From: a bacterium
GTDB lineage: Bacteria; Armatimonadota; Fimbriimonadia; Fimbriimonadales; Fimbriimonadaceae
Assembly (NCBI GenBank): GCA_013823945.1
Contig: PNMZ01000001.1
Coordinates: forward strand, 806,001-870,000
Reading direction: 5' to 3'
DNA: 64,000 nt
Part shown: one piece after another, positions 1-64,000 of the stretch
Position numbering within the stretch: the stretch's first letter is position 1
How the letters are laid out: every line of letters begins with the position of its first letter
Translations under genes and position numbers: made by a program
The notes under the pieces: model-generated
Database searches by the model: none
What the model was told of the DNA's origin: nothing
The model's input: the letters and a program-made list of their open reading frames with translations, nothing else

Positions 1-48
1 GCGGCCGCTCGCCTCGGACAGCGCTTGATGCTGTTCATGTGTCAACAT
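1..48 (-). CDS. possible 5' end of a minus-strand gene (partial)
   Basis: Reading leftward from an ATG at 46-48, sixteen codons are open to the window edge (MLTHEQHQALSEASGR). The product cannot be recognised from so little. The spacing before the plus-strand gene at 198 would fit a divergent pair. It could equally be chance. Confidence 0.3.
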   Translation of the reverse strand, partial: MLTHEQHQALSEASGR

Positions 49-82
49 TCCGTCACTTTACCGATTGTTTTGAAGATAAGAT

Positions 83-113
83 TTGCAATCTGGCCCACCG
101 CTTCGGCTACAAT
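83..113 (+). promoter_or_regulatory. candidate sigma-70 promoter for the 198 gene
   Basis: A TTGCAA box at 83-88 and a TACAAT box at 108-113 lie 19 bases apart, slightly longer than ideal, about 85 bases upstream of the ATG at 198. A purine-rich GGAGAG ribosome site sits near 182-187. Confidence 0.35.
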
Positions 114-197
114 AGACAATGAAAGAATAGGGTTAGTGCGTCCTACGCCGATCATGGATGAGGAAAGAGTGGATCTTATTCTGGAGAGAACACTAAA

Positions 198-2351
198 ATG
201 AAAGGGGCAATTATTAAGAACCTTGGAATTGCGATTGTGGCTTTTGGCCTCGTTGCAGTTTCATTTGGTCAGGCTCGTCCGCAGGCAACTGGTGGTGCTT
301 TGGGCCAACGAATTAAGCCTGGTGAAGTTCGGGAATTGAAAAAGGTTCCGACCGAGGTTAAGTTCGAGAAATTCAACACAGCGAGTCTCTTTCCTCAAGT
401 GAACCGCTCAATTACCGCCCGAGGCGTTCGTCCGAGCAACCCCAGTGTTGCTCATCGCTTCACTCGCGATATCACGAAAGAAGAGGCGATGAAACGCCAA
501 GCGGCAGGTGCGGAGCGCATTGTCACGGGTGGCACGACATTGGTCAACAATTTGGTAAGCGAAACCCGATTCCCTGGCATCGGCTTTACAGGTTCAGTTC
601 CTCCCGATACCCACATGGCAGTTGGTCCGAACCACATCGTCCAAGTTGTCAATACTTCACTTGCGTTTTTCAATAAGAAGACTGGTGCATTGGAGTTCTT
701 GCAGCCGATGTCCAGTCGAGGATTTTTGCGTCGAGCCGGAGATTTCGTATTTGACCCGCGAGTTGTATTTGATCCTGATTCACAACAGTTCGTGGTTGTC
801 GTATTGGACGTTGACTTCAATACCGGTCAGTCTTTCTTCCACATTGCGATTTCGGACGATGCCAACCCGAATGGGAATTGGGACATTGCCAAGATTGATA
901 ACACGGTCAATCTGAGCGGTGATTTACGGTGGGGTGACTATCCTTCCGTGACCACGAGCCAGCGCTCTTACTCGATCACATTTAATCACTTCTCATTTGG
1001 AAGTGGTGGCGGAGTTCTTTCGACCCTTTGGGTTCTTCGAAAGGGTGACTTTGAGATTTTCTCAGGTGGAACCGGATCGTTCTTCGTTTCGATGGCGAAG
1101 AAATACACGGCCGGCCCTGAAGTACCGATGATGGCGGCATTGACCTTCCCATTCCTGTTGGGTGGCTTTATTCCGATTGATCCGACCGTTGAATTGGTGG
1201 CATTGCGAGATGACCAAGATCCTCCTACTTTGGAATCAACTGCGGTTGACATCCCGGTTTTCGTTCCTCATTTTGGTGGTTCGGAGACAGCTGGATTCAA
1301 TATCGATACGATTGGTGACCGCATGATGGATGTGTCGAGAACAGGCGACAACATTTTGTTCGCGTTCTCCGCAAACATTGGCCCGGATGCTGACGGCTAC
1401 ACAAATACAAACTTTGACCAGGACGAAGATCGACAAACAAAGGTGCGATGGGGTGAAATCCAGCTGAACAATTGGCCAGTCCAGCCCAATGCACCGGCTT
1501 TGACTCAGTCGGGTGAAGTCGCGAGTACCCTGGGCGACAAGACTTCGTTCTTGATGCCAGCGATCGTGAAGAATACGGAAGGATCGGTGATGCTGGTCAT
1601 GACCGAGTGCGGCGAAACGTTTACGCCTAAGATTGTTGCCACTGCTCGTCGCGCAACTGATCCTGCGGGTCAAATGGGTGCGCCACAAACCTTTGGCAGA
1701 TCCGCAAACTTCACAATTGAAAATGCGGATGATCTCGTTTCGCGATGGGGAGACTACGCAGGGATTGGTATTGACCCGGTTGTTCCAGACGTGATCTGGG
1801 GTAGCCACGAGCTGTTCGCGAATGCCGGCTTACGATGGCGAACCGAAATCTTCAGTCTTCGAATCAAGACTAGTGTTGTTGCGAATCGTCAATTGAAGTC
1901 CATCACAACGATTTTCGGTACGAACACGGGGGGCGACATCAACAGCTTCACGGCAACCGACGGAAATCAATACGCAATCTTGGCTGAAGATGTTCCGGGT
2001 CGGGGCAACTATGCAGGATGGGAAGGAGTGTTTGATACGACCGACTTGAAAGACGGTGCGCGATTGAATCTTGCTCTCTCGGCTAACCTGGAAGGGATTT
2101 CCGGCTTTGTTTATGCGTTGAATCATCAGACGGGGCAATTTGATTTGATCAATACACTTCGTTTGAAGACAACCACAACCACAACGAGTCAGCTTTTCCC
2201 GACTTCGTTCTGGACAAAGTATCGCGATCCGGGTAACGGTGATATGACGGTTCGAGTTGTTGCATTGAACACCGTTCGACGACGTGGCGTTGCTCCGGCA
2301 GCGTTTACGCTCAACACGGACTTTGGTCAAATCACGATCAACGAACTTTGA
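198..2351 (+). CDS. large secreted protein, probably beta-propeller-like, function unknown
   Basis: A 717-residue protein with a clear N-terminal signal peptide: a basic start (MKGAIIK) then a hydrophobic stretch, with likely cleavage after SFGQA. The mature part is rich in beta-strand-like segments, with phrases such as PPDTHMAVGPNHIVQ, FDPRVVFDPDSQQF and GDLRWGDYPS. These resemble the repeated blades of secreted sialidase-like or exo-alpha-type propellers found in Acidobacteria, Bacteroidota and similar groups. No catalytic motif, sortase signal or sorting domain is recognised. It is a single gene ending at a strong bidirectional terminator. Export is well supported; the fold is inference and no function is assigned. 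Confidence 0.85.
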   Translation: MKGAIIKNLGIAIVAFGLVAVSFGQARPQATGGALGQRIKPGEVRELKKVPTEVKFEKFNTASLFPQVNRSITARGVRPSNPSVAHRFTRDITKEEAMKRQAAGAERIVTGGTTLVNNLVSETRFPGIGFTGSVPPDTHMAVGPNHIVQVVNTSLAFFNKKTGALEFLQPMSSRGFLRRAGDFVFDPRVVFDPDSQQFVVVVLDVDFNTGQSFFHIAISDDANPNGNWDIAKIDNTVNLSGDLRWGDYPSVTTSQRSYSITFNHFSFGSGGGVLSTLWVLRKGDFEIFSGGTGSFFVSMAKKYTAGPEVPMMAALTFPFLLGGFIPIDPTVELVALRDDQDPPTLESTAVDIPVFVPHFGGSETAGFNIDTIGDRMMDVSRTGDNILFAFSANIGPDADGYTNTNFDQDEDRQTKVRWGEIQLNNWPVQPNAPALTQSGEVASTLGDKTSFLMPAIVKNTEGSVMLVMTECGETFTPKIVATARRATDPAGQMGAPQTFGRSANFTIENADDLVSRWGDYAGIGIDPVVPDVIWGSHELFANAGLRWRTEIFSLRIKTSVVANRQLKSITTIFGTNTGGDINSFTATDGNQYAILAEDVPGRGNYAGWEGVFDTTDLKDGARLNLALSANLEGISGFVYALNHQTGQFDLINTLRLKTTTTTTSQLFPTSFWTKYRDPGNGDMTVRVVALNTVRRRGVAPAAFTLNTDFGQITINEL

Positions 2352-2370
2352 TCGAGTCCAAAACAAAAAA

Positions 2371-2405
2371 ACTCGGCACTCTCAAAGTGAGAGTGCCGAG
2401 TTTTT
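2371..2405. terminator. bidirectional intrinsic terminator
   Basis: A perfect 13-bp stem (ACTCGGCACTCTC / GAGAGTGCCGAGT) with a 5-base loop is flanked by A-run and T-run on its two sides. It can therefore terminate both the 198 gene and the convergent fliS/fliT-like genes. Confidence 0.9.
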
Positions 2406-2411
2406 GTTGGT

Positions 2412-2753
2412 TTAACCCGTGAGTTCGTAGAGGGGAGTCGAATCTGAGTTGTAGATTGCCCGCGTTTTGCGTTGAGATTGCACGAGTCCGATGTCGGTAC
2501 GCAAGTTGGATTTCACCCGATCAAGGACGAGATTGATTGATTGATCAGCGTGGGCGAGGGTTATGCGTTGATCGGTCGAAAGTGATTCGCCAGTTGAGAG
2601 CAAACCTTGAATTTCGGACAGGCTTTGCTGGCGCGAATCAAAAAGGTCATCACAGTTATCCGAAGTGTCTTGAATGAGTTCAGATTCAAGAATTGCGCTG
2701 AGCATGACGAATCGGTCGATTGCGTCCTGGAGCGTATCAGCTTGCATTGGCAT
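2412..2753 (-). CDS. FliT/FlgN-like flagellar chaperone candidate
   Basis: A roughly 113-residue, mostly helical, acidic protein starting at MPMQADTLQDAIDRF. The ATG at 2753 overlaps the end of fliS by 17 bases; a second ATG two codons later is also possible. Length, helical character and position immediately after fliS suit a FliT- or FlgN-type export chaperone, which commonly follows fliS. Sequence identity is too weak to call the family directly, so the assignment rests on context. Confidence 0.5.
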   Translation of the reverse strand: MPMQADTLQDAIDRFVMLSAILESELIQDTSDNCDDLFDSRQQSLSEIQGLLSTGESLSTDQRITLAHADQSINLVLDRVKSNLRTDIGLVQSQRKTRAIYNSDSTPLYELTG

Positions 2754-3168
2754 AAGAGTGGTTTGCTTGAGACTGCTGCTCGAGAGTGGCCCAGCTTTCG
2801 CGGAGTTCAGCGAGAACCTGGATTGACTGGTCAATCAGGACCGGATTGTCTTCGATGTTAGCCTGGACAATTCGATCAAAAGTGAATGTGTACAGGGCGA
2901 AGAGATTTTGGGCGATTTCGCCTCCCTGTTTGAGGTCAAGGCAGGACATGAGTTCGGAAATAATGTCTTGGGCGCGTTTGCAGGCTTCGTTTTGCCGCTC
3001 CAACTCCCGTTTCTCCATCGCGTCTTTGGCTTGGTTCATGAAGCGGATCGCGCCATCGTAAAGCATGATGACAAGTTGGAGAGGGCTTGCCGAATTGACA
3101 GCGGCTTTACGATACTGATGAACTGAATTGTTTGGGTACGCCACGCGCGATAATTCTCCGGTTTCCAA
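2737..3168 (-). CDS. fliS: flagellin export chaperone FliS
   Basis: A 143-residue helical protein. The N-terminal region (YPNNSVHQYRKAAVNSASP, then LQLVIMLYDGAIRFMNQAKDAM) is the FliS signature. FliS binds the C-terminus of flagellin in the cytoplasm and keeps it unpolymerised until export through the flagellar type III apparatus. No flagellin, hook-cap or fliD gene is nearby: it follows gap and a membrane protein on the same strand with only 24 bases of spacing. The next gene overlaps its end. The presence of fliS implies a flagellum encoded elsewhere. Confidence 0.88.
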   Translation of the reverse strand: METGELSRVAYPNNSVHQYRKAAVNSASPLQLVIMLYDGAIRFMNQAKDAMEKRELERQNEACKRAQDIISELMSCLDLKQGGEIAQNLFALYTFTFDRIVQANIEDNPVLIDQSIQVLAELRESWATLEQQSQANHSYANAS

Positions 3169-3192
3169 GTTATATGGTCGGAGGTTGGGGGT

Positions 3193-3663
3193 TTATCCTT
3201 CAGGCTTTTTTTCAGGATCGCGATAGGCAAAGAGCATAGCGGCGAGACCGGCGAGCATCCAAGCGAGCGGAATAATCCATCGGAACTGTTCGGGGTAATC
3301 GGGAACCTTGAGATTGGGGTCTTTGATGCCCAAGGTTTCAAGGTTGAGGTTCATAAATAGGAAGACAGCCCCGACGAATAGCCCGCCGCTGAACGCCACC
3401 GATCCAGCTAAGGCGAAGAATCGGACGAGAACAACACCGACGATGAGCACTGGAATTGCCGCGAAGAGGAGGCACTTGGTGAGATCAGTGGTGGTGTTGG
3501 CGGGGAAGACGAGGAATGGCCACCAGGTCAGGAGGAATACCGCGAGACTACCGCCAAAGATTGTGGAACACCCACCCACGAGCTGGTTTTCAAAGCTCTT
3601 GGGTGGGCGTGGATAATTCGAACCCTGGGTTGGCTCATCGGTGCCGAGGGGTTCGAATGGCAT
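3193..3663 (-). CDS. hypothetical multi-pass membrane protein
   Basis: A 156-residue protein with a soluble, proline-rich N-terminus of about 27 residues. About four hydrophobic helices follow (near residues 29-54, 66-84, 85-105 and 129-147), ending in a charged tail (RDPEKKPEG). No family was recognised. It lies 7 bases downstream of gap and 24 bases upstream of fliS, so it is probably co-transcribed with them. Confidence 0.75.
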   Translation of the reverse strand: MPFEPLGTDEPTQGSNYPRPPKSFENQLVGGCSTIFGGSLAVFLLTWWPFLVFPANTTTDLTKCLLFAAIPVLIVGVVLVRFFALAGSVAFSGGLFVGAVFLFMNLNLETLGIKDPNLKVPDYPEQFRWIIPLAWMLAGLAAMLFAYRDPEKKPEG

Positions 3664-3669
3664 CGCGTT

Positions 3670-4680
3670 TTAGAATCCCTTATCAGCGACGAACTTGGTG
3701 AGATCGGCGATCCGGCAGCTGTAGCCCCATTCGTTGTCGTACCAGGCGACTACTTTGACCAGGTCATCAATCGCGACGGTATCAACCGCACTGAAGATAG
3801 AACTGTGGGTGCTTCCCCGGAGATCGCTCGAAACAAGCTCTTCCTCGGTATAGCGCAAGATGCCGCTCATGGCACCATCAGCATATTCTTTCATAGCGGC
3901 GTTGATTTCTTCGACTGAACCAGCCTTGGTCAGATGCGCGGTGAAATCAACAACGCTGACGGTTGGGACAGGCACTCGGAATGCCATTCCAGTGAATTTG
4001 CCTTTCAGTTCGGGGATGACCAGTCCAACGGCTTTAGCGGCCCCGGTGCTTGCGGGTACGACGTTCTCAGCGGCTGCTCGGCTGTCGCGGAGACCTTTTC
4101 GAGCGGTGTCAACGGTGGCCTGGCTGTTTGTGTAGGCGTGAACCGTGGTGAGGAGTCCTTTTTCGATTCCGAACCGCTCGTGCAGAACTTTGGCAACAGG
4201 GGCGAGTCCGTTCGTGGTGCAGCTTGCATTGCTGATGACATGATGGTTAGCTGGATCGTACATCCCTTCGTTGACACCAAGGACGATGGTTAAGTCTTCA
4301 TTTTTGGCAGGAGCGGAGATGATGACTTTTTTGGCTCCGGCGGTTCGGTGTGCGGCGGCTTTTTCTGCGTCGGTGAAGAACCCGGTGCATTCGAGAACGA
4401 CATCCACACCAACGGATGCCCAGGGAATACTGGCGGGATCGCGTTCGCTAAAGACTTGGAATCGGTCGCCATCGACAGTGATGCTGGATTCGTCATGAGC
4501 TACGGTTCCGTTGAACGGTCCGTATACGGTGTCGTACTTAAAGAGATGAGCGTTAGTTTCGGTATCGGTGAGGTCATTGATCCCGACAACGTCGATTTCG
4601 CCTTTGTATCGTTCGAGAAGTGTGCGGAGCGAGAGGCGTCCGATTCTTCCGAATCCGTTAATTCCAACTTTTACTGCCAT
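3670..4680 (-). CDS. gap: glyceraldehyde-3-phosphate dehydrogenase, type I
   Basis: A 336-residue glycolytic enzyme that oxidises and phosphorylates glyceraldehyde 3-phosphate to 1,3-bisphosphoglycerate with NAD. The Rossmann start VGINGFGRIGR is intact, as is the catalytic cysteine Cys154 in NASCTTN. The C-terminal WYDNEWGYSCR also matches the family. INDLTD after the second strand fits an NAD-preferring enzyme. Length is normal and the ATG is unambiguous. It is the first gene of a minus-strand run leading to fliS; no pgk or tpiA is adjacent. Confidence 0.97.
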   Translation of the reverse strand: MAVKVGINGFGRIGRLSLRTLLERYKGEIDVVGINDLTDTETNAHLFKYDTVYGPFNGTVAHDESSITVDGDRFQVFSERDPASIPWASVGVDVVLECTGFFTDAEKAAAHRTAGAKKVIISAPAKNEDLTIVLGVNEGMYDPANHHVISNASCTTNGLAPVAKVLHERFGIEKGLLTTVHAYTNSQATVDTARKGLRDSRAAAENVVPASTGAAKAVGLVIPELKGKFTGMAFRVPVPTVSVVDFTAHLTKAGSVEEINAAMKEYADGAMSGILRYTEEELVSSDLRGSTHSSIFSAVDTVAIDDLVKVVAWYDNEWGYSCRIADLTKFVADKGF

Positions 4681-4740
4681 GATGGTTTCCGACCGCTATT
4701 TTACTAGGGATTGGCTTGGTTTGACGGGATGTTAACGCGA

Positions 4741-4780
4741 AACGCCGGGCTCCCCAATTTCAGGATAGGAGCCCGGCGTT
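4741..4780 (-). terminator. intrinsic terminator of the secretion-ATPase-like gene
   Basis: The stem AACGCCGGGCTCC / GGAGCCCGGCGTT (13 bp) encloses a 14-base loop just downstream of the minus-strand stop at 4798. The T-run is short (GCGTTTCGCG on the minus strand), but the stem is very GC-rich. Confidence 0.75.
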
Positions 4781-4797
4781 TTGATCGCTAATCAGAT

Positions 4798-7700
4798 TCA
4801 GCTTGCCTGCGTGTGCCAGCTATCGCGTCGGCTGATCGGCGATAGGTCGCGTTGGGCGAACATCACGATCCGCTTGGCGGTGCTAAAGTCAATTTCTCCG
4901 TGGATGATGCGAGTGACGGCATCATAGCTCATGGGGAGGTAACCGGCAAATCCGGCTTGTTCGGAGATTTTTTCGACGGATGCTTTTTCTGCGATCAGGT
5001 GTCGCACATCGGCACTCACGGGGAGAACTTCACTGATAACGATCTGACCGTCAACGCCCGTATGAGCACATTCGTCGCACCCTTCGCTTTCGTAGACCTG
5101 GGTGATGTGGCGCATTCCGTACAGATCAAGGATGTCTCTTTCAAACGCATCGACTGAGCGCGGCTCTCGGCACTCTTGGCAGAGGCGTGGGGCGACGGCC
5201 TGGCACCAAACACCAGTGAGGATGGTGGCGAGCAGGTAGGGGTCAGCTCCACAGGCGACCAATTGTTGGATTGCGGTCGGAGCATCATTGGCGGTGATTT
5301 CTGCGAGAATGAGGTGCCCGGAGGACGCTGCTTTGACTGCGGCCCGAATGTCGTTGTCATTGGTGAGCTCACCGACGACGATGACTTCGCTTTCAGAGGT
5401 AACGGCCAAGTTGATTTGTTCAGCGATAGATTCTCCCTCGGTTGCTCTTGCAACAACTCGTCCAGACCGCTCGATTTCCTGAGCAAGAGACGCAAGGGTC
5501 GAGGTTTTGTCGCTGCGAGCCGAGCCTGTGATCAAGACAAGTCCGTACGGTCGGTCGGTGAGGTGGCGGAGGAGTTTGAGATTCTCCGCTTCGATCCCAA
5601 GTTCGGCAAGATCTTTGATCGTGGCTTCTTGGCGCGGGAATGTGATGACAAACGATTCTCCACCCGTGCTTTCGGCGATTGCAACCTTATGAGACTGTTC
5701 GATCTCAAAAGGAATTGCTTCCGACTCAAACGACTTATGGGCACTTGTCAGAACGGCTTGGGCAAGATCGGCGGGGATTGATTGAACTGGGCAAAGGCGA
5801 CCGTGGATTCGGAAGTAGACCTGTCCTTTGTCGGCATCGTGGCCGATGGTGACAGATGTTGCTTGCCGGCGGTGGGCTTCGGCAATGACCTCTCGGATCA
5901 GGGCATTGAGATGCTCGGGTTTATCGGGATTGACAATGGTTCCATCGGACAAGTGAATCTCTTGTTCGTGGGCGATTGCGACCATCTCTTCAAGTCGGTT
6001 GGCTTCGTGCTCTTTGACGATTCCATACGCTTTGTCGATGGTGTAAGCGAGGCGAGCTTCGTCAGCGAGGACGGGCTCAATCCGTTTGTTTGCCATGGAC
6101 CGAACAGCGGAAATAGCCTCTTGGTCATTTGTATCCACCATTGCGAGGAGGAGTAGATCGCCCCGGACGGCGACGGGAAGAACTTGGAAGAGCTTGCAGG
6201 CATCATGGGGAACGAGAACAAGGGCGTCTTGGCTAGGTGCATCGTCTTCGAGGTGCCATGCACTGACTCCCTTTTGGGATGCAAGAACCTGGAGAAGCCT
6301 TCGCTCAGAGATCAAGCCCATTGAGATGAGAATTTGACCGAGTTTTTCGTTGGTTTCGTCTTGACGTTCTAGAGCTCTGGTGAGTTGGGCGGGAGCGACG
6401 AGTTTGTGTTTGAGGAGTAGATCACCGACGCGGGTATCTCGTTCGACTTGTTCGGTGTAATGCCCTTCTTCGATTTTCGTGTAAGGCTCGGGAATATCTG
6501 ACACAGTCGGTGGGACATCCGCTCGGGGTTCTTCTTGTGGGCAATTCTCTGTTGAAGCTGTTGTTTGATCCGGAGTTGGTTCAGTTGGAACTTGAACGTT
6601 ATGCGGAACATTCGCACCAGGGATGTTCGCCCAGAAGTCGTTGGCGTTTGCCGGACTCGGATTCGCAGCGGGCTCGGGTTCAGTCGTGGCTGCAGGAATG
6701 GAATCCCAAGCAGACGGAGGAGTTGTGGTTTCGATCGGCGGCAAATCTGGAGTCACGGTTGCTGGTGAGTCGGGAGCAAAGGACTCTGAAATTGATGTTT
6801 CGGTCGGAACTTTCTCTGCCTGCTCCCATACCGAGGTCGTAGTTGCTGTCGTTACCGGGGGCAATTCAGCGAAGACTGGTTCTGCGATAGCTTCTACTGT
6901 AGCTGATTCCGTTGGTTCAGTTGCTGCTTCAGTCGTTGCTGGTGGTGCCGGTTGTTCCCAAGGAGAAGAGGCAGCGGGCGCATTACCCCCGAGGAGTCCC
7001 CCTTTAGGCTTGAATGGATCATCCGATTCAGCTTTGTATTCGGGTTTCGCGGCGAATTTAGGTTCGGGGATTTCAAGAGCGGACAATCCTGATCCTTGAT
7101 TGAAGGTTGAAGGAAGCTTAACCGAGTTGGATGGTTCGGATTCTTGAGTTGCTGGTTGAGTGGTTGAAGTTACCGTGGTTTCGGTCATTTCGACATTGTC
7201 GAAAGCGGGGAGATTGGCCAATGGCGGAACCGATCCGGTGAAAGCAGGCGCGAAGGGCGGGCGGTCATCGGTAACTGGGGGAGCTGATTCCGGTTTAGTG
7301 TTTTCCGTTTGAGCCGGCGGAGGCGTAAAGGCGACTGGGGATTCGGTGACGAATGCTGGAGTTGGAATCGAGGTCGTATCTTCTTCCCAGGCTGAGCTTT
7401 GGGCGATTAGATCGGTTTTGGCGCGGATTTCTTCCTCGCTTGGTCGGACATATTCGGCGGTGATGGGTTGGAATTCTTCGGGGTTTCGTGTTCCGGCCAT
7501 CAGGTCACTCTCGCTTGGGGTCTGGGATGGGGCGGGAGTCAATTCGACATTTTGCCAATCTGATGGAGGGGTTGGATTCATCGCGGCGGTCGTTTGCTGC
7601 TCTAGCTGATTCCAGAACTGATTGGTGGGAGGAGTTGGAGCGGGTGCAACGGGTGCGACGGGTTCTTGAACTGGAGTTGGCTCTACGGGCGCAGGGTTGT

Positions 7701-7980
7701 CGGACACTTGGATAGGGGCAAGGGATGCGCTTTGGTCTTCGACTTGATACTGATCCCAATCAATGACGAGCGGCGCCCTTTGGGGTTGCTCTTGGGTCGG
7801 CGGCGGAGTGAGAACAGGAGGGGCAGTTGAGATCGGCGCGCTTTGCCCGATCACATGTGGACGAGAAGCTTGAAGGGGCGCGACCGGTCCTTCAACTCGC
7901 TCCGGAACCATAGAAATCGTATTATCTTCTTCGGCCTTGCCTTTTTTCATCAGACGATCCCAGCTAAATTTTTCACCCAT
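4798..7980 (-). CDS. degenerate PilB/GspE-like ATPase with MshEN domain and long disordered N-terminus
   Basis: A 1060-residue protein. Residues 1-500 are low-complexity, rich in Pro, Thr, Ala and Glu. Residues about 515-655 match an MshEN/T2SSE N-terminal domain (DTRVGDLLLKHKLV, LGQILISMGLISERRLLQVLA), a family known to bind cyclic di-GMP in some members. Residues about 675-1045 follow the PilB/GspE secretion ATPase fold. The zinc tetracysteine motif is kept (C934, C937, C968, C971). The P-loop is damaged: GSARSDKT (819-826) has Asp in place of the last glycine. The Walker B/His-box area (VIVVGELTND, SSGHLILAEITANDAP) keeps the Glu but lacks the usual Arg-Asp. It stands alone, with no pilC or pilT. 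Probably a regulatory or structural paralogue of a pilus motor rather than an active ATPase; that is inference. Confidence 0.82.
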   Translation of the reverse strand: MGEKFSWDRLMKKGKAEEDNTISMVPERVEGPVAPLQASRPHVIGQSAPISTAPPVLTPPPTQEQPQRAPLVIDWDQYQVEDQSASLAPIQVSDNPAPVEPTPVQEPVAPVAPAPTPPTNQFWNQLEQQTTAAMNPTPPSDWQNVELTPAPSQTPSESDLMAGTRNPEEFQPITAEYVRPSEEEIRAKTDLIAQSSAWEEDTTSIPTPAFVTESPVAFTPPPAQTENTKPESAPPVTDDRPPFAPAFTGSVPPLANLPAFDNVEMTETTVTSTTQPATQESEPSNSVKLPSTFNQGSGLSALEIPEPKFAAKPEYKAESDDPFKPKGGLLGGNAPAASSPWEQPAPPATTEAATEPTESATVEAIAEPVFAELPPVTTATTTSVWEQAEKVPTETSISESFAPDSPATVTPDLPPIETTTPPSAWDSIPAATTEPEPAANPSPANANDFWANIPGANVPHNVQVPTEPTPDQTTASTENCPQEEPRADVPPTVSDIPEPYTKIEEGHYTEQVERDTRVGDLLLKHKLVAPAQLTRALERQDETNEKLGQILISMGLISERRLLQVLASQKGVSAWHLEDDAPSQDALVLVPHDACKLFQVLPVAVRGDLLLLAMVDTNDQEAISAVRSMANKRIEPVLADEARLAYTIDKAYGIVKEHEANRLEEMVAIAHEQEIHLSDGTIVNPDKPEHLNALIREVIAEAHRRQATSVTIGHDADKGQVYFRIHGRLCPVQSIPADLAQAVLTSAHKSFESEAIPFEIEQSHKVAIAESTGGESFVITFPRQEATIKDLAELGIEAENLKLLRHLTDRPYGLVLITGSARSDKTSTLASLAQEIERSGRVVARATEGESIAEQINLAVTSESEVIVVGELTNDNDIRAAVKAASSGHLILAEITANDAPTAIQQLVACGADPYLLATILTGVWCQAVAPRLCQECREPRSVDAFERDILDLYGMRHITQVYESEGCDECAHTGVDGQIVISEVLPVSADVRHLIAEKASVEKISEQAGFAGYLPMSYDAVTRIIHGEIDFSTAKRIVMFAQRDLSPISRRDSWHTQAS

Positions 7981-8049
7981 TGTTCTGTTTCCTCAGTCTG
8001 CGGCCCGTTCAAAAAGGCCTCTGTCCTTTGGGTGTCCCCGCAAAAATGC

Positions 8050-8081
8050 GGAAACCTCCGACTCATTTGTCGGAGGTTTCC
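8050..8081 (-). terminator. intrinsic terminator of the tricorn-type gene
   Basis: A perfect 13-bp stem (GGAAACCTCCGAC / GTCGGAGGTTTCC) with a 6-base loop, 24 bases past the stop of the minus-strand gene. It is followed on the minus strand by GCATTTTTG. Confidence 0.85.
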
Positions 8082-8104
8082 TTTAGGTTTTTGAGGGTGG
8101 AAAG

Positions 8105-11100
8105 TTAATTTCCGCCAACTTTTGGTCTTGGTGGTGCTTGCAGCGGTTTTTTACCCTTCATTTGCCCCTTGAGGTATTCGACAGCCTTTTCGAGTTGGAC
8201 ATCTTTGCCTTGGGCTCGGGTGTCGGGTCGGTCATCAACTTTGATGTCGGGATCGACACCCGTGTTTTCAGCGATCCATTTTTTGGTATCCGGATCATAG
8301 ATTCCGAATGCCGGTGAAGTAAGTCCGCCTCCACCAACGAGATTGTATGAGCCTTGGATACCGACGAGTCCTCCCCAAGTTCGAGTTCCGATCAGGGGCC
8401 CGAGATTTGCCTTTTTGAAGAGGTAGGGGAACAGGTCTCCGCCCGAACCGGCATGTTGGTTGATCAGCATTGCTTTTGGCCCGTTGAGGGACGGTTGAAG
8501 TCCAACGTCGGCGCCATGGCGCGGAGCAATGACGTTGGTGATTTCCTTTGTCAGGTAGTCAATGAAGAAGGTGGGAATCCAACCTCCACCGTTGTATCGT
8601 TCGTCGATCACCCATGCTTCCTTATCCATCTGAGCCATGAATCCTCGGACAAACATGATCATGCCCTGGACGCTGGTGTCTGGCACATGAATGTAACCGA
8701 TCCGCCCGCCGCTCATTTCATCAACCAGTTGGCGTCGCTCCTCTACCCATGTTTCATAGCGAAGATTAGATTCACTGAATGTCGGGTAGACGTGATAGGT
8801 GCGTGCACCATCGGTTGTCGGATTTGAGTTGACCTGAATTTCTACTTTTCGCCCTACTTTTCCGGAAAGGTGCTTAGTGACGCCTTCTTTTGCCGTGACG
8901 GGTTTTCCGTCAATGCTGAGGATGTAGTCGCCAGCTTTGATATCCACGCCGAGGGCACCTAAGGGACCTCGGCTATCGGGAACGTAGCTGACTCCTCGAT
9001 AGACTTTTGAAATCCGTACGCGGTTGCCAACGGCTTCATAGTCGGCACCGAGAAGTCCGGACGGTGGAGTCATTGGATCACTTCCAGTGGGTCCAGGAGT
9101 GACATATGCATGACCAGTCCCGAGTTCGCCGATCATTTGTCCGAAGATGTAGTCGAGATCGCTTCGATCACCAACGTTATCGAGAAGATCAGCATATTTG
9201 TCCCCGATGGCTTTCCAGTTCAAGCCCATCATCTTTTCATCGTAGAATTGATCTCGTTGGTACCGCCAAGCATCCCAGTACATTTGTTTGAACTCTTTAG
9301 CCGGGTCAATCGTCCGACCGACGCGGTTGAGACTCACTGCTCCATCGCCTAGGCGGATTCCGGGTCGAATATCAGTAATCGCGATAGTCGATCCGACCTG
9401 ATATGCGACTTTGTTTCGGTCTTTGTTGAGGGCCAATGATTGAACCATGGGCATGAGCGGCGTGACTGATCTGCCACCGACGCTGAATTGGGTGATCCCA
9501 CTGGGAGCGAGAACAATGACGCCATTTCTCGTTCCGATCACTCCGAAATAAGTTCCAACGGGATATGGGAGTGGAATCATTCGGCTCTCGAAACCTTCGA
9601 TGTCCACCTTCATGTCTGCTGGTTGAGGCTGGGGCTCACTTTCACCGTCCCCACTTTTTGGAAGTGGTTCTTCGTCTTCGGGGGGCATCAGTGGATTTGG
9701 AGTATCTTTGCTCAGCGGCACCATGTAAACGCGCTGTATTTCTCCCTGCTCCATGTGTGGTCCGAGTGTTCCATTTCCGGGGGCATAGTCTCTTCCGGAG
9801 ACGAAATACAGGTATTTCCCAGTCATGTCGAATGTTGGTCCGCCATCTCCGAAGAATCCCTTAGTGACTTGGTGCTCTTTTCCGGCTGCGACATCATAGA
9901 GACAGATTGCCGACATGAGGTTCGGAAGTGCTTTTGAATATGAGAGCCACTTTCCATCTTGAGACCAGTCGGCTGAGGGCATGGAGGCCATATCCTTCAT
10001 TACTAATTTAGATTGACCAGTCTTTAAATCGAAGTGGTGCAGTGAGAAATCAATGCCCGTGAAGTAAAGGGACTCCCCGGTTGGGCTCAGGCTGAATCGG
10101 CTAATCCGAATGTTCGATGGAGTTCGGATAACTTCTTCTTCACCTCCCATTTGATTCCTTTTGACGATTTGCAATTCTCCAGACCGATCAGTCAAATAGT
10201 AAACCCATTGTCCGTCGGGGCTCCATTCGGGCGATTGCTCGCGGATACCGTCTGAGTCGGTGAGGTTTCGCGTTTCGCCATTCGTCGCGGGCACGGAGTA
10301 CATATCCCCTCGGGCTTCGACGATGAGTCGCTTTCCGGATGGGGAAAGAGCAAAATTGCTCACGTTTTGGGAGAGATTGAAGTATCGCGGTCGCATGGCG
10401 AGGTTGTCGCCGGTGACACGAGCATCGAGGGTTTTGATCTCACCGGACTGGATGTCGTAGGTGTGAAGTTTGAGGTTTCGTTCGAACACGATGGTTTTGC
10501 CATCGGTCGAGGGCCATCGCATATCGGCGTCATCGAACTTGGTGAGTTGCGTGATACGCTTGTTTCCAACGTTATATTTGTAGAGGTTCAAGGTGCTTTG
10601 GTTGCGATCACTGATGAAGTAGACATCTTCGCCGACCCACATGGGGAAGAAGTTCTGTTCGAGATCGGCCGGAATTTCGCTGTAGCTCTTGGTTTTGAAA
10701 TCCCAGAATGAGATTCGCCCTTGGGTTCCGCCTCGGTATCGTCGCCAGTTGAATTGGTGACTGTTGCTGCGGTTGTAGGCGAGCTTGGTTCCATCGGCAC
10801 TAAAGGAGACATCGGCGACCTCTGCAAGGTCAGTGCGTTCGACCATTCCTCCGTCGGCGGGGACAAACCAGAGTCGTGACATGCGAGTCGTGTGGTTTCC
10901 GTAGTTGGACGAGAAGGCGACCTTTTTGCCATCGGGTGTCCATCCTTCCACCGATTCGTTCGTCGGTTCGAAGGTCAATCGGGTGGGTTCCCCTCCCGAG
11001 GTGGGAATTGTGTAAACGTCGGTTCCACCGTCGTATTGAGCGGAAAATGCGATGGTTTTTCCGTCGGGAGAGAACTTCGGCAGGAATTCCATTCCCGGAT

Positions 11101-11266
11101 GCGAAGTAAGGCGGCGTGCGGTTCCGCCATTCGTATCAGTGATCCAGAGATCGGAGGCATAGACGAAAACAACTTTGTTTTCGTGGATATCGGGGTAACG
11201 CATGAGTCGGACTTCGTCCGTCATGGATTGCCCCAATGCAATGGCGGCGAGTGACGTGATCAACAT
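8105..11266 (-). CDS. exported tricorn-type serine protease
   Basis: A 1053-residue protein with a short signal peptide (MLITSLAAIALGQS). The first part is a WD40/TolB-like propeller with repeated blades such as HPGMEFLPKFSPDGKTIAFSAQYDG and QSPEWSPDGQWVYYLTD. A second propeller, a C1 helical segment (around EFKQMYWDAWRYQRDQFYD), a PDZ domain (LGALGVDIKAGDYILSIDG) and a tail-specific-protease-type catalytic domain follow. The likely nucleophile is the Ser of QHAGSGGDLF near residue 940, with NGGGW upstream. This is the domain order of archaeal tricorn peptidase, which trims oligopeptides; in bacteria the protein is usually periplasmic. It is monocistronic, with its own terminator. Confidence 0.93.
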   Translation of the reverse strand: MLITSLAAIALGQSMTDEVRLMRYPDIHENKVVFVYASDLWITDTNGGTARRLTSHPGMEFLPKFSPDGKTIAFSAQYDGGTDVYTIPTSGGEPTRLTFEPTNESVEGWTPDGKKVAFSSNYGNHTTRMSRLWFVPADGGMVERTDLAEVADVSFSADGTKLAYNRSNSHQFNWRRYRGGTQGRISFWDFKTKSYSEIPADLEQNFFPMWVGEDVYFISDRNQSTLNLYKYNVGNKRITQLTKFDDADMRWPSTDGKTIVFERNLKLHTYDIQSGEIKTLDARVTGDNLAMRPRYFNLSQNVSNFALSPSGKRLIVEARGDMYSVPATNGETRNLTDSDGIREQSPEWSPDGQWVYYLTDRSGELQIVKRNQMGGEEEVIRTPSNIRISRFSLSPTGESLYFTGIDFSLHHFDLKTGQSKLVMKDMASMPSADWSQDGKWLSYSKALPNLMSAICLYDVAAGKEHQVTKGFFGDGGPTFDMTGKYLYFVSGRDYAPGNGTLGPHMEQGEIQRVYMVPLSKDTPNPLMPPEDEEPLPKSGDGESEPQPQPADMKVDIEGFESRMIPLPYPVGTYFGVIGTRNGVIVLAPSGITQFSVGGRSVTPLMPMVQSLALNKDRNKVAYQVGSTIAITDIRPGIRLGDGAVSLNRVGRTIDPAKEFKQMYWDAWRYQRDQFYDEKMMGLNWKAIGDKYADLLDNVGDRSDLDYIFGQMIGELGTGHAYVTPGPTGSDPMTPPSGLLGADYEAVGNRVRISKVYRGVSYVPDSRGPLGALGVDIKAGDYILSIDGKPVTAKEGVTKHLSGKVGRKVEIQVNSNPTTDGARTYHVYPTFSESNLRYETWVEERRQLVDEMSGGRIGYIHVPDTSVQGMIMFVRGFMAQMDKEAWVIDERYNGGGWIPTFFIDYLTKEITNVIAPRHGADVGLQPSLNGPKAMLINQHAGSGGDLFPYLFKKANLGPLIGTRTWGGLVGIQGSYNLVGGGGLTSPAFGIYDPDTKKWIAENTGVDPDIKVDDRPDTRAQGKDVQLEKAVEYLKGQMKGKKPLQAPPRPKVGGN

Positions 11267-11351
11267 AGTGCTCTTTTCAGTTATGGCATGAAAGCCAGTC
11301 CTCTAGGTGTTACTGTTTGTAATAAGTTGATCGTTTCGTGGTAGGACTTTT

Positions 11352-12788
11352 TTAGATTTTGGGTGGCGGCGTTCCGGAAGGTACGGGCGGGATCACTTCG
11401 ATTTCTACGCTTGCGATCTTGCCTCGGATCCAAGCGCTGACTTTAGCTTTACCCGGTGTAAGGGTTCGGAGAACCCCGGATTGGTCGATCCAGGCGGCTC
11501 CTTGGGCGGCCCAAATAACAGAATTTACCGGGACTTTTTGACCTCTGGAGTCTACGACGGTGTAGGTGGCAGTTCCGCCTTCTTCGAGATTCGGGACACC
11601 TTTGATGACATAAGTGAGGTCGTTGACAGGTTCTGGAAGTTGACCAAACAGTAGGATGCTGTTGCAAATTGCGCGTTCGAGTCCGTTGTCACTGGGGCGA
11701 TTGAGAACGAGAGCACCGAGGGCGAGGGTGGTGCTACCACCGCCGTCAAGATTGATGGCTTCTGTACATCCCAAACGTTGCATGACACGAGCAAGCTCAT
11801 CGAGCGAGGAGCCACGGCTCATGGCTTGGCGCCCATCGATCGTGACGAGCCAGATGTCGCCGGAGGCGGTTGAGCCGACGGCGGTTCGCGGATGCATCGT
11901 TGTCGAGAATGAATCGGGAAACTTCTCGGCGGCTGAATTAAGGGTGATTTTGCTTGCCGTTATCAGGCGAGGTCCGCCAGCCACGGCATGGATCGTTTTT
12001 TCGGGGTTGATGCCGGTGGTTGCAACGGAGAAGGTGACGGATTGATCTTTGCTGAGAGAGCCCAGTACAGAGGCTTGGTTGCCCGTCGCTACGAGAATGA
12101 CCTCATCTTCCTTTATGGGCGAAGTTTTAAGGTCAGGGGTGACGAGGGAGACCACTCCAGTCAATTCACCACTGACGGGAAGTTTGGACTGGGTTTTGAG
12201 GACGGCATATGTGCCAGGAGTTGCCGAGCGCACGATTCCGCTTGCGGGTGTGAAGAGAGTGAGGGCATTATCTTTTGCCTCTTCGTTGAGGCCATCCACC
12301 GTTTTTTGCAAAGTTCCAATACGGACGGTGAGGGTCGTTTTGACGGGTGATGAGGCAAAGTAATTGGCACCCCAGGCAAAGACAGAGCGATCAGGGAATG
12401 GGAGGCTGATCAGTTCACCTTGGCGCACCATCATGCCGATCGGATCACCGCTCCATGGGAAGAAATCGGCATTGATTCCGGCGAGCGCCCCATTGGTTTG
12501 AATTGTTGTTGTGAGAGCTTCTCGACCCTTGGTTGCGTTGTCGGGCATGAATACTTGGCTACCCGCAAGTTCTGGTCGGGAGAAAACATTGCCTGAGCCG
12601 GGGGTGTACCGGAAGGCGTGAATGACCCGGGGGAGACCAAGGTCAACTTCCATTCGGTAGGTGAGTCCGGGAATGATCAGCTTTTCCCAAGTTTGGGACT
12701 GAGCGATCAATAATTGGGGGGCGACGGTTAAAGCGAGGATTCCGGTCGCGGCGAGAAGGGTTTTCAAACGGTTTGGGGCGAGCGGCAT
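11352..12788 (-). CDS. secreted phosphodiester glycosidase-like (NAGPA/DUF2233) protein
   Basis: A 478-residue protein with a signal peptide (hydrophobic residues 10-28, cleavage near LLIAQSQ). The central domain, about residues 95-370, carries the NAGPA/DUF2233 signatures INADFF, MHPRTAVG and NLDGGGSTTL. Members remove N-acetylglucosamine phosphodiester caps or act in exopolysaccharide and cell-wall metabolism. The C-terminal 110 residues form a beta-rich Ig-like segment ending in a proline tail (IPPVPSGTPPPKI). It diverges from selD with only 45 bases between the starts, so the two share a promoter region. Confidence 0.85.
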   Translation of the reverse strand: MPLAPNRLKTLLAATGILALTVAPQLLIAQSQTWEKLIIPGLTYRMEVDLGLPRVIHAFRYTPGSGNVFSRPELAGSQVFMPDNATKGREALTTTIQTNGALAGINADFFPWSGDPIGMMVRQGELISLPFPDRSVFAWGANYFASSPVKTTLTVRIGTLQKTVDGLNEEAKDNALTLFTPASGIVRSATPGTYAVLKTQSKLPVSGELTGVVSLVTPDLKTSPIKEDEVILVATGNQASVLGSLSKDQSVTFSVATTGINPEKTIHAVAGGPRLITASKITLNSAAEKFPDSFSTTMHPRTAVGSTASGDIWLVTIDGRQAMSRGSSLDELARVMQRLGCTEAINLDGGGSTTLALGALVLNRPSDNGLERAICNSILLFGQLPEPVNDLTYVIKGVPNLEEGGTATYTVVDSRGQKVPVNSVIWAAQGAAWIDQSGVLRTLTPGKAKVSAWIRGKIASVEIEVIPPVPSGTPPPKI

Positions 12789-12833
12789 GGGAAGATTCCT
12801 GAGCCTGGTGAGAGTACCTGAGGGAACTTGCTG

Positions 12834-13862
12834 ATGGTGAGCGGTATTCTTTCCGTTGACATGCGATTAACGCACCTAGTGAAATGCGCGGGTTGAGCGA
12901 GTAAATTGGGCCCGACCCAATTGGCGGAGGTTCTCCGCCAGCTTCCCCCTCAGACGCATCCCGATCTGCTGGTCGGCTTCGATACGAAGGATGATGCGGG
13001 GGTTATTCGTGTGCCGGGGCAACCCCATTTGGCGCTGATTCAGACTATGGATTTTTTCACTCCGGTGGTGGATGATCCTTACTCTTACGGAGCTATCGCG
13101 GCGGCGAATGCATTGAGTGATGTCTATGCTATGGGCGGTCAACCGCTGACCGTGATGAACATCTGTTGTTTTGATCCGAATGCGGCTCCAGCCGAGGTTT
13201 GGGCGAATGTGTTGCTGGGGATGGCAGAAAAATGTGCGGAAGCGGGGGCAATGATTGTTGGGGGACATTCGGTGGAAGATGACGAACCCAAATTTGGGTT
13301 GAGTGTTACAGGAACGGTGGCGGTGGATCGGGTTTTTGCGAACTCCAATGCTGTAGTTGGGGAGAAGATTTTTTTGAGCAAACCTTTAGGATCGGGCATT
13401 GCGACAACGGCAGCAAAGTTTGATAAGGCGACGTCAGAGCAGATTCAGTCGGCGATTGATGTGATGGCAAAGTTAAATTCCAAAGCGATGGAAGTTGCGC
13501 AGGAGGCAGATGTGCGGTGTGCGACAGACATTACCGGTTTTGGACTGGTTGGTCACTTATGGAACATAGCGCGAGCGAGTGGCGTGCGGATAGAAATTGA
13601 TGCAAACAGATTGCCCCTGCTCGAGGGGACTCAGAATTTGGTTGAGCGCGGATGCATCACCGGAGGTTCGCGAAAGAATCGGGATGCTCTGGGCGAGCAT
13701 TTGATTATTGACCAATCGGTTCCAAAGTGGCTCGTGGAGGTTGTGGTTGATCCGCAGACAAGTGGTGGCTTGGCGGTCACTACTCGGGCAGATGCGCTCG
13801 ACGGCTTTGTTGAGATCGGACGGGTGGTCCCCGGAGAACCGGGGATCGTTGTCCTGCCGTGA
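12834..13862 (+). CDS. selD: selenide, water dikinase (SelD), itself a selenoprotein with in-frame UGA
   Basis: SelD makes selenophosphate from selenide and ATP for selenocysteine and selenouridine synthesis. The frame from the ATG at 12834 reads through one TGA (12894-12896) and then into an unmistakable SelD: LLVGFDTKDDAGV, TMDFFTPVVDDPYSYGAIAAANALSDVYAMGG, GGHSVEDDEPKFGLSVTG and VVDPQTSGGL. Around the TGA the sequence is LTHLVKCAG-U-ASK. This is exactly the catalytic loop where other SelDs have Cys or Sec (position 21) followed by the essential Lys (24), so the TGA must encode selenocysteine. The start at 12834 is favoured by GAGGGA at 12820-12825 with 8-base spacing; a second ATG at 12861 is in frame but has no such site. 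About 342 residues, a normal length. It converges on the DUF885 gene. Confidence 0.92.
12904..12939 (+). promoter_or_regulatory. candidate bacterial SECIS stem-loops in selD
   Basis: Directly after the UGA are two stems: AATTGGG (12904-12910) pairing with CCCAATT (12916-12922) around a 5-base loop, then GGCGGAG/CTCCGCC (12923-12939) around GTT. The first loop begins 15 bases after the UGA, about the distance at which SelB reads bacterial SECIS elements. The exact SelB-contacting loop bases cannot be judged by eye. Confidence 0.55.
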
Positions 13863-13865
13863 TCC

Positions 13866-15560
13866 TTAATCTTCAACGTTTCCGCGATAGAATTTCCAAG
13901 GCTCTAGATCTTGGGGAATCTCCTCTCGGCTGAGAAGCTTGCGGATAACGGCCCAGGGCATGTTGCCGAGCTGCATGATTTGATCATGAAATTCTTTCTC
14001 AGGGATTTTGCCCGTGAGTACGAGTTCTCGCCGTATTTCCCAAAGTTGGAGGGCGCCAAGCATGTATGCGGCCTGATAGAGTGGTGGGTAAGTGCCGTTA
14101 AATGATCGGCGTACTTCACCTTCGGCGGTGGATTGTTCGTGCCCGACGACGTCGGTTAGCATTTTGACGCACTCATCAGTTGTCATCTGACCGAGGTGAT
14201 ACTTGAGTGAGAAGATGATTCTTGCGCATCGGTGTTTGCGCCAGAAGAGAAATCCCACTCGCTCTTCTGGAGTGGCGGCGAATTTACGTTGGTAAAGCAG
14301 AAATTCCCAGTAGAGGGCCCAGCCTTCGATCCAAAAGGGCGTCCCAGTGATGCCATTTCGGTGGGTGTTGTAGCGGGAGGTCATATAGAACTGCATATGG
14401 TGTCCAGGTATGAGCTCGTGATGCACGGTGGCTTTGGCGAAGTAGCGATTGTTTGACCGAAGGCTCATCAGCTTCTCTTCGTGGGTCATTTCATCGGTGG
14501 GGAACGAGATGATAATGGTTTCTCCGCCCAGGAAGAACGGACTAACTTTTTGGCGTTCGGGGGACATCATGTCCATGCGCCAGACATCTTTAGCGAGAGG
14601 AGGGATGGTGAGGAGATTGTGTTTTTCTAAGTAGTCAATCGCTTCATCGGCGAGTTCTCGTATGAGTTTAGGTTGGTCGCCCGGTTTTTCGTGGAGGGTT
14701 TTGACATGTTCAAGAGCGGCTCTCCAGTTATCACCTAATCCGAGTTCTTGAGCCGCTTTAGCAAACTCTTTGTCGACCCACTTCATTTCGTTTTCTGCAA
14801 TGGCAATGAGTTCTTCGGGGGTGTAGTCAATCATTTCGCGACGGAGGGCTCGAACGAGTTCTTCTCGGCCAACAGGATCACCGGTGATTTTGTCTTCGGC
14901 AGGCTTGACATAGGCTTCAGTGAGGGCTGTTCGGTGCTTTTCCAGGGCCGAATCAACTTGCTGAACGGGTTTTTTACACCACCAGGTGAACAAGGGGTCG
15001 TATCCGGCGAAGTGGTCGTACCAATTATCGAGAGCACGTCGAGCTGAGTTAGTTGCTGCGACCGCCCGTTGTCCATGAAATTCTTGGAATTGTAGTCGTG
15101 TCTTCTCGTTGGAGATCGACTGCGTTGCTTGGATGACGGCTTTTTCTAATTGAGCTAGCTCAGCGGCGAACTGTTCAGGTTGGGGGAGGGTGCGGGAGAT
15201 GCGATGATCGTGGAATTTTGAGAGATCATCGAGGAAAGGGATGAGGGGTTGGATTTCGGCGAGTCGGGTTTGGCTGAGTTGAACTTCTTGGCGTTTTTCG
15301 TCGAGTTCGAGTTGCATGAGAAGCCAATCGGCTCGGTCGGCAGGTGAAAGTTGATTGAACGGGATAGTGGCGAGGTTCTTTTCTGCTTGAGCAAAGTAAT
15401 CTGTGAGAACCTTGTGGCGGGTGGGAGATTCCGGGAACGTGTGAAGTCGATTGAGGGCACCGAGGTCGGCAGAGTATTGGGTCATGAAGTCGGGCAGGGT
15501 GGATGTTTGGGGTGTCATGAGGGCAATGGCGGCGAGCCAAGCGGCGGCTGTTTGGGCCAT
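13866..15560 (-). CDS. exported DUF885-family metallopeptidase-like protein
   Basis: A 564-residue protein with an N-terminal export signal (MAQTAAAWLAAIALM). It belongs to the DUF885 family of predicted zinc peptidases. HHELIPGHHMQ near residue 380 supplies the metal-binding His-Glu pattern, and surrounding blocks (TPFWIEGWALYWEFLLYQRKF, DEKRQEVQLSQTRLAEI) also match the family. The substrate is unknown. Its stop lies 3 bases beyond that of selD on the opposite strand, and its start faces the rpmH cluster. Confidence 0.88.
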   Translation of the reverse strand: MAQTAAAWLAAIALMTPQTSTLPDFMTQYSADLGALNRLHTFPESPTRHKVLTDYFAQAEKNLATIPFNQLSPADRADWLLMQLELDEKRQEVQLSQTRLAEIQPLIPFLDDLSKFHDHRISRTLPQPEQFAAELAQLEKAVIQATQSISNEKTRLQFQEFHGQRAVAATNSARRALDNWYDHFAGYDPLFTWWCKKPVQQVDSALEKHRTALTEAYVKPAEDKITGDPVGREELVRALRREMIDYTPEELIAIAENEMKWVDKEFAKAAQELGLGDNWRAALEHVKTLHEKPGDQPKLIRELADEAIDYLEKHNLLTIPPLAKDVWRMDMMSPERQKVSPFFLGGETIIISFPTDEMTHEEKLMSLRSNNRYFAKATVHHELIPGHHMQFYMTSRYNTHRNGITGTPFWIEGWALYWEFLLYQRKFAATPEERVGFLFWRKHRCARIIFSLKYHLGQMTTDECVKMLTDVVGHEQSTAEGEVRRSFNGTYPPLYQAAYMLGALQLWEIRRELVLTGKIPEKEFHDQIMQLGNMPWAVIRKLLSREEIPQDLEPWKFYRGNVED

Positions 15561-15726
15561 GGTGGGCAGTATACGGTTTAATGTTCAAGAAATTCTCCTT
15601 GTTTTGGAGTGCCAATGGACCCTTGGGTGTCCCAGTGGTTCGTCCAGAGTTGGGTTCGGGGAGGTATATTCCGACGTTCAGAAACATCGCATTCTGTGCG
15701 AGTTGTCTTTTTGAAGGATCAGGTTT

Positions 15727-15861
15727 ATGAAGCGAACGTTCCAACCGAATAACCGGAAGCGGCACAAGAAGCATGGCTTTCGCGTCCGCATGCGCACGAA
15801 CGATGGACAGAATGTCTTGAAGCGACGCCGAACGAAGGGTCGACACCGATTAGGGGCATAA
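15727..15861 (+). CDS. rpmH: 50S ribosomal protein L34
   Basis: A 44-residue, highly basic protein, [19 protein letters not shown] through to [13 protein letters not shown]. It is a full-length L34 of the large subunit. A weak GAAGGATC site precedes the ATG. It heads the classical rpmH-rnpA-yidD-yidC-khpB cluster; dnaA and a recognisable origin do not precede it here, the upstream gene being a divergent peptidase. Its last 13 bases overlap the inferred start of rnpA. Confidence 0.97.
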
Positions 15862-16190
15862 AGGGCCCATCTGCCGGGCGCTTTCAAGAGATTATTTCTG
15901 GGGGGCTCCGGGCAACGACCGATCACGTCACCTTATATATGCTGCCTGGAACTGGACATGTGGGAGTCACGACGAGCAAGTCGATTGGAAGCCGTGCGCG
16001 GCGGAATCGAACGAAGCGTCGGATTCGGGAAGCGGCTCGCTTGCATGCAGATCGATTGTCGACAAAAGACTCGATTGTTTTGGGCCGAAACTCTGCGGAA
16101 AAAGCACCTTTTGAAGATGTTGCTCGCAACCTTGCGGAGTTAATTGACGAATTGGAACAACGATGGGAAAAGCAGTTGGAGTCTTCTTGA
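15849..16190 (+). CDS. rnpA: ribonuclease P protein component, apparently starting at AUU
   Basis: The protein subunit of RNase P, which matures the 5' ends of tRNA together with the RNA at 20362. The conserved core is [16 protein letters not shown] and [16 protein letters not shown]. The in-frame sequence upstream of the first ATG (15939) is also clearly Rnp[11 protein letters not shown] and HVTLYMLPG, matching the usual D-F-x-x-V-x-x-x-G and LPN-strand segments. An ATG start would delete the first helix and strand. No ATG, GTG or TTG exists upstream in this frame before the TAA at 15750. ATT at 15849 has GAAGGG at 15834-15839 with 9-base spacing and gives 113 residues, a typical length. ATA at 15858 is an alternative. 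The start overlaps rpmH; the end overlaps yidD by 28 bases. Confidence 0.82.
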
Positions 16191-16372
16191 TCCGTGTTTA
16201 CCAACGCTCTACCCGCTGGGTTCCCCCCACTTGCCGCTACACGCCTTCTTGTTCCCAGTACACCTTGGAAGCCGTTGAGAAATACGGTCTATTCAAAGGC
16301 AGTTGGCTGGGCCTCAAGCGAATTTGGCGTTGCAACCCATTTCACCCCGGGGGTCACGACCCCGTTCCCTAG
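16163..16372 (+). CDS. yidD: membrane protein insertion efficiency factor YidD
   Basis: A 69-residue small protein with the full YidD signature: [30 protein letters not shown] and GGHDPVP, including its conserved cysteines. It is peripheral at the inner membrane and aids YidC-dependent insertion. It overlaps rnpA by 28 bases and ends 7 bases before yidC, so translational coupling is likely. Confidence 0.95.
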
Positions 16373-16379
16373 AGACTAG

Positions 16380-17783
16380 ATGAGTACCCCCGCCCCTCCC
16401 CGCAATAACTTCATGACTGTCCTCCTGATGGGGATGATGCTCTTTTTGGGGATTCAGCTCATCATGGCTCCTCAGCAGGGAAGTCGCGATTCGCGATCGG
16501 CAGACGAAATCTGGGCGAAAATGCAAACGCTGAACCGGGAATTGAAAGATGTTTCGATTCAGCAAGAGCTAAGAATTTACGAAAGCAAGCTGAATGATGA
16601 AGCTGGGAAGAAGGGGATGTCCAAGGAAGAGTTGGACAAGCAGATTTTGCGTGCCCATTTGCTCGTCGCAGATACGATGTACAAAAGTGGTCTTTACCGG
16701 GGTCAGTTGTTTAAGAGTGGCGGTGTTGGTGAGGACTGGGCTTATCGAAAACTCGATAAGGCGTACACATTCATCAAGCCCAAATATGAAGCTTTTTATC
16801 GAACTCCCATTTGGGGTGCAACTTCGGTCGCGGTGAATCCGACAGCGAAAACTCCGGCGACAGAGCGCACGGCGAATGAGATTTATGATCAACTCGTCAT
16901 AGATTTGAGTCCGCTGGCAAAGGCCGAACCAGTCTTTGGCTTTATTCCGGGTTATCAGCTTATTGATGCTTTGGTTCAGCCGACGGGTGCGAATCCTGGT
17001 TTTAGTTACTGGTTTGCGGCCTTCTTATTGGCTTTAGTTGTCCGTGCGATTATTTGGCCGTTAGCTCAGAAGCAGATCATGCATGGTCGGCAGATGATGA
17101 AGCTTCAGCCTCGAATCAAGGAGATTCAGGAGAAGTACAAGGACAAGAAGTCCGGTCAGATTAAGGATCCTCAGGCAATGCAGATGGAGACCATGGCCAT
17201 CTACAAGGAGTACGGCTTGAACCCGTTTGCGGGATGTGGGCCGGCATTGGTGCAGATGCCTTTGTTCTTGGCGGTGTATCAGTCCATGCACCACTACAAG
17301 TTTGAGTTTACTAAGGGGACTTTCCTTTGGATAAACGAATCGAGCTACCGGTTTGCGGGGATTCCTTTGGCTCCGAATCTGGGTGAGCGGGATTATATTT
17401 TGGTGTTTTTCTATATGATCTCTATGATTGCGACGACGCTTTTGATGCCGGTGACCGACCCGAGTAATGTTCGTCAACAGCGGTTGATGGGCATTGGGAT
17501 TGCGGTTGTGTTCTCGGTGATGATGTTCTTTTACACTTTGCCATCGGCGTTTATTTTGTATTGGATTTTCACAAACGTATTATCGACGGCTCAATCGCTG
17601 CTGAGCTATCGATTACCGGTGCCTGAGCTTGTAAAAGTTCAGACAGTTGCCGGGGGCAAGGTGATTGACACTGATGCCAGCAAGAATGGTCGCAACGGTT
17701 CCGTTAATGGAGCTATTTCCCCCGACTTTTTTGGCAAGAAGGGCACACCGAAAGCAAATAAGCAGCGCAAGCGGAAGAGATGA
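16380..17783 (+). CDS. yidC: membrane protein insertase YidC/Oxa1
   Basis: A 467-residue polytopic protein that inserts and folds inner-membrane proteins with or without SecYEG. An N-terminal anchor (residues about 12-30) precedes a 160-residue periplasmic region, shorter than in E. coli. The Oxa1 core follows: SYWFAAFLLALVVRAIIWPL, KQIMHGRQMMKLQPRIKEIQ with the cytoplasmic coiled hairpin, NPFAGCGPALVQMPLFLAVY, and two further helices. The C-terminus is a basic tail (KKGTPKANKQRKRKR) of the kind that contacts ribosomes. It sits between yidD and khpB. Confidence 0.95.
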   Translation: MSTPAPPRNNFMTVLLMGMMLFLGIQLIMAPQQGSRDSRSADEIWAKMQTLNRELKDVSIQQELRIYESKLNDEAGKKGMSKEELDKQILRAHLLVADTMYKSGLYRGQLFKSGGVGEDWAYRKLDKAYTFIKPKYEAFYRTPIWGATSVAVNPTAKTPATERTANEIYDQLVIDLSPLAKAEPVFGFIPGYQLIDALVQPTGANPGFSYWFAAFLLALVVRAIIWPLAQKQIMHGRQMMKLQPRIKEIQEKYKDKKSGQIKDPQAMQMETMAIYKEYGLNPFAGCGPALVQMPLFLAVYQSMHHYKFEFTKGTFLWINESSYRFAGIPLAPNLGERDYILVFFYMISMIATTLLMPVTDPSNVRQQRLMGIGIAVVFSVMMFFYTLPSAFILYWIFTNVLSTAQSLLSYRLPVPELVKVQTVAGGKVIDTDASKNGRNGSVNGAISPDFFGKKGTPKANKQRKRKR

Positions 17784-17810
17784 CCGCTGATCCACAGTTG
17801 AGCAAGTACC

Positions 17811-18638
17811 ATGGAAACGATTGAAGTTGTAGCAAGTAGCGTTGAAGAAGCGATTGAGCGGGCGGCAGTCCAGCTTGGCGTTGAAGCAAGCGCAGTGAAG
17901 TCAGAAGTGATTGACCAGACCAAGGGACTCTTTGGCAAGCCGGGCAAGGTGACGGTCAAGGCTTGGGCAGAAAAGGTTGAAGCACCGAAGCCCAAGGCTC
18001 CACCGAAGGTTGTTGAAACGGCTCCGGTTGAAGAAGCTGTAGTTGTGGAGGAAGTTTCGGAAGAAAAGCCAAAGCGACGGACACGGGTCAAGAAAGAAGA
18101 GGCGGAAGAGGCACCGAAGGCTGAAGTTGAAGCATCGGGCGATGCTCCGGAAGAGAAAGGTGAGCAAGCAGATGTGGTGGCATCTGAGGAAGATGCCGAG
18201 AAGTTGCTGGGCGTTTTGAGGTCGTTGCTTGCCGCGGGTGATATGTCAGCCGAGGCGACGATTTCGCGATTGAACGGTCGGTATGTTCACATCGATATTG
18301 ATGGAAAAGATGTAGGGTTCTTGATTGGTCGCCGAGGCGAAGTTTTGAACTCAATTCAATACTTAATGAACGTGATTTCTGCACGCCATTTGAACAATGG
18401 AGTGCGAGTTGTGGTGGAAGGCGACAACTACCGTGAGCGCCGTGCCGAGGCACTGAGCGAAATGGCTCAGCGGATTGCGGCTCAGGTTGTGGAGCGCGGC
18501 GAAGAAGCGGTTTTGGACGCATTGCCGGCATTTGAGCGCCGGGTGATTCACCAAGCCTTGGTGGACTTTGAGGGCATCAGCACCTACAGCGAAGGCGAAG
18601 AGCCAGATCGCTGTGTTGTCATTGCGCCGGCAGGCTAA
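17811..18638 (+). CDS. khpB: Jag/KhpB RNA-binding protein (Jag_N, KH, R3H)
   Basis: A 275-residue protein. Residues 1-50 are the Jag N-terminal domain (IEVVASSVEEAIERAAVQLGV, KGLFGKPGKVTVKAW). Residues 55-120 are a charged, low-complexity Glu/Lys/Ala linker. Residues about 125-205 form a KH domain (GFLIGRRGEVLNSIQYLMN), and about 210-272 an R3H domain (ERRVIHQAL). In Firmicutes it binds small RNAs and influences cell division. Its place behind yidC is the usual one. A terminator follows at 18656. Confidence 0.93.
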   Translation: METIEVVASSVEEAIERAAVQLGVEASAVKSEVIDQTKGLFGKPGKVTVKAWAEKVEAPKPKAPPKVVETAPVEEAVVVEEVSEEKPKRRTRVKKEEAEEAPKAEVEASGDAPEEKGEQADVVASEEDAEKLLGVLRSLLAAGDMSAEATISRLNGRYVHIDIDGKDVGFLIGRRGEVLNSIQYLMNVISARHLNNGVRVVVEGDNYRERRAEALSEMAQRIAAQVVERGEEAVLDALPAFERRVIHQALVDFEGISTYSEGEEPDRCVVIAPAG

Positions 18639-18655
18639 TTTTGGTGAGTTGAAAG

Positions 18656-18687
18656 TGCCCCTTGACCGCAAGGCCAAGGGGCATTTT
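18656..18687 (+). terminator. intrinsic terminator of the rpmH-khpB operon
   Basis: The stem TGCCCCTT / AAGGGGCA surrounds a 12-base loop and is followed by TTTTCT, 18 bases after the khpB stop. Confidence 0.85.
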
Positions 18688-18708
18688 CTGTTTGGGTAAG
18701 GTCATGGG

Positions 18709-19632
18709 ATGATGACGAAACCGCGTGCCTTGAAGCCTGGTTCCCATGTTCGGATTGTGAGTCCGGCGAGTGCTTTGACGATGGAGCAGATCGAAGACGG
18801 GATCAAGTTCTTGGAGAGTGAGGGTTACCGGGTGAGCTTAGGGAATCATGTTTTTGATCGGCACTTTTATTTAGCGGGTGGGGACGAAACTCGGGCGAAG
18901 GATTTTATGGATGCGGTTAATGATTATGACGTGGATTGTGTGATGTGCTCTCGGGGAGGTTATGGGTGTGCACGCTTAATTCCATATTTGGACTTGGATG
19001 CCATTGTTGGGGCAGGGAAACAGATTTGCGGATTTAGTGATGTGACGACCCTTCATTTGGCATTGAACAAGCGGGGATTGGTCACGCTACACACGCCGAT
19101 GATGATTACGCTGAGTGTGGAGCGGGTGGACTGGGTTTATGAGTCGTTTCGGAAGATTTTGCGAGGGGGCGATCCTTTCCCAGCAGATGCGAAGCGGGCA
19201 GAGACACTCGTTTCGGGTACGGCGGAGGGGGTGATTACGGGTGGGTGTTTGTGCTTGATGACGGATAGTTTCGGGACGGGCTACGACTTGGATTGCGCGG
19301 GGAAGATTGTGGTGATCGAGGACGTTGATGAGGATCCACACCGGGTGGATGCGATGCTGACGAATTTGGTCAACAATGGTCAACTGGCGAGTGCGGCGGG
19401 GATTGTGGTTGGGGAAATGACGGGAACGGATGAGCGGGCGGACGAGAAGATTGGAAGGTGGCCCTGGCGAGATATCGTGGCGGATCGGATTGTTCCGCTG
19501 GGGGTTCCGGCGGTTGTGAACTTTCCGTTTGGTCATATGAAAACGATGTTGAGTTTGCCGATGGGGGTGGGGGCGAGGCTGGATGCGGACGCGGGGACAT
19601 TGCGGTTGCTGGAGAGTTATACAAATGGCTGA
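18709..19632 (+). CDS. LD-carboxypeptidase, MEROPS S66 (muropeptide recycling)
   Basis: A 307-residue cytoplasmic enzyme that cuts the L-D bond of murein tetrapeptides. The S66 signatures are present: IVSPAS near the start, CSRGGYGCARLIPYLD, the nucleophile Ser in CGFSDVTTLHLAL, the Glu region IVVIEDVDEDPHRVDAML, and the His in NFPFGHMKTM. The tandem ATG at 18709/18712 makes the start uncertain by one codon. It overlaps the next gene by 8 bases. Confidence 0.92.
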   Translation: MMTKPRALKPGSHVRIVSPASALTMEQIEDGIKFLESEGYRVSLGNHVFDRHFYLAGGDETRAKDFMDAVNDYDVDCVMCSRGGYGCARLIPYLDLDAIVGAGKQICGFSDVTTLHLALNKRGLVTLHTPMMITLSVERVDWVYESFRKILRGGDPFPADAKRAETLVSGTAEGVITGGCLCLMTDSFGTGYDLDCAGKIVVIEDVDEDPHRVDAMLTNLVNNGQLASAAGIVVGEMTGTDERADEKIGRWPWRDIVADRIVPLGVPAVVNFPFGHMKTMLSLPMGVGARLDADAGTLRLLESYTNG

Positions 19633-20347
19633 CTCAGACAAACATGAAGCGGGAATTTTTGCGTCTCCTGGAACTCAAATTGTTATTCCTGCCGGTGGTT
19701 TGAAAGTTGATCTAGATAGGGGTGAAATGACAGTCGAAGTAAAACTGTACTATGATGTTGCGGCTCATTGGCTACAGATTTCCCTAGTGAGGACGCGCGA
19801 AGCGCAAGAGGCTCGTAAGGCGTTTGTTGAGTCAGGCAATCAAAATTATGAGTACTTAGGATTAGAGTTCAATGCGGCAGTGAGTGCAGTTGTAGCCATT
19901 GCCACATTTTTTGACGCAATTTATGCTCAATGTAAATCAAAGAATCCGTCCGAAAATTATACATCATCACAGAAGCGTAAGCCGAAGCGTCCAGCCGTAG
20001 TTGCTGAACAGATTAGAAGAGTCTTTAAGATAGAACATAATCGTTTTCGCGAACTTAGGCCCTTTTTGATTGAGCTCTATGAGTTACGCGACCTTGCCGT
20101 TCATCCAAGTCACGACCTTGAAATTCCAGTTATGGATGAGAGAATCAATCGTGGGGTTAGCCCCATATTCCTCAAATTTAATTCAAAACTAGCCGTTTGC
20201 TATGCGCAACAAATGATTTCTGTGCTTGAGGTATTAATGGAGAAAAATGGACGGGTAGCAGAATCAACTGAAGAATGGAAGCAATATTTAAGGGAGCGAT
20301 ACTTAAAGCTAATTGAACCGTACACGACTAGAACGGAATTAGAGTAG
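19625..20347 (+). CDS. hypothetical HEPN-like protein
   Basis: A 240-residue protein of unrecognised family, probably mostly helical. ELRDLAVHPSHD contains R155-x4-H160, the R-x4-6-H pattern of HEPN-domain RNases, in a helix that also has the LRxxxxHP look of that superfamily. An additional basic linker (SSQKRKPKRP) lies near residue 115. The gene is visibly richer in A+T and in rare codons than its neighbours, suggesting acquisition. It overlaps the LD-carboxypeptidase end by 8 bases and stops 15 bases before the RNase P RNA. HEPN assignment is tentative and no partner nucleotidyltransferase is adjacent. Confidence 0.7.
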   Translation: MADSDKHEAGIFASPGTQIVIPAGGLKVDLDRGEMTVEVKLYYDVAAHWLQISLVRTREAQEARKAFVESGNQNYEYLGLEFNAAVSAVVAIATFFDAIYAQCKSKNPSENYTSSQKRKPKRPAVVAEQIRRVFKIEHNRFRELRPFLIELYELRDLAVHPSHDLEIPVMDERINRGVSPIFLKFNSKLAVCYAQQMISVLEVLMEKNGRVAESTEEWKQYLRERYLKLIEPYTTRTELE

Positions 20348-20350
20348 CGG

Positions 20351-20356
20351 TATGAT
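20351..20356 (+). promoter_or_regulatory. -10 box of the RNase P RNA gene
   Basis: TATGAT lies 5 bases before the predicted 5' end of rnpB. No convincing -35 box at the right distance was seen; the site overlaps the end of the upstream gene. Confidence 0.45.
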
Positions 20357-20361
20357 TTGGG

Positions 20362-20679
<318 letters not shown>

Positions 20680-20683
<4 letters not shown>

Positions 20684-22656
20684 TACTTTATGGTGAAGGG
20701 GACAACGGCTTTGAAGACCAGTCGGTCTGTGAATTGATCGGCACGGGGGTCGCCGATGAGAATGAAGTACTCAGCTCCTTTCTTTCCGCTCAGGCGATAG
20801 GAGAGGAACCAGTTGGACTTTCCGTTGAATGAGACGAGTCGTCCGCCGATTGATTCAAACTTTCCGATATCGTAGTTGAAGCTCAAGATGTGTTGAGTAT
20901 CTGTTTCCGTTGTTTCGACGATTTCGGTTGATCCGTTGAATTGAAGTCGGTTGAGAGGGCGATATCGCCAATTCAATTCGTATTGCTCGAATTGCTCACC
21001 TCGGAAGGTTCCGGTGTCGTAATTGAGTCCAACTTGGTTGTATGGGTTGTTGGTTGGGTAGGCCGCACCGATGCCAAGACCCCGGTCAAAGACTCCTTCA
21101 AATTGAGTTTGATTAATTCCTATTCCGACAGAGAGTCCGCTTCTCAGATTGACTCCGCCGTTGAGATTGATTTCGTTTCGATAGAAGTCACCACTGAATC
21201 GGTCGAAAGTGCTGAGGTTTGCGCTCATGTCGTAGCTATTAATTGATCCGCTTTTGGGTGTGACCTGATATGAACCGTACGCCGAATAGCCTTTAAGGTC
21301 GCGTTCCCGACTAAATCCAATTCGAGGGAGGAACTCGGGCGAAATTGAGACATATTCGGTTCCAGCATTTAGGTTTTTGTCTTCATATCTCAAGCCGATG
21401 TTGTTTCTCCATCCATTACCATCGATTTGATCGGCGGTGTATTGATTTATGGTGTAGTACTCGATGGAACCAGATCGGCCGAAGTAGTTCAAGAGGCCTG
21501 CAACGTTGTTTCGACCGGGTTGGGCGTTGTTGACCAGGCCAAAATCGAGCGATTCATTGTCATTCAATTGGTGTGAGAGCTTGAGGGCAGATGCTTGGCG
21601 ATTGCCAAAATCTATGGTGGTCAGGGCACCGATGTTAGTCTTGTCATCGAGTTCTCCATAGATATTGAGGCCAGTATCGAATGTAGGGATACGTTGGGGG
21701 GCGAAGAGTCGAGAATCAAAACCAAATCTGAGATATTCGGAGCCTTCTTGGAAGAACGGCCGATTTTCGTTAGCTAGTCGCTCAAAGAACGAGAAATCTA
21801 GCGAGAGGATAGAGTTTTCGACGTTACGAAAATCGGGGTTGACGGTTCCGACAAATTGGAGGGTTTCAGATAGATTGGTTTTGAAATCAAGTCCGGCGTT
21901 GGCGATTGGTCCAGATCCCTTTTCGACACCAAGGAAGGTGTAGGGAAGAAGGCTGATGGATCGGTCTCTGGGGATTGCTGGAATACTGACTTGTGACCAA
22001 ACAGGGATGAGCGATGAATCGTTGTTAATAAATCGGAAAGTGTAGGAATTTTGCTTGTTTGATCGGAACCAGCGCACATTGAATCGGAGGTCTCGAGTTC
22101 CTGCTGAGGGCAGATTCATGATGCTCCAGGGAATTTTCATTTCGGTTTCCCATCCGGAATCGGTCAATCTGCCGTTGGCTTCTATTTCTCCCAGCCATTC
22201 GGTTTTAGCGGCCCTTCCTCCAGAGAGGTTGATTGAGGTTGCTCCGTTTGAATTGGTGGAGAATGAATTGAAATTGTTGTTTGCTCCAAATGGGTCGAGC
22301 AGGAGGGTGAAGTTGTCATTTCCTCTAATATTTGAGTTAGGGCGATATTCTTGGCGGACGACACGGCGAGGGTCGGTTTTGACACGTCCGGCGAAGTAGA
22401 TAAATTTCTCATCGTAGGTCAGCCAGAATTCTGCGAATTCATCCGATGTGAGGTTGGTGTCAGCGTCCGAGAATCCTTGTCGGCGATTGGCTTCTGGGTA
22501 CTCGCCGTCATTGATCACTCCGTCGGCAATGGGAGGAGTTGTTGCGGCGATTCCAGGGACGGTGAAAGTCTGATCTTGGGGAACGGAAGGGGTTGCTTGT
22601 GCGTTACTGCAAATGAGAATTGCAGTCCAGGCGAGCGGCAGACAGAAGACTTTCAC
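20680..22656 (-). CDS. exported DUF5916 protein with CBM9-like N-terminus
   Basis: A 658-residue protein with a signal peptide (MKVFCLPLAWTAILICSNAQA). Residues about 38-235 resemble a carbohydrate-binding family 9-like domain (DGVINDGEYPEA, EFWLTYDEKFIYFAGRVK, SGWETEMKIPWSIM). The remainder matches DUF5916, rich in alternating beta strands (LQFVGTVNPDFRNVENSILSLDFSFFE, NENRPFFQEGSEYL) and ending in an aromatic strand (VPFTIKY), as outer-membrane barrels do. Probable outer-membrane protein; the ligand is unknown. Confidence 0.85.
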
Positions 22657-22690
22657 CCAATACGGAACGAAAAGCTCGCCCGAAATGTCA

Positions 22691-22726
22691 CCGACCTACG
22701 ATTGTTATAGGTCGGAAGACTATACT
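22691..22726 (+). promoter_or_regulatory. inverted repeat and -10 box upstream of the secA leader ORF
   Basis: CCGACCTA (22691-22698) and TAGGTCGG (22708-22715) form a perfect 8-bp inverted repeat with a 9-base gap. TATACT at 22721-22726 is a good -10 box, which would place the transcript start about 10 bases before the ATG at 22743. No clear -35 box is present, so the repeat may be an activator or repressor site. Confidence 0.4.
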
Positions 22727-22742
22727 TGCAGTTCTGACATCC

Positions 22743-23021
22743 ATGCCGAATTGGATTCCTATTTTAATCGTTTTGCTGACCCAGAGTAGCGGAACGATGG
22801 CACCGGTTCACCCGCACGATATGGTGCGGATGTTGAAATACGCCGCTCAGCTTGAAATTTCGGTGAGTGAGGCGCAGGCGTCAGTTGAGTCCCTATCAAC
22901 TTCGCCGAACGGGACAACGCTCGTTCGATCTGATTCTCGGAGTAAGGCGAATTCGATCGGTTTTGGTTCAACGAATGTTTGGCCAGATTCGGATCGTGTT
23001 CGTGATGGACCGTTGGTTTAA
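22743..23021 (+). CDS. candidate SecM-like secretion monitor (arrest peptide) upstream of secA
   Basis: A 92-residue ORF with a hydrophobic N-terminal stretch (NWIPILIVLL, residues 3-12) that could serve as an export signal, although it lacks basic residues. A polar, serine-rich middle follows. The C-terminus reads FGSTNVWPDSDRVRDGP-L-V. It resembles the E. coli SecM arrest motif FxxxxWIxxxxGIRAGP: Phe74 and Arg87 are 13 residues apart as in SecM (Phe150 and Arg163), Trp80 is shifted by one, and the final Arg-x-Gly-Pro (87-90) is kept. The stop lies 79 bases before the secA ATG, where secM sits in E. coli. SecM stalls its own ribosome until the nascent chain is pulled by SecA, exposing the secA start. 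A similar role here is inference; primary sequence is otherwise unrelated. No strong ribosome-binding site is visible. Confidence 0.62.
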   Translation: MPNWIPILIVLLTQSSGTMAPVHPHDMVRMLKYAAQLEISVSEAQASVESLSTSPNGTTLVRSDSRSKANSIGFGSTNVWPDSDRVRDGPLV

Positions 23022-23050
23022 CTTTTTGATTCGTCTTGATTGTTTCTTCT

Positions 23051-23067
23051 GAGGTGTTTTTCACCTC
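23051..23067 (+). promoter_or_regulatory. stem-loop between the leader ORF and secA
   Basis: GAGGTG and CACCTC (6 bp) close a loop of five T residues, 34 bases before the secA ATG. A second possible pairing joins CCGAACGG (22905-22912, inside the leader ORF) with CCGTTCGG (23073-23080, just before secA). These could form alternative structures that a stalled ribosome would influence. The secA start lacks an obvious Shine-Dalgarno sequence. Confidence 0.4.
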
Positions 23068-23100
23068 CCTTACCGTTCGGAATTTACACAACACACAGCA

Positions 23101-26100
23101 ATGCTTCAGTTTCTCAGAAAACTCCTTGACACCAGCTCGAAAGAGGTTGCGAGTCTTCAACCGATTGTCGAGTCCATTAACCTGCTTGAACCCAAATACG
23201 AGGGGATGAGCGATGACGACCTCAAGGCTATGGGGCCGGTGTTCCGGTCTCAGCTCCAGGCGGGTGAGAAGACGATTGATGAAATTTTGCCGGAGGTTTT
23301 TGCGGCAGTTCGCGAGGTTTCTCGGCGCACGCTTGGGATGCGCCAGTTCGATGTTCAGATGATCGGGGGTGTTGTTTTGCACCAAGGAAAGATTTCTGAG
23401 ATGCGAACCGGTGAAGGTAAGACCTTAGTTGCGGTTGCGCCGATGGTTTTGAACGCATTGGGCGGCAAAGGCGCACACTTGGTCACGGTCAATGACTACC
23501 TTGCTCGCCGTGATGCTGTTTGGATGGGTCCGATTTACCACTCATTTGGATTGAGCCTGGGGATTGTCCAGGGTCAGGGGGCTGATTCGGATGAGCTGGG
23601 CGGGAGCTTTATCTACGAGCCGGGATATGAGCATAGCGACCCGCGCTACACGAATCTCCGGCCTTGCTCTCGCCGAGAGGCTTATTTGTGTGACATCACG
23701 TACGGAACAAACCACGAGTTTGGGTTTGACTACTTGCGCGACAACATGGCGTTTGAAAAAGAGCATTTATCGATGCGCGAATTGAATTTTGCTTTGATTG
23801 ACGAAGTTGACTCAATTTTGATTGACGAGGCGCGTACGCCGCATATTATCAGTGGTCCGAGTGCGGAAGACGTCTCGGTTTACGCGGTTCTGGACAAGAT
23901 CGTCAAGGAAATGATTCCGGAGGAGCATTACACGAGTGACAAGAAGAGCCACTCCGCGAGCTTCACCGAGGAAGGGATGGATTATCTTGAAGAGGCATTG
24001 GGGATTGACAATATCGCCGAAGAGCCGATGATGTTCCACCATGCCGGAGCGGCGATCAAAGCGTACAGCTTATTTGAGAAGAACGTGCATTACGTTGTGC
24101 GCAATGGCGAGGTCGTGATTGTTGATGAGAATACGGGCCGAATGATGTTTGGTCGGCGCTTTAGTGATGGTTTGCACCAAGCACTTGAGGCCAAGGAAGG
24201 GGTGCAGGTTCAGCGTGAAAGTCAAACCGTTGCGGTGATCACGTTCCAGAACTTGTTCCGGATGTACAACAAGCTCTCGGGAATGACGGGAACGGCGAAA
24301 ACTGAAGAGGATGAATTCCGGAAGATCTATGGTTTGGAAGTTGTAGCGATTCCAACTCACCGCCCGATGGTTCGGAAGGATCAGGAAGACATTGTATACA
24401 AGTCGATGGACGTGAAGTACCGTGGGGTTGCCCGGGAGATATTGCGGCTCTACACTAAGCAGCAACCGACGCTCGTCGGAACCCGGTCGATTGAGACAAC
24501 GGAGTTGGTTTCGGGCCGTCTGGAAGCGGAAATGCTCCAGAAGCTGATCTTGACGGACTATGTTTTGGATAAGATTTTGAATGAGAAATCTTCGGGGAGT
24601 CTGAAGAAGGAAGCGGATCCCTTGTTCGATACGCCTTTGCCTGATTTGACGATGTCGATGATCAAGAATGTGATGGGTTCGGCAGGACTGCCGACCGACC
24701 CACACTCAGCTGAAATCAGTGACTGGTTCCTCTCGAAGCATGATTTGAAGGGGAACGGTGAGTATTTGAAGGAGGCGTTGGCGCACGGAGTTCCACACAA
24801 CGTTTTGAACGCTAAATTCCACGAAAAAGAAGCATTGATTGTCTCGGAAGCGGGACGTAAAGGTGCGGTGACGATTGCGACGAATATGGCGGGTCGGGGG
24901 GTTGATATTCTCCTTGGTGGTCGGGTTCAGGACGAGGAAGTATTGCGTGCACGAGAGCAGGACGACGTGGCGGGAGGTCAGACTCACGACTACGATGACA
25001 CGTTCATTTCATTCCGGCGAGGTGGGAAGGAGCGAGCGGCTCCGCCGCTGCCTTTGGATGACACGGAGAGAAGAGCGGCGGCGGAAGAAGTTCGCGAACT
25101 GGGCGGTCTGTTCATTCTTGGTACAGAGCGACACGAAAGTCGGCGGATCGACAATCAGTTACGGGGTCGCGCGGGTCGGCAGGGTGATCCGGGCGAAAGC
25201 CGGTTCTTTGTTTCGTTGGAAGACGAGCTGTGGCGAATCTTCAATAAGAACATGATGGACAATCCGGTTCTGAAAGCTTGGCCGACGATGGAAGAAGTTC
25301 GAGCGAAGTTCATTAGTGGAATGATCCTAAAGACTCAGGAGCGGATTGAGAACCACTTCTTTGAAGCTCGGAAGCACATTCTGGAATACGATGACGTTTT
25401 GAACGCCCAGCGTGAGCATGTTTATGGAATGCGTCGGGAGATTTTGCTCGGCAAACCTTGCCGAGATGAGATCACTCAGGGAATCAGCACGTTCATTGCC
25501 GAGACCGTTTCTTCTGGTCGCGAGATGGACATTGACACGGGTGACATAACGTTTGATCACGAAAAGGTTTACGAGCGATTGAATGAAGTGATGCCGCTGG
25601 TTGACCATATGACTCCTAGCCAGTTCAATGGCTTGGCTTATGGTCAGGAGATGATTGACGAACTAACGGCAATTGCATCGAAGGAGTACGACGCAAAGCA
25701 TGCGAAATACGGCGAAGAGGTGTTTGCCCAGCTTGAGCAGCAAGTGATGCTCCGCGCAATCAATGATGCGTGGATGGATCACTTGAAGATGATTGACTAT
25801 ATTCGCGAGGGGATTAGCTTGCGGGGTTATGGTCAGACAGATCCTCTTGTTGCTTATAAGAAAGAGACATTTGACTTGTTCCAACACACGAAGAAGCAGA
25901 TACGAGATACCGCGGTCAAGATGGTGTTTTATGCTCAGATTCGTACGGAGGCACCTCAGCAGGCATCGGTTGAGTCTCAGGTTCCGGAGCAAGAGATGGC
26001 GATGATGGCTTTAGATGAAGTTCAGCCAAAGGACATCGATTTGGACTCAGTTGACTGGAGCCGGGTGGGTCGGAATCAGGATTGTCCGTGCGGAAGTGGC

Positions 26101-26154
26101 AAGAAGTTCAAGAATTGCCACTATCCTCTGTTGCGGGCAGAAGGTCGAATCTAA
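23101..26154 (+). CDS. secA: preprotein translocase ATPase SecA
   Basis: The motor of the general secretion pathway, which drives unfolded preproteins through SecYEG. 1017 residues, longer than the usual 830-930. Walker A is MRTGEGKTLV (104-108 loop) and the DEAD-like segment LIDEVDSILIDEARTP. QLRGRAGRQGDPGESRFF of motif VI is intact, as is the C-terminal zinc SEC-C motif (C995, C997, C1006, H1007) that binds SecB or ribosomes. Extra length comes from insertions in the second nucleotide-binding fold: one around SSGSLKKEADPLFDTPLPD, another around QTHDYDDTFISFRRGGKERAAPP. It follows the arrest-peptide-like ORF and ends at a terminator. Confidence 0.97.
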   Translation: MLQFLRKLLDTSSKEVASLQPIVESINLLEPKYEGMSDDDLKAMGPVFRSQLQAGEKTIDEILPEVFAAVREVSRRTLGMRQFDVQMIGGVVLHQGKISEMRTGEGKTLVAVAPMVLNALGGKGAHLVTVNDYLARRDAVWMGPIYHSFGLSLGIVQGQGADSDELGGSFIYEPGYEHSDPRYTNLRPCSRREAYLCDITYGTNHEFGFDYLRDNMAFEKEHLSMRELNFALIDEVDSILIDEARTPHIISGPSAEDVSVYAVLDKIVKEMIPEEHYTSDKKSHSASFTEEGMDYLEEALGIDNIAEEPMMFHHAGAAIKAYSLFEKNVHYVVRNGEVVIVDENTGRMMFGRRFSDGLHQALEAKEGVQVQRESQTVAVITFQNLFRMYNKLSGMTGTAKTEEDEFRKIYGLEVVAIPTHRPMVRKDQEDIVYKSMDVKYRGVAREILRLYTKQQPTLVGTRSIETTELVSGRLEAEMLQKLILTDYVLDKILNEKSSGSLKKEADPLFDTPLPDLTMSMIKNVMGSAGLPTDPHSAEISDWFLSKHDLKGNGEYLKEALAHGVPHNVLNAKFHEKEALIVSEAGRKGAVTIATNMAGRGVDILLGGRVQDEEVLRAREQDDVAGGQTHDYDDTFISFRRGGKERAAPPLPLDDTERRAAAEEVRELGGLFILGTERHESRRIDNQLRGRAGRQGDPGESRFFVSLEDELWRIFNKNMMDNPVLKAWPTMEEVRAKFISGMILKTQERIENHFFEARKHILEYDDVLNAQREHVYGMRREILLGKPCRDEITQGISTFIAETVSSGREMDIDTGDITFDHEKVYERLNEVMPLVDHMTPSQFNGLAYGQEMIDELTAIASKEYDAKHAKYGEEVFAQLEQQVMLRAINDAWMDHLKMIDYIREGISLRGYGQTDPLVAYKKETFDLFQHTKKQIRDTAVKMVFYAQIRTEAPQQASVESQVPEQEMAMMALDEVQPKDIDLDSVDWSRVGRNQDCPCGSGKKFKNCHYPLLRAEGRI

Positions 26155-26176
26155 GTTCAGCTACTTGCCGGTACGG

Positions 26177-26212
26177 GCCCAGTTCGACGAATCGTTGAGC
26201 TGGGCTTTTTTA
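26177..26212 (+). terminator. intrinsic terminator of secA
   Basis: GCCCAGTTCGACG pairs with CGTTGAGCTGGGC (13 bp including two G-U pairs) around a 3-base loop, followed by TTTTTT. The stop of the convergent TPR gene lies inside the T-run. Confidence 0.85.
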
Positions 26213-26812
26213 GTACAGCCATCCGCGTTCACGGTGTTTGATCAGTCCAAGAAGTTTGGCGAGATCAGGGATGGCAGGGTGGTCTGGTTTTGATTCAGTG
26301 AGGATGCGGAAGTGCCGCTTCGCATCTTCGTATTCGGCCATTTTGTGTTTGAATTCAGTGAGCTGGGCAAGGGCATCAGAGCAATGGGGGTCAAGCTCGA
26401 GTTGGTTTTGAATGGCTTGCTCGGCCCAATTGAAATTTCCGGCTGCCATCAGTTCACGGGTGTGAATTTGGAGAGCCTTTTGCAGCATTTTTGGGGCGAG
26501 TGGGTGGTTGGGATTGAGCTCAAGGGTTCGTTTAAATTCATTGATGGCTCGAAAAGGATCATTGGTTTCCATGAGGGTCAGTCCGTGCCCGAAATGCAGT
26601 TCTGGCTGGTTGAACGAGAGTTTTAGGCCATCTTCAAAGGCCCTTCGGGCTTGTTCCGGTTGATTCGTTGCGTGGAGGGCGAATCCGAGGCCAAGAATAG
26701 CCTCAGTATTGCTGGGATCAATTTCATGGGCATGACGAAATTTTTCAATGGCTTGGTCAAATTGTTGAGATTGAAAGAGCTTCTTTCCTTGGTCTAAAAG
26801 AGATGCGTTCAC
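26210..26812 (-). CDS. TPR-repeat protein
   Basis: A 200-residue, entirely helical protein with about four tetratricopeptide repeats in its first 120 residues (FDQAIEKFRHAHEIDPSNTE, EAILGLGFALHATNQPEQAR, PFRAINEFKRTLELNPNHP). A further helical pair follows. There is no signal peptide. It lies 78 bases downstream of the larger TPR gene on the same strand and shares its theme, suggesting related scaffolding roles. Partners are unknown. Confidence 0.82.
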   Translation of the reverse strand: MNASLLDQGKKLFQSQQFDQAIEKFRHAHEIDPSNTEAILGLGFALHATNQPEQARRAFEDGLKLSFNQPELHFGHGLTLMETNDPFRAINEFKRTLELNPNHPLAPKMLQKALQIHTRELMAAGNFNWAEQAIQNQLELDPHCSDALAQLTEFKHKMAEYEDAKRHFRILTESKPDHPAIPDLAKLLGLIKHRERGWLY

Positions 26813-26890
26813 GGTTTACCCTCAAAGAGTTGAAACGAATGAACTCAATGAGGGTTTTGCTTCTTAATCAATTAAATTGAAGTTTGTTAA

Positions 26891-28837
26891 CTACTTCCCC
26901 TTTCCGAACAGCTTTTTGAAGAAGCCTCCAGATTCCTCTGGAGCGTTTCGACCTGAAATAACCGTTCCGATGATGGGGTCAACGGTTTTGCCGCAGTGGG
27001 GACAGAGCCTTGACCGGCCGAGCATCATTTGTTTACAGGCGGGGCAGGGGAGCATTTCGGGGACTTCTGAATATGCTTTGACGTTGCCGACGATCGATTT
27101 GTTGGGGTCGTTGATGGTTGGTTCGGCTTTGGATGTTTCAGGTTGGTAGCCTTTTTCGGCGGGGAGAAGGAGATCAGGTTGTTGAGACAATGGGACTTCT
27201 CCGGCGTTGATTTCGGTAGCTTCTGAACCGAGGCCAAGTTCGATTGCTATTTTGGAAGCTTGTTGTCCTTGACCGGTTTCTTTGTAGTATTCAAAGAGAA
27301 GTCGGGTGGTAGCTTCATCAGTGGGATCAAGTTTGTGGGCTTTTTCGAGGAATTGCTCGATGGCGAGAAGGTTCCCTATGCCTCGCATATGATCGCAATA
27401 GGCGAGGAGGCTGATTTTGAGGGCTTGCTTTGCCTCCTGGTGGTTTGGATCTTGTCGGATTGCTTCTTCAAAGGGGTGGATAGCGTGGGAGTGATCGCCT
27501 TGCTTTTGGTGAGCGAGGCCGAAACCGTACTGTGATTCAGCGTCTTCAAATCGGATGACAGTGGCTTTTTTGAATACTTCGGCGGCTTTTTGAGGCTGAT
27601 CCGCTTCGAGATAAGCGAAACCAAGTTTGCGCCAGTTTTGCCAATCCTCCCCTTGAGTAGCGAGGTGGGCGGTAAGGTTTTCGATACCTTCGATGTTGTC
27701 GGCCGAAACAGCGGTGGTGTTTCCGGTGTTCGAAGTTGTTGATTTATGGGGTTTGATTTCTTCGGGTATAGCAAGTCCGTGGGCTTCGAGGTCTTTGATA
27801 ACGGCTTGCTTTTTATGTCCTTGACCTGATTCTGTGTAGTATCCGAGGAGGCGTGCGGTGACGTGTTCATCGGTTGAGTCGTTTTTGTGGGCTCGCTCGA
27901 GATATTGCTCGACGGCGAAGAGGTTGCCGATGTCTTCCATGCGATCGACGTAGGCGAGCAGTGACTTATTGAGCGCAGTTTTGGCCTTGGCGTGGTGTTT
28001 GTCTCTATTGAGGGCTTCTTCAAAGGCGTGGATTGCATGTGAATGATCCTCCAGATCTTGGAGGCTCTGACCATATCCGTATTGCGCTTCGGCGTCATCG
28101 GGGCGGATCACCGTGGCTTTTTTGAAGGCATCGTGGGCAGCTTGGGGGTTGTTTGCTTCGAGTTCGAGGAATCCGATGGCGCGATGGGCTTGCCAGTTGT
28201 TTGATTGTTCGGCGACGAGGGATCGGAGTTCGGGCAAGGACGTAGGGAGCTCCTTATCGGCGTCTTCTTCTTCGGGTTGGTAGAGTTCGCGGTCGGGGAT
28301 TGGGATTTCTCGGCGATTGAGTTCAACTTTTGCGGTTTCGAGTTTGGTTCCCTGACCTGTTTTTTCATAGTAGCGGAAGAGTTGGATGGTGATGGATTCG
28401 TCTTCGGGGCTGAATTTGTGGGCTTTTTCGAGATATTCCTCGACGGCGAGAAGGTTGCCGATTTCCTTCATTCTTTGAACTTGGGCGAGCAAAGATTCTG
28501 AGATTGCCGTCTTAGAGGGTAAGTGTTTGTGGTCGTGGCGCAAGGCTTCTTCGAGGGCTTTGATGGCTTTGGCGTGATCGCCGGCTTTTTGGAAGGCGAT
28601 TCCTGACCCGTACTGAGCTTCAACGTCATCGGGGCGAATGAGGGTGGCTTTGCTGAATGCTGCGACCGCTTCGGCGGGATTGTCTTTTTGGATATTGGTG
28701 AAGCCGAGTCCGCGCCAGGCCATCCATTTTTCTGAGTTTTCGGTCACAACTTCGGTGAAGAGTTGGTGAGCGAGGTCGATGTTGTTTTGATCAAGCGCCT
28801 CTTGCCCTTGTGCGATCTTTTCTTCCAAATTTGGCAT
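26891..28837 (-). CDS. TPR protein with three near-duplicate modules and C-terminal zinc ribbon
   Basis: A 648-residue cytoplasmic protein. Three homologous modules, near residues 15-150, 205-345 and 385-525, share phrases such as PDDVEAQYGSGIAFQ / PDDAEAQYGYGQSLQ / FEDAESQYGFGLAHQ. They also share IGNLLAVEEYLEKAHK / IGNLFAVEQYLERAHK / IGNLLAIEQFLEKAHK. The modules are joined by acidic linkers. The C-terminus has a double zinc knuckle, CPAC and CPHC (about residues 593-612), then a basic tail FFKKLFGKGK. The repeats indicate internal tandem duplication. Likely a protein-interaction scaffold; no function can be named. Confidence 0.84.
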   Translation of the reverse strand: MPNLEEKIAQGQEALDQNNIDLAHQLFTEVVTENSEKWMAWRGLGFTNIQKDNPAEAVAAFSKATLIRPDDVEAQYGSGIAFQKAGDHAKAIKALEEALRHDHKHLPSKTAISESLLAQVQRMKEIGNLLAVEEYLEKAHKFSPEDESITIQLFRYYEKTGQGTKLETAKVELNRREIPIPDRELYQPEEEDADKELPTSLPELRSLVAEQSNNWQAHRAIGFLELEANNPQAAHDAFKKATVIRPDDAEAQYGYGQSLQDLEDHSHAIHAFEEALNRDKHHAKAKTALNKSLLAYVDRMEDIGNLFAVEQYLERAHKNDSTDEHVTARLLGYYTESGQGHKKQAVIKDLEAHGLAIPEEIKPHKSTTSNTGNTTAVSADNIEGIENLTAHLATQGEDWQNWRKLGFAYLEADQPQKAAEVFKKATVIRFEDAESQYGFGLAHQKQGDHSHAIHPFEEAIRQDPNHQEAKQALKISLLAYCDHMRGIGNLLAIEQFLEKAHKLDPTDEATTRLLFEYYKETGQGQQASKIAIELGLGSEATEINAGEVPLSQQPDLLLPAEKGYQPETSKAEPTINDPNKSIVGNVKAYSEVPEMLPCPACKQMMLGRSRLCPHCGKTVDPIIGTVISGRNAPEESGGFFKKLFGKGK

Positions 28838-28909
28838 CCCAAAGTTATTTTAATTGAAAAGGGTTGTGAGAGCAAAAAGAAATTTTCTGGGGGAAGGAAA
28901 TCGTGAATC

Positions 28910-28934
28910 GGGTCCCCTGGCTCAGTGGGGACCC
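28910..28934. repeat. GC-rich inverted repeat between TPR gene and ribosomal operon
   Basis: GGGTCCCC (28910-28917) and GGGGACCC (28927-28934) form a perfect 8-bp stem with a 9-base loop. It lies just upstream of the candidate rpsN promoter. No T-run follows on either strand, so it is more likely a protein-binding site or roadblock than a terminator. Confidence 0.45.
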
Positions 28935-28941
28935 AGGTGAG

Positions 28942-28970
28942 TTCATTCACTTTGTTTCGGCTGGTATCAT
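28942..28970 (+). promoter_or_regulatory. candidate promoter of the rpsN-led ribosomal operon
   Basis: TTCATT at 28942-28947 and TATCAT at 28965-28970 are separated by 17 bases. The implied leader before rpsN is about 105 bases and contains a small stem CTCTG/CAGAG (28981-28995), which could mediate ribosomal-protein feedback. Confidence 0.45.
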
Positions 28971-29082
28971 TTGAGGCTGTCTCTGCCTGTCAGAGGCAAC
29001 ACAACTGAACCACGAGCTAGGTGGGATGGTGCTTGCTAAGGCCCGCCAAACCAAACCAGTTCGGGAACGGTGGGTATGAACA

Positions 29083-29385
29083 ATGGCCAAAGAATGTCTC
29101 ATTAACAAGCATGCGAAGCTTGAAGCTCGGTGGGCCGAGTTTGAAGCGCGCAAAGCGGCGATTGAAAACGACCAATCCTTGAGCAAGGAGCAACGTGCTC
29201 AAGCTTTGGAGGCGTTGGAGGAATCGCGCATTAAGAATCGACTTTACAAGTCACGTCGCTACAACCGATGTGCCGAGACGGGTCGTCCGAAGGGTTATTA
29301 CCGTTACTTCGGCGTTTGTCGTCAGGTGCTTCGCGAGAAGGCTCACCTTGGTTTGTTGCCAGGAGTTAAGAAATCCAGCTGGTAA
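29083..29385 (+). CDS. rpsN: 30S ribosomal protein S14 (long form)
   Basis: A 100-residue S14 of the small-subunit head. [26 protein letters not shown] is the family core. Its length, and the absence of the two N-terminal CxxC cysteines, mark it as the zinc-independent long form. In most bacteria rplE precedes it; here it is the first gene of the transcription unit. Confidence 0.96.
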
Positions 29386-29403
29386 CAGTGGAGGAAGAGC
29401 ATT

Positions 29404-29799
29404 ATGCATAGTGATCCGATTGCTGACCTTTTGACGCGGATTCGTAACGGCCTGCGGGCAAGCCACATGCATGTGGACGTTCCGATGAGCAAGATCAAGG
29501 TTGAAGTAGTAAAGATTTTGGAACAAGAAGGATTTTTGAGTTCGCACGAGGTGGTTGCTGAAGGCAAGTTCCCTGTGTTGCGAGTTCATTTGAAGTACGA
29601 CTCACGCCGCAAGCCGGTGATTCACAACATTAAGCGTGTGAGCACTCCTGGTTTGCGTGTTTACCGAGCTGCCACGGATCTTCGCCCGGTGCGAAGTGGT
29701 TTGGCGACGATGGTTCTGACGACAAGTCAGGGAGTCATGACCGACCGTGAAGCACGCCGACGTCGAATCGGTGGTGAAGTGCTTTGCCAGGTGCACTAA
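29404..29799 (+). CDS. rpsH: 30S ribosomal protein S8
   Basis: A 131-residue S8, a primary 16S rRNA-binding protein. HSDPIADLLTRIRNGLRA at the start and ATMVLTTSQGVMTDREARR at the end are diagnostic. It follows rpsN by 18 bases. In E. coli S8 is the translational repressor of the spc operon. Confidence 0.97.
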   Translation: MHSDPIADLLTRIRNGLRASHMHVDVPMSKIKVEVVKILEQEGFLSSHEVVAEGKFPVLRVHLKYDSRRKPVIHNIKRVSTPGLRVYRAATDLRPVRSGLATMVLTTSQGVMTDREARRRRIGGEVLCQVH

Positions 29800-29814
29800 G
29801 GAGGCTATGAACTT

Positions 29815-30369
29815 ATGTCACGAATTGGTTTGAAGCCGATCCCGGTTACCGACAAAGTTTCTGTTTCCGTTGAGAATTCCGTTGTGACCGTGAAAGGTCC
29901 GAAGGGTGAATTGACTCAGCCGATCCATGGTGAACTGACGGTGAAGCAGGAAGGCAATGTTTTGCAAGTTGAGCGACCGAACAATGATCGCGAGAATCGT
30001 TCTCAGCACGGTTTGGCTCGGACACTCATTGCGAACATGATTGCGGGTGTGACGGAAGGTCACAAAAAGACTTTGGAAATTCACGGGGTTGGTTACCGTG
30101 CGGCGGTTCAAGGCAAGGATTTGGTTTTGAGCGTCGGCTACAGCCATCCGGTTGAGATCAAAGCTCCGGCAGGAATCACTTTTGAAGTCCCGGCCCCGGA
30201 AAAGGGTAAGGCGTTGACGATTATTGTGAGCGGTATTGATAAGGCCTTGGTTGGTCAGATCGCCGCTGACGTTCGGAAAACGCGCAAGCCTGATCCTTAT
30301 AAGGGCAAGGGCGTTCGTTATCAGGGCGAGATTGTTCGCACCCGACCCGGAAAGAGGGCCGGTAAGTAA
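29815..30369 (+). CDS. rplF: 50S ribosomal protein L6
   Basis: A 184-residue L6. SRIGLKPIPV at the start and the C-terminal DPYKGKGVRYQGEIVRTRPGKRAGK are typical. A strong AAGGAGG site lies at 29797-29803, 11 bases before the ATG, and partly overlaps the rpsH stop. Confidence 0.97.
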   Translation: MSRIGLKPIPVTDKVSVSVENSVVTVKGPKGELTQPIHGELTVKQEGNVLQVERPNNDRENRSQHGLARTLIANMIAGVTEGHKKTLEIHGVGYRAAVQGKDLVLSVGYSHPVEIKAPAGITFEVPAPEKGKALTIIVSGIDKALVGQIAADVRKTRKPDPYKGKGVRYQGEIVRTRPGKRAGK

Positions 30370-30384
30370 TCCGGAATTACGACC

Positions 30385-30738
30385 ATGGCAGTTAAGACAC
30401 GAACTCAAATGCGAAAAGCGCGTCACGTACGCATTCGCAAGCATCTGGCTGGTACTCCGGAGCGCCCCCGATTGGCGGTCTTTCGGAGCAGCAAGCACTT
30501 GTATGCTCAATTGATTGATGATGTAAACCGCGTGACGCTGGCAGCAGCGAGTACGACGGAAAAGGATTTGAAGGCAGGCGATACCGTCGCTGGCGCAAAG
30601 GTTGTGGGTGAAACCCTGGCCAAGCGCGCTAAAGAGAAAGGCGTGAAAGCAGTGGTCTTTGATCGAGGCGGGTTCCAGTACCACGGAACGATTGCGAGCC
30701 TCGCTGACGGTGCCCGCGAAGGGGGCCTGGAGTTCTAA
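30385..30738 (+). CDS. rplR: 50S ribosomal protein L18
   Basis: A 117-residue 5S rRNA-binding protein. [29 protein letters not shown] and the C-terminal [26 protein letters not shown] match L18 throughout. It ends one base before the rpsE ATG. Confidence 0.97.
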
Positions 30739-30739
30739 A

Positions 30740-31315
30740 ATGGCAAGAGGACCACGAATCGTAGGACGGCGTCAATCGGCGCTCAGAAACACGGAAGGGC
30801 CGCAGTATGACGTGCGGGTTATCCGTTCGAACAAAGTGTTCAAGACTCACAAGGGTGGTAAGACGGCTTCTTGGTCGATTACCGTTGTTGTGGGTGACAA
30901 CAAGGGCAAGGTTGGTCTTGGGATTGGCAAAGCTCGGGGGATTCCCGACGCCATCCGTAAGGCTGAAGAAGCAGCCCGAAAGAACATGTTCAGTGTCAAT
31001 TTGATTGGGGAAACAATTCCCCACGCAATTGAGGCGGAGCATGGTTCGGCACGCGTTATCCTTCGACCGGCATCACCGGGTACGGGAGTTAAGGCGGGTT
31101 CTGCCGTTCGGCAGTGCTTGGAAGCGGCAGGCGTTCACAACGTTTTGGCGAAATGTCTTGGGAGTCGCAACGGGGTCAATTTGGCCTATGCGACGATGAA
31201 GGCGTTCCGCATGATGGAAGCTCCTGAATCGGCGGCAACTCGCCGAGGTGCGGATGTGAACGAGCTTGTTCCTTGGCTGGCTAAGGCTCGCAAAGAGGAG
31301 GCTGATCATGCTTAA
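30740..31315 (+). CDS. rpsE: 30S ribosomal protein S5
   Basis: A 191-residue S5, important for decoding accuracy. The double-stranded RNA-binding start ([37 protein letters not shown]) and [24 protein letters not shown] are conserved. The start [12 protein letters not shown] at 30740 directly follows rplR. Its last 8 bases overlap rpmD, implying coupling. Confidence 0.96.
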
Positions 31316-31700
31316 GGTCACTCTCGTCAAGAGCAAGATCGGCAATACGCCGGCGAACCGAGCAACCGTCAAAGCGCTTGGTTTGAACAAGATCGGTAGC
31401 AGCAACACATTTGAAGACAGTGCTTCGATTCGCGGGATGATTCACAAAGTGAAGCATCTTTTGAAGGTTGAAGAAGTTGATGGTGTGGTTGTTCGACGTC
31501 GCCGCGACGGAAAAGCCGTGAGCGAAAAGCGCGCGGCCAAAGCGGCAGGCGCAGCGGCTCCGGCGAAGGAAAAGGCTCCGGCAAAAGCCAAGGTTGAACC
31601 GAAGAAGGCCGCTCCGAAGAAGGACGCGGTGAAAGAAGAATCTGCTGAGGCAAAGCCAAAGCGCACGACCAAGAAGAAGACTGAAGAGGCCAAATCATGA
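31308..31700 (+). CDS. rpmD: 50S ribosomal protein L30 with long basic tail
   Basis: A 130-residue protein. Residues 1-60 are a standard L30 ([41 protein letters not shown]). The remaining 70 residues are a low-complexity Lys/Ala/Pro/Glu tail ([22 protein letters not shown]), absent from typical 60-residue L30. It overlaps rpsE by 8 bases and rplO by 4. Confidence 0.94.
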
Positions 31701-32137
31701 ATTTGAATGATCTTTCCCCCAATCCGGGATCAACCAAGCGTAAGCGTCGGATCGCTCGCGGTATTGGTTCCGGCATGGGTAAGACAGCAACCCGAGGAAC
31801 CAAGGGGCAGAAGGCTCGACGCCAAATCCCGAACTGGTTTGAGGGTGGTCAAACCCCAATCCACCGCCGATTGCCGGTGAAGAAGGGTTTCCGCAACATT
31901 AACCATAAGGAGTACGCGATTGTGAACTTGGACGACTTGGAGAAGTTCTTCAAGGCGGGCGAGACAGTGAATCCGCAAGCGATTGTGGATCGCGGGATTA
32001 TGAGCGACTTTAAGGACGGTTTGAAGGTTTTGGCTTTTGGCGAACTTTCAATCAAGTTGCGAGTTGAGGCTCACAAGTTCAGTAAGACGGCAGCGGCAGC
32101 AATTGAAAAGGCTGGCGGCGAGGTCGTTACTCTGTGA
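31697..32137 (+). CDS. rplO: 50S ribosomal protein L15
   Basis: A 146-residue L15. [30 protein letters not shown] and [30 protein letters not shown] are diagnostic in two adjacent blocks. It overlaps rpmD and shares GTGA with the secY start. Confidence 0.97.
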
Positions 32138-33483
32138 GCTACGTGGGATCGGGCGCAGGTAAGGGCGCGGGCGACAAAGGACTAAGATTCTCGCTTTTTG
32201 AGACTCTTCGTTTAGCCTGGGCGGATGAGGATTTGCGGGGTCGTTTGCAATTCATCATCATGATCTTGACGATTTATGTCGTTGGGGTCAACATTGCGGT
32301 TCCGGTTCCGGGCATTAGCCCAACAGCAATTGAAGAACTGGTCAAGAATAACCCAGTTTTTCAATTGATCAACGCTTTAGGTGGAGGTGCGTTTAAGCGC
32401 ATCTCCATCTTTGCGCTTGGTTTGAACCCTTATATTGTTGCTTCAATCATTTTGCAAGTTTTGACCTACGGAAATCCGAAGTGGAAAGAGGAGATGAAGG
32501 AGGGGGGCGAATATGCTCGTCGCCAACAGAATCGCCGGACTCGGATTCTGACGATCGTTCTTGCATTTGCCCAAGGTTATGGTTTGATGACGGCGATGGG
32601 GTCGGCGATTTCTGAAGTGTTGCCAGCTTATCGCTTCATGATTGTTCTGTTCTGGACAGCAGGATCGATGTTCTTGCTGTGGTTGGGTGAACAAGTGAGC
32701 GAGCGTGGAGTGGGGAATGGAATTTCCATTTTGATTTTCACGGGGATCATCATTTCATTGCCATCAATTTTAGGAACGCTTGGTGCGGGTCTTGCGGGCG
32801 GAAACATTGCCATTTGGCAGATTGTTGCCTTGATTGCTTTGTTCTTTGCGACGACTTGGTTTATCGTTCTCTTCACGGTGGCTCAGCGACGGATTCCGAT
32901 CCAGCACATGCGTCGGAATTTTGGAACGAAGGCGATGGGCGGTCAGGTCAGTTACCTGCCGATTGCGGTTGCGATGGCAGGGGTTATCCCGATCATCTTC
33001 GCGATTACATTGATCTATTTGCCAGCTCAGTTCCAGGCATGGTTCCCGGTTGATTCGGCAGGACACAGAATTCTTGGTGAGATTGCCGGATTTATGAATC
33101 CAGACTTCACGCGATGGCAAGGTTATGTTGGAGCGTTGATTTACATGGGGATGATTTTCTTCTTCACGTATTTCTGGACGGCCTTGCAATACAACGTTGA
33201 GGACATTGCGGATAACTTGAAGAAAGGCGGTAGCTACATTCAGGGGATTCGTCCGGGTCGACAGACGCGCGACTATTTGAACGGCGTTGTTTCTCGAATC
33301 ACCTTTATTGGCGCGGTGTTTCTTGCGATTGCCGCTCTGACTCAGTTTGTTTTGCCGCTCGTCGTCCAAGCGCAGGGGATTGGTTTGATTGCTGGTACCT
33401 CGCTTTTGATCATGGTCAGTGTTGCCCTTGAAACGATGCGTCAGCTTGAGGCAAACCTGATTACGAAGCAGTACGAGGGGTAA
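32134..33483 (+). CDS. secY: preprotein translocase channel subunit SecY
   Basis: A 449-residue inner-membrane protein with ten transmembrane helices, forming the pore through which SecA and ribosomes export proteins. Conserved pieces include PVPGISPTAIEELV, FALGLNPYIVASIILQVL with the plug region, and GTKAMGGQVSYLPIAVAMAGVIPIIFA. The cytoplasmic loop 5 NLKKGGSYIQGIRPGRQT contains the SecA/ribosome-contacting arginines. The GTG start at 32134 overlaps the rplO stop. Confidence 0.97.
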   Translation: MSYVGSGAGKGAGDKGLRFSLFETLRLAWADEDLRGRLQFIIMILTIYVVGVNIAVPVPGISPTAIEELVKNNPVFQLINALGGGAFKRISIFALGLNPYIVASIILQVLTYGNPKWKEEMKEGGEYARRQQNRRTRILTIVLAFAQGYGLMTAMGSAISEVLPAYRFMIVLFWTAGSMFLLWLGEQVSERGVGNGISILIFTGIIISLPSILGTLGAGLAGGNIAIWQIVALIALFFATTWFIVLFTVAQRRIPIQHMRRNFGTKAMGGQVSYLPIAVAMAGVIPIIFAITLIYLPAQFQAWFPVDSAGHRILGEIAGFMNPDFTRWQGYVGALIYMGMIFFFTYFWTALQYNVEDIADNLKKGGSYIQGIRPGRQTRDYLNGVVSRITFIGAVFLAIAALTQFVLPLVVQAQGIGLIAGTSLLIMVSVALETMRQLEANLITKQYEG

Positions 33484-33486
33484 TTC

Positions 33487-34140
33487 ATGCCCCTCCGCAT
33501 GATTTTGGTTGGCCCTCCGGGGGTTGGTAAAGGGACACAGTCTTCGCTCTTGGAGGCCAGACTTGGGGCAAAACCACTTTCAAGCGGGATGATTTTTCGG
33601 GCTGAGATTGATGCTCAGACCGACCTGGGCGAGCTGGCGAAGAGCTATATTGACCGAGGTGAATTGGTTCCGAACGGGGTGACGATTCAGATGATGTTGA
33701 AGCGGCTTCGAACATCCGAAGTGCAGCAGAAGGGGTTTATTCTGGATGGTTTTCCGCGCACGGTTCGCCAGGCTGAAGCCTTGGATGAAGAGCTGAGAAA
33801 GGCGCAAATTGATTTGGATATTGTGGTTTCGCTTGAAGTTGATGACCAGGTGATAGTGGATCGGCTATCTGGGCGGTTGGGATGCACAAAGTGCGGGGCG
33901 ATTTATCATCGGTTGAACAAACCGCCGAAGCGCGAGGGTTTTTGTGACAATTGCAACAGTCCAGTGATTGTTCGAGAGGATGATAATCCCGAAACGATTA
34001 AGGAGCGATTGAGAGTTTTTCGTGAAAATACGGCTCCCGTGGTTGATCATTATGCGGCGCAGGGCAAATTAGTACGAGTTGAATCGAGCCGCGATCCTGA
34101 AGTTGTTTATGCGGATATTGTCGCAGGGATTGGATCATGA
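33487..34140 (+). CDS. adk: adenylate kinase
   Basis: A 217-residue enzyme interconverting AMP + ATP and 2 ADP. P-loop GPPGVGKGT is at residues 9-17, LDGFPRTVRQAEAL is the AMP-binding part, and the long LID carries a four-cysteine zinc site (CTKCGAIYHR ... CDNCNSP). The start lies 3 bases after secY; the stop overlaps map by ATGA. Confidence 0.97.
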   Translation: MPLRMILVGPPGVGKGTQSSLLEARLGAKPLSSGMIFRAEIDAQTDLGELAKSYIDRGELVPNGVTIQMMLKRLRTSEVQQKGFILDGFPRTVRQAEALDEELRKAQIDLDIVVSLEVDDQVIVDRLSGRLGCTKCGAIYHRLNKPPKREGFCDNCNSPVIVREDDNPETIKERLRVFRENTAPVVDHYAAQGKLVRVESSRDPEVVYADIVAGIGS

Positions 34141-34889
34141 TCCATTTGAAGAATGGTTCTGAGATTGCCAAGATGGGATTGGCGGGAAAGATCATTGCGA
34201 AGACGATGCGTGAAGTCAGCGGCGCAATGGTGGCGGGGAAATCTTCTTTGAAGGATTTGGATGCTCATGCGGAGCGGATCATTTTGGCGGAGGGAGGGAT
34301 TCCTAGTTTCAAGGGATACAAGGGATTTCCGGCTGCGGCCTGTATTGCGGTGAATGAGGGAGTTGTTCACGGGATTCCGACGGATTACGTGGTTCAGGAG
34401 GGGGATATTGTGACGCTGGATTTTGGGGTGATTTGGCAGGGATGGCATGCGGATTCGGCTTGGACATTTGGTGTGGGGGAGATTGGGGAGAATGCTCGGC
34501 GTCTGATGAACGTGACCAAGGAGTCTTTGTATCAGGGGATTGGAAAGGCGCGAGTGGGGAATCGGGTGGGCGATATTTCTCACGCGGTTCAGGGTTACGT
34601 TGAGCGGAATGGTTACTCGATTGTTCGTGATTTGGTGGGTCACGGAATTGGTCAAAATCTGCATGAAGAGCCGAGTGTGCCGAATTTTGGAAAGCCAAAG
34701 AAGGGGCCAGTTTTGCGGGCGGGAACAACTATATGTATTGAGCCGATGGTGAATGAGGGTTCACATCGGGTGATGACTTTGGACGATGACTGGACGGTTG
34801 TGACTCAAGACGGTAAACTGTCAGCACATTTTGAGCATACGGTGGCGGTGACGAGTGACGGGCCATTGATTCTCACGATGGACGAGTAA
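34137..34889 (+). CDS. map: methionine aminopeptidase, type I
   Basis: A 250-residue enzyme removing N-terminal Met from new proteins. The metal ligands are in TLDFGVIWQGWHADSAWTF (two Asp), DLVGHGIGQNLHEEP (His), CIEPMV and FEHTVAVT (Glu residues). No N-terminal extension. It overlaps adk by 4 bases. Confidence 0.97.
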   Translation: MIHLKNGSEIAKMGLAGKIIAKTMREVSGAMVAGKSSLKDLDAHAERIILAEGGIPSFKGYKGFPAAACIAVNEGVVHGIPTDYVVQEGDIVTLDFGVIWQGWHADSAWTFGVGEIGENARRLMNVTKESLYQGIGKARVGNRVGDISHAVQGYVERNGYSIVRDLVGHGIGQNLHEEPSVPNFGKPKKGPVLRAGTTICIEPMVNEGSHRVMTLDDDWTVVTQDGKLSAHFEHTVAVTSDGPLILTMDE

Positions 34890-34902
34890 CCAAAGAGCAT
34901 TT

Positions 34903-35193
34903 ATGGCGAGAAAGTTTTCAGGCGGACGAGGTGGTCGTGGCGGCGGTAAGCGCAAAGGGCCGGACGAGAGTAATAAGGAAGAGGGCATCCAGCTTGAGGG
35001 GATTATTTTGGAAATTTTGCCAAACCAGCAGTTTCGGATCAAGTTGGTTGAGACGGAGCAAGAGGTTTTAGCATATGTTGCGGGGAAGATGCGTCGTCAC
35101 TGGATTCGGATCATGGTGGGTGACACGGTGACGGTTGAATTTTCGCCTTATGATATGGATCGTTGTCGAATCGTGTACCGTGCTCGGACATGA
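34903..35193 (+). CDS. infA: translation initiation factor IF-1 with Gly/Arg-rich N-terminus
   Basis: A 96-residue protein, about 24 longer than the standard 72. The OB fold begins at GIQLEGIILEILPNQQFRIKL and ends YDMDRCRIVYRA. The first 27 residues are a Gly/Arg/Lys-rich extension (KFSGGRGGRGGGKRKG). IF-1 blocks the ribosomal A site during initiation. It follows map by 13 bases. Confidence 0.95.
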   Translation: MARKFSGGRGGRGGGKRKGPDESNKEEGIQLEGIILEILPNQQFRIKLVETEQEVLAYVAGKMRRHWIRIMVGDTVTVEFSPYDMDRCRIVYRART

Positions 35194-35203
35194 TTTTTGG
35201 TTT

Positions 35204-35255
35204 GGGGGACGGATCAGCGGGCGTTTGCCGGGTCCTTCCTCCCGAAATATTTTTT
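35204..35255 (+). terminator. weak possible terminator after infA
   Basis: GGGGGACGGATC can pair imperfectly with GGTCCTTCCTCCC, followed closely by ATATTTTTTAG. Mismatches make this uncertain, but it lies exactly between infA and a new promoter. Confidence 0.35.
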
Positions 35256-35279
35256 AGCCCCGGTTCTACTGGGCTTGAT

Positions 35280-35288
35280 TGGTATAAT
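35280..35288 (+). promoter_or_regulatory. extended -10 promoter of the alpha-type operon
   Basis: TGGTATAAT is a perfect extended -10 element about 100 bases before rpmJ, consistent with a separate promoter for rpmJ-rpsM-rpsK-rpoA-rplQ. Confidence 0.6.
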
Positions 35289-35390
35289 TCTCCCTTGCGC
35301 CGGGTTGTAACAACACGGCGGAAACCTCCCCTTCGTCTTTTGTGACGGTGTTGCGAAAGGAAACGATTCAGGTTGGTTGGTGACTCAGTT

Positions 35391-35504
35391 ATGAAAGTTC
35401 GGGCCAGTGTAAAGAAGATGTGCGACAAGTGCAAGATCGTGAAGCGCCAAGGCGTGGTTCGCGTGATTTGTATTAACCCCAAGCATAAGCAGCGGCAGGG
35501 CTAA
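35391..35504 (+). CDS. rpmJ: 50S ribosomal protein L36
   Basis: A 37-residue zinc-binding L36, [20 protein letters not shown] onward to [10 protein letters not shown]11, C14, C27 and H32 form the zinc ligand set. It lies between infA and rpsM as usual. Confidence 0.95.
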
Positions 35505-35541
35505 GGCGACTGAGGAAAGAAAAGGAATTAAGTAGGAACAG

Positions 35542-35919
35542 ATGGCGCGAATTGCAGGTGTAGACCTTCCTCGAGACAAGGGTGTTTATTACGGCATCCA
35601 GAGCATTTTTGGGATTGGCCCGAAGATGGCCTCCGAGATTATTGAGAAGACGGGTTTGGATCCCCGCGTGAAAGTCCGTGATTTGACGGAAGAGCAAGTT
35701 GCTTTGTTGCGGAACGTGATTGACGAGGATTACCAAGTAGAGGGTGATCTGCGACGGGAGATCTTCTCGAATATTCGCCGTTTGATGGAAATTGGATGTT
35801 ATCGCGGGTTGCGCCACCGCCGCGGACTTCCGGTTCATGGTCAGCGCACACGCAGTAATGCTCGAACTCGCAAAGGTAAAGCGAAGACGGTTGCGGGCAA
35901 GAAGAAGGCGAAGAAGTAA
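35542..35919 (+). CDS. rpsM: 30S ribosomal protein S13
   Basis: A 125-residue S13 of the 30S head. [20 protein letters not shown] and the C-terminal [24 protein letters not shown] are diagnostic. It is followed after 15 bases by rpsK. Confidence 0.97.
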
Positions 35920-35934
35920 GGGTTTTAGGAAGAC

Positions 35935-36327
35935 ATGGCACGAAAGAACACATCTCGCGGAAAGCAGGCCGAAAAGCGACAGGTCGCTCATGGCAACGCT
36001 TACATTCACGCTACGTTTAACAACACGATTGTTACGGTCACTGATCCTCAAGGCAATACGCTTTGCTGGGCAAGTGCGGGTCACGTTGGGTTCAAGGGAA
36101 GCCGAAAAGGGACTCCGTTTGCGGCTCAGCTTGCAGCAGAGAGCGCGGCAAAGAAGGCTGGTGCTCACGGCATGAAGTCGGTTGACATTTATGTTTCTGG
36201 CCCGGGTGGTGGTCGCGAAACGGCAATTCGTTCATTGAATCAGAACGGATTGGAAGTCAAGTCGCTTCGCGATGTGACCGCCGTTCCCCACAACGGATGC
36301 CGCCCGCCCAAGAAGCGCCGCGTCTAA
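35935..36327 (+). CDS. rpsK: 30S ribosomal protein S11
   Basis: A 130-residue S11 of the platform, with [36 protein letters not shown] and the C-terminal [13 protein letters not shown]. In most bacteria rpsD comes next; here rpoA follows after 36 bases. Confidence 0.97.
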
Positions 36328-36363
36328 CTTCACGATTTTCACAGATAACAAGAACGAACAGAT

Positions 36364-37347
36364 ATGCCTCACATTCAAACCCTCGAACTCGAAAAGGATT
36401 ATGCAAAGTTTGTCCTGGAGCCGCTGGAGCGCGGTTATGGTCAGACTTTGGGGAACTCGCTTCGGCGTGTTTTGCTCAGCTCCATTGCGGGCGCGGCCGT
36501 TAATGCGGTTCGTATTGAGAAAGTTTTCCACGAATTTTCTGAGATTCCTGGTTTGAAGGAAGATGCGACCGAGTTCTTGTTGAACTTGAAGGATCTGGCA
36601 ATTGCGGTTGATCCGGACATGAGTATTCCGGAAGAGATCGTTCTGAAGATTGATGTCAAAGGTCCGGGCCGCGTTACAGGCGCAGATATTCAGTGCCCTG
36701 AGGGAGTTGAGATCGTCAACTCTGAGGTTTACCTTGCGACGATTAGCGAAAAGGGTGCTTCTCTCACGGCTGAGCTTTATGCGAGTTGGGGATCCGGTTA
36801 TGTTTTGCCGGAGAAGCAAGAGAAATACAAGGGCATGATTGGTATCTTGACCACCGGGAGCCAGCACACTCCGGTCAAGAAGGTCAACTACATTGTTGAA
36901 GCGACCCGGGTTGGTCAGCGCACGGACTACGAGCGCTTGATTCTTGAGGTTTGGACAAATGGAGCTTTAGGGCCGAATGATGCGGTGACCCAAGCTTCTC
37001 AGATTTTGGATCGGTATTTCCGCATGTTCTTCGATCTTGGTCGAGCGAGCATTGAGGATATTGTTGAGGATGGCTCTTCGCTTGAAGAAGAAGTGAGTTC
37101 GGTTCCGGATATCAAGATTGAAGAGCTTGATTTCAGCCAGCGCACGTTCAACTGTTTGCGCCGGGCCGGGATTTTGAATTTGCGCCAATTGGCTTTGGTG
37201 ACCGAAATGGACTTGAACGGTATTCGAGGCTTTGGTAAAAAGTCTTTGACCGAGGTTCGCGATCGGTTGGCTGACCATGGCATTGACTTGAAGCCGAGCA
37301 AGGGTGGCTACATCAACCTTGACGCGCTTGAGGATGACGATTTCTAA
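36364..37347 (+). CDS. rpoA: RNA polymerase alpha subunit
   Basis: A 327-residue alpha subunit. The N-terminal domain (EPLERGYGQTLGNSLRRVLLSS and the HTPVKKVNYIVEATRVGQRTDYERL block) dimerises and nucleates the polymerase. An acidic linker leads to the C-terminal domain (RTFNCLRRAGILNLRQL, GFGKKSLTEVRDRLADHGIDLKP) that contacts UP elements and activators. Confidence 0.98.
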   Translation: MPHIQTLELEKDYAKFVLEPLERGYGQTLGNSLRRVLLSSIAGAAVNAVRIEKVFHEFSEIPGLKEDATEFLLNLKDLAIAVDPDMSIPEEIVLKIDVKGPGRVTGADIQCPEGVEIVNSEVYLATISEKGASLTAELYASWGSGYVLPEKQEKYKGMIGILTTGSQHTPVKKVNYIVEATRVGQRTDYERLILEVWTNGALGPNDAVTQASQILDRYFRMFFDLGRASIEDIVEDGSSLEEEVSSVPDIKIEELDFSQRTFNCLRRAGILNLRQLALVTEMDLNGIRGFGKKSLTEVRDRLADHGIDLKPSKGGYINLDALEDDDF

Positions 37348-37358
37348 GGAAAAGAGAT

Positions 37359-37808
37359 ATGCGACACAAGGTTGATCGACGAAAATTAGGTTTGCCCAGC
37401 GACCAGCGCCGGGCTTTGCTGACCAACTTGGCTCGGCAGTTTGTCCGACACGGGTTTGTTCATACAACTGAAGGTCGGGCAAAGGAATTGCGAAGAATTG
37501 TTGAGCGACTGATTACGCTGGGCAAAAAGGACACTTTGGTTGCTCGACGAGAGGCGCGCAAGATTCTTGTTGGTCACTCCAAGAGTTCGCCAAAGCCAGA
37601 GCGGTTGCTCGCGGGTAAGACGGACGCCGAGAAAATGGAAATTTTGGTTGAGCGGAGTTTGATCAACGGTGAAGATTTGGTTCAGCACTTGTTTGATCAT
37701 GTGGCTCCTCGGTTCAAGGATCGCAACGGCGGCTACACTCGATTGACCAAGACTGGTCAACGCCGAGGCGATGCAGCGGTTACCGCTGTCCTCGAACTTG
37801 TCGACTAA
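37359..37808 (+). CDS. rplQ: 50S ribosomal protein L17
   Basis: A 149-residue L17, with MRHKVDRRKLGLPSDQRRALL and LRRIVERLITLGKK at the start and NGGYTRLTKTGQRRGDAA at the end. A central insertion of about 25 residues (SSPKPERLLAGKTDAEKME) makes it a little longer than E. coli L17. It overlaps truA by 38 bases if truA starts at 37771. Confidence 0.96.
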   Translation: MRHKVDRRKLGLPSDQRRALLTNLARQFVRHGFVHTTEGRAKELRRIVERLITLGKKDTLVARREARKILVGHSKSSPKPERLLAGKTDAEKMEILVERSLINGEDLVQHLFDHVAPRFKDRNGGYTRLTKTGQRRGDAAVTAVLELVD

Positions 37809-38613
37809 TCAACGGATTAAGTTAACCGTCGCTTACGACGGTACTAACTTTAGCGGCTGGGCGCCGCAAAGTGGACTGCGAACAGTCCAACGCACATTGA
37901 AAGATGGGCTTTGCCAAGTAATTGGCGAAGAGGTTGAACTTTGGGGCGCGAGCCGCACTGATGCAGGTGCGCACGCGCTGGGCCAGGTTTGTCATTTTGA
38001 CTGTCCGGTGCCTTTACCCGTTGAGCGTATGGCGCGAGCTTTGAATAAGGTGATGCCACGCGATCTTTCGGTGGTGAAAGCGGAAGCAGTTTCGGACGAT
38101 TTCAGTGCTCGGTTTATGGCTCGAAAACGGCATTATGTCTATCGAGTTATGGTGAATGATCGCAACCCTCTCAGAATGAGGTTTGCGCATTATGTTCGGT
38201 ACGGATTGGATTTGGATCGGATGAGGGCAGCGGCGAAGTTTCTTGAAGGCGAGCACGACTTTCTGTCGTTTAGCCAGGAAATGGATGAATCGGTGAATAC
38301 GGTTCGGAGGTTGTTCCGGGTGAATTTGCATTGGGTGGACAATGAAGTGTTGATTCACGTTCATGGAACGGCATTTGTTCGTGGAATGATGCGCCGAATA
38401 GCGGGAAGTTTGGTTGAGGTCGGTCGTGGAAATCGGAAGGTCGAATGGGTCCCCGAGCTTCTGGCAGCGCGAGACAAAAGTTCAATTGATTGGCCGCCGG
38501 TGTTGCCGGCTTGTGGCCTCACCCTTGTCCGGGTGAAGTACGGTCGGTCTCCATCGGATCACAGATTTAGTGAGGGCTTGCCCTCGGAACAGGAAAAGGA
38601 AACTTATGAATAG
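37771..38613 (+). CDS. truA: tRNA pseudouridine(38-40) synthase TruA
   Basis: A roughly 280-residue enzyme isomerising uridines in the anticodon arm. The conserved core is KLTVAYDGTNFSGW, the catalytic Asp in GASRTDAGAHA, and RFMARKRHYVYRV. The ATG at 37771 lies inside rplQ and adds about ten residues compared with typical TruA; a TTG at 37798 would give a more usual start. The end overlaps rplM by 8 bases. Confidence 0.93.
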   Translation: MQRLPLSSNLSTNQRIKLTVAYDGTNFSGWAPQSGLRTVQRTLKDGLCQVIGEEVELWGASRTDAGAHALGQVCHFDCPVPLPVERMARALNKVMPRDLSVVKAEAVSDDFSARFMARKRHYVYRVMVNDRNPLRMRFAHYVRYGLDLDRMRAAAKFLEGEHDFLSFSQEMDESVNTVRRLFRVNLHWVDNEVLIHVHGTAFVRGMMRRIAGSLVEVGRGNRKVEWVPELLAARDKSSIDWPPVLPACGLTLVRVKYGRSPSDHRFSEGLPSEQEKETYE

Positions 38614-39049
38614 AACAACGACAACTAAGCCGGCTGAGGTCGAGCGTCAATGGCATGTGGTAGACGCCACGGGTGTGCCAGTCGGGCGCTTGGCGGCTCA
38701 GGTCGCGCAGGTGCTTCGCGGAAAGCACAAACCGACATTCGCGTACCACGTTGATGCGGGTGATTTTGTTATCGTCGTCAATGCAGATAAGGCGTTGTTG
38801 ACGGGCGGAAAGGGCAAGGAATTGCTTTACTGGCACACGGGTTGGCCCGGTGGAATTCGCAACATTAGTCGCGAAGACCTCTTGGAGAAAAATCCGGTTC
38901 GGTTGATCGAGAAGTCAGTTTGGGGCATGTTGCCCAAGGGACGACTTGGTCGCCAGATCGTCAAGAAATTGAAAGTTTATGCGGGCACTGAGCATCCTCA
39001 TGCAGCGCAGAATCCAACTCCGTTGGATGTTAAGAAGGTGAGATCATGA
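38606..39049 (+). CDS. rplM: 50S ribosomal protein L13
   Basis: A 147-residue L13: [32 protein letters not shown] in consecutive blocks, [11 protein letters not shown], and [21 protein letters not shown]. The ATG at 38606 is preceded by AGGAAAAGGAAAC and overlaps the truA stop, so translation is probably coupled. Confidence 0.97.
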
Positions 39050-39447
39050 GATTTGCAAATCCGAATCAGTCTTACGGCACGGGCCGACGCAAGAGCGCAA
39101 TTGCTCGAGTATGGGTCGAGCCGGGTGAGGGCAACATAACGATCAATGGTCGTGAGTTCTCCGCTTATCTTTGCCGACCCGTTTTGGCGATTTTGGTCAA
39201 GAGCCCGTTGACGGCGATTGATTCAGAAGGCAAGTACAACGTCAAGGCTCTCGTTAAGGGCGGCGGGGTTGTTGGTCAAGCGGGTGCGATCAAGCTTGGA
39301 ATTGCTCGTGCTTTGGTTCAGCGTGATGAGAACTTACGCAAGCCGATGCGCATGGGCGGATTCTTGACCCGAGATGCTCGAGTCAAGGAAAGTAAGAAGT
39401 ACGGTCGGAAGAAAGCCCGACGCGGCTTCCAGTTCGTCAAACGTTGA
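39046..39447 (+). CDS. rpsI: 30S ribosomal protein S9
   Basis: A 133-residue S9. [21 protein letters not shown] and the C-terminal [19 protein letters not shown] are diagnostic; the extreme C-terminal Lys-Arg reaches the P-site tRNA. It overlaps rplM by ATGA and ends the operon. Confidence 0.97.
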
Positions 39448-39468
39448 TCGTTTGGTGTTCCTTTTCCG

Positions 39469-39503
39469 GAAGCCGATTTCCATTTGGGAGTCGGCTTCTT
39501 TTT
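39469..39503 (+). terminator. intrinsic terminator after rpsI
   Basis: GAAGCCGA (39469-39476) pairs with TCGGCTTC (39491-39498) and is followed by TTTTTC. The convergent rarA stop lies at the edge of the T-run. Confidence 0.88.
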
Positions 39504-40804
39504 CATTTTCGGTTTTGGCGTCGCTCGGTGATCTTTGCTTCGTATCCGATGGTGCTTGGTTCGTAATAGGGAGTTGAAAGTGTGTGGCTTTCTGGGAGAT
39601 AGGGCTGCTTCACCCAGCCGCCGGGATAGTTATGGGGATAGAGGTAATTTTCGCCGTGGCCGTGATCTTTGAGCCCGGAATGGGCAGCATTTCTCAGGTG
39701 GAGTGGCACAGGTTGTACTCGTCCAGTTTCGACATCACGTTGCGCACTATTGATGGCCATGTATGAACGGTTGCTTTTTGGAGCTTCGGCGAGGAATGTG
39801 ACGCATTGAGAGAGAATGATTCGACTTTCGGGCATGCCCACGGTCTGGACTGCGGTCAGGGTGCTGGTGGCGAGAATCAGGGCCAGGGGTTCTGCGTTGC
39901 CGATGTCCTCGGAGGCGAGGATAAGGAGTCGGCGGGCGATGAATCTGGGGTCTTCCCCGGCGGCGATCATCCGAGCAAGATAATGGAGAGCGGCGTCAGA
40001 ATCTGATCCACGAATGGACTTGATGAACGCGCTGATGGTGTCGTAGTGACTATCGCCTTTTTTATCGTACTTGAGGGCAGGGCGTTGGAGGACTTGTTCG
40101 AGGAGCGGAAGTTCAATTGGTTCTCCGGGTTCGACCATGAGTGAAGCGGTTTCGAGAGCGTTCAGCATGAGTCTCGCGTCACCCGAACTCAGGCGAATGA
40201 GGAACGCCTCGGCTTCGTCGGTGAGAGTGGGCGCATTTGGGGCGAGACCACGTTCTTCATCGGTAAGTGCAAGGTGAATGAGGTGCTTGAGATCTGATTC
40301 GCCGAGGGGCTGGAGGGGAAGGACTCTGGCTCGAGAGAGCACAGCGTCGTTGAGCGCGAAATATGGGTTTTCGGTGGTGGCTCCAACCATCCGAAATGTG
40401 CCGTCTTCAAGGTATCCCAAAAGGGAGTCTTGTTGAGATTTGTTAAAGTGGTGAATTTCGTCGATGAGTAGAAGGGTGGGTTGCTCGGTGAGGCTGTAGC
40501 GTGATTTGGCTTCAGTTGCGGATTTGCGGATGTCGGCTACGCCGGCGGTTACGGCACTTAGGCTGACTAGATGGGCGTTGCTGTAATGGGCGATGATATT
40601 GGCCAGGGTTGTTTTGCCGCATCCAGGAGGTGCCCAGAGGATCACAGAGCCGAGTTTTCCGGAGCGAATAGCTTGTTCAGTTGGTGAACCGGGGCCAAGA
40701 ATATGTTGTTGCCCGACGTAATTGTCCAGCGTGGTCGGGCGCATACGTGTGGCGAGAGGGAGATTGGGATTTATCGAATCGGTTGGGGATTCAAATAGGC
40801 TCAT
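39503..40804 (-). CDS. rarA: replication-associated recombination AAA+ ATPase RarA (MgsA)
   Basis: A 433-residue protein of the clamp-loader-like AAA+ family acting at stalled forks. RPTTLDNYVGQQHILG opens the domain. Walker A is APPGCGKTT (58-66), Walker B LLLIDEIHHFNKSQQD, and sensor region VGATTENPYFALNDAVLSR. The C-terminal tetramerisation part (SDSDAALHYLARMIAAGEDPRFIARRL) is intact. It overlaps the nusB end by 14 bases. Confidence 0.95.
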   Translation of the reverse strand: MSLFESPTDSINPNLPLATRMRPTTLDNYVGQQHILGPGSPTEQAIRSGKLGSVILWAPPGCGKTTLANIIAHYSNAHLVSLSAVTAGVADIRKSATEAKSRYSLTEQPTLLLIDEIHHFNKSQQDSLLGYLEDGTFRMVGATTENPYFALNDAVLSRARVLPLQPLGESDLKHLIHLALTDEERGLAPNAPTLTDEAEAFLIRLSSGDARLMLNALETASLMVEPGEPIELPLLEQVLQRPALKYDKKGDSHYDTISAFIKSIRGSDSDAALHYLARMIAAGEDPRFIARRLLILASEDIGNAEPLALILATSTLTAVQTVGMPESRIILSQCVTFLAEAPKSNRSYMAINSAQRDVETGRVQPVPLHLRNAAHSGLKDHGHGENYLYPHNYPGGWVKQPYLPESHTLSTPYYEPSTIGYEAKITERRQNRK

Positions 40805-41384
40805 CGTCTCGTTTGATGACCCATGATCCAGCGGTTACGGACTCTTCAATGGGTTCTTCAGTTGGCTCTTCGTCGGGATCGGGAGCGAAGTCGAGTTCGA
40901 TGACTTCGGATTCGGGGATGGAATCATCAACGATGGGGGCTTCCCAGTTTGATTTGGGTGATTGAACGAGGAGGTTGGCGAGGACACCGTTGACGAACCG
41001 ACCGCTTTCGGCGGAGCCAAACCGTTTGGCGAGATCAACTGCTTGGGAGATAGTGACTTTTGGGGGCATATCGGGCAAATGAAGAAGTTCATAGGCAGCG
41101 ATATGAAGAATGACGTGGTCGGAAACGGCAATCCGGGAGAGTGTCCATCCTTCGGCGAGGAGTGGTTCGAGTTGTTGGTCGAGAGCTTCGTGCTCGGCGA
41201 TTACTCCCGTGACGAGGTTTGTGATGAACTCTTTTGAGTCTGCGGAAAGAGTATGGCGACTTTCAGCGATCTGTTGGGCTTCGGTTTGAGAGAGGCCGCC
41301 AATTTTTGCCATGTAAAGGCTTTGGTAGGCGACTTCCCGCGCGAGCCGACGCGAATTGCTGGGAGTTATATCGGTTTCAGGCAT
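40791..41384 (-). CDS. nusB: transcription antitermination factor NusB with acidic tail
   Basis: A 197-residue protein. The NusB fold covers residues about 10-145 (RRLAREVAYQSLYMAKIGG, SDHVILHIAAYELLHLPDMPPKVTISQAVDLAKRFG, SGRFVNGVLANLL); it joins NusE in rRNA antitermination. A 50-residue acidic tail (ESEVIELDFAPDPDEEPTEE) is unusual. The ATG at 41384 overlaps the accC stop by 8 bases. Confidence 0.92.
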   Translation of the reverse strand: MPETDITPSNSRRLAREVAYQSLYMAKIGGLSQTEAQQIAESRHTLSADSKEFITNLVTGVIAEHEALDQQLEPLLAEGWTLSRIAVSDHVILHIAAYELLHLPDMPPKVTISQAVDLAKRFGSAESGRFVNGVLANLLVQSPKSNWEAPIVDDSIPESEVIELDFAPDPDEEPTEEPIEESVTAGSWVIKRDDEPI

Positions 41385-42738
41385 GGGTGGCGGCTTCCTG
41401 GAGGAATTCACCGACAAACGCGGTGCTGACATCCCCGGAGACGTAACGTTGATCCCGAACAAGTCGACGAAGGAACGAGATATTGGTTTGGATTCCTTCG
41501 ACATTGAATTCGTCGAGGGCGACTTGCAGTCGACGGACGGCGAGCTCACGAGTTTCTGCAGTGACAATCAACTTTGCGATCATGGGGTCGTAATAGGGTG
41601 AAACGGTAAATCCGGCATAGACGTGAGTGTCGAGTCGAATTCCTCGGAATCCGGGTGGTTCCCACCGGGTGATCTTTCCCGTGCAGGGGGCGAAATCTTT
41701 GTCGGGATCTTGAGCGGTGATGCGTGCTTCGATGGAGTGGCCCTGGAGTTTGACTCCGGATTGATCGAAGGGGAGTTTTTCGCCATTAGCGATTCGGATT
41801 TGCCATTGAACGAGATCGAGTCCACTGATTTGCTCGGTAACCGGGTGTTCAACTTGGATCCGGGTGTTCATTTCGAGGAAGAAGAATTCGCCTCGAGCAT
41901 CGAGGAGGAATTCGACGGTTCCAGCGTTGCTGTAGCCCACTTGCTTGGCAACACGGACGGCGGCGGCACCCATTTGCTCACGGAGTTCATTGGTGAGGAC
42001 AACACACGGGGCTTCTTCGACAATTTTTTGGTGGCGTGGATTTTGGACTGAGCATTCTCGTTCACCAATATGGACGACATTGCCGTGTTCGTCCCCGAGA
42101 ATTTGGATTTCCACGTGGCGCGGGAGAAGTACACACTTTTCGACGAGCATGTCGCCGTTTCCGAAACTGGCTTGAGCTTCGGCTTGAGCAGTTTTGAAGG
42201 CGTGAGTGAGTTCTTCTTTGTTGTCGACGCGTCGGATTCCTCGGCCTCCTCCCCCAGCGACGGCCTTCAGCAAGACGGGATAGCCGATTTTTTCGGCCCA
42301 GTCCATAGCTTCGACTTCGCTGGGCACTGGTCCTGTTGATCCGGGGACAACTGGGCAGTTGGCAATGATGGCAGCTTCTTTGGCTTTTGCTTTGTCCCCC
42401 ATTGCTTCGATTGCGCTGACGGATGGGCCGATAAATTTAATGCCCATTGAAGCGAGAGCCTCGGCAAAGCTGGGCCGCTCGCTGAAGTATCCAAATCCTG
42501 GGTGGACGGCTTCGGCACCAGTTATTTCACATGCGGAGAGAACATTGGCGAGGTTGAGATAGCTTTCAGTATTTGTTCCGGCCCCGATACAGATGGATTC
42601 GGTTGCCATGTGGACATGCCGGCTATCGGCATCAGCCTGGCTGTAGACGGCGATGGAATCGATGCCAAGTTCGTGGCAAGCACGGATGACTCGGCAGGCG
42701 ATTTCGCCGCGATTGGCGATCAGGATTTTTTTGAACAT
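41377..42738 (-). CDS. accC: biotin carboxylase subunit of acetyl-CoA carboxylase
   Basis: A 453-residue ATP-grasp enzyme that carboxylates biotin on a carrier protein, the first step of fatty-acid synthesis. MFKKILIANRGEIACRVIRAC, KAVAGGGGRGIR (the glycine-rich ATP lid), HVEIQILGDEHGNV and EMNTRIQVEHPVTE are intact, so it should be active. The start overlaps the stop of the pilin-like gene by ATGA. The expected carrier partner upstream lacks the biotin lysine. Confidence 0.96.
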   Translation of the reverse strand: MFKKILIANRGEIACRVIRACHELGIDSIAVYSQADADSRHVHMATESICIGAGTNTESYLNLANVLSACEITGAEAVHPGFGYFSERPSFAEALASMGIKFIGPSVSAIEAMGDKAKAKEAAIIANCPVVPGSTGPVPSEVEAMDWAEKIGYPVLLKAVAGGGGRGIRRVDNKEELTHAFKTAQAEAQASFGNGDMLVEKCVLLPRHVEIQILGDEHGNVVHIGERECSVQNPRHQKIVEEAPCVVLTNELREQMGAAAVRVAKQVGYSNAGTVEFLLDARGEFFFLEMNTRIQVEHPVTEQISGLDLVQWQIRIANGEKLPFDQSGVKLQGHSIEARITAQDPDKDFAPCTGKITRWEPPGFRGIRLDTHVYAGFTVSPYYDPMIAKLIVTAETRELAVRRLQVALDEFNVEGIQTNISFLRRLVRDQRYVSGDVSTAFVGEFLQEAATHA

Positions 42739-43115
42739 CAGTATTTCTCGTGTCCTTTGTGGGGGCATTTGACGGTGCCGGTTGTGGGGTCGTATTCGTA
42801 AGGTTCTTTACCGACTGGGCAAGAATAGAATTGAGTGCCAAGTCGGGTTTCTTCGATTGTTTGGGGGAAGGTGTTCTCGACGGGATCAGTCGCAATGCTG
42901 ATTCCTTGTCGAACTTGGTTAAGGTTCGAGATGCAGACGTCGTCTTTGGCGGCGTAGAGGGATTTGCCGATGAGAGTTTTGCCTTTGCCGTCAGCGCGCT
43001 CTTTTGATTCTCCGCCGAGGAATTTGCCGCCGGTCACAAAGAAGACGGACGCGAGTATGACGATGAATACGGCGACGAGGAGGCCGATCAAGCTGTTACC
43101 TGAGGTTGCTTTCAT
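42738..43115 (-). CDS. single-helix membrane protein with pseudopilin-like look
   Basis: A 125-residue protein. MKATSGNSLIGLLVAVFIVILASVFF is a short polar lead followed by one hydrophobic helix. It recalls a pseudopilin N-terminus, but without a clear Gly-Phe-x4-Glu prepilin site. The exported part contains a paired-cysteine pattern (DDVCISNLNQVRQG, YSCPVGKEPYEYDPTTGTVKCPHKG) seen in type II secretion-like pseudopilins. It overlaps both the BCCP-like gene and accC by 4 bases, an odd place for such a gene. Confidence 0.72.
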   Translation of the reverse strand: MKATSGNSLIGLLVAVFIVILASVFFVTGGKFLGGESKERADGKGKTLIGKSLYAAKDDVCISNLNQVRQGISIATDPVENTFPQTIEETRLGTQFYSCPVGKEPYEYDPTTGTVKCPHKGHEKY

Positions 43116-43513
43116 GAGATTTCGATTTCCATGAGGTTGAGTCCGAACTCAACGGGGTCACCATCTTTGACATTGACTGAATGGACTTTGCCGGCGGCGG
43201 GGGTTGTGATTTCGTTTGAGATGCCAAGGGCGAGAACTTCTCCGACTGTTTGTCCGGCTTTGAGTTCGGTGCCGACTTGGACTACTTCGGGGAGCCATTT
43301 GACGTAGCCGACGACTGGGGCCGGGATGGCTTGGTATGAGGGGCCGGATGCCATTTCGGAGTCTTCGTCCCAGGCTTCGCCCCAAGTGAGGGCTTCTTCG
43401 GAAAGGGTTGCTTGAAATGAAGTCTCTCCGCTCCGGAGTTTGATACTTCGGAATCCGCCGTCGCGGGCGGTGGTGAGAGCCTTCCGGATTGTTTCGGCGT
43501 TCAGCGGATCCAT
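43112..43513 (-). CDS. BCCP-like biotinyl/lipoyl-domain protein lacking the biotin lysine
   Basis: A 133-residue protein laid out like the acetyl-CoA carboxylase carrier AccB. A helical N-terminus is followed by an acidic linker and a hammerhead domain (APVVGYVKWLPEVVQVG, VGEVLALGISNEITTPAAGKVHSV). At the site where AccB has Ala-Met-Lys-Leu/Met the sequence is A95-L96-G97-I98-S99-N100-E101-I102. The biotin-accepting lysine is replaced by Gly97 while the following NEI is kept. It therefore cannot be biotinylated there. Position upstream of accC and overlap with the next gene suggest it still serves the carboxylase, perhaps structurally; a functional AccB must lie elsewhere. Confidence 0.85.
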   Translation of the reverse strand: MDPLNAETIRKALTTARDGGFRSIKLRSGETSFQATLSEEALTWGEAWDEDSEMASGPSYQAIPAPVVGYVKWLPEVVQVGTELKAGQTVGEVLALGISNEITTPAAGKVHSVNVKDGDPVEFGLNLMEIEIS

Positions 43514-43604
43514 GTTTGTCTGAATGTTATTTTACCGTTGGGATGAGTTGGCACCAAATTCTTTTGGCACAAGGTCAAAGTCGAGAAATTTGAGATAAAA
43601 AAGT

Positions 43605-43638
43605 GGGACTCGACTGGAGAGGAGCAACGCCGAGTCCC
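43605..43638 (-). terminator. terminator/attenuator hairpin in the leader of the BCCP-like operon
   Basis: GGGACTCG (43605-43612) and CGAGTCCC (43631-43638) form a perfect 8-bp stem. On the minus strand it is followed at once by ACTTTTTTATC, a good intrinsic terminator, 91 bases before the BCCP-like start. Lying between a promoter candidate and the operon, it could be an attenuator or end a short transcript. Confidence 0.65.
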
Positions 43639-43718
43639 AAATTTTGGAGAGTTTTTTCAAACTCCGTCCTGCTCGTTCTCAAAGGAAGAGCTGTCGAAGT
43701 TCTTAACTCCTGGACAAC

Positions 43719-43748
43719 ATTGTAACGGATGTTTGGAAAAAATTGCCA
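43719..43748 (-). promoter_or_regulatory. minus-strand promoter candidate upstream of the hairpin
   Basis: On the minus strand TGGCAA (43743-43748) and TACAAT (43719-43724) are 18 bases apart. The resulting transcript would reach the hairpin at 43605 after about 75-110 bases. Confidence 0.4.
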
Positions 43749-43878
43749 GTGATAAGGTTATATTGCGGATTTTTCCCCAATGATGAGGGGGTTTTCTTGC
43801 GCTGAATTGCTCAAAAAATGGTTGAGGATTTGGGTTGCGGGTTCCGAGATTAAGGTGTGACGGGGTTAATGGTGACTC

Positions 43879-44508
43879 ATGAGTGAACAGACACATCAAT
43901 TTGGGCTGATGGAGATGTCGGCGATTCGAGAGATGTCGAACATAGGATTGGGTCATGCCACGACCGCCTTGGCGAATATGACTGGTAAGTCCTTTAATAT
44001 GGAAATTCCTAATGTTGAGACGGTTGCTTTGGAGCAAGTTCCGTTGATGATGGGTAATCCAGAAGAAGTCGCGGTTGGGATTTGTATGCCAATTGAGGGG
44101 GACATTACGGGTCACACGGCATTTTTATTTCCGTGGGAGAGTGCCCAAGATCTGTGGCGGATGTTGATCGGGACGGCTCCGGAAACTCCAGGTGATATTG
44201 ATGAGTTGTCGGCTTCGGTGATGTTGGAGATTGGGAATATCGTTTCTTCGAGTTTTTTGAACGCGATTAGCGATATGTCGAATCTGAAGCTTCATGCGAC
44301 GCCGCCGATGGTTTCGGTTGATCTGGTGTACACGATTGCGGCTTCGATTGTGGCGGAAGCAGAAATGGACGAGGCTATTGCCTTGGCACTTGAAACGCGG
44401 CTGTACGGGATGGATGATTGTGCGACAACCGGATATTTCTTGTGCGTTCCTACTCTGAGCGGATTAAATCAACTGTTCCGCGCCTTGGGTATTGCGGAGG
44501 CCGCCTAA
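43879..44508 (+). CDS. cheC: CheC-type CheY-phosphate phosphatase
   Basis: A 209-residue protein that dephosphorylates CheY-P in chemotaxis. It has both characteristic helices with Glu-x-x-Asn: E18-N21 in IREMSNIGLGHATTALANM and E117-N120 in VMLEIGNIVSSSFLNAI. The second half repeats the first in outline. It is the first gene of a tightly packed plus-strand chemotaxis cassette and is followed by its natural partner cheD after 5 bases. Confidence 0.94.
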   Translation: MSEQTHQFGLMEMSAIREMSNIGLGHATTALANMTGKSFNMEIPNVETVALEQVPLMMGNPEEVAVGICMPIEGDITGHTAFLFPWESAQDLWRMLIGTAPETPGDIDELSASVMLEIGNIVSSSFLNAISDMSNLKLHATPPMVSVDLVYTIAASIVAEAEMDEAIALALETRLYGMDDCATTGYFLCVPTLSGLNQLFRALGIAEAA

Positions 44509-44513
44509 GAGAG

Positions 44514-45044
44514 ATGTCGACCGGAACTCAGCTTTTGGTGGGTATGGCGGATATCAAGGTCGCTAAAGGTCCAGCGACTTTTACTTGTTTGGGGCTGGGT
44601 TCCTGCATTGGATTGGTTGCTTTTGATGAGCAAGCGGACGTTTGCGGGATGGTTCACATTATGTTGCCCGAAGCGTTCAAAGATAAGCCGGTTGACAAGA
44701 TCGGCAAGTTTGCGAATACGGGAGTTCCGGCGATGATTGCAGAAATGGAGAAGCTCGGGGCAAATCCGTCGCGGATGGTGATGGCGCTGGCTGGCGGTGC
44801 TCAGGTTTTTAAGTTTGGATCGGCGGCGTCTTCACGCTTGGATGTAGGGGCACGAAATGCTGAGGCGACTTTAGAGATTTTGCGGGGGATGAGAGCGAAG
44901 ATTTCCGCCCAAGATACGGGAGGATCCAGTGGCCGCACGATGATTGTGAAATCGGACACGGGGGTTGTCACGGTTCGAACTGTTCACGGGGGTGAGACGG
45001 AGTTGTGTTGCTTGCGTCGGGGCCGAAGGAGTGCTGCGGCATGA
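44514..45044 (+). CDS. cheD: chemoreceptor glutamine deamidase CheD
   Basis: A 176-residue enzyme that deamidates receptor glutamines and binds CheC. The catalytic Cys31 is in LGLGSCIGLVAFD and His48 in GMVHIMLPE; LAGGAQVFKFG and RNAEATLEIL are conserved. The ATG at 44514 has GAGAG 3-7 bases before it. It overlaps the HDOD gene by ATGA. Confidence 0.95.
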   Translation: MSTGTQLLVGMADIKVAKGPATFTCLGLGSCIGLVAFDEQADVCGMVHIMLPEAFKDKPVDKIGKFANTGVPAMIAEMEKLGANPSRMVMALAGGAQVFKFGSAASSRLDVGARNAEATLEILRGMRAKISAQDTGGSSGRTMIVKSDTGVVTVRTVHGGETELCCLRRGRRSAAA

Positions 45045-45904
45045 GCCATACGGTAACGATCGAGCAGATTGTCAGCAAGACGAGTGACTTGCCGACGATT
45101 CCGGCAGCGGCGCTGAAAGTGATGCGTGAAACGCAGAGTTCAAGTGCGAGTGCCGCCAGTGTGGCCCGGATCATCGTTACCGATCAGGCTCTGAGTGCCC
45201 GGGTTTTGAGGTTGGCGAACAGTGCGTTTTACGGATTGAGTCGAAAGATCAGCGATTTGCCTGAGGCAGTGGTTGTTCTCGGGATGAAGTCAGTCAAGAA
45301 TTTGGCTTTGGTGGCGGGGACTTATCCTTGGATGAAGCGGCCTTTGACTGGTTATTGCTTGGGGCCGGAAGAGATGTGGCGGCATGCATTTGGTTGTGCA
45401 GCAGCGGCTCAGATTGTGGCGCGGATGAGTCGGAAGTGCAGCGAAGACCTTGTTTTTACGGCCGGATTGCTTCATGACATTGGCAAGGTCGCTTTGAGCG
45501 TTTGGCTTGAGAATAAGATGGGGGCGATTTTGCTCTATGCGGGTCGGGAAGAGATTTCATTTGATGAAGCGGAGCGTCGGGTCTTGGGTTATGACCATTG
45601 TCAAGTGGGATTTCACTTAGCAACAAGTTGGAATTTGCCGGAGGAGATTTGCTCGGCGTGTTTGTATCACCACACTCCAGCCCAGGCGGCTGAGCATCAA
45701 TCGGTGGTGGACTGTGTTCATGTTGGAGACTATATTTGTTCAGCGATGGGATTTGGTTTGGGGGGCGATGGGATGCTCTATCCGTTTGACGAAGGGAGTT
45801 TGACTCGGCTCGGGATCAGTCCGGATCAAATTGACGCGATAACGGATGAGTTTGTGGAGAAGTTTGAGGAGTACGAGGCTCTGTTTTCGGAGATTGCCGC
45901 ATGA
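45041..45904 (+). CDS. HDOD-domain signalling protein
   Basis: A 287-residue protein. The HDOD domain fills residues about 8-200: LPTIPAAALKVMRETQ, DQALSARVLRLANSAFYGL, AVVVLGMKSVKNLAL. A real His-Asp pair occurs in FTAGLLHDIGKVAL, and YHHTPAQA follows. HDOD proteins are common companions of chemotaxis and c-di-GMP circuits, but their activity is unclear. It is coupled to cheD and cheB through 4-base overlaps, so it is probably part of this signalling unit. Confidence 0.9.
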   Translation: MSHTVTIEQIVSKTSDLPTIPAAALKVMRETQSSSASAASVARIIVTDQALSARVLRLANSAFYGLSRKISDLPEAVVVLGMKSVKNLALVAGTYPWMKRPLTGYCLGPEEMWRHAFGCAAAAQIVARMSRKCSEDLVFTAGLLHDIGKVALSVWLENKMGAILLYAGREEISFDEAERRVLGYDHCQVGFHLATSWNLPEEICSACLYHHTPAQAAEHQSVVDCVHVGDYICSAMGFGLGGDGMLYPFDEGSLTRLGISPDQIDAITDEFVEKFEEYEALFSEIAA

Positions 45905-46932
45905 AAAAACAACGAATCTTGATTGTTGATGACTCGCCATTTGTTCGGCGGATGATTTCGGACTGGATCAAAGATCAGCCGGACATGGAAGTAATTGGAA
46001 TCGGTAAGAACGGGGAAGAGGGGGCACGCTTGGCGCAGGAGTTACGGCCGGATTTGGTGACTCTTGATGTTGAAATGCCAGTGATGACGGGGCTGGAGGC
46101 ATTGCCGGAAATCGTTGGTTCTGGTGCAAAGGTCTTGATGGTGTCATCAGTCACGCAGGCGGGAGCAACGGCGACGCTGGAGGCGTTGGATCACGGCGCA
46201 TTTGATTTTGTGACCAAGCCGAACAATGCAACGAGTTTGCGTTTTGTTGAGTGCCGAGAAGAGACGCTGGAGAAGATTCGGGCGAGCCGGTACGTTCGCT
46301 CTTCCGTTCGGTCTACGACTGTGATCTCGGCTCCAAGGCCAAAAACGAAGACGGATCGTGTGGTTTTAATTGCGAGTTCAACGGGTGGTCCTTCCACACT
46401 TCGCACGCTTTGGGAGGGGTTACCGAAGGGATTCCCGGCCCCGATTGTGATTGTTCAGCATATGCCAGTTGGGTTTACCGCCAGCTTGGCTAAGCGACTG
46501 GATGCAGCAGGAACGGTACCCTGCCGTGAAGCGGTGAATGGTGACCCGCTTGTTCCTGGTCAGGCTTATGTTGCGCCAGGTGGCTGTCACTTGGTTCTGG
46601 ATTCCAAATTGCATTTGCAAACAAGTGATGATGAAAAGATCCACGGGGTCAAGCCGGCGGCGGATTTCTTGTTTGAATCGGGAGCAAAGTTTCTCGGTTC
46701 GCGGGCTTTGGGAGTAGTTCTGACGGGAATGGGTCGGGATGGAGCATCTGGTGCTTTGGCGATCAAGAAGGCAGGGGGAACAGTGATTGGTGAAGCGGAG
46801 TGCAGTTGTGTGATTTATGGAATGCCAAAAGCGGCAAAGGAGATTGGAGCAGTGGACGCGGAATTTAAGTTAGAAGAGATAGCTTCGGCGATTGTAGCGA
46901 ATCTAAGTGGGAGAGTGGTTCGTGCTTCCTAA
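45901..46932 (+). CDS. cheB: chemotaxis response regulator / methylesterase CheB
   Basis: A 343-residue protein. The receiver domain has D10-D11 and phospho-acceptor D56 (DLVTLDVEMPVMTGL). The C-terminal methylesterase has the catalytic Ser160 in ASSTGGPSTL, His187 in VIVQHMPVGF and GMGRDGASG. It removes methyl groups from receptors. It overlaps the HDOD gene by 4 bases and cheR by 11. Confidence 0.96.
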   Translation: MKKQRILIVDDSPFVRRMISDWIKDQPDMEVIGIGKNGEEGARLAQELRPDLVTLDVEMPVMTGLEALPEIVGSGAKVLMVSSVTQAGATATLEALDHGAFDFVTKPNNATSLRFVECREETLEKIRASRYVRSSVRSTTVISAPRPKTKTDRVVLIASSTGGPSTLRTLWEGLPKGFPAPIVIVQHMPVGFTASLAKRLDAAGTVPCREAVNGDPLVPGQAYVAPGGCHLVLDSKLHLQTSDDEKIHGVKPAADFLFESGAKFLGSRALGVVLTGMGRDGASGALAIKKAGGTVIGEAECSCVIYGMPKAAKEIGAVDAEFKLEEIASAIVANLSGRVVRAS

Positions 46933-47731
46933 GCCAGCGGAATGGCAAGAGTTTTACGCTCAATTTAAGCGTAAGACAGGGCTTGATCTAGATCTTTATA
47001 AAGCTAATCAGTTGCAGCGTCGAATCATCTCGATGGCGGGGCAGCATCAGTGCAAGTCGCTCGGCGAGTTCGCTCAGTGGGTGAATGCTTCTCCAATGAA
47101 CACGGAGTGGTTCTTGGATCGCCTAGCGATTAACGTCAGTGAACTATTCCGAAATCCAGAGAAGTGGACTGAGATGGAAAAGGACATTTTGCCATTACTC
47201 TTGAAGAGTTCACCTCGTTTGAAGATTTGGAGTGCGGGCTGCAGCTATGGTGCAGAAGCACATTCGTTGGCGATGATTTTGGACAAGAAGTTTCCGGGTA
47301 GCCACCGAATTTTGGGGACTGATATTGACACTGCGGCTTTGAATCAGGCGAAGTCGGGTTTGTTTTCAAAGAACGACTTACGATGTGTCCCGAAGGAATA
47401 TCGCGAATATCTGGTGGAGTCAGGGGCGGAATTTCAGGCAGATGAACGGCTGAAGAAGTATTTGTCTTTCCAAAAGGGGAATCTGTTGGCGGACCGGTTT
47501 GAAACCGGATTTGATCTCATCATGTGCCGGAATGTCGTGATCTATTTCACGGAAACGGCTAAGGATGAGCTTTACGAAAAGTTTTTCCGATCATTGAAAC
47601 CGGGAGGGATTCTCTTTGTTGGGAGTACCGAGCGGATTACTCGATCGGGAGAGATTGGTTTTAGTGCGGCAAAGCCGTTCTATTACCAGAAGCCCATTGC
47701 GGGGGAAAAAGCATGGCGAAACGCATCCTAA
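46922..47731 (+). CDS. cheR: chemotaxis receptor methyltransferase CheR
   Basis: A roughly 269-residue SAM-dependent methyltransferase. Helical N-terminal domain (FKRKTGLDLDLYKANQLQRRI), then IWSAGCSYGAEAHSLAMIL binding SAM, GTDIDTAALNQAK, and DLIMCRNVVIYF. The GTG at 46922 is chosen because GGGAGAG stands 6 bases upstream; a GTG at 46907 is also in frame. It overlaps cheB and cheY. Confidence 0.94.
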   Translation: MLPKPAEWQEFYAQFKRKTGLDLDLYKANQLQRRIISMAGQHQCKSLGEFAQWVNASPMNTEWFLDRLAINVSELFRNPEKWTEMEKDILPLLLKSSPRLKIWSAGCSYGAEAHSLAMILDKKFPGSHRILGTDIDTAALNQAKSGLFSKNDLRCVPKEYREYLVESGAEFQADERLKKYLSFQKGNLLADRFETGFDLIMCRNVVIYFTETAKDELYEKFFRSLKPGGILFVGSTERITRSGEIGFSAAKPFYYQKPIAGEKAWRNAS

Positions 47732-48078
47732 TTACAGATGACGCGCTTTTTATGCGCGTAACGTTGAAGAACATTCTGACTTCAAACGGCTACGAGGTCG
47801 TAGGAGAGGCAGAAAACGGTACCCAGGCGGTGAAGCTCTATGAGGAGCTGAAACCGGACTTGGTGACGATGGACATTACGATGCCAGAGATGGACGGATT
47901 GGAGGCATTGAAGCAGATCAAGGCGGCCGATGCGAACGCGAAGGTTGTGATGTGTACGGCAATGGGTCAGAAAAACATGGTTGTTGAGGCTATCCAAAGT
48001 GGTGCCAAGGATTTCATTGTTAAGCCGTTCCAACCAGATCGAGTCTTGGAGGCAGTCGGCAAACTTTTGGCAGCTTAA
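47713..48078 (+). CDS. cheY: response regulator CheY
   Basis: A 121-residue single receiver domain. D9-D10, phospho-acceptor D54 (LVTMDITMPEMDGLEAL), a Thr in VVMCTAMG and the Lys of IVKPFQP are all present. It likely carries the chemotaxis signal to the flagellar switch. It overlaps cheR by 19 bases. Confidence 0.95.
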   Translation: MAKRILITDDALFMRVTLKNILTSNGYEVVGEAENGTQAVKLYEELKPDLVTMDITMPEMDGLEALKQIKAADANAKVVMCTAMGQKNMVVEAIQSGAKDFIVKPFQPDRVLEAVGKLLAA

Positions 48079-48102
48079 GCTGAGTTTGGTGATGGTAAGA
48101 AA

Positions 48103-48585
48103 ATGAAGGTTGAGTACGTGACTCCGTTTGTCAGCGCATCGAGTTCGGTCATTCATACTTTGATCGGCCTCAGTGCAGAACGGGGCAAGCTTTCGGCTCG
48201 ACCGCAACTGTTCACTTCTCAGCAGGTCAACATCGTTTGTGGAATTACGGGCGAGATTGAGGGCCAGGTCATCTATGGTATGTCGATGGTGACAGCTAAG
48301 AAAATGGCGAGCAAGATGCTAGGGGGTCAGCCCGTTCCGGAGTTTGATCAATTGGCGGCGTCGGCAATCGCTGAGCTTGGCAATATGATTAGCGGTAGTT
48401 CATCGAATCAGCTGTTTCAGTCTGGATTCAAGACAGACATTACGCCTCCGACGATTGTGAAGGGGCCGAACATTTCGATGTCGAATTTTGACATTCCGAC
48501 ATTGGTGATTCCTTTGAACGTTCCGGAAGTTGGTGAACTAGAGATTGCGGTGAGTCTGCGTCAGCGGCAAAAGCAAGCGGCTTAA
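48103..48585 (+). CDS. cheX: CheX-type CheY-phosphate phosphatase
   Basis: A 160-residue protein. One Glu-x-x-Asn motif, E91-N94 in AIAELGNMISGSSSN, marks a CheX-like phosphatase; EIEGQVIYGMS and PTLVIPLNVPEVGELEIAVSL complete the fold. With CheC in the same unit, two distinct CheY-P phosphatases are encoded together. It is the last gene of the cassette. Confidence 0.92.
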   Translation: MKVEYVTPFVSASSSVIHTLIGLSAERGKLSARPQLFTSQQVNIVCGITGEIEGQVIYGMSMVTAKKMASKMLGGQPVPEFDQLAASAIAELGNMISGSSSNQLFQSGFKTDITPPTIVKGPNISMSNFDIPTLVIPLNVPEVGELEIAVSLRQRQKQAA

Positions 48586-48607
48586 ATTTGGGCTGAGTTA
48601 GTCGGTT

Positions 48608-48641
48608 CAGCACGGAATCCCTCCCCGCGGATTCCGTGCTG
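48608..48641 (+). terminator. hairpin ending the chemotaxis operon
   Basis: A perfect 13-bp stem (CAGCACGGAATCC / GGATTCCGTGCTG) with an 8-base loop sits between the convergent cheX and phzF-like genes. The T-run is poor on both strands, but the stem is strong. Confidence 0.7.
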
Positions 48642-48649
48642 GTTGATGT

Positions 48650-49426
48650 TTAAGGGAGGTGGATTTGACCTGTGACTAAGATGTTGCTTTTCCCGCCGAT
48701 GAGCACACGATCGGAGTGAGTCTGTGTTTGGAATTCGGCTCCACGAGGAGAAAGTTGTTGACTTTTGAGTTGATCAAGTTGGAGTTTTTCCGACCAAAGC
48801 GGAGTGAGGTAGGTTTGGGCGGAACCTGTGGCGTGATCTTCCGGAACACCGGCTTGAGGGGCGAAGAAGCGGTAGACAAAGTCGGAATTTGCGCCGGGAG
48901 CGGTGATGGATAAACCACGACCTTCGAGTTGGGCAATTGCAGACATATCCGGCGCGTGTTCGATGACTTCCTTCTCAGACGATAGAAGTGCGATCCAATC
49001 GTCGCGATCGCGGTAGGTGGCTTGGCAATTGGGAATGAGGTTTTTGAGGGGATTTTCAGGGAGGAGTTGAGGCATGAATGCAGGAAAATCGAGGGCGAAG
49101 CCGTCCGGTGTTGGGTGGATATTGAGCGGGCCGGATAGAGACTGAAACGTGGTGGGTTGGTTGGGATTGAGGAATGTTGCGGCAGCGAGGGTGGCATGTC
49201 CACAAAGTCGGACTTCGGTGGTGGGGGTGAACCAACGAATTCGTTGTGTTTCGCCGGATTCGGGGCAGACGAAGGCGGTTTCAGCTTGATTGATAGTAGC
49301 GGCGATTGATTGGAGCGAAGTGTCGGGAAGCCATTCTTTTAAGAGAACTACTCCCGCCGGGTTGCCGGATGATGGTTTGGTAGTGCAAAAGGCTTCGACG
49401 AGGGCAAACGGAGCGGATTTGGACAC
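48650..49426 (-). CDS. PhzF-family isomerase-like protein
   Basis: A 258-residue protein of the PhzF/DapF-like isomerase fold. SGNPAGVVLL, INQAETAFVCPE with the likely catalytic Glu, LCGHATLAAA and DHATGSAQTYL are family signatures. The substrate is unknown: PhzF itself acts in phenazine synthesis, but no phenazine genes are present. The start is taken at GTG 49424-49426 because nearly all homologues begin a few residues before this core. Confidence 0.85.
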   Translation of the reverse strand: MSKSAPFALVEAFCTTKPSSGNPAGVVLLKEWLPDTSLQSIAATINQAETAFVCPESGETQRIRWFTPTTEVRLCGHATLAAATFLNPNQPTTFQSLSGPLNIHPTPDGFALDFPAFMPQLLPENPLKNLIPNCQATYRDRDDWIALLSSEKEVIEHAPDMSAIAQLEGRGLSITAPGANSDFVYRFFAPQAGVPEDHATGSAQTYLTPLWSEKLQLDQLKSQQLSPRGAEFQTQTHSDRVLIGGKSNILVTGQIHLP

Positions 49427-49480
49427 GGCTTGGATTATGAAGCAACCTGGGGCGTGGATCTGCGTAATAGGAAGTAACCC

Positions 49481-50353
49481 ATGGCACAGCGCACGGTTGA
49501 GACGATTGAGCGGCGGACGTTTCCTGAGATTAGTTTGGATGCATTTGTAGCCGAGACTGACCGCAAAGCTCTTGCGGCGCTGCAACGGGTGCCGTTGCTA
49601 CCCAAGGTGATTTCTAAGTTCCATGAGGCGGGGGCGGATCGGTGGATTTATTGCTGGAACATGGCTATGAGTGTTCGATGCGGGCCCAAGCAGTACGGAA
49701 CGGTCTATAGGATTGTTGAGGAGTGCAGTGACATATTGGATATGCCTTCGCCGGAGCTTTATCTGACGAACAATCCCTTTCCGAATGCCTTTGCCGGTGG
49801 GATTGATCGGCCTTACATTACTTTGCGGTCAAGCATTATTGATACACTTGACGATCAGCAGCTTTATCATTTGATTGGTCATGAGCTGGGGCATATCAAG
49901 GCGGGCCATATTTTGTATAAGTCGGTGGCGATGGTTTTGATGCCGCTTTTGGAAATGTTGGGCCGGCGCACTTTTGGCTTAGGCGATGTTGCGCAGATCG
50001 CATTGGCTTCAGCGTTTTTTGAATGGTCACGGCAAGCGGAGATTACGGCGGACCGGGCGGGGTTGTTGTGTTCTCAGGATTTTTCGACTTCGGCGAGTGC
50101 GAATATGATGTTGACGGGTGGGCCGAATCGGTTGGCGCACGAGGCGAATGAGGCACAGTTTTTGGATCAGGCGCGGACTTATCAGGACATGAACTTTATG
50201 GATTCGATTGGGAAGATGATGGTGTTTTTGTATTATGGGATGGGTTCGACTCATCCGATGCCGGTTCACCGTGTTCAGCAGTTGGAGCAGTGGTACGAGA
50301 GCGGGGCTTTCGGTCGGATTCTTTCAGGGAACTACAGTAAAGAGACGGCTTGA
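49481..50353 (+). CDS. M48-family zinc metalloprotease
   Basis: A 290-residue protein. HELGHIKAGH gives the zinc-binding HExxH, and WSRQAEITADRAGL supplies the third ligand. PNAFAGGIDRPYITLRSSII is typical of M48. A hydrophobic stretch (SVAMVLMPLLEMLG) follows the active site. It is divergent from the phzF-like gene; its stop is 2 bases from the convergent prenyl synthase stop. Probably cytoplasmic or membrane-associated quality control. Confidence 0.9.
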   Translation: MAQRTVETIERRTFPEISLDAFVAETDRKALAALQRVPLLPKVISKFHEAGADRWIYCWNMAMSVRCGPKQYGTVYRIVEECSDILDMPSPELYLTNNPFPNAFAGGIDRPYITLRSSIIDTLDDQQLYHLIGHELGHIKAGHILYKSVAMVLMPLLEMLGRRTFGLGDVAQIALASAFFEWSRQAEITADRAGLLCSQDFSTSASANMMLTGGPNRLAHEANEAQFLDQARTYQDMNFMDSIGKMMVFLYYGMGSTHPMPVHRVQQLEQWYESGAFGRILSGNYSKETA

Positions 50354-50354
50354 T

Positions 50355-51254
50355 CTACCAATCGCGTTGAACGGCGTAGCGGGCGAGGGTGGCGAGGGAG
50401 CCGGAGGCGGGGCCGAGGGGGGTGATGAGGGCGAGGGCGTCTTCGACGGTTTGATGGGCGAGTTCGCGGCTGGCTTCAAGTCCGATGAGCCGGGGGTATG
50501 TGAGCTTGTTGAGGGCGGAGTCGCTGCCGACGGCTTTGCCGAGTTGTTCGGCGGTTGAGGTCTCGTTGAGGACATCGTCGGCGACTTGGAAAGCAAGGCC
50601 GACTTTTTCTCCGAAGTTTTTGAGGTCAAATTGAATTTGGGGGGAGGCACCGGCGAGGATAGCTCCGATTTCGCAGCAGGCACCAAGGAGGGCACCGGTT
50701 TTACGCGCGTGGATTGTTTGGAGGAGGGCCATGTCGCCAGCAACGCCTTCACTTTGGATATCGAGGACTTCTCCGCCGACAAGTCCGTGGGATCCAGCGG
50801 CTTGGGCGAGAACGCGGATGGTTTGGCTGGTGCGGATTGGGTCGACAGGGGATTGAGCGAGGATTTCGAATGCGAGAGCGAAGAGAGCATCTCCGGCGAG
50901 GATGGCGAGGGCTTCTCCGAATACTTTGTGGCAAGTGGGGCGGCCTCGGCGGAGGTCGTCATTGTCGATAGCGGGGAGATCGTCATGGATCAGGCTAAAA
51001 CAGTGGACGAGTTCGATTGCGCAGCCAGCGTCGAGAGCGACTTCTGACCGTAAGCCACAGGCTTGAGCGGCGGCAATGGTGAGGACGGGACGGAGACGCT
51101 TTCCGGGAGCGAGGGCGGAGTACCGCATGGCGCGGTGGAGGTCGGTGGGGTGGTCCGTTTCGGGGGGAAGGAGTTCGCTGATGCGATTATCAACCTGCTC
51201 GCGAAATGATTGCAGGAGGAGTTCACCGGGCACGATTTGGAGTGTACCAGCCAC
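50355..51254 (-). CDS. ispA: short-chain isoprenyl (farnesyl/geranylgeranyl) diphosphate synthase
   Basis: A 299-residue trans-prenyltransferase condensing isopentenyl diphosphate with allylic primers. LRPVLTIAAAQACG, the first aspartate-rich motif LIHDDLPAIDNDDLRRG (with the two extra residues of bacterial FPP synthases) and AFQVADDVLNETS are seen. The last Asp of the second motif is Asn (DDVLN). Chain length cannot be fixed by eye. Confidence 0.92.
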   Translation of the reverse strand: MAGTLQIVPGELLLQSFREQVDNRISELLPPETDHPTDLHRAMRYSALAPGKRLRPVLTIAAAQACGLRSEVALDAGCAIELVHCFSLIHDDLPAIDNDDLRRGRPTCHKVFGEALAILAGDALFALAFEILAQSPVDPIRTSQTIRVLAQAAGSHGLVGGEVLDIQSEGVAGDMALLQTIHARKTGALLGACCEIGAILAGASPQIQFDLKNFGEKVGLAFQVADDVLNETSTAEQLGKAVGSDSALNKLTYPRLIGLEASRELAHQTVEDALALITPLGPASGSLATLARYAVQRDW

Positions 51255-51344
51255 GTTTTCTCTACGATTTGTTACATGTGGGGGTTAGCGGGAGGGTGAG
51301 TGTCCCACAGGTTTGAGAAATTGGGGTGGTAACGTTTCCATACG

Positions 51345-52628
51345 ATGGCAACGATTCGTCCTTTTTGTGGCTTGCGGTTCACCGTTGAACCGGAACGACT
51401 GGCGAAAATAGTTGCGCCGCCATATGATGTGATTTCGCCGGATCAGCGTGAGGACTTGGCGGGTCAGGATGATTTGAACGTAGTTCGGCTCACTTTGCCG
51501 GAGCAGCACAAGGACGACCGCAGTAAGTTTGTGAGATATGCGAGGAGTGCAAGCCAGTTGGAGGAGTGGCGTCGAGATGGGGTGATTGCACGGGAGGAAG
51601 TTCCAGCTTTTTATAGGTATTCGCAGAGATTTAGTGTTCCTGGTTCAAACGAGTTGTTTGAACGAACCAAGCTGGTTGCCACGATCAAAGTTGAGCCTTA
51701 TTCGGAAAAGGTTGTGTTGCCGCACGAGCAGACGTTTCCGAAGCACAAGGAGGATAGGATGCGAATTTTGGAGGCCACGCGGAGCCATCTGGAGTGTATT
51801 TTTGGACTGTATGAAGATGGGGATGGGAGTTTGCATGGCTTGGTGACGGGGGCTCCGGGAGAAGTCGTAGCGGACATCACAACGTCGGATGACGGAATCG
51901 AACATTGCTTCGAGCGGATTACAGATGGAGCGGCGATTGATGCAATCACGAAGGCGATGGCGGATCGGTCGGTATGGATTGCGGATGGTCACCACCGATA
52001 CGAGACAGCTTTGGCGTTCCGCGAGGCACTTGGCGAGCGCGAAGGTCTGGTTGCTGAAGACTTCATGATGATGGCTTTGTGTAGCATCAGCGATCCTGGA
52101 TTGGTGTTGTTGCCGACCCATCGGATTCTCAAATCGATGCCACTTTCGGTCGAAGAGCTACGAGCCAAGTTAGATTATGAGTTTGAGCTTATTGAGTTGC
52201 CAAATCAGGAGATTTTTGGGCGATTGCAAGAGATTGAGAAGTCCGGTGGACGGGCATTGGGAATTGCTTTGCCGGGGTGGGCGGGGATTGTAGCGACAGT
52301 TCGCGATTTGGATCGGTTGGTGACCAAGATGGGCGCGAGCGGAGGGGCTGATCTCCAACGTCTGGACGTAACGATTTTGCATAGTTATGTGTTTGGTCAG
52401 GTGTTGGGATTGACCGGACATGACTTCTTTAGCTACACCAGATTGGAGCAGGAGGCTTTGGATTCTGTAGAGTCGGGATCGCCAGCGGCGTTTCTGATGA
52501 ATCCACCGACAGTGGACGATATGCGCCGGATTGCTGAGGGGGGCGACTTTATGCCACAGAAGAGTACGTATTACTATCCCAAGTTGCTCAGTGGCATGGT
52601 GATGTGGTCATTGAAGGACTTTGTCTGA
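51345..52628 (+). CDS. DUF1015 family protein
   Basis: A 427-residue protein. IRPFCGLRF, IVAPPYDVISPDQREDL, LPHEQTFPKHKEDRMRILEAT, and WIADGHHRYETALAFRE define DUF1015, a widely conserved cytoplasmic family probably related to serine kinases of unknown substrate. The stop shares one base with the next gene's ATG. Confidence 0.92.
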   Translation: MATIRPFCGLRFTVEPERLAKIVAPPYDVISPDQREDLAGQDDLNVVRLTLPEQHKDDRSKFVRYARSASQLEEWRRDGVIAREEVPAFYRYSQRFSVPGSNELFERTKLVATIKVEPYSEKVVLPHEQTFPKHKEDRMRILEATRSHLECIFGLYEDGDGSLHGLVTGAPGEVVADITTSDDGIEHCFERITDGAAIDAITKAMADRSVWIADGHHRYETALAFREALGEREGLVAEDFMMMALCSISDPGLVLLPTHRILKSMPLSVEELRAKLDYEFELIELPNQEIFGRLQEIEKSGGRALGIALPGWAGIVATVRDLDRLVTKMGASGGADLQRLDVTILHSYVFGQVLGLTGHDFFSYTRLEQEALDSVESGSPAAFLMNPPTVDDMRRIAEGGDFMPQKSTYYYPKLLSGMVMWSLKDFV

Positions 52629-53434
52629 TGAAGATTCAGCTCTTGGGGACGGGTGGAGCGGACGGAATTCCGGGTCTTTATAGTGATTCTCGTGTGAGTC
52701 AACACGCTCGGGCTTTCGGGGGAAAGGATATTCGCTCGCGGAGTGCGGCTTTAGTTGATGACTGTTTGAAGCTGGATTTGGGTCCAGACACATGGAGTCA
52801 GATGGCGACGTATGGGCTTGATGCTCGAGATTGGACAGCTTTGCTTTTTACTCATTCTGATGCGGATCACTTTGCGCCGGATGAGTTGATGTACACGCTT
52901 TATCCCTTTAACGACTTTGAGTTCGTTGGGTTTATTGTTTATGCAAATTTGCGAATTTGTCGGCGGATTTTGGAGAAGTTTCCGGAGTGGCCGGTGGAGA
53001 TGCGGACAACGAAGAGTTTTGAGTCGTTCCAGCATGGTGGTTATGTGATCACGCCGGTGCGGGCGCACCACTTGGACGACGAGGATGCGCATAACTATTT
53101 AATTTCGGATGGTCGGAGCACTCTGCTTTATGGAACGGATACGGGGATTTGGGATGAGCCGACGTGGGATTACTTGTCGGGGGTGAAATTAGACTGTTTG
53201 GTCTTGGAATGTTCGGAGGGGCTTGCTAGTACGGCCTATGATGGTCATTTGGATGCGGCGGAATTTGAAATGGTGTTGAATCGGCTGAGAAAAATGGGGA
53301 CGGTGTTTGATACGACTCAAGTTTGGACAACGCACCATAGCCAGCTCGGGGAAGCGACCCACGCGGAATTGGAAGCTCATTTCAATCCGATGGGCGTGAA
53401 TATTGGGTTTGATGGCGTCGAAATCCAATTTTAG
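52628..53434 (+). CDS. metallo-beta-lactamase-fold hydrolase
   Basis: A 268-residue protein beginning MKIQLLGTGGADGIPGLY. FTHSDADHFAPDEL is the HxHxDH-type metal motif in a Ser-substituted form (first His replaced), and VRAHHLDDEDAHNYLI, YGTDTGI and VWTTHHSQLG supply later ligands. Resembles PhnP/RNase Z-like hydrolases. Substrate unknown. Co-transcribed with the DUF1015 gene. Confidence 0.85.
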   Translation: MKIQLLGTGGADGIPGLYSDSRVSQHARAFGGKDIRSRSAALVDDCLKLDLGPDTWSQMATYGLDARDWTALLFTHSDADHFAPDELMYTLYPFNDFEFVGFIVYANLRICRRILEKFPEWPVEMRTTKSFESFQHGGYVITPVRAHHLDDEDAHNYLISDGRSTLLYGTDTGIWDEPTWDYLSGVKLDCLVLECSEGLASTAYDGHLDAAEFEMVLNRLRKMGTVFDTTQVWTTHHSQLGEATHAELEAHFNPMGVNIGFDGVEIQF

Positions 53435-53444
53435 ACTGAATGAT

Positions 53445-54284
53445 CTAAGAGAAACTCCGGAATTTATCGGGTTGACCGCTGGGGTCACGGAATATCCATG
53501 TGAGGATTCCGCCAATGACTCCTATGATGGCAACGACCCCGAAGATTCCAAACCCGGGGAATGCTATAGAGGAGTAGGCAGCGGCGGGAAGGAGGAGGGC
53601 GATCAGGGCCCATCCGATGACGAGCTTTGCGAAGGCACCGGATCGCGTGCCTACTTTGCGGCTCAAGAGAAGGAGGTACGGTGCCCCACACTGGACGCAA
53701 TTGATGATGCCCGGGCGGTTTTTTGCGCCGCATTTTGGGCAAGCGACGGGCATATGCCGCTTGGGGTTGGTGGCTTCGATCCGCCACTTTTTGATCATGA
53801 TTTCTTCGCTTCGGTACATGTCACGCATTGATCGGTTGTGGAAAGCGTCGGGTTCGGACGGAATCCTTTCAAGCGTTTGTTCGGCGATCGCGATTGCGTG
53901 TCCGTGGTATCCGGCTTGGAAAAGGCTGTCGGCAAGTTTGAACCACGCAGGGAAATTATCGTGGCGAGTGGAGAGTTCGAGGAAGGCGCGGTCGATATGT
54001 TCACTATTGATTTCCCGAAGGTCATGTCGGTCGAGATAGTTCTGGGCAAAGGGGAACATGACAACGAGGGAGATGACGCCAATGACGGCGGTTCCCATGA
54101 TGATCGGTGATTTACTCATGAGGGCCATGAACATGGTGCCGATGAGCACGAAGATGGTCAGGATGCCAGCGAGGGGATCGATGTCTCCGCTCACTGTCCA
54201 CTTCATGACAATGAGACTGACTACGGCAAAAATCGGCACCAAGGCGACGATACTAATGAGGGTGCCTAAAGCCTCTCCTATCAT
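53445..54284 (-). CDS. membrane protein with TPR-like segment and zinc ribbon
   Basis: A 279-residue protein. Three hydrophobic helices at the N-terminus (residues about 3-27, 38-57, 61-78) precede a helical TPR-like region (FPAWFKLADSLFQAGYHGHA). A zinc ribbon (CPKCGAKNRPGIINCVQCG) and two more helices follow. No known family. It is the last gene of a minus-strand run that starts at the sigma factor. Confidence 0.8.
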   Translation of the reverse strand: MIGEALGTLISIVALVPIFAVVSLIVMKWTVSGDIDPLAGILTIFVLIGTMFMALMSKSPIIMGTAVIGVISLVVMFPFAQNYLDRHDLREINSEHIDRAFLELSTRHDNFPAWFKLADSLFQAGYHGHAIAIAEQTLERIPSEPDAFHNRSMRDMYRSEEIMIKKWRIEATNPKRHMPVACPKCGAKNRPGIINCVQCGAPYLLLLSRKVGTRSGAFAKLVIGWALIALLLPAAAYSSIAFPGFGIFGVVAIIGVIGGILTWIFRDPSGQPDKFRSFS

Positions 54285-54317
54285 GTCTTGAATTATACGG
54301 CGGTTTGTGGGAAGTCG

Positions 54318-54650
54318 TTAAACTTTTTCAAGGTCTTGTTCGCGAACGAGGAGGACGTAATTGGGGGTGAAATTTTGCTCATCTTTGGAGAGCAGTTTCT
54401 TGATTTCCTCGTTGGTGTTTTCCGCGAATTTTGTTCGGATTCGGTCGGTAGCGACTTTGTGAACATCTTTGGGGATGTCGATCAGGGAGTCAATGTCGAT
54501 GGTGATGGCAACTTCGTCTTTGCCGTAATGGTTGGAAATGACGCCGACCATGCCTTGCATGTGCTCAAAGAACATGTGGACTTTACGATCCTCTTCTGTG
54601 ACCGGTCTGGTGATGATGCGGACGCGATCGCCTTCTTTGAGTTTTGACAT
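54318..54650 (-). CDS. small KOW/SH3-like hypothetical protein
   Basis: A 110-residue basic protein starting MSKLKEGDRVRIITRPVT. The GDRVRI, then GMVGVISNHYGKDEVAITID, looks like an SH3-type barrel such as KOW domains, with a helical end. The ATG at 54650 is used because it lies 10 bases after the lpxA stop. The role is unknown. Confidence 0.75.
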   Translation of the reverse strand: MSKLKEGDRVRIITRPVTEEDRKVHMFFEHMQGMVGVISNHYGKDEVAITIDIDSLIDIPKDVHKVATDRIRTKFAENTNEEIKKLLSKDEQNFTPNYVLLVREQDLEKV

Positions 54651-54660
54651 GGACTTAATT

Positions 54661-55449
54661 TTACCTTTGGTCGCCTCGACCATTTTTACCTTGATAGAGC
54701 CGTTCCATGAATGCGATGAGGTATTTGACTTCTTCGGTTTGGGGGACTTCTCTTTGGACAATTTCGATGGCGTTACTGAGAGCGAGTTTTGATTTGAAAA
54801 TCAGTTTGCAAGCTTTGTGAAGAGCCATACGTTCGTCGGGTTTGATGCCGATTCGGCGAAGTCCGATGGCATTTATGTCGTACACGGTTTGTTCAACCCC
54901 TTCGACGATCATGAACGGGGGGACATCTCGGGCGATTCGGCTCATTCCACCGACCATGGCCATTTTGCCTATACGGACAAATTGGTGGACTCCGACCATT
55001 CCGCCGATTGTGGCTTTTTCTTCGATGGTGACGTGTCCGGCGATGGCGACGTTGTTTGTGATGGTGCAATCGTCAGTGATGGTGCCGTTGTGGCCCATAT
55101 GGACAAAAGCCATGATGTAGTTGCGATTCCCGACGATGGTTTTGTTTCCAGCTCCAGTAGCCCGGTGGATAGTAACAAATTCACCAATAAAATTGTCGTC
55201 TCCGATTTCGAGGAATGTTTCTTCTCCGGAGTATTTGCGATCTTGCGGGTCACCACCGAGGATGGCACCTTGGTTGATGTAGTTCCGGTCACCGAGGACA
55301 GTGTTGGTGCGGATAGTGACGTGGGGGCGCAAAATGCATCCATTGCCAACAACGGCTTTCGGTTCGACGATGCAAAACGGCCCGATTTCCACATCTTGGG
55401 CGATGTGGGCTTGGGGACTGATGATTGCGGTCGGGTGGATGTTTTGCAA
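54661..55449 (-). CDS. lpxA: UDP-N-acetylglucosamine acyltransferase LpxA
   Basis: A 262-residue left-handed beta-helix enzyme that transfers a 3-hydroxyacyl chain to UDP-GlcNAc in the first step of lipid A synthesis. The start IHPTAIISPQAHIAQDVEIGPFCIVEP and multiple hexapeptide repeats are clear. The catalytic His is in the AFVHMGHNGTI block. PPFMIVEGV and the helical C-terminus match LpxA. It follows fabZ by 3 bases. Its presence argues for an outer membrane with lipid A. Confidence 0.95.
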   Translation of the reverse strand: MQNIHPTAIISPQAHIAQDVEIGPFCIVEPKAVVGNGCILRPHVTIRTNTVLGDRNYINQGAILGGDPQDRKYSGEETFLEIGDDNFIGEFVTIHRATGAGNKTIVGNRNYIMAFVHMGHNGTITDDCTITNNVAIAGHVTIEEKATIGGMVGVHQFVRIGKMAMVGGMSRIARDVPPFMIVEGVEQTVYDINAIGLRRIGIKPDERMALHKACKLIFKSKLALSNAIEIVQREVPQTEEVKYLIAFMERLYQGKNGRGDQR

Positions 55450-55452
55450 GGT

Positions 55453-55881
55453 TTACTCAGTTCTTAGAAGTTTGAAAGTGAGGAACATTTCAGCGGCGAC
55501 CTGACCATCGACGGTGGCGACACCGCGAATTTTTCCGACCGACGTTTTGAATTTGAGGAGTTCAATTTCCATTCGGAGTTGATCACCGGGGACGACCTGC
55601 CGTCGGAATTTGATTTCGTCGATTGAGCCGATTACTGGGATCATGCCCTGAAGTTCGGGGTCGGCAAGCAGGATGACAGCTCCACACTGGGCCATTGCTT
55701 CGACAATAAGGACTCCGGGCATGATGGGAATTCCAGGATAGTGGCCTTGGAAATGCGGTTCATTGATTGTGACGTTCTTAATACCTACACACCGCTTACG
55801 AGGCTCGACCTCAATGATACGGTCGACCATGAGGATGGGGTAGCGGTGGGGGAGATACCGCATGATTTCCTGGATATCCAT
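55453..55881 (-). CDS. fabZ: 3-hydroxyacyl-ACP dehydratase FabZ
   Basis: A 142-residue hot-dog-fold dehydratase of fatty-acid elongation. LPHRYPILMVDRI, then HFQGHYPGIPIMPGVLIVEAMAQ with the catalytic His and Glu, and PGDQLRMEIELL. The ATG at 55881 starts MDIQEIMRYLPHR. The fabZ-lpxA pairing shares the hydroxyacyl-ACP pool between fatty-acid and lipid A synthesis. Confidence 0.96.
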   Translation of the reverse strand: MDIQEIMRYLPHRYPILMVDRIIEVEPRKRCVGIKNVTINEPHFQGHYPGIPIMPGVLIVEAMAQCGAVILLADPELQGMIPVIGSIDEIKFRRQVVPGDQLRMEIELLKFKTSVGKIRGVATVDGQVAAEMFLTFKLLRTE

Positions 55882-55912
55882 AGCTTCCAAAACGAGATTA
55901 TTATGGCTTGAT

Positions 55913-56599
55913 TTAGGTTGCGGTGTTAAGGTCCGCTTTTTCACTTTCATCGGACTCGGATACGGGAGAAGATTTTGCGGCTCGTTTTTCTTTGATGACT
56001 TCTTTCACAATCGCGACAAGACTAAGGAGGATGACGCCGAGGATGACTTTTTCAAAATTCTCGTGAACCCAGGGAATCTCCCCGAGGAGATATCCGGCTC
56101 CGACACAGATCCAAACCCAAAGGAAGCTGCCGAGGATGCATTTGGGGAGATATTCCTTGAATGGCATGGCATCCATTCCAGCAACAAATGGTGCAACGGT
56201 TCGGACGATGGGGACAAATCGTCCCATGATGATTGTTTTGCTTCCGTGCTTTTTGTAGAACGCTTGAGTCCGGCTGAGCCACTGGGGATTGAAAAATTTA
56301 GCTTTGAAGAGAAACCGTTTGCCGAAGAACTTGCCGCAATGAAAGTTCACCGTGTCTCCGAGAACGGCAGCGAAGGGGAGTCCGAAGAGGAGAAGGGGAA
56401 GTGAGAAGCCTTTGCCAGGATGAGCGAAGAGTCCGGCGGCAAAGAGAAGAGAGTCGCCGGGCAGGAATGGCATAATGACAACTCCTGTTTCCACGAAGAG
56501 TATTGCAAAAAGAAATCCGTGAGAGAGGAATCCGTATTGGGTGATGAGGATCTGAAGTTGCTCGTCGATGTGAAGGATGAAGTGAATGAGATTGCCCAT
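55913..56599 (-). CDS. DedA/SNARE-associated family membrane protein
   Basis: A 228-residue polytopic protein. FVETGVVIMPFLPGDSLLFAAGL, GDTVNFHCGKFFGK and GRFVPIVRTVAPFVAGM are the DedA signatures, including the Arg important for activity; DedA proteins act in phospholipid (undecaprenyl-phosphate) flipping and membrane homeostasis. The C-terminus is charged. It sits between the sigma factor and fabZ. Confidence 0.93.
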   Translation of the reverse strand: MGNLIHFILHIDEQLQILITQYGFLSHGFLFAILFVETGVVIMPFLPGDSLLFAAGLFAHPGKGFSLPLLLFGLPFAAVLGDTVNFHCGKFFGKRFLFKAKFFNPQWLSRTQAFYKKHGSKTIIMGRFVPIVRTVAPFVAGMDAMPFKEYLPKCILGSFLWVWICVGAGYLLGEIPWVHENFEKVILGVILLSLVAIVKEVIKEKRAAKSSPVSESDESEKADLNTAT

Positions 56600-56645
56600 T
56601 GGCCGACCAGATAACAAGTGTTACAAATTGAATGCCGATTCAGTT

Positions 56646-57512
56646 TTAGCTCAAGAATTCTCGGGTCTTTCGGCGACTTGCGAGGGTGCGAAGTTTTTTG
56701 ATCGCCTGGATTTCGATTTGTCGGACACGCTCGCGCGTAATTTTGAGTTCTTGGCTGAGTTCATCGCGGAAGCTGGTGGTGCCATCATCGTTGCGGAGCC
56801 GGTAGGTCACGACTCTTCGCTCTCGGTCGGTGAGGAGGTTGAGAAATTCATGAAGTTCTTCGATTATTTCGCTCTCAAGAATGATTGATTCCGGGTTGCG
56901 GGCGGCACTATCGGGAAGGAGGCTGCCGAGGGTGGAGCTTTCCCCATCGCCAACTCGAATATCCAAGCTGATTAAGTCCTGAGAGGCTTGGACAAGCGAG
57001 TTCAGCTTTTTGACGGTCATTCCCAGTTCGCGGGCAATTTGCTCGGGGGTTGGCTCTTCGCCGTTGGCTTGTGTGAGATCAGTTCGCGCTTTTTCGACTC
57101 TGCGGAGGGCTTGGCTGATGTGAGACGGGAGGCGAATGGTTTTGGCTTTGCAGTCAACGGCGCGACCAATGGATTGTTTGATCCAATGAGTAGCGTAGGT
57201 GGAAAAGCGGAAGCCCTTGTTGGGATCGAATCGGCTGATTGCGGTGATGAGGCCAATGATTCCTTCTTGGATGAGGTCTTCGAGCGGGATACTTCGAGAA
57301 TAGTACGACTTTGCGATGTTGATGACGAGTCGGATGTTTGATTCGATGAGACGTTCTTTTGCATCCGCCGAACCGTTTTGCGCGGCGACCGTGAGTTCTT
57401 TTTCTTCTTCAGCACTGAGGAGCGGGGCTTGGGTGAGCCGGTTTAGGTAGGTGGCGAGTGAAGAATCTTGGACGGTGTGATGTCTGTGCATTCCTGCGCT
57501 ACTGTTATCCAC
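56646..57512 (-). CDS. RpoD-like RNA polymerase sigma-70 factor
   Basis: A 288-residue sigma factor. Region 1.2 (DSSLATYLNRLTQAPLLSAEEEKELT), region 2 (IRLVINIAKSYYSRSIPLEDLIQEGIIGL and FSTYATHWIKQSI), region 3 and region 4 (ELKITRERVRQIEIQAIKKLR) are all present, but region 1.1 is absent. It belongs to groups 1 or 2; whether it is the housekeeping factor cannot be said from this alone. It is the first gene of the minus-strand run to 53445. Confidence 0.94.
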   Translation of the reverse strand: MDNSSAGMHRHHTVQDSSLATYLNRLTQAPLLSAEEEKELTVAAQNGSADAKERLIESNIRLVINIAKSYYSRSIPLEDLIQEGIIGLITAISRFDPNKGFRFSTYATHWIKQSIGRAVDCKAKTIRLPSHISQALRRVEKARTDLTQANGEEPTPEQIARELGMTVKKLNSLVQASQDLISLDIRVGDGESSTLGSLLPDSAARNPESIILESEIIEELHEFLNLLTDRERRVVTYRLRNDDGTTSFRDELSQELKITRERVRQIEIQAIKKLRTLASRRKTREFLS

Positions 57513-57692
57513 GGAATCTTTTTGTAAAGGTTTCGCGGGTTGTCATTCGGTGAGCAATCCGTGTGCCAAGTCTGGTTGGTACAAGATTTCTCGGGGGACG
57601 GGGTACTTATTTGACGTTCGGTGGGGGTTAAAGTTCTCGTTTTGGATCGGCTGGTCATTGGGATTCGGTCAAAATGAGGATGGTCGGAAGGG

Positions 57693-58682
57693 ATGGCGTT
57701 TAACGAAGAGCAGTTTTTGCAACAGCGGATCCAGGGGTGGACACGATTGTCGATGTTGTGTGAGAAGGCTGCTCGGACGTTTCGGGATTTGTCGGGGGCG
57801 GAAATTGTCGAGTATGTTCGGCTTTACCGCCAGGCGTCAGGGGATTTGGCTTATATGTCATCACATTCCACAAATCGTGATGTCGTTGTTTACTTAAATG
57901 CACTAGTAAGTCGGGCTTATGGTCAGTTGTATCGTTCGCGAGTAGCGAAGTTTGGGACAGTTGTTCAGCAAGGGTTGTGGCTAGCGGCCGATACATTTCG
58001 GCGACGGATTTGGTTTTTTGTTTTGTCGTCGGCAATCTTTTTTGGGGCAGGGTTTTATGCGGCGGGGATGATGACGATTCGACCGGAGACAAAGGGGTAT
58101 TTCGTTTCGCCGGAGATGGAGCCGCTTTTTGAAGGGTGGAAAGAAGGGAAGTTTGATGGGAGGTCAGCGGATGAGGGGCTGATGATGACGGGGTTTTATG
58201 CGAGTAACAACCCGAGGGTTGGGATAATCACGATTGGAGTCGCGGCCGGAACCGTTGGGATCGGTTCAACGATTTTGATTTGGCAAAATGGCGTTATGCT
58301 CGGCTCTTTGGGTAAAGAGATGAATGATGTGGGAAAATTGGGATTCTTGCTGAGTTCGGTTGCTCCGCATGGGGTCAGTGAGATAGGAGGGATATTTGTG
58401 GCTGGCGCGGCGGGATATGTCTTGGCATTTGGGATTTTGGCTCCGGGCCGCCGGCGATGGATTGATTCTTTGAAACATGCGGGGAAGGATGGTTTTGTGT
58501 TAGCGGTTCTGGCCCTGATTTTAATTGCGGCAGCAGCTCCAATTGAGGGTTTCTTTAGCTTTAATCCGGCGGTACCCCAGATTGCAAAAACGATCTTTGC
58601 CCTGATCGCATTGACGGGTTGGACAGCGTTTTTTGGACTTTATGGTCGGAACAAAACTGCGTCAGATATGGGATTAGAGTAA
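57693..58682 (+). CDS. SpoIIM/DUF95-family membrane protein
   Basis: A 329-residue protein. A helical N-terminus of about 105 residues (LYRQASGDLAYMSSHS) precedes about five transmembrane helices (IWFFVLSSAIFFGAGFYAAGMM, VGIITIGVAAGTVGIGSTILI, and others). VAPHGVSEIGGIFVAGAAGY is the SpoIIM signature. In Bacillus it forms part of the SpoIIDMP engulfment complex, but the family is widespread in non-sporulators, so sporulation is not implied. It converges with the glycosyltransferase by 9 bases. Confidence 0.9.
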   Translation: MAFNEEQFLQQRIQGWTRLSMLCEKAARTFRDLSGAEIVEYVRLYRQASGDLAYMSSHSTNRDVVVYLNALVSRAYGQLYRSRVAKFGTVVQQGLWLAADTFRRRIWFFVLSSAIFFGAGFYAAGMMTIRPETKGYFVSPEMEPLFEGWKEGKFDGRSADEGLMMTGFYASNNPRVGIITIGVAAGTVGIGSTILIWQNGVMLGSLGKEMNDVGKLGFLLSSVAPHGVSEIGGIFVAGAAGYVLAFGILAPGRRRWIDSLKHAGKDGFVLAVLALILIAAAAPIEGFFSFNPAVPQIAKTIFALIALTGWTAFFGLYGRNKTASDMGLE

Positions 58683-59591
58683 TTTGCGAAAGAGCTTCTG
58701 CGGGAGATAAGTTGCGAGGATACGGGCACGTGATTTCCAGCGAGTGGGGTCGAAGCGGAGGGATTCTCTGTATGAGCTTCTGGCTGACTGGGGGTCTCCG
58801 GTGAGAGCCTGGACGGTGCCGAGGCAAGCGAGATTGTGAGCGCGGGCTCTTGTGAGTTCTGATTCAGGGAATCTGTTTTTGTAGCTGTCAATTCGGGGGG
58901 AAATCCACGTGCGAAGTTTGAGATCATCGCGCCATATTCGGTCGAGCTTGTGGCTGGCGTTAGCTCCGTGGACTCGGTAAAGAGTCAGGGGTTCGGCGAG
59001 ATAGCCAACTTGCCAGTGTTCGGCGATGCGATACCACATCTCCCAATCGCCGGAGCCGAAGTAACCGGGATTAAATCCGCCGAGTTGGTCGAAGCACTCT
59101 CGACGAGCAAGAACTGCGCTTGCGATGATCGAGTTGGCATAGATGAGGGCGAGGAGAATGTCTCCGGTTTCGGTTCGGGGAAAATCGAATCCGAGGGGGG
59201 AGTCGTGCCTTTCTTGTCCTTCTCCATCAATGAAATACCCATCGGTGTGGACGAGTCCAATTTGAGGGTTGGAATCGAGGAGAGCGATTTGCTGTTCAAG
59301 TTTGGTGGGGAGCCAAACGTCATCATCATTGAAGACGGCGATATATTCGCCTTGCGCCGCTTGGAGGCCGACGTTGAGAGTACCGTAGGTTCCGAGATTG
59401 GACTCGTTGAAAATGAGTTTGAGACGCGGATGATTTTGGGATTCGAGCCATTGGCGAGTGCCGTCGGTCGAGCCGTCGTCGAGAGCAATGATTTCGTAAT
59501 CTTGGAACGTTTGGTCTAAAATGGATTGGAATGCAATTGGGAGATACTTGATGTGATTGTAACAAGTGAGGAGGATTGAAACGCGGGGCAT
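58674..59591 (-). CDS. family 2 glycosyltransferase
   Basis: A 305-residue GT-A enzyme. RVSILLTCYNHIKYLPIAFQSIL, ALDDGSTDGT and VFNDDDVWLPTKLEQQI (DxD-like metal site) are clear, and FGSGDWEMWYRIAEH closes the catalytic core. A helical C-terminus of about 80 residues follows. It is the last gene of an envelope-related minus-strand operon. Confidence 0.92.
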   Translation of the reverse strand: MPRVSILLTCYNHIKYLPIAFQSILDQTFQDYEIIALDDGSTDGTRQWLESQNHPRLKLIFNESNLGTYGTLNVGLQAAQGEYIAVFNDDDVWLPTKLEQQIALLDSNPQIGLVHTDGYFIDGEGQERHDSPLGFDFPRTETGDILLALIYANSIIASAVLARRECFDQLGGFNPGYFGSGDWEMWYRIAEHWQVGYLAEPLTLYRVHGANASHKLDRIWRDDLKLRTWISPRIDSYKNRFPESELTRARAHNLACLGTVQALTGDPQSARSSYRESLRFDPTRWKSRARILATYLPQKLFRKLL

Positions 59592-59597
59592 TTGCGG

Positions 59598-60299
59598 CTA
59601 CTGGATTCTTAATTCGACTGACCAGTCTACAATGTCGAGGTCGGGATCAGGGGTGTCGCCTTGTGGTTCTTGGAAGACTTGATTTTGATTGTTGTAGATT
59701 TGGCTTGAATTGAGACGAACCGTGAGGGGCGAGTTGATTTGGGTCGGTTGGAGTCCGTCTCCAAGAGCATCCCAGAATCGACCTCCGCCAGATGTGTTGA
59801 TGTTGTTCATCGTGAGAAAGTTGATTTGGACGGATTCGTAATCAGGGACTTCAACGGCGGGAACGAGTTGGGAAAGGTCGATTTCAAATTGGATTTCTCG
59901 GTCACCTTCGTTGGTGGGGATAAAGGTGACGGGGATTCCGGTCTGGAAGTATTCGTTGAGGGTGGGATTACGAAATTGGAAAATTTGGAATTGGGGCTGG
60001 GCGAGGGGATTCCAGAGGATGAAGTGGGTGGCGTTGCCGTCCACGATGCCGTTGCCGCCGGGGACGACGATGGGGATTGGCCCGGTGGTGGTGGGAACAG
60101 CATCTTTTGAGAGATTAAGTGCGATGACATAGACGTAAGGAAGTCCAGACTGTCCGACTCCTTGCCCGGTGCGGAGCTGCCCATCGACGCGCAGTTTAAA
60201 GCTCAAGCGTTTGGTGTTGCCGATATTAGGGTTGGCCGGAAACTTTGCGCAACCGACGAGGGCAAACAAGGTGAGAATGAGGGCGATAGAGCGGATCAT
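59598..60299 (-). CDS. lipoprotein of unknown function
   Basis: A 233-residue protein with a lipobox: MIRSIALILTLFALVGC, LVGC being the signal peptidase II site with Cys17 as the lipidated residue. The rest is beta-rich (KLRVDGQLRTGQG, PYVYVIALNLSKDA), with no recognised family. The ATG at 60299 overlaps the stop of the zinc-ribbon gene. Probably anchored to the outer or inner membrane. Confidence 0.82.
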   Translation of the reverse strand: MIRSIALILTLFALVGCAKFPANPNIGNTKRLSFKLRVDGQLRTGQGVGQSGLPYVYVIALNLSKDAVPTTTGPIPIVVPGGNGIVDGNATHFILWNPLAQPQFQIFQFRNPTLNEYFQTGIPVTFIPTNEGDREIQFEIDLSQLVPAVEVPDYESVQINFLTMNNINTSGGGRFWDALGDGLQPTQINSPLTVRLNSSQIYNNQNQVFQEPQGDTPDPDLDIVDWSVELRIQ

Positions 60300-61021
60300 G
60301 ACTCGATGGCTTCCTCGCGGTAGAACAGGATTCGGCGACAAGATTCGCACTGTTGGATTTTGCCATCACGAACGAATTCGCGTGTTTTTTCGGGAGTGTC
60401 GATGCCGCAGGCTTGGCAGCGGTGTTGCAGGGTAATGAGGGCAAGTCCGGTGCTCCCGGTGAGTTTGCGGGCGTTGTTATATATTTTGAGGATATCTGCA
60501 CGGACGGCGGCTTCGCGTTCCGAGCGTTTTGCTCCGGTTTCGGCGAATGCTTGTTTAAGCTCTACATGATCGATTTCAGCTTGCTTGCGCTTGGCTTCTG
60601 ATTGGGATTCGAGTTCTTCAATTTTGGCGTTGATTTTGCTCACTCTCTTGCTGAGGGACTGGTTTTCGGCTTCGAGTTGTTCGATTTTAAGTTCGGCGTC
60701 CATGCCGATTTCTTCAAGCATTTGAATTTCTTTGGTGAGGTTATTGATTTCCTTGCTGGCGGTGACAGAACCGTCGTAGAGTTGGGCATTGAATTTTTTG
60801 ATTTTTTCTGCGGCTTGGTCTGCTCGGATTCGTTCGGTATTGAGTTGAGTTTGAAGCTCTTTGTAGTGGGAAAGATCTTCTGCGTAGTCTGCTTGGACTT
60901 TTTTGATCGCGGCTTTTTCTCGCTTTCCGAGATCGAGGTGTTCCGCGCGGTTTTTGATCGTGATGAGCTGTTCGTCGATTTCGTGGAGTTTGAACAGTTG
61001 GTAGAGGGCCTCATCCTTCAT
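60296..61021 (-). CDS. coiled-coil zinc-ribbon protein (CT398/DUF164-like)
   Basis: A 241-residue protein. Residues 8-170 are heptad-rich coiled coil (KVQADYAEDLSHYKELQTQLN, MDAELKIEQLEAENQSLSKRV). The C-terminus has a zinc ribbon, CQAC ... CESC. This layout matches the CT398/zf-RING_7 family, thought to connect sigma-54-type or flagellar export components in Chlamydia; its role in other phyla is unclear. It follows the LPLAT gene by 14 bases. Confidence 0.85.
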   Translation of the reverse strand: MKDEALYQLFKLHEIDEQLITIKNRAEHLDLGKREKAAIKKVQADYAEDLSHYKELQTQLNTERIRADQAAEKIKKFNAQLYDGSVTASKEINNLTKEIQMLEEIGMDAELKIEQLEAENQSLSKRVSKINAKIEELESQSEAKRKQAEIDHVELKQAFAETGAKRSEREAAVRADILKIYNNARKLTGSTGLALITLQHRCQACGIDTPEKTREFVRDGKIQQCESCRRILFYREEAIES

Positions 61022-61035
61022 GTTTTGTTCATTGA

Positions 61036-61719
61036 TTATGGTCCGGTGTGGGCTTCGGGTGAGTGCCAGTCGGGTTTGGGGTGTCCGAAAACTGCCTCGG
61101 CTTCGGTTTCGAGGCGGTGCATGTCTTGTTCAAGTTGGATGCGAATGGATTCGACTTCTTCGTCGGTTGCATTGGGAGGGATGGTTACTGGCTCGCCGAA
61201 GATCATGATGCCTTTGGCAAATGGTTTGGGGATCATGTAGCGATCCCAGCTTTTGAACAGCCATCGCCGGTTGGTTGAGACTCCACAGGGGATGAGGGGG
61301 CATCCGGATTTTTTGGCCATGACGAGCATTCCGCCTTGGAGGACTCCGGAGGGACCTCGCGGTCCATCGGGGGTGAGGGCGAAGATTCCGCCTTTCTTAA
61401 GTGCTTTGATGGCTTCGAGGAGGGCTTTCATTCCTCCGCGTCCGGTTGACCCACGAATGATGTTGTATCCGAGTTTGGTGAAGATGCGGTTTTGCATTTC
61501 GCCATCACGGGAGTGGCTGATCATGGCCCAGTAGCCTCTGTTCCGAAAGACTTTGGTGGCGAGGATCACTCTCCCATGCCAGCCGAGGAGGATTGCGCCG
61601 GATTTGGGTTCAGTGAAGTTGCGGACTTCGACGGTGACGGTGCTCATCAGGAGTCGGATGATGCCGAGGACGAGCGGGGGGAGAATATAGGGTCGAACTC
61701 TTCGCCACCAGGCTTTCAT
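61036..61719 (-). CDS. DUF374 lysophospholipid-acyltransferase-like protein
   Basis: A 227-residue protein with an N-terminal hydrophobic anchor (ILPPLVLGIIRLLMSTV). WHGRVIL supplies the LPLAT His, RDGEMQ the paired residues, and TPDGPRGP the substrate motif. DUF374 proteins are predicted lipid A or phospholipid acyltransferases. It overlaps the rhomboid gene by ATGA. Confidence 0.9.
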   Translation of the reverse strand: MKAWWRRVRPYILPPLVLGIIRLLMSTVTVEVRNFTEPKSGAILLGWHGRVILATKVFRNRGYWAMISHSRDGEMQNRIFTKLGYNIIRGSTGRGGMKALLEAIKALKKGGIFALTPDGPRGPSGVLQGGMLVMAKKSGCPLIPCGVSTNRRWLFKSWDRYMIPKPFAKGIMIFGEPVTIPPNATDEEVESIRIQLEQDMHRLETEAEAVFGHPKPDWHSPEAHTGP

Positions 61720-62810
61720 TGGAGGAATCCTCGCTGGCGGGCGGATTCCGTTGCGGGATGGTGGGGGTAAAGGGATTCCAAGTGCTTTGCGGCGGTTTTG
61801 TAGACTTCTGAGTCAGGATCGGGGAGAAGGGTGAGGAGCGATGCGAGGGCATCGGGTTGGCGGAGATCATTTTCTTGATCTGCGACGGAGTGGATCAGTT
61901 TGAGTTGGAGTTCGGGATGAGTTTGGGCGAGTTGGTCGGCAAATTTGAGTCGGCTGACGGAGCGAATGGTATCGAGGGCGTTGCGTTCGGCAAGGATGGT
62001 GAGGGCTTGGGCTAATTCTTCCGGGGTAGCTTTGACAATAAATTTATCGATGGCTGCGAGGCATTTTTGGCCTTCGTCTAGGCCATGGAGGGCCTCGATG
62101 CGTTGCCATTGGGCGGTGCGGTTTTGGGGTTGTTGGTTGAGGATGGCTTCGGCGGCGGTGAGAGTTGCGGCGGGACCCCGGATATTCATCCGTTCGAGGA
62201 CTTCATGGCCGTATTGATGGCGGGCATCGCGAAGGCCGCCGAAAATGAAGGCGAATCCGAGTCCGGCTAGGAACCCTCCCAGATGCGCCCAGTAGGCGGT
62301 TCCGCCACGAATTTGTTCCCCGACTTGGATGAATGATCCAGCGACTTGGATGAGAAGCCAGAGGATCGCGATTGCCCCTACCGGAACCCCGAAATTGGGA
62401 GCGAGGGGCACTTTTGTCCGGGCGAACCGGATGGCGCAATAGCCGACAACGCTTGCCACGGCGGCACTTGCACCGAGGAGCGGGGTTCCGGGTGGGGTGA
62501 GCAGGCAGTAGAAGTAGTGCGCGTTGACGCCGAGGAGTCCGCCGGCGAGATAGATGATGGTGAATCGCCATCCGCCGCGAGTGAATTCCACGAGGGGTCC
62601 AACGGCTGCAAGGAAGATCATGTTGCCGAGGAGGTGGATGAGATTTTGGTGCGCGAAGAGGCAGAGGAGGGGGGAGAGGGGGGTGATTCTTTTGGGATCA
62701 AACATTGCAGAGTCAATGAGTTGGGGGAAAAAGACAATGGCGAAGGCCATCGCGAGATTTGCGACGATGAGGCCGAGGGTGACCCATGGGGTTCGGCTGT
62801 TTTCGCTCAC
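61716..62810 (-). CDS. rhomboid-family intramembrane serine protease
   Basis: A 364-residue protein with a six-helix rhomboid core in residues 1-200. HQNLIHLLGNMIFL is the HxxxN helix, LLGASAAVASVVG carries the catalytic Ser, and YWAHLGGFLAGLG the catalytic His. A 160-residue helical, TPR-like C-terminus (NQQPQNRTAQWQRIEALHG) follows. It may cleave membrane-bound substrates; none is known. First gene of the operon that runs to the glycosyltransferase. Confidence 0.92.
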   Translation of the reverse strand: MSENSRTPWVTLGLIVANLAMAFAIVFFPQLIDSAMFDPKRITPLSPLLCLFAHQNLIHLLGNMIFLAAVGPLVEFTRGGWRFTIIYLAGGLLGVNAHYFYCLLTPPGTPLLGASAAVASVVGYCAIRFARTKVPLAPNFGVPVGAIAILWLLIQVAGSFIQVGEQIRGGTAYWAHLGGFLAGLGFAFIFGGLRDARHQYGHEVLERMNIRGPAATLTAAEAILNQQPQNRTAQWQRIEALHGLDEGQKCLAAIDKFIVKATPEELAQALTILAERNALDTIRSVSRLKFADQLAQTHPELQLKLIHSVADQENDLRQPDALASLLTLLPDPDSEVYKTAAKHLESLYPHHPATESARQRGFLQ

Positions 62811-62862
62811 GGGGTTAGTTTAGCTGAATTGGAGTGGTAGGGGTTTTTAGGGGAAAGGTCGG

Positions 62863-63702
62863 GTGAAGACGACGTTCCACGCAGGACTCAAGAACGATGA
62901 TGTTCAGACTTCGGCATCGCAAGTGAATGGCGCGGCGAAGGTGTTTGATGCTTTTGGGAATGAGCTGTCCTCGACGGGGGCTTGGAATTCTCAGTTTGGC
63001 TATGCGGGCAAGTTTGGGTACCAGCAGGATGCCGATTCTGGGTTGAAACTACTCGGGCATCGGTACTACGATTCGAGTGTAGGGCGTTTCTTGACCCGTG
63101 ATCCAATTAAGGATGGGCGGAACTGGTGTGGGTATTGTGGGAACAGACCCATCGATACAACTGATCCAAGTGGTTTGCAATTCAAGGTACTACCGCCCTC
63201 TCCTCAAGATTTGCTCGATAAGGGTTGGACACAAGGCAAACATGGCGGAGGCCAACGCCAAGACGGAGGAATGGGCAGATACTATCCGCCAGGAGTTAAT
63301 GGAAAAGGACCAGGACTTGAATTTCATCCTGGAACACCCGGTGCTCCCGGTCATGGTGGCGAAGATCATTGGCATGAAGTTGATAAAAATGGTAAAAAAC
63401 AAGACCCCCATTTGGATCCGGGGAATCCAATGCCTGATTCGGTAAAACGACCGCAGAAGCCGGAGATTGCAGATTCAGAAAGAGGAGATCGGATGGAAAA
63501 TCAAGGTAACTACGGACATGCTGGTTCGCCGATGCTTAGCAACGATCAGGTTAACATGCTCTTGTTAGGTGCAGCTGCACTTGGTGTATTTCTCATTGTA
63601 ACATCGTTTACTGGGGGGATCGGTGCGCCAGTCGCCGCCGCCGCAGCAGCCGGAATTATAGGTGGAGCGATTGTGTCAGGACGGGGGACTGGTGGAGCTT
63701 AA
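62863..63702 (+). CDS. orphan Rhs C-terminal module with variable, probably toxic tail
   Basis: A 279-residue protein starting at GTG. Residues about 45-105 are the conserved end of an Rhs/YD-repeat core: FGYAGKFGYQQDADSGL, LLGHRYYDSSVGRFLTRDPI and GNRPIDTTDPSGL. Beyond the DPSGL boundary the sequence changes. A glycine/histidine-rich part (HGGGQRQDGGMGRYYPPG, HGGEDHWHEVD, HLDPGNP) has the look of a polymorphic-toxin nuclease-like segment. Two hydrophobic helices (231-248, 252-272) end the protein. The large N-terminal YD shell is missing, so this is a truncated or displaced cassette. The tail's activity is not known. Confidence 0.8.
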   Translation: MKTTFHAGLKNDDVQTSASQVNGAAKVFDAFGNELSSTGAWNSQFGYAGKFGYQQDADSGLKLLGHRYYDSSVGRFLTRDPIKDGRNWCGYCGNRPIDTTDPSGLQFKVLPPSPQDLLDKGWTQGKHGGGQRQDGGMGRYYPPGVNGKGPGLEFHPGTPGAPGHGGEDHWHEVDKNGKKQDPHLDPGNPMPDSVKRPQKPEIADSERGDRMENQGNYGHAGSPMLSNDQVNMLLLGAAALGVFLIVTSFTGGIGAPVAAAAAAGIIGGAIVSGRGTGGA

Positions 63703-64000
63703 AGGTAACTCCGACGATTCTGGTTGGATTCCGTCAAAAAACCCGTACGACTTATTTCTGAAAGCGACGGAGTACCTCGATGGGGATAAGGTGTTACTAG
63801 ATACGACTCCGCATGATTGGGATATTGAAAGCATTATTAAATATAGGTCTAACGATCAAGATTGTATCTCGATTACCATGAGGGGTCTTAGGAAAGCAAA
63901 TGCTTATCTGGAAATGTCAATTGTTTTCTTTAATGTATTTGGGGTTGAGGGAAAACTGGACAAGCTGAAAGAAATATATAAACATAGTCTCGATGTTTCC
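63692..64000 (+). CDS. probable immunity protein for the Rhs tail (partial)
   Basis: A frame open to the window end from GTG 63692 (TTG 63671 also possible) overlaps the Rhs stop by 11 bases. It is A+T-rich and encodes an acidic, non-repetitive protein (KNPYDLFLKATEYLDGDKVL, SIIKYRSNDQDCISITMRG). The position immediately after an Rhs toxin tail and the low-GC, acidic character are what is expected for a cognate immunity protein. No immunity family was recognised. Confidence 0.55.
   Translation, partial: MELKGNSDDSGWIPSKNPYDLFLKATEYLDGDKVLLDTTPHDWDIESIIKYRSNDQDCISITMRGLRKANAYLEMSIVFFNVFGVEGKLDKLKEIYKHSLDVS

Follow-up and report, generated by a model that had tools for sequence, protein, structure and literature searches.

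The selD gene in the 64,000-nt stretch of DNA analyzed here (the window) almost certainly encodes a selenophosphate synthetase with selenocysteine (Sec) as its catalytic residue, and SelB would insert that residue at an in-frame UGA with the help of an mRNA hairpin downstream (Table 1). This reading, which had been proposed from the sequence alone, is supported by alignment of the catalytic loop, by the Sec machinery of the genome, by the lack of a second selD, and by the recurrence of the TGA in relatives.

The in-frame UGA and the catalytic loop of SelD

The selD reading frame, ...MRLTHLVKCAG(TGA)ASKLGPTQLAEVL..., remains open from the internal TGA to the terminator, as the sequence-only reading had stated, and the read-through protein scored 361 bits against the TIGR00476 selD model (cut-off 125), covering model positions 1-308 of 311. 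A plain ORF listing began the gene at TTG 12906 and left out the catalytic loop, an outcome that had been foreseen. The same reading placed the start at ATG 12834, which now appears less likely. The true start is probably ATG 12861, because the MRLTH sequence is kept in the genus and because two homologues (L020 and L021) have an in-frame stop and no in-frame start upstream of the MRLTH ATG, which forces their start to that codon. Relatives have no in-frame start at the place corresponding to ATG 12834.

Table 1. Features of selD and of a second putative selenoprotein gene (window positions unless a locus is named).
Feature	Position	Strand	Description	Basis
selD CDS	12861..13862	+	333 codons including Sec; stop TGA 13860-13862; alternative ATG upstream at 12834	TIGR00476 and conserved MRLTH start
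In-frame UGA, predicted to be read as Sec	12894..12896	+		Aligns with E. coli SelD Cys17; recurs in relatives
Catalytic-loop Lys codon (U-A-S-K), conserved	12903..12905	+		Alignment: E. coli GCGCK, Aquifex GCAAK
Auxiliary hairpin	12904..12922	+	Stem 12904-12910/12916-12922, loop 12911-12915, between UGA and SECIS	Pairing, synonymous covariation
Candidate bSECIS hairpin	12923..12939	+	Stem GGCGGA/TCCGCC, loop GGTTC (12929-12933), ~32 nt after UGA	Pairing, covariation, published criteria
TlpA/ResA-like putative Sec gene	TGA L133:1708-1710 (G000:C10:28390-28971)	-	WUSSC; hairpin GGAGCTCGGTGAGCTCC 14 nt past UGA	

When KCAGUASK was aligned with HGAGCGCK of E. coli and SSGCAAK of Aquifex, both from SelD proteins of known structure, the UGA fell on the catalytic Cys and the conserved Lys was the third residue after it, in agreement with the earlier placement of the UGA at the Cys/Sec site ahead of a Lys. 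The TGA is matched by a Cys codon (TGT or TGC) in homologues L022, L026, L211-L215, and L217-L224, and Cys occupies the position in those sense-codon relatives that were examined. Comparison with relatives indicates that a sequencing error does not account for the TGA, since the same codon recurs in independent relatives at 92% and 71% identity and in most SelD-bearing genomes of the order. Nor is UGA reassigned throughout the genome, because the terminator of selD is itself a TGA.

Selenocysteine machinery and distribution of Sec-SelD

A complete Sec pathway elsewhere in the genome had been predicted, and all of its parts were detected. The assembly (3.16 Mb, 19 contigs, 99.8% complete) contains one tRNA-Sec above the Rfam cut-off (73.2 bits; anticodon UCA by ARAGORN), one SelB (349.6 bits), and one SelA (433 bits), with the genes for these and selD scattered rather than sharing an operon. 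Only a single selD was found in the genome. Absence of tRNA-Sec or SelB from the genome, or close relatives combining a true stop at this codon with a second intact selD, had been named as observations that would speak against a Sec-containing SelD; neither occurred, and close relatives either keep the TGA or have Cys accompanied by a decayed hairpin. A short way upstream of the tRNA-Sec gene, on the opposite strand, sits an OsmC-like gene whose redox positions hold Cys (L001:1009-1458 and 1501-1595).

The nearest named relative, Armatimonadetes bacterium Uphvl-Ar1 (92% identity), has the TGA, as do two Fimbriimonadaceae MAGs at 71% identity, while a third at 68% has TGT. Across the order Fimbriimonadales, SelD exceeded the cut-off in 59 of 113 genomes, and selD carries the TGA in 54 of these 59 (in 3 of the 54, the TGA lies in an N-terminal piece that is detached from the rest of the match); the five without it are G008, G026, G044, G063, and G092. 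The tRNA-Sec gene was found in 58 genomes of the order, 57 of them among the 59 with SelD; the remaining one, G011, has an N-terminal selD fragment that carries the TGA. Among the 54 UGA-selD genomes, 53 have tRNA-Sec, the exception (G040) being 88% complete, and SelB was detected in 57 genomes of the order in nearly the same pattern as SelD and tRNA-Sec. G026, in which neither tRNA-Sec nor SelB was detected, has an orphan SelD that possibly serves another use of selenium.

It is conceivable in principle that selD is a pseudogene, or that an assembly error introduced a premature stop, with either the TTG 12906 product or nothing being made, and a standard ORF caller does yield a truncated ORF alone. 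We give this explanation practically no weight: apart from the TGA, selD is intact and conserved, the TGA is shared by nearly all SelD-bearing genomes of the order, and the genome has no other selD even though it retains selA, selB, and selC. The preferred reading remains a Sec-containing SelD.

At the phylum level, 141 of 291 genomes have a SelD match at E <= 1e-60, and the large majority of the 141 contain one TGA. Judged from these genes, the use of Sec, and specifically its presence in the selenium-activating enzyme, is common across Armatimonadota. Two selD genes are present in some members of the phylum (G204, G243, and G274; L174, L215, L216, and L179), with G243 having one Cys and one Sec version. 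A literature search that left out most subscription journals found no paper on the selenoproteins of Armatimonadota.

A candidate bSECIS hairpin downstream of the UGA

Folding of the region downstream of the UGA gave two adjacent hairpins, the second of which is the candidate bSECIS. Published criteria for such elements are a loop of 3-9 nt, a stem of 4-16 bp, a G in the first two loop positions, a spacing of 16-37 nt, and an MFE <= -7.5 (PMC13188914). The selD candidate falls within them, with a stem of 6-7 bp, a loop read as GGTTC or GTT, a spacing of 32-33 nt, and an MFE of -20.6 for the region. In selD of this genome taken alone the signal is modest, as 5.3% of synonymous recodings have a stem as long and 3.5% an MFE as low.

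Comparison among relatives gave a stronger signal. Across 29 distinct sequences from the order, 98.3% of cells in the bSECIS helix are paired, with changes on both sides at 4 of 6 pairs. The two helices together are 96.6% paired, against 88.7% in shuffles and less than 47% in slid versions, and their covariation score of 0.275 was reached in none of 500 shuffles (0.120 +/- 0.016). Third bases at fourfold-degenerate sites have a conservation of 0.74 in the hairpin region versus 0.48 in the rest of the gene. With related sequences treated as independent, these comparisons show selection acting on both hairpins. In most other Armatimonadota Sec-selD genes the register of the second hairpin is unchanged, and pair 33-41 (numbering starts at 0 with the U of UGA) is C-G instead of G-C.

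Hairpins that reach 6 bp or more and obey the rules for loop and spacing were found in 65 of 71 Sec-selD genes versus 4 of 15 Cys-selD genes (Fisher p=5e-7, with related sequences treated as independent); the remaining 6 Sec-selD genes have no hairpin of the tested form. This contrast bears on the idea that a near-cognate or suppressor tRNA inserts a standard amino acid at the UGA, which would also be expected to yield a full-length protein. Such readthrough seems highly improbable to us, given that the hairpin has bSECIS features and is mostly lost where Cys replaces Sec, that sense-codon relatives have Cys at the position, and that tRNA-Sec(UCA) and SelB accompany UGA-selD almost without exception. 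Insertion of Sec is the reading that we retain.

A covarying hairpin between the UGA and the bSECIS element

The auxiliary hairpin is 95.1% paired across the same 29 sequences. Within it, a Leu codon (TTG/CTG) and a Gln codon (CAA/CAG) covary at paired synonymous sites, the combinations being TA 7, CG 19, CA 6, and TG 0 (p=0.0005, not corrected for kinship). The protein sequence cannot explain this covariation, although shared descent could contribute to it. In genomes from outside the order a hairpin often occurs but pairs in a different register, and some Cys forms can fold one as well; we therefore regard the auxiliary hairpin as a conserved element of the order.

The role of this hairpin may be to compact the spacer or to pause the ribosome. 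It probably folds up the 32-nt gap and so sets SelB at the usual distance from the UGA, or else slows the ribosome. The SECIS of a TlpA-like gene in the same genome (see below) shares the GGU loop core of the selD element, lies at the usual spacing of 21 nt, and has no extra hairpin, an arrangement that fits spacer compaction, short of proof. We tentatively suggest, as a possibility that we ourselves consider doubtful, that Fimbriimonadales selD carries a bipartite Sec signal in which the spacer hairpin compacts the gap so that hairpin-bound SelB reaches the A site. If true, this would be a SECIS architecture without earlier description. A limited literature search found no published account of a covarying hairpin between UGA and SECIS, and this hairpin is the sole part of the selD finding that might be new.

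Other putative selenoproteins

Further in-frame-UGA genes had been suggested as a check, and one was found. Our census proceeded by families, with concatenated E. coli Cys homologues of selenoprotein families compared to the genome, and is incomplete. It yielded a gene for a TlpA/ResA-like lipoprotein with an in-frame TGA at WUSSC, adjoining a WCPYC paralogue. The TGA is at the same position in congeners G086, G087, and G091 (motif WUSSC or WUSTC), and G086 and G091 share the hairpin GGAGCTCGGTGAGCTCC unchanged with this genome, while G087 differs in the flanks alone (CGGAGCTCGGTGAGCTCCG). Cys paralogues do not have the hairpin. Among synonymous recodings, 0.9% had a stem as long, and 1 of 2000 had a fold as good. 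When the genus was searched with a covariance model built from the selD SECIS, good E-values were obtained at selD only, which means that the SECIS elements of other genes do not closely resemble that of selD.

SelD is known elsewhere as the single selenoprotein of a genome (PMC1794560), and a Sec system maintaining only itself would accord with the absence of TGA from all three molybdopterin oxidoreductases (PF00384), which removes selenium-dependent formate dehydrogenase as a candidate, and with the absence of any match to E. coli SelU (selenouridine synthase) in the genome. For the present genome we consider this very unlikely, as it is contradicted by the TlpA-like gene, whose TGA at the redox motif is followed by a strong hairpin here and in three congeners. 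No TGA-bearing TlpA-like match was found in congeners G088-G090, to which that contradiction does not extend. SelD is best read as one of at least two putative selenoproteins here.

Elsewhere in the order, other genera have a second TlpA-like group with an in-frame TGA, at FWUGPC (L148, L150, and L152-L155), and its downstream hairpins are weak in single-sequence folds. G008 has a Cys-SelD yet a TlpA-like gene of this group predicted to encode Sec, which would explain why it retains tRNA-Sec and SelB. In G092 (L042 and L146), of the same genus as the present genome, SelD and the TlpA-like protein both have Cys and the SECIS is decayed, with SelB and tRNA-Sec intact.

One OsmC-like match with an apparent internal TAA was rejected as a selenoprotein, its reading frame being that of an intact OsmC. 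In the window, a search for other in-frame TGA codons next to Cys gave no convincing further selenoprotein. Also in the window are a likely yidC (16380-17783) and, downstream of it, a class A RNase P RNA gene (20363-20686, + strand, 275.9 bits).

Relation to known systems and implications

Under the mechanism that we propose, SelB carrying Sec-tRNA(Sec) would bind the bSECIS hairpin of the selD mRNA and deliver Sec to the UGA. The product of SelD, selenophosphate, would be used by SelA to make more Sec-tRNA(Sec), and SelD would need its own product for its own synthesis.

Elements of the bSECIS type are best studied in the formate dehydrogenase genes of E. coli. The selD element shares with them a coding-region hairpin past the UGA, a G in the first two loop positions, a spacing within 16-37 nt, and a stable stem; it differs in an apical loop about 32 nt from the UGA and in the covarying second hairpin between the two. 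Thioredoxin-like selenoproteins with UxxC motifs are likewise already known. The TlpA/ResA-like protein described here, a PF00578 member with Sec predicted for the first Cys of CxxC, resembles them but has a lipoprotein-like N terminus and a WCPYC paralogue alongside, and a separate FWUGPC group exists in other genera.

This selD belongs to the known selenoprotein family Sec-SelD and is ordinary in kind. Among reference prokaryotes, 19% of detected SelD genes encode Sec, always at the same position of the catalytic loop (PMC4561486). The present gene has the enzyme family and the Sec position in common with the Sec-SelD/SPS2 family (bacterial Sec-SelD and eukaryotic SEPHS2), the differences being that Sec predominates within the present order and that an additional hairpin precedes the SECIS. 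Automatic annotation would shorten or miss SelD in most selenium-using Armatimonadota. With Sec and Cys versions of selD, and hairpins intact or decayed, in one genome set, these bacteria offer a natural series for following the retention and loss of SECIS elements, and the same series suits asking whether an intervening hairpin rescues UGA spacing.
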